Shown here one piece after another: positions 1 to 12,906 of a stretch of 12,906 bases of DNA. Below the pieces are notes generated by a model. It saw only the letters and a program-made list of their open reading frames with translations. It had not been told where the DNA came from and ran no database searches. Source of the stretch: Candidatus Zymogenus sp. (lineage in GTDB: Bacteria; Desulfobacterota; Zymogenia; Zymogenales; Zymogenaceae); contig JAUWME010000019.1 in assembly GCA_030613285.1 (NCBI GenBank), positions 1-12,906 of the forward strand, given 5' to 3'. The translations under genes and the position numbers were made by a program. Position 1 is the stretch's first letter. Each line of letters opens with the position of its first letter.

Positions 1-1
1 T

Positions 2-1003
2 ACAAAGATCGTGGTCAATCTTGACCCTGTAGAAACTTGCAAATTCGGCAATCCACGAGATAAATCCGAAGGGACAGATAAGCCGACAAAAGGGTCGGTA
101 CATCACGGCACCAATCACGAGCGAAGCGGTGATTGTAATAATAACAGAAATCGTTTCAAAATCGAAGTTAAAAAGGTCAAAGGGGTTTATTGAATGATAG
201 AGAACATAGCCCTTTTTCCCCCCGACTACGCCAAAGAGCAAAAACAACATCACAACAAAGAGGGTGGCGCGAATTGTATTTGTAATCACAAAGGGAATGC
301 TTTTACGCTTCAATTTTTTAAATAACGGGATGCTGTAGATCAGCTCCTGGAGGGATCCAAAGGGGCAGGCCCACCCGCATATAATCTTGTTACCCACAAC
401 GGCAAGGGCCACAAAGAAGAGAAACGCGGCGATCTTTATCCCGACATCCGGGTAAAGCCCCACCATCGTCTTAAAGAGCTTGACACCCCCCTCCATCGGG
501 TTTGGGGATTTCCCCCAAAGAAACCCAAGTACAATAACTGAAATTATTAGTGGTACGGTGTAGAATATCCTGGGGTACCATAGCTTCCTTTTCTTGAGGG
601 GGGCGTTCTTTGGTCTGCCAATCACCACCAAAAAGAGCCACCCCCACAAAACTATCGCCCCGTAGAGGTAGTATTTGATGTTTGAATCTGTATGGCCGAT
701 AAGATGCTTGACCATCTCTTCGGTGGTCTCCCCTGAAATCCCCAACTCACTCACGGGAACATCCTTCGAAACGTCCAAAGGGAGGTTCAGCTCTCTGGCA
801 ATCGACTTCGCTGTAACCCCAAGTTTTGGGGCAATCTCTCTTATTGTCATATCAGCGGTAATTCCCAACTCATCAGCCTCGGGCACTGGCTCCCCGGTTC
901 CGAACACTACCCCTAAAGCCACAAGGGCGATAATAGCTGCAATTCCCGCAGCACCCCAGATACGCTGGGCCTTTGACAGATACTTAAAATATTCGGTTTT
1001 CAT
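2..1003 (-). CDS. Membrane 4Fe-4S protein, NapH/NosR/CcoG-like (C-terminus outside window)
   Basis: This frame is open for 334 codons and leaves the window at its left edge, so the C-terminus is missing. It starts at ATG 1003-1001, with GGAGGG about 8 nt upstream. A hydrophobic helix (about residues 14-34) is followed by a soluble segment (about 35-108), then roughly five further membrane helices. Two CxxxCP motifs lie at the membrane: CGWACP (Cys209, Cys213) and CRLICP (Cys306, Cys310). The last visible residues, KIDHDLC with Cys334, look like the start of a ferredoxin-type 4Fe-4S domain. In NapH, NosR and CcoG proteins this arrangement marks electron carriers between the membrane quinone pool and redox enzymes. 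The partner and direction of electron flow are not shown here. The soluble segment holds two related units (around TIREIAPKLGVTAKSIARELN and TEEMVKHL), each preceded by an ELGI motif. The family call is firm; the specific role is unknown. Confidence 0.85.
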   Translation of the reverse strand, partial: MKTEYFKYLSKAQRIWGAAGIAAIIALVALGVVFGTGEPVPEADELGITADMTIREIAPKLGVTAKSIARELNLPLDVSKDVPVSELGISGETTEEMVKHLIGHTDSNIKYYLYGAIVLWGWLFLVVIGRPKNAPLKKRKLWYPRIFYTVPLIISVIVLGFLWGKSPNPMEGGVKLFKTMVGLYPDVGIKIAAFLFFVALAVVGNKIICGWACPFGSLQELIYSIPLFKKLKRKSIPFVITNTIRATLFVVMLFLLFGVVGGKKGYVLYHSINPFDLFNFDFETISVIITITASLVIGAVMYRPFCRLICPFGFISWIAEFASFYRVKIDHDLC

Positions 1004-1201
1004 AATATATCCCTCCAGAAAAACATTTTTTCTCTCATCAGAACATTACGGACTACTGGATCGAACAGAAATATCCCATTCCGAAGATAATTACATCGTC
1101 AGAATAGACTCGATCTCTTGGTCCAATATTATGAACATATTTTTCAGGAAAACCCTCCGCACTATTTTAGTAATATCCATATTCTATTCAATAATATATT
1201 C

Positions 1202-1576
1202 TCAAGTTAGAGCAACAACCTCAATTTCGATGTCGAATCCTGCGGGGAGCTCCCGAACACCAACACAGCTTCTGGCCGGCGGGTTTTCTCCAAAGATCTC
1301 CCCGTAGGCCCCGTTCATCTCGGCAAATTTCCCCATATCGGTCAAAAAGACCGTGGTCTTCACAACCTTTTCGAGGGAGGAGCCTGCCTCCTTCAACGTT
1401 GTTTCTATATTCTCCAAAATCAATTTTGTGGCACGGGGAATGTCTCCATTTATCTTCTCCCCGGTCTTGGCATTAATGGCCAGATTGCCAGAAACAAAGA
1501 CAAGCCCCGCCCCGCAGACTGCGTGGGAGTATGGCCCCGCCTTCGAAAGTGATGGTACATCAATACACTTTTTCAT
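1202..1576 (-). CDS. ridA: RidA family (YjgF/YER057c/UK114) enamine/imine deaminase
   Basis: This is a complete 124-residue protein, the usual length of the family. The characteristic segments are in order: GPYSHAV (Tyr16), GLVFVSGN (near residues 24-31), the helix with NIETTLKEAGSSLEKVVKTTVFL, and ARSCVGV with Arg102, which corresponds to the arginine that binds the substrate carboxylate in RidA. The IEIE strand near residues 116-119 carries the conserved glutamate. Known RidA proteins are small cytosolic trimers that hydrolyse reactive 2-aminoacrylate-type enamines released by PLP enzymes; some subgroups have other or unknown activities. The start ATG has AGGAG about 6 nt upstream. It lies in the same direction as the membrane 4Fe-4S gene, but a 198-nt gap makes co-transcription uncertain. 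A link to the sugar-acid genes is not evident. Confidence 0.9.
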   Translation of the reverse strand: MKKCIDVPSLSKAGPYSHAVCGAGLVFVSGNLAINAKTGEKINGDIPRATKLILENIETTLKEAGSSLEKVVKTTVFLTDMGKFAEMNGAYGEIFGENPPARSCVGVRELPAGFDIEIEVVALT

Positions 1577-2050
1577 TATATCTCCTATGATAAAAGAATA
1601 ACATTATGATTTCATATTAGTCTGGATTCCCGCTTTCGCGGGAATGACAGAATAGCTAATATATTTTCTCATTATCAGCAAGACCAAGGAATCCAGAGTA
1701 CTGTCATTCTCAGCTTGACTGGGAATCCAGAATGATATCCACTGGATTCCCGCTTTCCAAGGGAATGATACCTAATGCACCTTTAACTACAATTACTTCT
1801 AAATACTTCAAAAAAAATTAGTGGTTTTTCATCTACTCTTTTTATATCATATCATCTTTGGGATTTGCAAGTAAAGTATTTGAAATATTTGAAAAATAGT
1901 TCCGACGACGCAAAAAAGTGGAACTTACGCTGCCAAAGCACAAAAAAAAGGCTGGAAGATATCCAGCCTTAATGAAATTACTATTGTAATAAAACGCTTC
2001 TTTCCCCATCAAAATCACAATATCAACATATCATATTATATACTATCGCT
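1577..2050. repeat. Gene-free stretch with REP-like hairpins
   Basis: This 474-nt stretch contains no convincing coding frame. An intact REP-like hairpin lies at 1622-1650, with stem ATTCCCGC/GCGGGAAT around loop TTTC. A paired unit follows at 1701-1770: an imperfect hairpin (CTGTCATTCTC...GGGAATCCAG, 1701-1730), then a second (GGATTCCCGC...GGGAATGAT, 1743-1768). A fragment (AAGGAATCCAG) sits at 1686-1696. The rest is AT-rich, and the tetR terminator lies at 1942-1970. The same units recur at 2950-3018, 7646-7704 and 9350-9378. Confidence 0.75.
1942..1970 (-). terminator. Rho-independent terminator of the TetR gene
   Basis: Read on the minus strand, this is a 9-bp stem AAGGCTGGA / TCCAGCCTT around a 5-nt loop, followed directly by eight T residues (the A-tract at 1942-1949 on the plus strand). 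It lies about 80 nt beyond the stop codon of the TetR-family gene, which is the only gene reading into it. The T-tract follows only on the minus strand, which fixes the orientation. Confidence 0.85.
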
Positions 2051-2653
2051 CTATCTCTCCATTGCAGACTTCAGGTTCACATCACAGAGAAAGTCAGTAA
2101 TCTCCTCCCTTGTGTGTTTCCCCTTTAAGTTCCACCGCCTCAAAACCCCAAATGCCGAGGAGGACACAAGGTTGTTGGCCGTAAGGTCGGCCTCACCATC
2201 AGAAAGGCCAATCTCCAAAAGTATCTCCTTAAATTTGGCGACTATCTCAGCCTCTCTGGTCAAGATGTCCTTCAAATAACGCTTTTTCATATACCTTGCT
2301 TGAGTGAAGGCAAGCATAACCTGATCCTCAAGCTCAAAGCAGACATCAATGTGAGCGCGGTAGGTGATGAGGAGGCGTTTTTTCGGGTCATCTTCAAGTT
2401 GGATATCGGCGGAATTCAGCTTTGCATAGAAGCTGTTCATGTAGTTTTGATAAAAGAGATAGAGGATATCATCTTTGGATTTTACATAGTCGTATATGCT
2501 GCCAAGCCCCAGCCCCGATGCCTCGGCGATGTTTCTGACCGTAGCCTTGTGGTAGCCCTTTTTTGTAAAAACCTTGATGGCCCCATCGACGATCCGCTTT
2601 CTCTTCTCGTCAACAAGCCTTGTATCCTTAACTCTCGATTTAACTTGCTTCAT
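2051..2653 (-). CDS. TetR/AcrR-family transcriptional regulator
   Basis: This is a complete 200-residue protein, typical of TetR regulators. The N-terminal DNA-binding domain (about residues 15-65) has the family pattern: a first helix ending in AIKVFTKKGYHKATVRNIA, then the helix-turn-helix AEASGLGLGSIYDYVKSKDDIL near 43-64. The remaining residues are a helical ligand and dimer domain without a recognisable ligand signature. The composition resembles acyl-CoA or fatty-acid responsive members, but that is only an impression. The first ATG is used; its ribosome binding site is weak (GGTGG about 12 nt upstream), and the 14 or so residues before the domain are basic. The gene stands alone, with its own promoter, operator palindrome and terminator, so autoregulation is likely. 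Its other targets cannot be read from this window. Confidence 0.9.
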   Translation of the reverse strand: MKQVKSRVKDTRLVDEKRKRIVDGAIKVFTKKGYHKATVRNIAEASGLGLGSIYDYVKSKDDILYLFYQNYMNSFYAKLNSADIQLEDDPKKRLLITYRAHIDVCFELEDQVMLAFTQARYMKKRYLKDILTREAEIVAKFKEILLEIGLSDGEADLTANNLVSSSAFGVLRRWNLKGKHTREEITDFLCDVNLKSAMER

Positions 2654-2743
2654 AGTTTAATAAAAACCACCATTAAAATTCAATATCCAACCTCATCGAA
2701 AACCCACTGCCGACACTTCAATACCCACACCGCACAAGAGGAA

Positions 2744-2757
2744 CGAACGTCCGTTCG
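2744..2757. promoter_or_regulatory. Palindromic operator candidate for the TetR-family regulator
   Basis: There is a perfect inverted repeat CGAACG-TC-CGTTCG, about 90 nt upstream of the regulator's start codon. It sits just downstream of the predicted transcription start (roughly +7 to +20), where bound repressor would block elongation or initiation. Palindromes with ACG/CGT arms are common TetR-family operators. That this protein binds it is inferred from position. Confidence 0.6.
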
Positions 2758-2770
2758 CATCCATTGTTCA

Positions 2771-2799
2771 ATAATAAAGCAATATGCTTAATATGTCAA
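2771..2799 (-). promoter_or_regulatory. Sigma70-type promoter of the TetR gene
   Basis: On the minus strand a perfect -35 box TTGACA (2799-2794) is followed after exactly 17 nt by TATTAT (2776-2771), five of six matches to the -10 consensus. Transcription would start near 2764. The long leader that follows contains the palindromic operator candidate and ends at the regulator's ATG at 2653. Confidence 0.75.
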
Positions 2800-3107
2800 A
2801 TCAAAATATGCGTCAAGAAAAAGAGATGGGACTTACGCCCCTAATAGTAGATTTGCTCTTCGGTTCTTCATTGATATTCCTATGATAGAAGTCTTCTCCA
2901 AAAAGTTTAGAGTTGTGTCATCCTCAGCGAGACAAAAGAATCAATTATTCTGTCATTCTCAACTTGATTGGGAATCCAGAATAATATTTTCTAATTTCCC
3001 GTCTCCGCGGGAATGACATATAGTTTAAGTTTTCTCGATTTTGTTAGGATATTTCCCAACAAAATGGTATAAGGTATTCTATCATTCTCAAATTGATTTG
3101 GAATCTA
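2800..3107. repeat. Gene-free stretch with REP-like and 33-nt repeat units
   Basis: I find no coding frame here. A 33-nt unit at 2897-2929 (core TTGTGTCAT) matches 9208-9240 at about 26 of 33 positions. It is followed by a paired REP-like unit, 2950-2979 (TGTCATTCTC...GGGAATCCAG) plus 2996-3018 (TTCCCGTCTCCGCGGGAATG), and by a more degenerate half at 3079-3106. The order is the same as in the unit at 1701-1770. Confidence 0.65.
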
Positions 3108-3254
3108 CCATATTAACACACTAATGTGGAGTGTTATTTAAGAGCCCTCCGTATGAGGACGTGGGAATCTGGTGCAAAGTAAAGCACGATTGTCCCAACG
3201 TTCACCTAACCACAAGGTTAAGCTCTCTCCTTGAAAATAACAGTAGTTATTGTT
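3108..3254. repeat. Composite inverted-half repeat, copy A
   Basis: The first 43 nt (3108-3150) match 3969-4011 at 34 of 43 positions, including the shared core ATTTAAGAGCCCTCC. The right part, read in reverse complement, resembles the left part (ATT...AAGGAGAGAGC... ending near GGGACAATC). The element is therefore two related halves facing each other. It lies directly upstream of the KDPG aldolase gene. No open frame of note is inside it, so it behaves like a non-coding MITE-like repeat. Confidence 0.55.
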
Positions 3255-3260
3255 CATAAA
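3231..3260 (+). promoter_or_regulatory. Possible promoter of the KDPG aldolase gene, inside the repeat end
   Basis: TTGAAA (3231-3236, five of six to the -35 consensus) and CATAAA (3255-3260, four of six to the -10) are spaced by 18 nt, 24 nt before the aldolase ATG. Between them lies a perfect palindrome AATAAC-AGTA-GTTATT (3236-3251) that could bind a regulator. The -35 box and the palindrome lie in the right end of repeat copy A. This is a modest match. Confidence 0.35.
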
Positions 3261-3283
3261 CTAAAAACTATCGGGATCAGACA

Positions 3284-3919
3284 ATGATAAATGACGTTAT
3301 TACAGAAATCGAAAAGATAAAAATCATCCCGGTGATAAAAATAGGGGACGCAAAAGACGCCCTCCCTCTATCCCACGCCCTGATTTCCGGCGGAATCCCC
3401 ATAGCCGAGATAACCTTCAGAAGCGATGCGGCAGAAGAGTCAATTAGACAGATGGCAACCCTTGATGATTTTCTCGTGGGTGCTGGAACAGTGTTGACTG
3501 TGGAAACCGCAAAGAAAGCAGCGGGTGCCGGGGCAAAGTTTATCGTAAGCCCTGGGCTTAATGAGGAGGTGGTCAGGTACTGCCTCAAAAACAATCTCCC
3601 CATCGTCCCCGGCGTTATGACGCCGACAGAGATTGGAGCAGCCCTTGCCCTTGGGATTGACGTCCTGAAGTTTTTTCCGGCAGAAGCCGCCGGCGGCGGA
3701 AAGACGCTGCAGGCCGTGGGCGCCCCCTTTGGCAATGCCCGCTTTATCCCCACGGGGGGGATCAACATTGATAACATCGGGGATTATCTCGGTCTCAAGA
3801 ATGTCCTGGCCGTGGGAGGCAGCTGGATGGCAAGCCCTAAGGATATCGAATCCGGGAATTTCGGGGAGATTGAGAGACTCACGAAAGAGGCTGTATCAAT
3901 TGTGAGAAAGCTAACTTGA
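3284..3919 (+). CDS. eda: 2-dehydro-3-deoxyphosphogluconate (KDPG) aldolase
   Basis: This is a complete 211-residue class I aldolase of the usual length. It cleaves KDPG to pyruvate and glyceraldehyde 3-phosphate, the last step of the Entner-Doudoroff route; many homologues also accept 4-hydroxy-2-oxoglutarate. All family landmarks are present: EITFRS (Glu42, Arg46), GAGTVL (66-71), SPG (89-91), PGVMTPTE (109-116), LKFFPAE with the Schiff-base Lys129, PTGGI (156-160) and GGSW (178-181). It forms a single TIM barrel in the cytosol. The ribosome binding site is weak (GGGATC upstream). The gene is convergent with KDG kinase, which makes its substrate. Copies of the same dispersed repeat lie on both sides. 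No strong terminator is seen downstream. Confidence 0.96.
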   Translation: MINDVITEIEKIKIIPVIKIGDAKDALPLSHALISGGIPIAEITFRSDAAEESIRQMATLDDFLVGAGTVLTVETAKKAAGAGAKFIVSPGLNEEVVRYCLKNNLPIVPGVMTPTEIGAALALGIDVLKFFPAEAAGGGKTLQAVGAPFGNARFIPTGGINIDNIGDYLGLKNVLAVGGSWMASPKDIESGNFGEIERLTKEAVSIVRKLT

Positions 3920-3935
3920 TTGTTTTGTGTATCAG

Positions 3936-4132
3936 TTAGAACCCTGCGCAGAGGGGCGTAACAATCTGGCATATTAATATGTTAACATGAAGTGTCATTT
4001 AAGAGCCCTCCATTGGAAAACGGATGGGTGGCGCAAACAAATAAGGTCTTCCGTGCAGAAAGTAGAGTAAATACGTAAGTCCAATGACCACGGAACAGGC
4101 ACACTCCTCAAAGATGACAGCAGTTGTTGATC
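3936..4132. repeat. Composite inverted-half repeat, copy B, between convergent genes
   Basis: This fills most of the 233-nt gap between the aldolase and kinase stop codons. A partial half (3940-3968, GAGGGGCGTAACAATCTGG) precedes the unit that starts at 3969 with a perfect 12-bp palindrome CATATTAATATG (3970-3981) and the core ATTTAAGAGCCCTCC (3997-4011). The right end (CTCCTCAAAGATGACAG, about 4107-4123) corresponds to the right end of copies A and C. I see no coding frame and no clear terminator with a T-tract here. Confidence 0.5.
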
Positions 4133-4152
4133 TTGGCGATGCGGCAATGATA

Positions 4153-5229
4153 TTACCTCTTAATCCGCCCCGACTTATCACCCTTAAAAAGCGCCATTAT
4201 TTCATCATGCGTAGATAGATTCATGTCTCCCTCTACAGAATGGCAGAGGCAAGACGCCGAAACCGCATACTCCAACGCATCCTTTAACGTGGTAAAATGA
4301 GAAAGCCCATAGATTAAACCTGCCGAGAAACTGTCGCCCCCACCCACCCTGTCAACGATGTGTGTGATGTCATACTTCCTCGAAAAAAGGGTCTCAATCC
4401 CATCTGTAAGCATCGCCCCCCAGCGGTTGTGGGATGCGGAAATGCTTTCTCGTAAAGTTATGGCAATCAGCTTCACGTTGGGATAACGGTCAAGTACATC
4501 ATGGGCGAGCTTATGGTATCGACCCTCCTCGATCTCTCCCATCCCCGGATCAATATCGGTTCCAATCCCCAGCGATTTCTGACAGTCCTCCTCGTTGGCA
4601 ATTACCACATCTGTAAGGCGCGTCATTTTGTCCATCATTTCAACGACGCCTTTTTCCCCTTTCACATATTTCCAGAGCTTTGCCCGGTAGTTGAGGTCAA
4701 GAGAAACCACCATCCCGGCTTTTTGGGCGGTCTCCATGGCAACCAGTGACTCCCTTGCAGTCTTTGCCGTAAGCGCCGGTGTAATCCCGGTGATGTGGAG
4801 CCAGCCACAACCATCAAACGCCCCCTCCCAATTTATCGCCCCGGGTTCAATCTCGCTAATGGCAGAGGGCAGCCTATCGTAAATCACCCTTGATGGTCGT
4901 TGGTTCGCCCCCCTCTCCATAAAATATATCCCCATACGGGCATCCTTGATAAGGACAACTTTGGAGACATCTACGCCATATCCTTTGAGCATCCTTAAAG
5001 CCGACCGGGCGATTTCATTATCCGGCAGCGCCGGTACAAAACGACTCTTAAGCGTCTGGAGGGCAAGGCTTACCGCAACGTTGGCCTCACCGCCGCCGAA
5101 GGTGGCCTCAAGGGTTGGGGACTGAAAGAGCCTCGTAAAGCCTGGGGAGGAGAGCCTCAACATAATCTCGCCGAAGGATACGTAGATTTTATCAGCCGGG
5201 TTTTCCTGCTGAAGTTTTGTTATTGTCAT
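4153..5229 (-). CDS. kdgK: 2-keto-3-deoxygluconate (KDG) kinase, PfkB/ribokinase family
   Basis: This is a complete 358-residue sugar kinase, slightly longer than common KdgK proteins of about 310-340 residues. It would phosphorylate KDG with ATP to give KDPG, the substrate of the aldolase encoded convergently. The N-terminal part carries VSFGEIMLRLS and the substrate-binding GGGEANVAVSLA (45-56). The C-terminal PfkB signature is DRVGGGDSFSAGLIYG (293-308), with Asp299 as the catalytic base and the Gly run as the anion hole. SLDLNYR (176-182) is also typical. The ATG at 5229 has GGAG about 8 nt upstream. Transcription runs leftward from the direction of the large unassigned gene, with a repeat-filled gap of 294 nt. 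A related activity on another 2-keto-3-deoxy sugar acid, or fructokinase-like specificity, cannot be ruled out, but the aldolase neighbour favours KDG. Confidence 0.9.
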   Translation of the reverse strand: MTITKLQQENPADKIYVSFGEIMLRLSSPGFTRLFQSPTLEATFGGGEANVAVSLALQTLKSRFVPALPDNEIARSALRMLKGYGVDVSKVVLIKDARMGIYFMERGANQRPSRVIYDRLPSAISEIEPGAINWEGAFDGCGWLHITGITPALTAKTARESLVAMETAQKAGMVVSLDLNYRAKLWKYVKGEKGVVEMMDKMTRLTDVVIANEEDCQKSLGIGTDIDPGMGEIEEGRYHKLAHDVLDRYPNVKLIAITLRESISASHNRWGAMLTDGIETLFSRKYDITHIVDRVGGGDSFSAGLIYGLSHFTTLKDALEYAVSASCLCHSVEGDMNLSTHDEIMALFKGDKSGRIKR

Positions 5230-5523
5230 TGTTTTGTCTCCAAAAATTCGATGACATATTAATTGCTGTAGGAATTAAATACTATAAGAATCCCAAAGTC
5301 CCCAAAATTACTAATTGCTATTTAAGAGCCATCCCGAAGTCAGGCTCGGCAATCCTTTAGTATTACGATGACATTCCATTTTACAACCCGATTGCCACGT
5401 CGTTCGCCTGACAAGCAGGCTCTCTCCTCGCAATGACAGTGGTTACTTTATTGGTTGCAATAGCAAAAATTCTCCAAATTACTTGGTAGAGCCAAAGTCC
5501 CACAAGTTACTCCTGCTCCCTAC
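5230..5523. repeat. Composite inverted-half repeat, copy C, in a gene-free gap
   Basis: The left half begins near 5313 (CTATTTAAGAGCC, with GGCAATC at 5348-5354). The right half runs from GATTGCC (5390-5396) through hairpin GCCTG-ACAAG-CAGGC (5406-5420) to CTCTCTCCTCGCAATGACAG (5420-5439). GGCAATC and GATTGCC are inverted relative to each other. Imperfect 19-nt direct copies (CAAAGTCCC...TTACT) lie outside it at 5294-5312 and 5493-5511, matching at 16 of 19 positions. No convincing coding frame is present. Confidence 0.6.
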
Positions 5524-7620
5524 CTACTCCGCAAACTCAGTAGACTCTCGCATCCCCCGCTTCAGGTCAAGGGCCACCTTGTGCCCGCCACATTTAATCT
5601 CAATTTTATCCGGCCCGAACTCCGCCTCCACATATTGATTATCATATCGCGGATAATCTTCCAAATCAACCGATTTCCCATCAACCATAAAATTCCCCCT
5701 CCAGCCGAAATCGATTACCCCAATTGAAGGAGATTTGTATCTCACCGATGTCCCCTTGAAATCAATCTCAGCCCCAACAATCTTTTCGATAAATTCGGTA
5801 AAGTTCCCATCAATCACACGTCTTCCCATCTCCACAACCCAGATGTTTTTCCGGGAATCGCCGTTTTCGCCATCACATATTACCTCACTCCCAGCATCAT
5901 CACCCACATCCTGCCAGCGATAGCCATTCTGGGAATAAAGGGCGATATATCCATCTCCATACCTCCCAAAAATCCACCCCCCCCGCTCCACCACCTCGTC
6001 AAATTCATCTTTTGGAAACCATGCATGGGAAAAAAACAATTTGTTTGTCATGTAAAGCCCCGGCATCCTCGAAGCATTGTAGGAGGCAACCAGAACGTTT
6101 TTTATTTGAGCCACCCTGGGGAGTGTCCCCGACCCCACCCAGTAACCACCGCTTGAGTTCTCCTCGTGGCCGGGGTGGGTTGTAAAACAGACAGCCCTGG
6201 GCGAGAAGGTTGCCTGCCAGATGTGCTGCTGGTCACCGCCGTACCCCTTCCTGTAATCTTGGGCGGCACTCAACATATAGTCCGGCGTCCGGTACGTGTA
6301 GAGATTCACCTCCTCCCTGGTGTTTCGAGAAAGATCCTTTTTTGTAAGATAAGCAAGCAGAGGGAGAATCCTTGTGAGCCTCGTCAGCTTGATGAGAGAC
6401 TCGAAATCTTTGAAGGGCTTAAAGAACTGGTTTTCCCACCACCGAAATGCGTCAAACATCCTCATTGTCAACATTATCGTCTTTGGGTGGTTGTACGCCT
6501 CAAGGGTCAAAAAATTCATCCCGCTTTCAAAATCATTGTAGTTTAGCCCCCACCTCTTCGCCTCCTTGATCTTTATCCCCATCCTCTGGCGGTTTGCCAT
6601 GTCAGTGGTGTTGGTGTCGTTGGCTTTTTCATTGGCGATATTGTAGATGGCACTGGGAAGCCTGTATTTGTTTCCGAGAGCAAGGGAGACCGCACTCATG
6701 TTGTCAGACCCCGAAAACTTACCGGTTCCAAACATCAGCTTAAAGGTGTCTGTGGTCGATTCTATCTCGGCGTTTCTTTTCTCCTCGCCGTAGCTTCGGC
6801 CGTGGGAGGAGCCAAACACCCCTTTAAAGGAATTCAGCGCCATATCAAGAAAGATCAGGTCGAGAACAATCTCGGCACCCCGAACGATTATTGGGTCATG
6901 GCAAAAGTCGATGAGGTTAACCAATGCCGTGATATCCTCATCGTAGTAAATGTGGGAGAGCCACTCCGAAAATCCGGTCTTGTAGCGGAGTTCCAGCCAC
7001 TTCATAATGCGCACTTTGGCTTTTTCCATCTTCTCAATGCCAGTCATCTTTGAGTTGGTAAAGACGGTGTCCTTAAACATCTGCCCAGCAAGGTACTCGT
7101 TTGTCGCAAACATGATGTAGTGGGTTTCCGTCCAGTAGCACATGGAATCGATCCCCGGCTCATCCGGGTAATATTTAAAATCGATGAGCGTCTTCTTTGC
7201 GTCCACCACAATTTTATCCGGCAAAAGCTTACTATCTCTTAATTGATATAGCATCCTCACAATCCCCAGCATCACAAAATCGGCGCAGTCGTACCGCTCA
7301 TCGATGTAGCGAAGGGCAGCCGAGATAAGTCCGGTATGTACGGGGCCAATATTTTCTGAAAGGCGGACAAGCTCGTAGTAGTACCCCTTAATATTTGGAC
7401 TGGCCGGGTTTTTGAGACAATGCTGGATAAAAGCCTTTCGTCTTTTTTTAAACGTGGGAAGAAACGTTGATGTAGAAAAGGTGTCCGGCACCTCCTTCGG
7501 ATAGCCCTTGGGAGGGTTGCCAACATTCTTAAAGGTAAAATCGGCCATCCCTGTTGTGTCGAAAAAATCGTGGACGAAGACTTTCTCTTTATTTTTATTT
7601 ACATCGTTTTCTTTTTTCAT
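5524..7620 (-). CDS. Uncharacterised 698-residue cytoplasmic protein; candidate intracellular polysaccharide lyase or glycosidase
   Basis: I cannot assign this to a named family. The frame is open upstream to 7758, but I place the start at ATG 7620-7618, which has AGGAG 6-8 nt upstream; the extra 46 codons would run through a REP-like repeat. The N-terminus is charged (MKKENDVNKNKEK) with no signal peptide or membrane helix, so it should be cytoplasmic. Residues about 60-440 look mainly helical, as in (alpha/alpha)6-toroid enzymes; about 455-698 look strand-rich. Conspicuous motifs are WTETHYIMFATNEYLAGQ (163-180), FGSSHGRSYGEEK (269-281: His273, Arg275, Tyr277), GDQQHIW (462-468), HPG (482-484) and GGYWVGSG (491-498). 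The clustered His, Arg and Tyr residues resemble lyase or hydrolase active sites, but that is inference. It lies 97 nt downstream of the GPH symporter gene on the same strand and upstream of KDG kinase. That context favours cleavage of an imported uronic-acid-containing oligosaccharide. Confidence 0.8.
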   Translation of the reverse strand: MKKENDVNKNKEKVFVHDFFDTTGMADFTFKNVGNPPKGYPKEVPDTFSTSTFLPTFKKRRKAFIQHCLKNPASPNIKGYYYELVRLSENIGPVHTGLISAALRYIDERYDCADFVMLGIVRMLYQLRDSKLLPDKIVVDAKKTLIDFKYYPDEPGIDSMCYWTETHYIMFATNEYLAGQMFKDTVFTNSKMTGIEKMEKAKVRIMKWLELRYKTGFSEWLSHIYYDEDITALVNLIDFCHDPIIVRGAEIVLDLIFLDMALNSFKGVFGSSHGRSYGEEKRNAEIESTTDTFKLMFGTGKFSGSDNMSAVSLALGNKYRLPSAIYNIANEKANDTNTTDMANRQRMGIKIKEAKRWGLNYNDFESGMNFLTLEAYNHPKTIMLTMRMFDAFRWWENQFFKPFKDFESLIKLTRLTRILPLLAYLTKKDLSRNTREEVNLYTYRTPDYMLSAAQDYRKGYGGDQQHIWQATFSPRAVCFTTHPGHEENSSGGYWVGSGTLPRVAQIKNVLVASYNASRMPGLYMTNKLFFSHAWFPKDEFDEVVERGGWIFGRYGDGYIALYSQNGYRWQDVGDDAGSEVICDGENGDSRKNIWVVEMGRRVIDGNFTEFIEKIVGAEIDFKGTSVRYKSPSIGVIDFGWRGNFMVDGKSVDLEDYPRYDNQYVEAEFGPDKIEIKCGGHKVALDLKRGMRESTEFAE

Positions 7621-7645
7621 CACTTCTCCTATGATAATATTTATA

Positions 7646-7704
7646 CTGTCATTCTCAGCTTGACTGGGAATCCAGAATAATATCCGCATTCCAAGGGAAG
7701 GACA
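7646..7704. repeat. Paired REP-like element between symporter and 698-residue protein genes
   Basis: The first half (7646-7675, CTGTCATTCTCAGC...GGGAATCCAG) is identical over its 30 nt to 1701-1730. The second half (about 7683-7704, GCATTCCAAGGGAAGGAC) matches 1754-1768 after loss of about 16 nt. It lies inside a presumed operon, where such hairpins can stabilise upstream mRNA or partially terminate transcription. The repeat also extends the open frame of the downstream gene, which misleads start prediction. Confidence 0.7.
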
Positions 7705-7717
7705 TTTAATGCTTCTT

Positions 7718-9178
7718 TTACCTCTCAAGGAGGCTCTTAAGCTCCCTCTCTTCTGCAATCATCTCAGGCGTCATCTCATCTGTCAATCTCCGTTTGTCGA
7801 GATGGCCCTTGATGCGGGCGTGGAGTGCCGGCGTCAATTTGTACTTAAAGGCGTTATATACGCAAAAGACCAAGAATACGACCGGGATGATTGCAAAAAC
7901 CAGTTTCAATACCACAATGAACTCTGGGGTCTGGGACTGAGGAATTTTTGTCATAATCCCGTTGATTTCTTTCTCAATCGGCGGCACATAGCCCGCTAAG
8001 GAGATAATTTGGGCAATTAGAAATATCCCAATGGCTGAGCTGAGCTTTCTTGCAAACATGAAAAGCCCGGAATAGATACCCTCTCGCCTCTCGCCGGTGT
8101 AAAGCTCGTCGATGTCCGGAACATCTGCGAATATCGAGTAGATCATAATGACTATACCCCCCGTTCCGACACCTACGAGTCCGCCGAAAATATAAATCAC
8201 CGCCTTGGACATCTCTGGTTTGATGAGCAAGCTTGAGACCATAACTGCCATCCAGAACAACGCCGCAATCATGAAGCTTGTTTTCTTGCTGGTGATTTTA
8301 CTTACCTTCGCGTAGATGGGGATCACAAGGATTTGAAGCACCAAAAGCGTTCCCAATACGTAGTCTGTCTCGTTCAAACGGTGAAGGTAATACTTCATAA
8401 AGTAGATGACGATGCTCATAACGGCATCAATGGCCACAAAGGCAAACAGATACATCAAGAGAACGTTTAGAAACGTGGGGGTCTTGAAAGGCTCGATGTA
8501 TGAACGTCTAAAGCTGAAGGGTTCAGGTTGTTTTTGAAACTCCTCCCTCTCGGTGGTTGTCAAAAACGTCGCAACAAAGGGAATTGCGAAAAAGAGCCCA
8601 AAGGCCACTGCAATAATGATATATGCCGACCGTTCATCATTGGGAAAGAGTTTGACAATCTCCAGGGGCAAAACGGCGCACAAGAGGGATGACAATCCAG
8701 AAAAGACAATCCGATATGTAGTGAGGGACGTCCGCTCGTTGTAGTCCAGCGTCAGCTCCGATGCCAGAGCGTTGTAGGGTATCATAACCATGGTTATGAC
8801 CGTGGAGAAGAAGATGTAGGCGATGAGAACGTAGAAAAAAAGATGCAGATTATTTTCTAAGTCGATGGGGTACCACATCAGGAAAAACGAGATGAAGATC
8901 AGAACGATACCTGCCAAAAAGTAGGGCCTCCTCCTCCCGAACCGCGTTCTCGTCCTGTCGGAGATGTACCCCATCATGGGATCTGTTACCGCATCCCATA
9001 TTTTACTTACTAAGAAAACGATCCCGGCAAGGGCCATAGGAAGTCCAAGGACATCGGTGAGAAAATGCAGGTAATAAATCCCGATGATAAGCATGGCGCC
9101 TCCGCCGTAGATATCGCCGACACCGAAGCCGAGCTTCGTTGAAAGTTTAAGCTTCTGGTCGTTACTTGTCTCTTTCAT
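7718..9178 (-). CDS. GPH-family (MFS_2) sugar:cation symporter
   Basis: This is a complete 486-residue, about 12-helix inner-membrane transporter of the glycoside-pentoside-hexuronide:cation symporter family (MelB, GusB, YicJ relatives), which import sugars with Na+ or H+. The diagnostic segment after the first helices is WDAVTDPMMGYISDRTRTRFGRRRP (61-85; given here as a landmark). Asp62 and Asp66 match the MelB cation-site aspartates, followed by the basic DRTRTRxGRRRP loop. Family length is about 450-490 residues. The ATG at 9178 has AGGAG about 9 nt upstream. The gene precedes the unassigned 698-residue protein gene by 97 nt on the same strand, so the pair is probably co-transcribed. Sequence alone does not give the substrate; the KDG kinase and aldolase neighbours point to a uronide or sugar acid. 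Confidence 0.93.
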   Translation of the reverse strand: MKETSNDQKLKLSTKLGFGVGDIYGGGAMLIIGIYYLHFLTDVLGLPMALAGIVFLVSKIWDAVTDPMMGYISDRTRTRFGRRRPYFLAGIVLIFISFFLMWYPIDLENNLHLFFYVLIAYIFFSTVITMVMIPYNALASELTLDYNERTSLTTYRIVFSGLSSLLCAVLPLEIVKLFPNDERSAYIIIAVAFGLFFAIPFVATFLTTTEREEFQKQPEPFSFRRSYIEPFKTPTFLNVLLMYLFAFVAIDAVMSIVIYFMKYYLHRLNETDYVLGTLLVLQILVIPIYAKVSKITSKKTSFMIAALFWMAVMVSSLLIKPEMSKAVIYIFGGLVGVGTGGIVIMIYSIFADVPDIDELYTGERREGIYSGLFMFARKLSSAIGIFLIAQIISLAGYVPPIEKEINGIMTKIPQSQTPEFIVVLKLVFAIIPVVFLVFCVYNAFKYKLTPALHARIKGHLDKRRLTDEMTPEMIAEERELKSLLER

Positions 9179-9521
9179 GGTTTAGTCTCCTATTATAAAA
9201 AGTTTACTTCAAAGAGTTTAAAATTGTGTCATTGTCTGCGGTCTCCTCCTGTATCCAGACGATAGGGACAGCCATTGCACCGCACAAAACAATTGTCTGC
9301 TTTAACAAGGGGCTTAAGCCCCTTGTTTTATATTATGATTTTATTTAGCCTGGATTCCCGCTTACGCGGGAATGACAGATAACTATTATGTCATTTAAGA
9401 GCATTCCGAAGAAATACGCGGCAATCTCGTTGTTATAGCAACATTGTAGGAGCAACCCCCTGTGGTTGCCCTTAAATATCAGTTTTCATTATTCGTAATG
9501 CCCCAAAAGGAGTATGGGGAT
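9179..9521. repeat. Gene-free gap with several repeats
   Basis: This 343-nt stretch separates the symporter from the dehydrogenase operon and has no coding frame I would support. From left to right it holds the second copy of the 33-nt unit (9208-9240), the 24-bp perfect palindrome listed separately, an intact REP-like hairpin (9350-9378; stem ATTCCCGC/GCGGGAAT, loop TTAC), a truncated copy D of the composite repeat (9389-9427, TCATTTAAGAGC... to GGCAATCT), and a small hairpin GCAACC/GGTTGC (9452-9469). Confidence 0.65.
9304..9327. terminator. 24-bp perfect palindrome, possible terminator
   Basis: AACAAGGGGC-TTAA-GCCCCTTGTT can form a 10-bp GC-rich stem with a 4-nt loop. On the plus strand it is followed by TTTATATTATGATTTTATTT, a passable T-rich tail; on the minus strand the tail is AAAGCAG, which is poor. 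The only transcript expected to reach it comes from the dehydrogenase operon on the minus strand, so the better orientation has no gene to serve. It may be another dispersed hairpin repeat and not a true terminator. Confidence 0.4.
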
Positions 9522-10565
9522 TTATCTCACAAATTCAAGATACCTGTCATCAACAGGCTCCCGCTTTCCCGTTGCCGATGATTTGTAAAGGGCCATAATC
9601 GTTGAAAGCACCAGCAGGGCCTCCTCCACGGGAGTGAGGTATTTTTCGCCATCCACCACCCACCGTCTGAAACCCTCGATGCTCCGAAAAAGGGCATGAA
9701 GATTGGAGAGGCCCCGGCCTGGGGGTTTCTCCATTTTTATCTTTGCCCCCAAAAACTTCACCTTGGGAGATTCCGGCCCGGTATAAATCCCCGTACCTTT
9801 GCTGCCATAGACCTCGGCGGTCACTTTCTGCTCCGGAGTCGCAATCATCGAAGCTGATATTGTAAGGTGTGCAAGGCGTCTTCCACTCTCTATCTCAACA
9901 ATTCCCAACGCCGTGTCCTCCACCTCCACATCTTGGTAAACCTTTTTGTCAACAACCCCAAAAACAGACACAGGCCTGCCACCCATAGCCAAAAGCATCA
10001 CATCGATAATGTGGCTGGCTTGGGTCAAAAGCGTCCCGCCACCCGACCTCTCCAAACTTCCGTGCCAAGGGGCATCGCCAAAATATTCCGGCCCCCGCCA
10101 CCACGGAACGTTGCATCGACCATAATAAATATCGCCCAGCTCCCCCTTTCTTGCTGCAGATATAAGGGCATAACACCCGCTGTCATAGCGATACTGGTGG
10201 TTCACGCCGACTTTTCTCCCAGTCTCCTTAGAGAGACGACATATCTCAAGCGCATCATTGAGAGTGGTAGCTATCGGCTTTTCGCAGAAGACATCAAGCC
10301 CCCTCAAAATCGCAGATTTTATCATCCCGACGTGGAGGTTGTGGGGAGACGCAATATAGACTGCATCGACATCAGCATCCTCTAACATTTTTTCGTAATC
10401 GTCAAAGGAGTTTTTGATCTTAAACTTTTTTGCAAAGGCCATAGCCCTCTCCCCATCGATATCCACACAGGCGCCAATCTCAATCTTACGATTCAATCTC
10501 ACGCCCAGCGCCGTGTACCTTGCAATGTCCCCGCAGCCAACGATGGCCATTTTGAATTTTTTCAT
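9522..10565 (-). CDS. Gfo/Idh/MocA-family NAD(P)-dependent oxidoreductase
   Basis: I chose ATG 10565-10563, giving 347 residues, the usual length. AGGGGTGA lies upstream and overlaps the stop codon of the preceding gene; the longer frame to 10613 would run into that gene. The N-terminal Rossmann fold shows AIVGCGDIA (7-15) and Asp35 ending strand 2 (ACVDIDGE), which favours NAD(H). EKP (95-97) holds the conserved lysine Lys96, and SHIID (184-188) the conserved His185. Four residues before that histidine there is Thr, where many members (for example inositol dehydrogenase) have Asp; TQxxH variants are known in this superfamily. Members oxidise or reduce hydroxyl groups of sugars and cyclitols. 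It is the last gene of a tight three-gene operon with a ThuA-like protein and a flavoprotein. The substrate is unknown; 3-keto-sugar formation or reduction is one option. Confidence 0.92.
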   Translation of the reverse strand: MKKFKMAIVGCGDIARYTALGVRLNRKIEIGACVDIDGERAMAFAKKFKIKNSFDDYEKMLEDADVDAVYIASPHNLHVGMIKSAILRGLDVFCEKPIATTLNDALEICRLSKETGRKVGVNHQYRYDSGCYALISAARKGELGDIYYGRCNVPWWRGPEYFGDAPWHGSLERSGGGTLLTQASHIIDVMLLAMGGRPVSVFGVVDKKVYQDVEVEDTALGIVEIESGRRLAHLTISASMIATPEQKVTAEVYGSKGTGIYTGPESPKVKFLGAKIKMEKPPGRGLSNLHALFRSIEGFRRWVVDGEKYLTPVEEALLVLSTIMALYKSSATGKREPVDDRYLEFVR

Positions 10566-10575
10566 AATATCACCC

Positions 10576-11202
10576 CTACTTGTTAAATCCCAAAACCCAC
10601 TTAATCCCCCCAATAATTATCTTCTGGACTTCATCTACATTGAAAACTTTGGCCACATGCCCCAACGAAAAATAGCAGACCTTACCCTTGCCGTGCCTCC
10701 TCGTCCAGACAACTGGCTCCTTTTTTCCATCCACCTCTGTCTCAAAGTGGACAGTAACGTCGTCTTTATACTCGTGGATGTAAAGCTCGTCATTGACTGT
10801 GAAGGGATCAATTTTCCCAAAGATATTTGAATCTGAATCCGCAGGAATAACAGTAAAATTGCCCACCTTCCCGTGAGATACAAACCTCCCGCCGAGGATG
10901 TCGAAATATTCGGGAGTAGCCTTAAATGAGGCCGAAGCAGAGTGGACAGCGAACAGCCCCCCCCCGGAGGCCACAAAATCGCTTAGAGATTTTAGGGCAT
11001 CGGGCGAGATATATTTTTTGTGGAAATAGCGGCAGACCGCATCGTAGCCACCCCCTTTCAAGGCACCCAAGTCCTCAATGGAGGAAGTAACGACGGGCCT
11101 AATCCCATCAATTCCCTTCAAAATTTTAAGAAGCTGTCGCCTTGCAAAAATCGTCGGGTGGAAAACCCCCGCCGAGACAATCAATACTCTTTTTTCCATC
11201 AT
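10576..11202 (-). CDS. ThuA-like domain protein
   Basis: This is a single-domain protein of 208 residues, or 207 if the second ATG (11199) is used. AGGTGAG lies so close to the first ATG that the second is better placed. It has the class I glutamine-amidotransferase-like fold of ThuA: VLIVSAG (6-12), GGGLFAVHS (80-88), GGRFVSHG (104-111), DELYIHEY (138-145), WTRRHGKGKV (166-175) and SLGH (179-182). In place of the amidotransferase nucleophile Cys it has AVHS, as is usual for ThuA relatives, so glutamine hydrolysis is unlikely. ThuA was first linked to trehalose use in rhizobia together with the Gfo/Idh-type ThuB, through 3-keto-trehalose. It lies 10 nt from the Gfo/Idh gene and 15 nt from the flavoprotein gene. 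That spacing implies joint expression and one pathway. Its catalytic step is not known to me. Confidence 0.85.
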   Translation of the reverse strand: MMEKRVLIVSAGVFHPTIFARRQLLKILKGIDGIRPVVTSSIEDLGALKGGGYDAVCRYFHKKYISPDALKSLSDFVASGGGLFAVHSASASFKATPEYFDILGGRFVSHGKVGNFTVIPADSDSNIFGKIDPFTVNDELYIHEYKDDVTVHFETEVDGKKEPVVWTRRHGKGKVCYFSLGHVAKVFNVDEVQKIIIGGIKWVLGFNK

Positions 11203-11217
11203 CTCACCTTTTATCTA

Positions 11218-12906
11218 TTATGTTTTTGAATATATCTTCCCCTCACGAAAATCCCGCCACACCTCCTCAAACCAGCTTTCGGTTTTTGGTATCGGCCTGA
11301 CCTGAACCGGCCAAGCCTCGCCCTTGAGGTCGCTATCATCGCTATCATATCTAAACTCGACAATTGTATCTAACGATTCATCAACAGTGACTCTCAGTTC
11401 TTGTCCTATATTCTCATCATATTTTTTTGCGATGTCACTGATGTTTCCCACCAAAAACGACCCCCGGCCTCCCTTCAATTTCTTCAGTAGCGCAAGAGCC
11501 GATATTAACATTGCCCTTTCAGTCAACAGGAGGTCTTCGTTTCTGAGGTAGGCGGAAATCTCATTACGATTTTTTATGCCGGCAATGGTGTGCTGAGAAA
11601 GTGCCTCCCCGTTTTCCACAAGGGCGTCCTCAATATCGCCGATGTTTCTCACAATTCCCATGACGGCAGACATCCTCTCCTGAATTTGTGCCCGCTCAAC
11701 TTTTGGATCAACCTTCTTTTCCAAGTGGGTAATCCGCTTTAAGCAGTTCATCTTATCAGCGATTTTTTCGATACCCTTTTGCCTCACCTTTTTCTCATCT
11801 AATATATTGACATTTGAACGCCCCACCTCTGAACACCTCCAGGCAATCATCTGGGCGGCGCGTAGAGAACCCACTTGCCCAGAGTTCAAGGCACTACCGC
11901 CGGGACGATAGACGCCGTGGGTACCAGAACACTCCCCCACCGGAAAAAAGTTCTTGATGTTAGACTCCCACCAGATGGAGCCCAAAAGCCCGCCGTTCAC
12001 GTGCTGATGACAGACGGCAATCTCCAGAGGCTCTCTTTCAAGATCGGTGCCGTTTTCCTTAAATAGTTTAAATGCCGGGAGATTCATTTCTATCAGTCGA
12101 TCCGCCGGAGTTGCACCCACAGCTTTTGATTTCTGCAAATACTCCCCAACAACCGCAGGTGCGGTGTCGATGGAAAATTCAACACCCTCAATTGTCGGGT
12201 TCTTCGTGTAATCCAAAAAGACCCTGCGATTTTTGGCAGTCCTCTCGATGTAAACAGCAAGATCGATATTGGACGACCCGAAGGAATCGATCTTCCTCAC
12301 ATCAAAGGGCCACTGGTAACCTTTAAGAAACTGTGCCTGAAAAAGGAGATCGGGTTTGGGGAAATAGTCGTTTAAAAACTCCCTTTCGTCATTGCCGTCC
12401 AAATCCGTAGAGAAGTACCGAGGGATTACCTGCTGGTAACTCCCCGAAAGGTTCCAGCGAAAGGGGGTGGATGCAATGCCGAATTGAGACTCGGTAAGAT
12501 TTTGGGCCACAGCCCCGGCCTTCATGGCAATCCCCAAAGAGCCCACCTGCGATCTGGGATAGACGCTCTCTTTATAAAGGCCCGCCGGCCCCCCCGTACC
12601 GTAAACGACGTATCGGGCAGCAATTAGCCGAAGCCCAAAGTTCTCATCATCCACACCTTTATGGTCAAGGGCGATAAGCCCAGAGATGCTTTTTGTATCG
12701 CCATCAGAAATTGTAACGAGATCAATGACCTCCAACCCATCGAGGATTGGGATGTTGAGTCGCCTCACCTCATCAAGGAGCCTTTGGTACATTGCGATGG
12801 AGGTGTTCGGCCCCGCAGACGTTCCACGAGACCTCTCATCGTGATCGGTCTTGTAGCCAACATAGTTGCCAAAACAGTCGTGAGGAAAGGGGACGCCCAG
12901 CTCCAC
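11218..12906 (-). CDS. FAD-dependent oxidoreductase, fumarate reductase/SdhA-like flavoprotein (N-terminus outside window)
   Basis: The frame is open through the right edge; 562 codons are visible. The GTG at the edge is probably internal, because the N-terminal GxGxxG dinucleotide-binding segment is missing. The visible part follows the FAD_binding_2 pattern: GPNTSIAMYQRLLDEVRR (32-49), GLEVIDLV (57-64), ARYVVYGTGGPAGLY (97-111), the substrate-side segment CHQHVNGGLLG (299-309), and the FAD-binding end FFPVGECSGTHGVYRPGGSALNSGQVG (320-346; landmark). Fumarate reductases and L-aspartate oxidases have a similar end with RLGGNSL; here it is RPGGSALNSGQVG. About 210 mostly helical residues follow, as in the SdhA C-terminal region. 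There is no partner iron-sulfur subunit in the window. It is first of the visible three genes, 15 nt before the ThuA-like gene. A sugar or sugar-acid oxidising or reducing role is inferred only from context. Confidence 0.85.
   Translation of the reverse strand: MELGVPFPHDCFGNYVGYKTDHDERSRGTSAGPNTSIAMYQRLLDEVRRLNIPILDGLEVIDLVTISDGDTKSISGLIALDHKGVDDENFGLRLIAARYVVYGTGGPAGLYKESVYPRSQVGSLGIAMKAGAVAQNLTESQFGIASTPFRWNLSGSYQQVIPRYFSTDLDGNDEREFLNDYFPKPDLLFQAQFLKGYQWPFDVRKIDSFGSSNIDLAVYIERTAKNRRVFLDYTKNPTIEGVEFSIDTAPAVVGEYLQKSKAVGATPADRLIEMNLPAFKLFKENGTDLEREPLEIAVCHQHVNGGLLGSIWWESNIKNFFPVGECSGTHGVYRPGGSALNSGQVGSLRAAQMIAWRCSEVGRSNVNILDEKKVRQKGIEKIADKMNCLKRITHLEKKVDPKVERAQIQERMSAVMGIVRNIGDIEDALVENGEALSQHTIAGIKNRNEISAYLRNEDLLLTERAMLISALALLKKLKGGRGSFLVGNISDIAKKYDENIGQELRVTVDESLDTIVEFRYDSDDSDLKGEAWPVQVRPIPKTESWFEEVWRDFREGKIYSKT

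Follow-up and report, generated by a model that had tools for sequence, protein, structure and literature searches.

We find that the protein encoded at positions 5524 to 7620 on the minus strand of the window (the whole stretch of 12,906 nucleotides analysed here) probably works in the cytoplasm on sugars that contain uronic acid, as a beta-eliminating enzyme from an undescribed sequence family with the toroid-plus-beta-sheet build of PL8, PL12, PL15, PL17, PL21, PL33, PL35, PL39 and PL40. Direct support comes from the predicted fold, residue conservation, a recurrent operon and linkage to GH88/105 genes, and from these we infer the substrate, the chemistry, the roles of individual residues and every step of the route. 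The uronide-lyase-like family appears to be undescribed as a sequence family, which refers to Pfam, NCBIfam, PHROGs, PDB sequences and literature searches, while its fold and class of chemistry are already known.

The gene, its family and its predicted fold

The protein and its two predicted domains lie as follows.

5524..7620, minus strand: protein under study (698 aa, start uncertain), predicted to be a beta-eliminating uronide lyase from an undescribed family
6331..7452, minus strand: N-terminal helical toroid domain, residues 57-430 (AlphaFold2 secondary structure; VIA-align rows span residues 54-657)
5542..6309, minus strand: C-terminal antiparallel beta domain, residues 438-693 (AlphaFold2; also modelled and searched alone)

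ORF analysis gave a minus-strand frame from an ATG at 7620 to a stop ending at 5524, and the plus strand across the same interval is interrupted by stops, bearing out the 698-residue protein claimed by the earlier note, whose numbering of the motifs WTETHY, SSHGRSYGEE, GDQQHIW and GGYWVGSG was also correct. The ATG at 7620 is not certain to be the start codon: the frame is open back to a TTG that would give 744 aa, the database copy of the protein (P0001) has 721 aa, and the relatives are mostly 665-690 aa long among the 120 matches listed. An alignment of 62 relatives with identity down to 36% contains 33 invariant columns, and the frame is therefore a real gene and not a chance one. In a crude hydropathy scan, the N-terminus (MKKENDVNKNKEKV) is hydrophilic with no obvious signal sequence, in line with the claimed absence of a signal peptide. 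The same kind of scan found a hydrophobic N-terminus in 10 of 62 aligned rows, several with a lipobox-like Cys (Myxococcota, Halioglobus), so the family seems to have both cytoplasmic and exported branches.

The window protein matched no Pfam family at E<=0.1 and no family of NCBIfam or PHROGs; the PDB searched by sequence returned a single chance row (E 0.9) and by profile nothing at E<=10. A protein sequence search found 2,592 relatives at E<=1e-3 out of 7,647 candidates, and source names, where carried, were hypothetical or uncharacterised among the 120 matches listed. A second search with a Trueperaceae relative 36% identical to the window protein returned 1,213 matches out of 7,997 candidates scored, with at least one exception to this naming among the entries listed (791 aa, acetyltransferase name and domains). 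The genome scan found 121 relatives, of which 80 loci were kept and 76 used for neighbour counts. The bacterial hosts of these relatives were Spirochaetota, Chloroflexota, Myxococcota and other 'Deltaproteobacteria', SAR324, Planctomycetota, Hydrogenedentota, Poribacteria, Bacteroidota, Bacillota, Pseudomonadota (Exilibacterium, Halioglobus) and a Trueperaceae member, and Asgard archaea also carry family members; our literature search found no work pairing Lokiarchaeum ossiferum with a polysaccharide lyase. Within the window's own phylum the family is sparse, occurring in just 4 of 297 sampled genomes with its own included, which suggests loss or transfer. At three loci (L012, L020 and L055) two family copies lie side by side, which suggests specialised paralogues.

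The AlphaFold2 model (pLDDT 92) shows a helical toroid followed by a beta domain, with helix predominating up to roughly residue 430 and strands from 438 to 693, in agreement with the helical N-terminal half and strand-rich C-terminal part described earlier from the sequence. This predicted order, toroid and then beta domain, is that of the (alpha/alpha)n toroid plus antiparallel beta-sheet lyase superfamily. When the full model was searched against the PDB with Foldseek, the ten best chains were all toroid polysaccharide lyases (3 of the 10 at E<=1e-3), as the proposed polysaccharide lyase plan had anticipated, and a search with the beta domain alone narrowly ranked this group highest. The fold matches were uronate lyases and an epimerase, with no confident match to a non-carbohydrate family.

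The earlier wording 'lyase/hydrolase' is supported by these matches in its first half; the domains follow one another as in lyases, which makes a hydrolase less likely. We regard a toroid-bearing glycoside hydrolase or phosphorylase, of the GH116, GH52, GH92 or GH95 type, as very unlikely. Such enzymes do appear among the matches, but these cover about one domain, and none of the listed hydrolases outranked the best lyases with either the full model or the beta-domain model. Moreover, the toroid hydrolases GH52, GH92, GH95 and GH116 place the beta domain before the toroid (GH116 8r1m, toroid 398-802; GH95 4ufc, beta domain 25-354; GH92 7fe1, beta domain 24-279), the reverse of the toroid-first order predicted for the window protein.

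Candidate active-site residues

The positions that may form the active site are listed with their conservation.

7120..7125, minus strand: Thr166-His167, motif predicted to bind the carboxylate, where a toroid helix begins (Asn166 in 59/62, His167 in 62/62)
6946..6948, minus strand: Tyr225, predicted catalytic Tyr, 59 residues past position 166 (61/62; register; spacing compared with known lyases)
6790..6804, minus strand: His273-Gly-Arg275-Ser-Tyr277, motif conserved in the family, located after Tyr225 and before the beta domain (His 61/62, Arg 62/62, Tyr 62/62)
6175..6177, minus strand: His482, candidate for the general base, where a strand of the beta domain ends (60/62)

Conservation was scored over 62 sequences. 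His167, Arg212, Glu219, Trp220, Arg275, Tyr277 and Gly216 were present in all 62, Tyr225 and His273 in 61, His482 in 60, Asn at position 166 in 59 and His466 in 44. The locus search used seed stretches covering 158-165 and 216-223, which inflates the conservation of those positions in the seeded rows; the remaining positions lie outside the seeds. The check proposed earlier on His167, His273, Arg275, Tyr277 and His482 thus came out at 60 to 62 of 62. The exceptions to Asn at position 166 are Thr in the window protein and Ser in two of the 62. The Thr166 codon, ACC (window 7123-7125), is one base from Asn and reflects either a natural substitution or a sequencing error; the nearest relative (P0002, 77% identical to the window protein) has Asn at this position.

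Toroid lyases rely on Asn and Tyr for catalysis, joined in most cases by a His of the beta domain, according to excerpts of PMC12088678, where the Asn-to-Tyr spacing is 59 residues in PL8 (1RWA), 54 in PL12, 54 in the PL15 enzyme exoHep, 57 in PL17, 63 in PL23, 53 in PL39 and 54 in PL35, and where the neutraliser is other than Asn in PL15 Atu3025, PL21 and PL8 ABC lyase II. The residues given in partial sources for PL33 are N238, Y291 and H444, and for PL40 N245, Y305 and H485. In the window protein, Tyr225 follows position 166 by 59 residues, compared with 53-63 in the toroid lyases with Asn.

The register was tested by aligning the family profile with hhalign to 13 proteins carrying PF07940 (Hepar_II_III_C), a domain that we take to stand for the heparinase II/III-type families PL12, PL15, PL17 and PL21; the one of the 13 that was checked (L091) matches heparinase III chains at E 5.3e-17. 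In the unforced alignment, TETH falls on the invariant Asn-His of the PF07940 proteins, with scores of 19.2-19.5 against 13.2-13.9 for column-reversed controls and non-significant E values of 0.06-0.11. With the toroid region alone, in an alignment that is also non-significant, Tyr225 falls on their invariant Tyr. Tyr225, predicted to sit where toroid lyases keep their catalytic Tyr, is the likeliest candidate as judged from the sequence. Of the potential catalytic residues listed in the earlier note, the conservation held up, but Tyr277 is less likely to be the catalytic Tyr, on both spacing and register, than Tyr225, which that list lacks.

The beta domain failed to align to the PF07940 proteins, with forward scores below those of the reversed controls in both runs (13.1 against 13.6, and 8.0 against 13.0). 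His482 and His466 are the candidates for a counterpart of the beta-domain His of the lyases. An exact equivalence for His482 was not sustained by these local alignments, and for the same reason the general base is left among several candidates, namely His482, Tyr225 itself or the HGRSY motif. The stretch from Tyr225 to His482 is also longer in the window protein, at 257 residues, than the 130-166 found in the excerpted table for PL12, PL15, PL17, PL21, PL35 and PL39.

Genomic neighbourhood and linkage to GH88/105

The neighbouring genes in the window are the following.

3284..3919, plus strand: KDPG/KHG aldolase (Eda), tail to tail with the kinase (PF01081; TIGR01182 over cut-off)
4153..5229, minus strand: PfkB kinase, probable 2-keto-3-deoxygluconate (KDG) kinase (PF00294; kinase half of NF041633, below cut-off)
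7718..9178, minus strand: GPH-family sugar/cation symporter (PF13347; TIGR00792 at 244.2 bits, over cut-off)
9522..10565, minus strand: Gfo/Idh/MocA sugar dehydrogenase (PF01408, PF22725, PF02894)
10576..11202, minus strand: ThuA-family protein (PF06283)
11218..12906, minus strand: fumarate-reductase-like flavoprotein, cut by the window end, full length in relatives (PF00890)

The gene had been described as lying between a GPH symporter and a KDG kinase on the same strand. Placement and strand are as described, while the kinase is of the PfkB family and falls short of the cut-off in all the curated KDG-kinase models listed (NF041332, for one, at 180.4 against 440 bits). It matches best to the kinase half of NF041633, a model for a KHG/KDPG aldolase fused to a sugar kinase (E 5.6e-131, 437.8 bits; the cut-off for the whole fusion is 700). 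A RidA-type protein (PF01042; window 1202-1576) and a TetR regulator (2051-2653) lie nearby on the minus strand. A perfect 24-base palindrome, AACAAGGGGCTTAAGCCCCTTGTT, is found at window 9304-9327, after the Gfo/Idh gene and ahead of the GPH symporter gene, and may be a bidirectional terminator or an operator that divides the operon; a promoter and terminator scan gave no clear excess over shuffles (12 vs 10.0 and 12 vs 10.8).

In a genus relative (G013) the operon region runs LacI, SDR, flavoprotein, ThuA, Gfo/Idh, a short opposite-strand ORF, GPH, the lyase-like protein and PfkB, with Eda convergent; the window ends inside the flavoprotein, and the position of the SDR in the G013 operon falls beyond it. 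The neighbouring SDR was considered as KduD and scored below the cut-off, and for its relative in L004 a 3-ketoacyl-ACP reductase model, with a score over the cut-off, gives a better fit than KduD. Among the 297 phylum genomes, the ThuA protein occurs in four, three of which hold the lyase-like protein on the same contig while the fourth match is weak (E 3.8e-14). The flavoprotein is less tightly linked, occurring in 10 of the 297, and two of its relatives (47% and 56% identical) are in phylum genomes without the lyase-like gene (e.g., L121, 6063-8126). In one genome of this kind, an SDR lies nearby on the opposite strand with one ORF between. Members of the Gfo/Idh and ThuA families act in 3-keto-sugar chemistry. 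The ThuA literature, at the level of article listings, showed nothing about a flavoprotein-ThuA-Gfo/Idh-GPH operon.

Clustering of the neighbour ORFs shows a repeated operon. Across the 76 loci, many on short contigs, the neighbours were a GPH/MFS2 symporter in 23, Gfo/Idh in 16, SDR in 14, ThuA in 12, OYE in 10, GH88/105 in 9, a DHDPS-like protein in 7, PfkB in 6, a FAD flavoprotein in 5, KDPG aldolase in 5 and an FGGY kinase in 4. In the 47 loci with a same-strand upstream gene at <300 bases, that gene was a symporter in 14, GH88/105 in 5, SDR in 3 and Gfo/Idh in 1, and in the other 24 it belonged to none of the four kinds. Counted sugar-use genes were present in 34 of 76 loci (25 of the 44 with at least 3 kb on both sides), and the loci with none of the eight counted sugar-gene clusters (42 of 76; 19 of 44) speak against the uronide reading. 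The expectation of sugar-related neighbours thus holds for the symporter-linked and GH88/105-linked branches and fails for the remaining ones. Three Myxococcota members with lipoprotein-like N-termini (L059, L060 and L065) lie near AMP-binding and TPP-dependent enzymes, as assigned by profiling representatives from L060, with the counted sugar genes not nearby.

A fold relative that has moved past uronate chemistry, for example to a non-uronide glycoside handled with the ThuA, Gfo/Idh and flavoprotein neighbours, would fit the loci that lack a counted sugar gene, the other neighbours at some Myxococcota loci and the Thr166 of the window protein. Against this, the proposed active-site residues are nearly invariant across phyla and GH88/105 and KDG genes recur, and we consider such a shift extremely unlikely.

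The GH88/105 linkage points to an eliminase, since GH88 and GH105 enzymes need an unsaturated uronate (PMC8511951, in part), the product of an eliminase. At all nine loci with a GH88/105 gene close by, the genome gave a PF07470 match over the cut-off at that position. In five of these genomes (L013, L029, L062, L066 and L070; 3.6-6.1 Mb), the match near the lyase-like gene was the only one genome-wide, and L057, with two adjacent pieces that look like one gene, is probably a sixth; the other three had two (L049), three (L023) and nine (L022) matches. In 11 hand-picked genomes with other contexts, there was no PF07470 match in eight, one below the cut-off in one and one over the cut-off in two. 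These counts in both genome sets make GH88/105 and the other contexts near alternatives. On the tree, the GH88/105 label requires three changes, which may be one gain and two losses, compared with a shuffled mean of 7.5 (0 of 500 shuffles as low). The GH88/105 protein of L070 matched, among the NCBIfam models listed, only a beta-galactosidase-type BglB far under the cut-off (126.5 vs 420). The genome of the window organism, a single genome 88% complete, contained no PF07470 match (0/1).

The same linkage, together with the closeness to small-sugar importers, would also fit a uronide dehydratase, in which water instead of sugar is lost from C4 of a saturated non-reducing-end uronic acid to give the GH88/105 substrate. 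A precedent is P29_PDnc, an ulvan dehydratase with a disaccharide substrate that makes a GH105 substrate, for which the authors propose a PL-like mechanism and whose relatives are predicted with the PL37 family (excerpts of PMC8511951). This is a live alternative of low probability: in the window genome and in 8 of the 11 hand-picked genomes the dehydratase product would be formed without its hydrolase, and P29_PDnc was inactivated by D248N, by K303I and by a change of an Arg but remained active as Y306F, which is unlike the layout proposed here (PMC8511951, same excerpts). A uronosyl C5-epimerase sharing this fold and these residues, in the manner of dermatan sulfate epimerase 1, seems scarcely probable, since the nearby KDG-pathway genes and GH88/105 fit elimination and not epimerisation, and a cytoplasmic epimerase would have no obvious role in a catabolic operon.

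Proposed route and comparison with known systems

For the beta-eliminating enzyme that we favour, the GPH symporter would import a small uronide, position 166 and His167 would bind the carboxylate, and Tyr225, with His482 or the HGRSY motif, would take the C5 proton and protonate the C4 leaving group to give a 4,5-unsaturated uronate. In the window organism, an exo cut beside the reducing-end uronate would yield a free unsaturated monouronate; direct release is the simplest route there because no GH88/105 was found in its genome. The monouronate would convert to DEH, the SDR would reduce DEH to KDG, the PfkB kinase would produce KDPG and Eda would split it into pyruvate and glyceraldehyde-3-phosphate. 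This is the order reported for alginate users, in which the unsaturated monouronate becomes DEH, an SDR-type reductase gives KDG, and KDG kinase and KDPG aldolase follow (PMC8778563, in part). In relatives with GH88/105, the unsaturated residue would remain on the oligosaccharide and then be removed by the GH88/105 hydrolase.

A bolder version, which we find rather doubtful, is a widespread intracellular uronide eliminase family that includes the Asgard archaea and has a new catalytic layout, in which HGRSY replaces the usual beta-domain His. It would lead into a uronide pathway not yet characterised, where a flavoprotein or OYE relative reduces the unsaturated product, and ThuA and Gfo/Idh handle the other sugar. 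A flavoenzyme that reduces the unsaturated acid is speculation. If the lyase reading is true, about 2,600 proteins, with no function in their names wherever names are given, would gain a testable role in acidic-sugar breakdown in Spirochaetota, Chloroflexota, Myxococcota, Planctomycetota, Hydrogenedentota, Pseudomonadota, Asgard archaea and others. They would probably found a CAZy lyase family and provide a signpost to an unmapped uronide pathway with unusual flavoenzymes.

Among known systems, the PL8 chondroitin, hyaluronate and xanthan lyases share the predicted fold (1rw9, 1rwa and 1ojo) and, as excerpted for 1RWA, the distance of 59 predicted here between the Asn position and the Tyr. However, 1RWA has a His 9 residues before the Tyr, where the window family would have the invariant Gly216 if Tyr225 is catalytic. 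The PL8 sequence models (PF02278 and relatives) were absent from the window protein's Pfam matches at E<=0.1, and PF02278 was uninformative across genomes (0 of 148 from the phylum and likewise 0 of 14 controls). PF16332 (DUF4962) was found in 5 of the 148, 2 over the cut-off and all as short profile parts, and was not used in the comparisons. The PL12, PL21, PL33, PL35, PL39 and PL40 enzymes also have the predicted fold in common, with an Asn/Tyr pair at a spacing similar to that of the predicted pair where the excerpted sources report one, but are unrelated to the window protein in sequence (Pfam, and PDB by sequence and profile). Human dermatan sulfate epimerase 1, in the partial account available, shares the fold but is a biosynthetic epimerase in a different genomic setting. 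P29_PDnc (PL37) makes a GH105 substrate from a uronide, which suggests a function for an eliminase near GH88/105, but its key residues, as excerpted, differ from those of the window family. For the PL15 and PL17 oligoalginate lyases (Atu3025 and Alg17c), no sequence similarity was found: the window protein has no PF07940 match among Pfam families at E<=0.1, and the hhalign comparison with the 13 PF07940 proteins was non-significant. The conserved HGRSY motif also sets the window family apart from these lyases.
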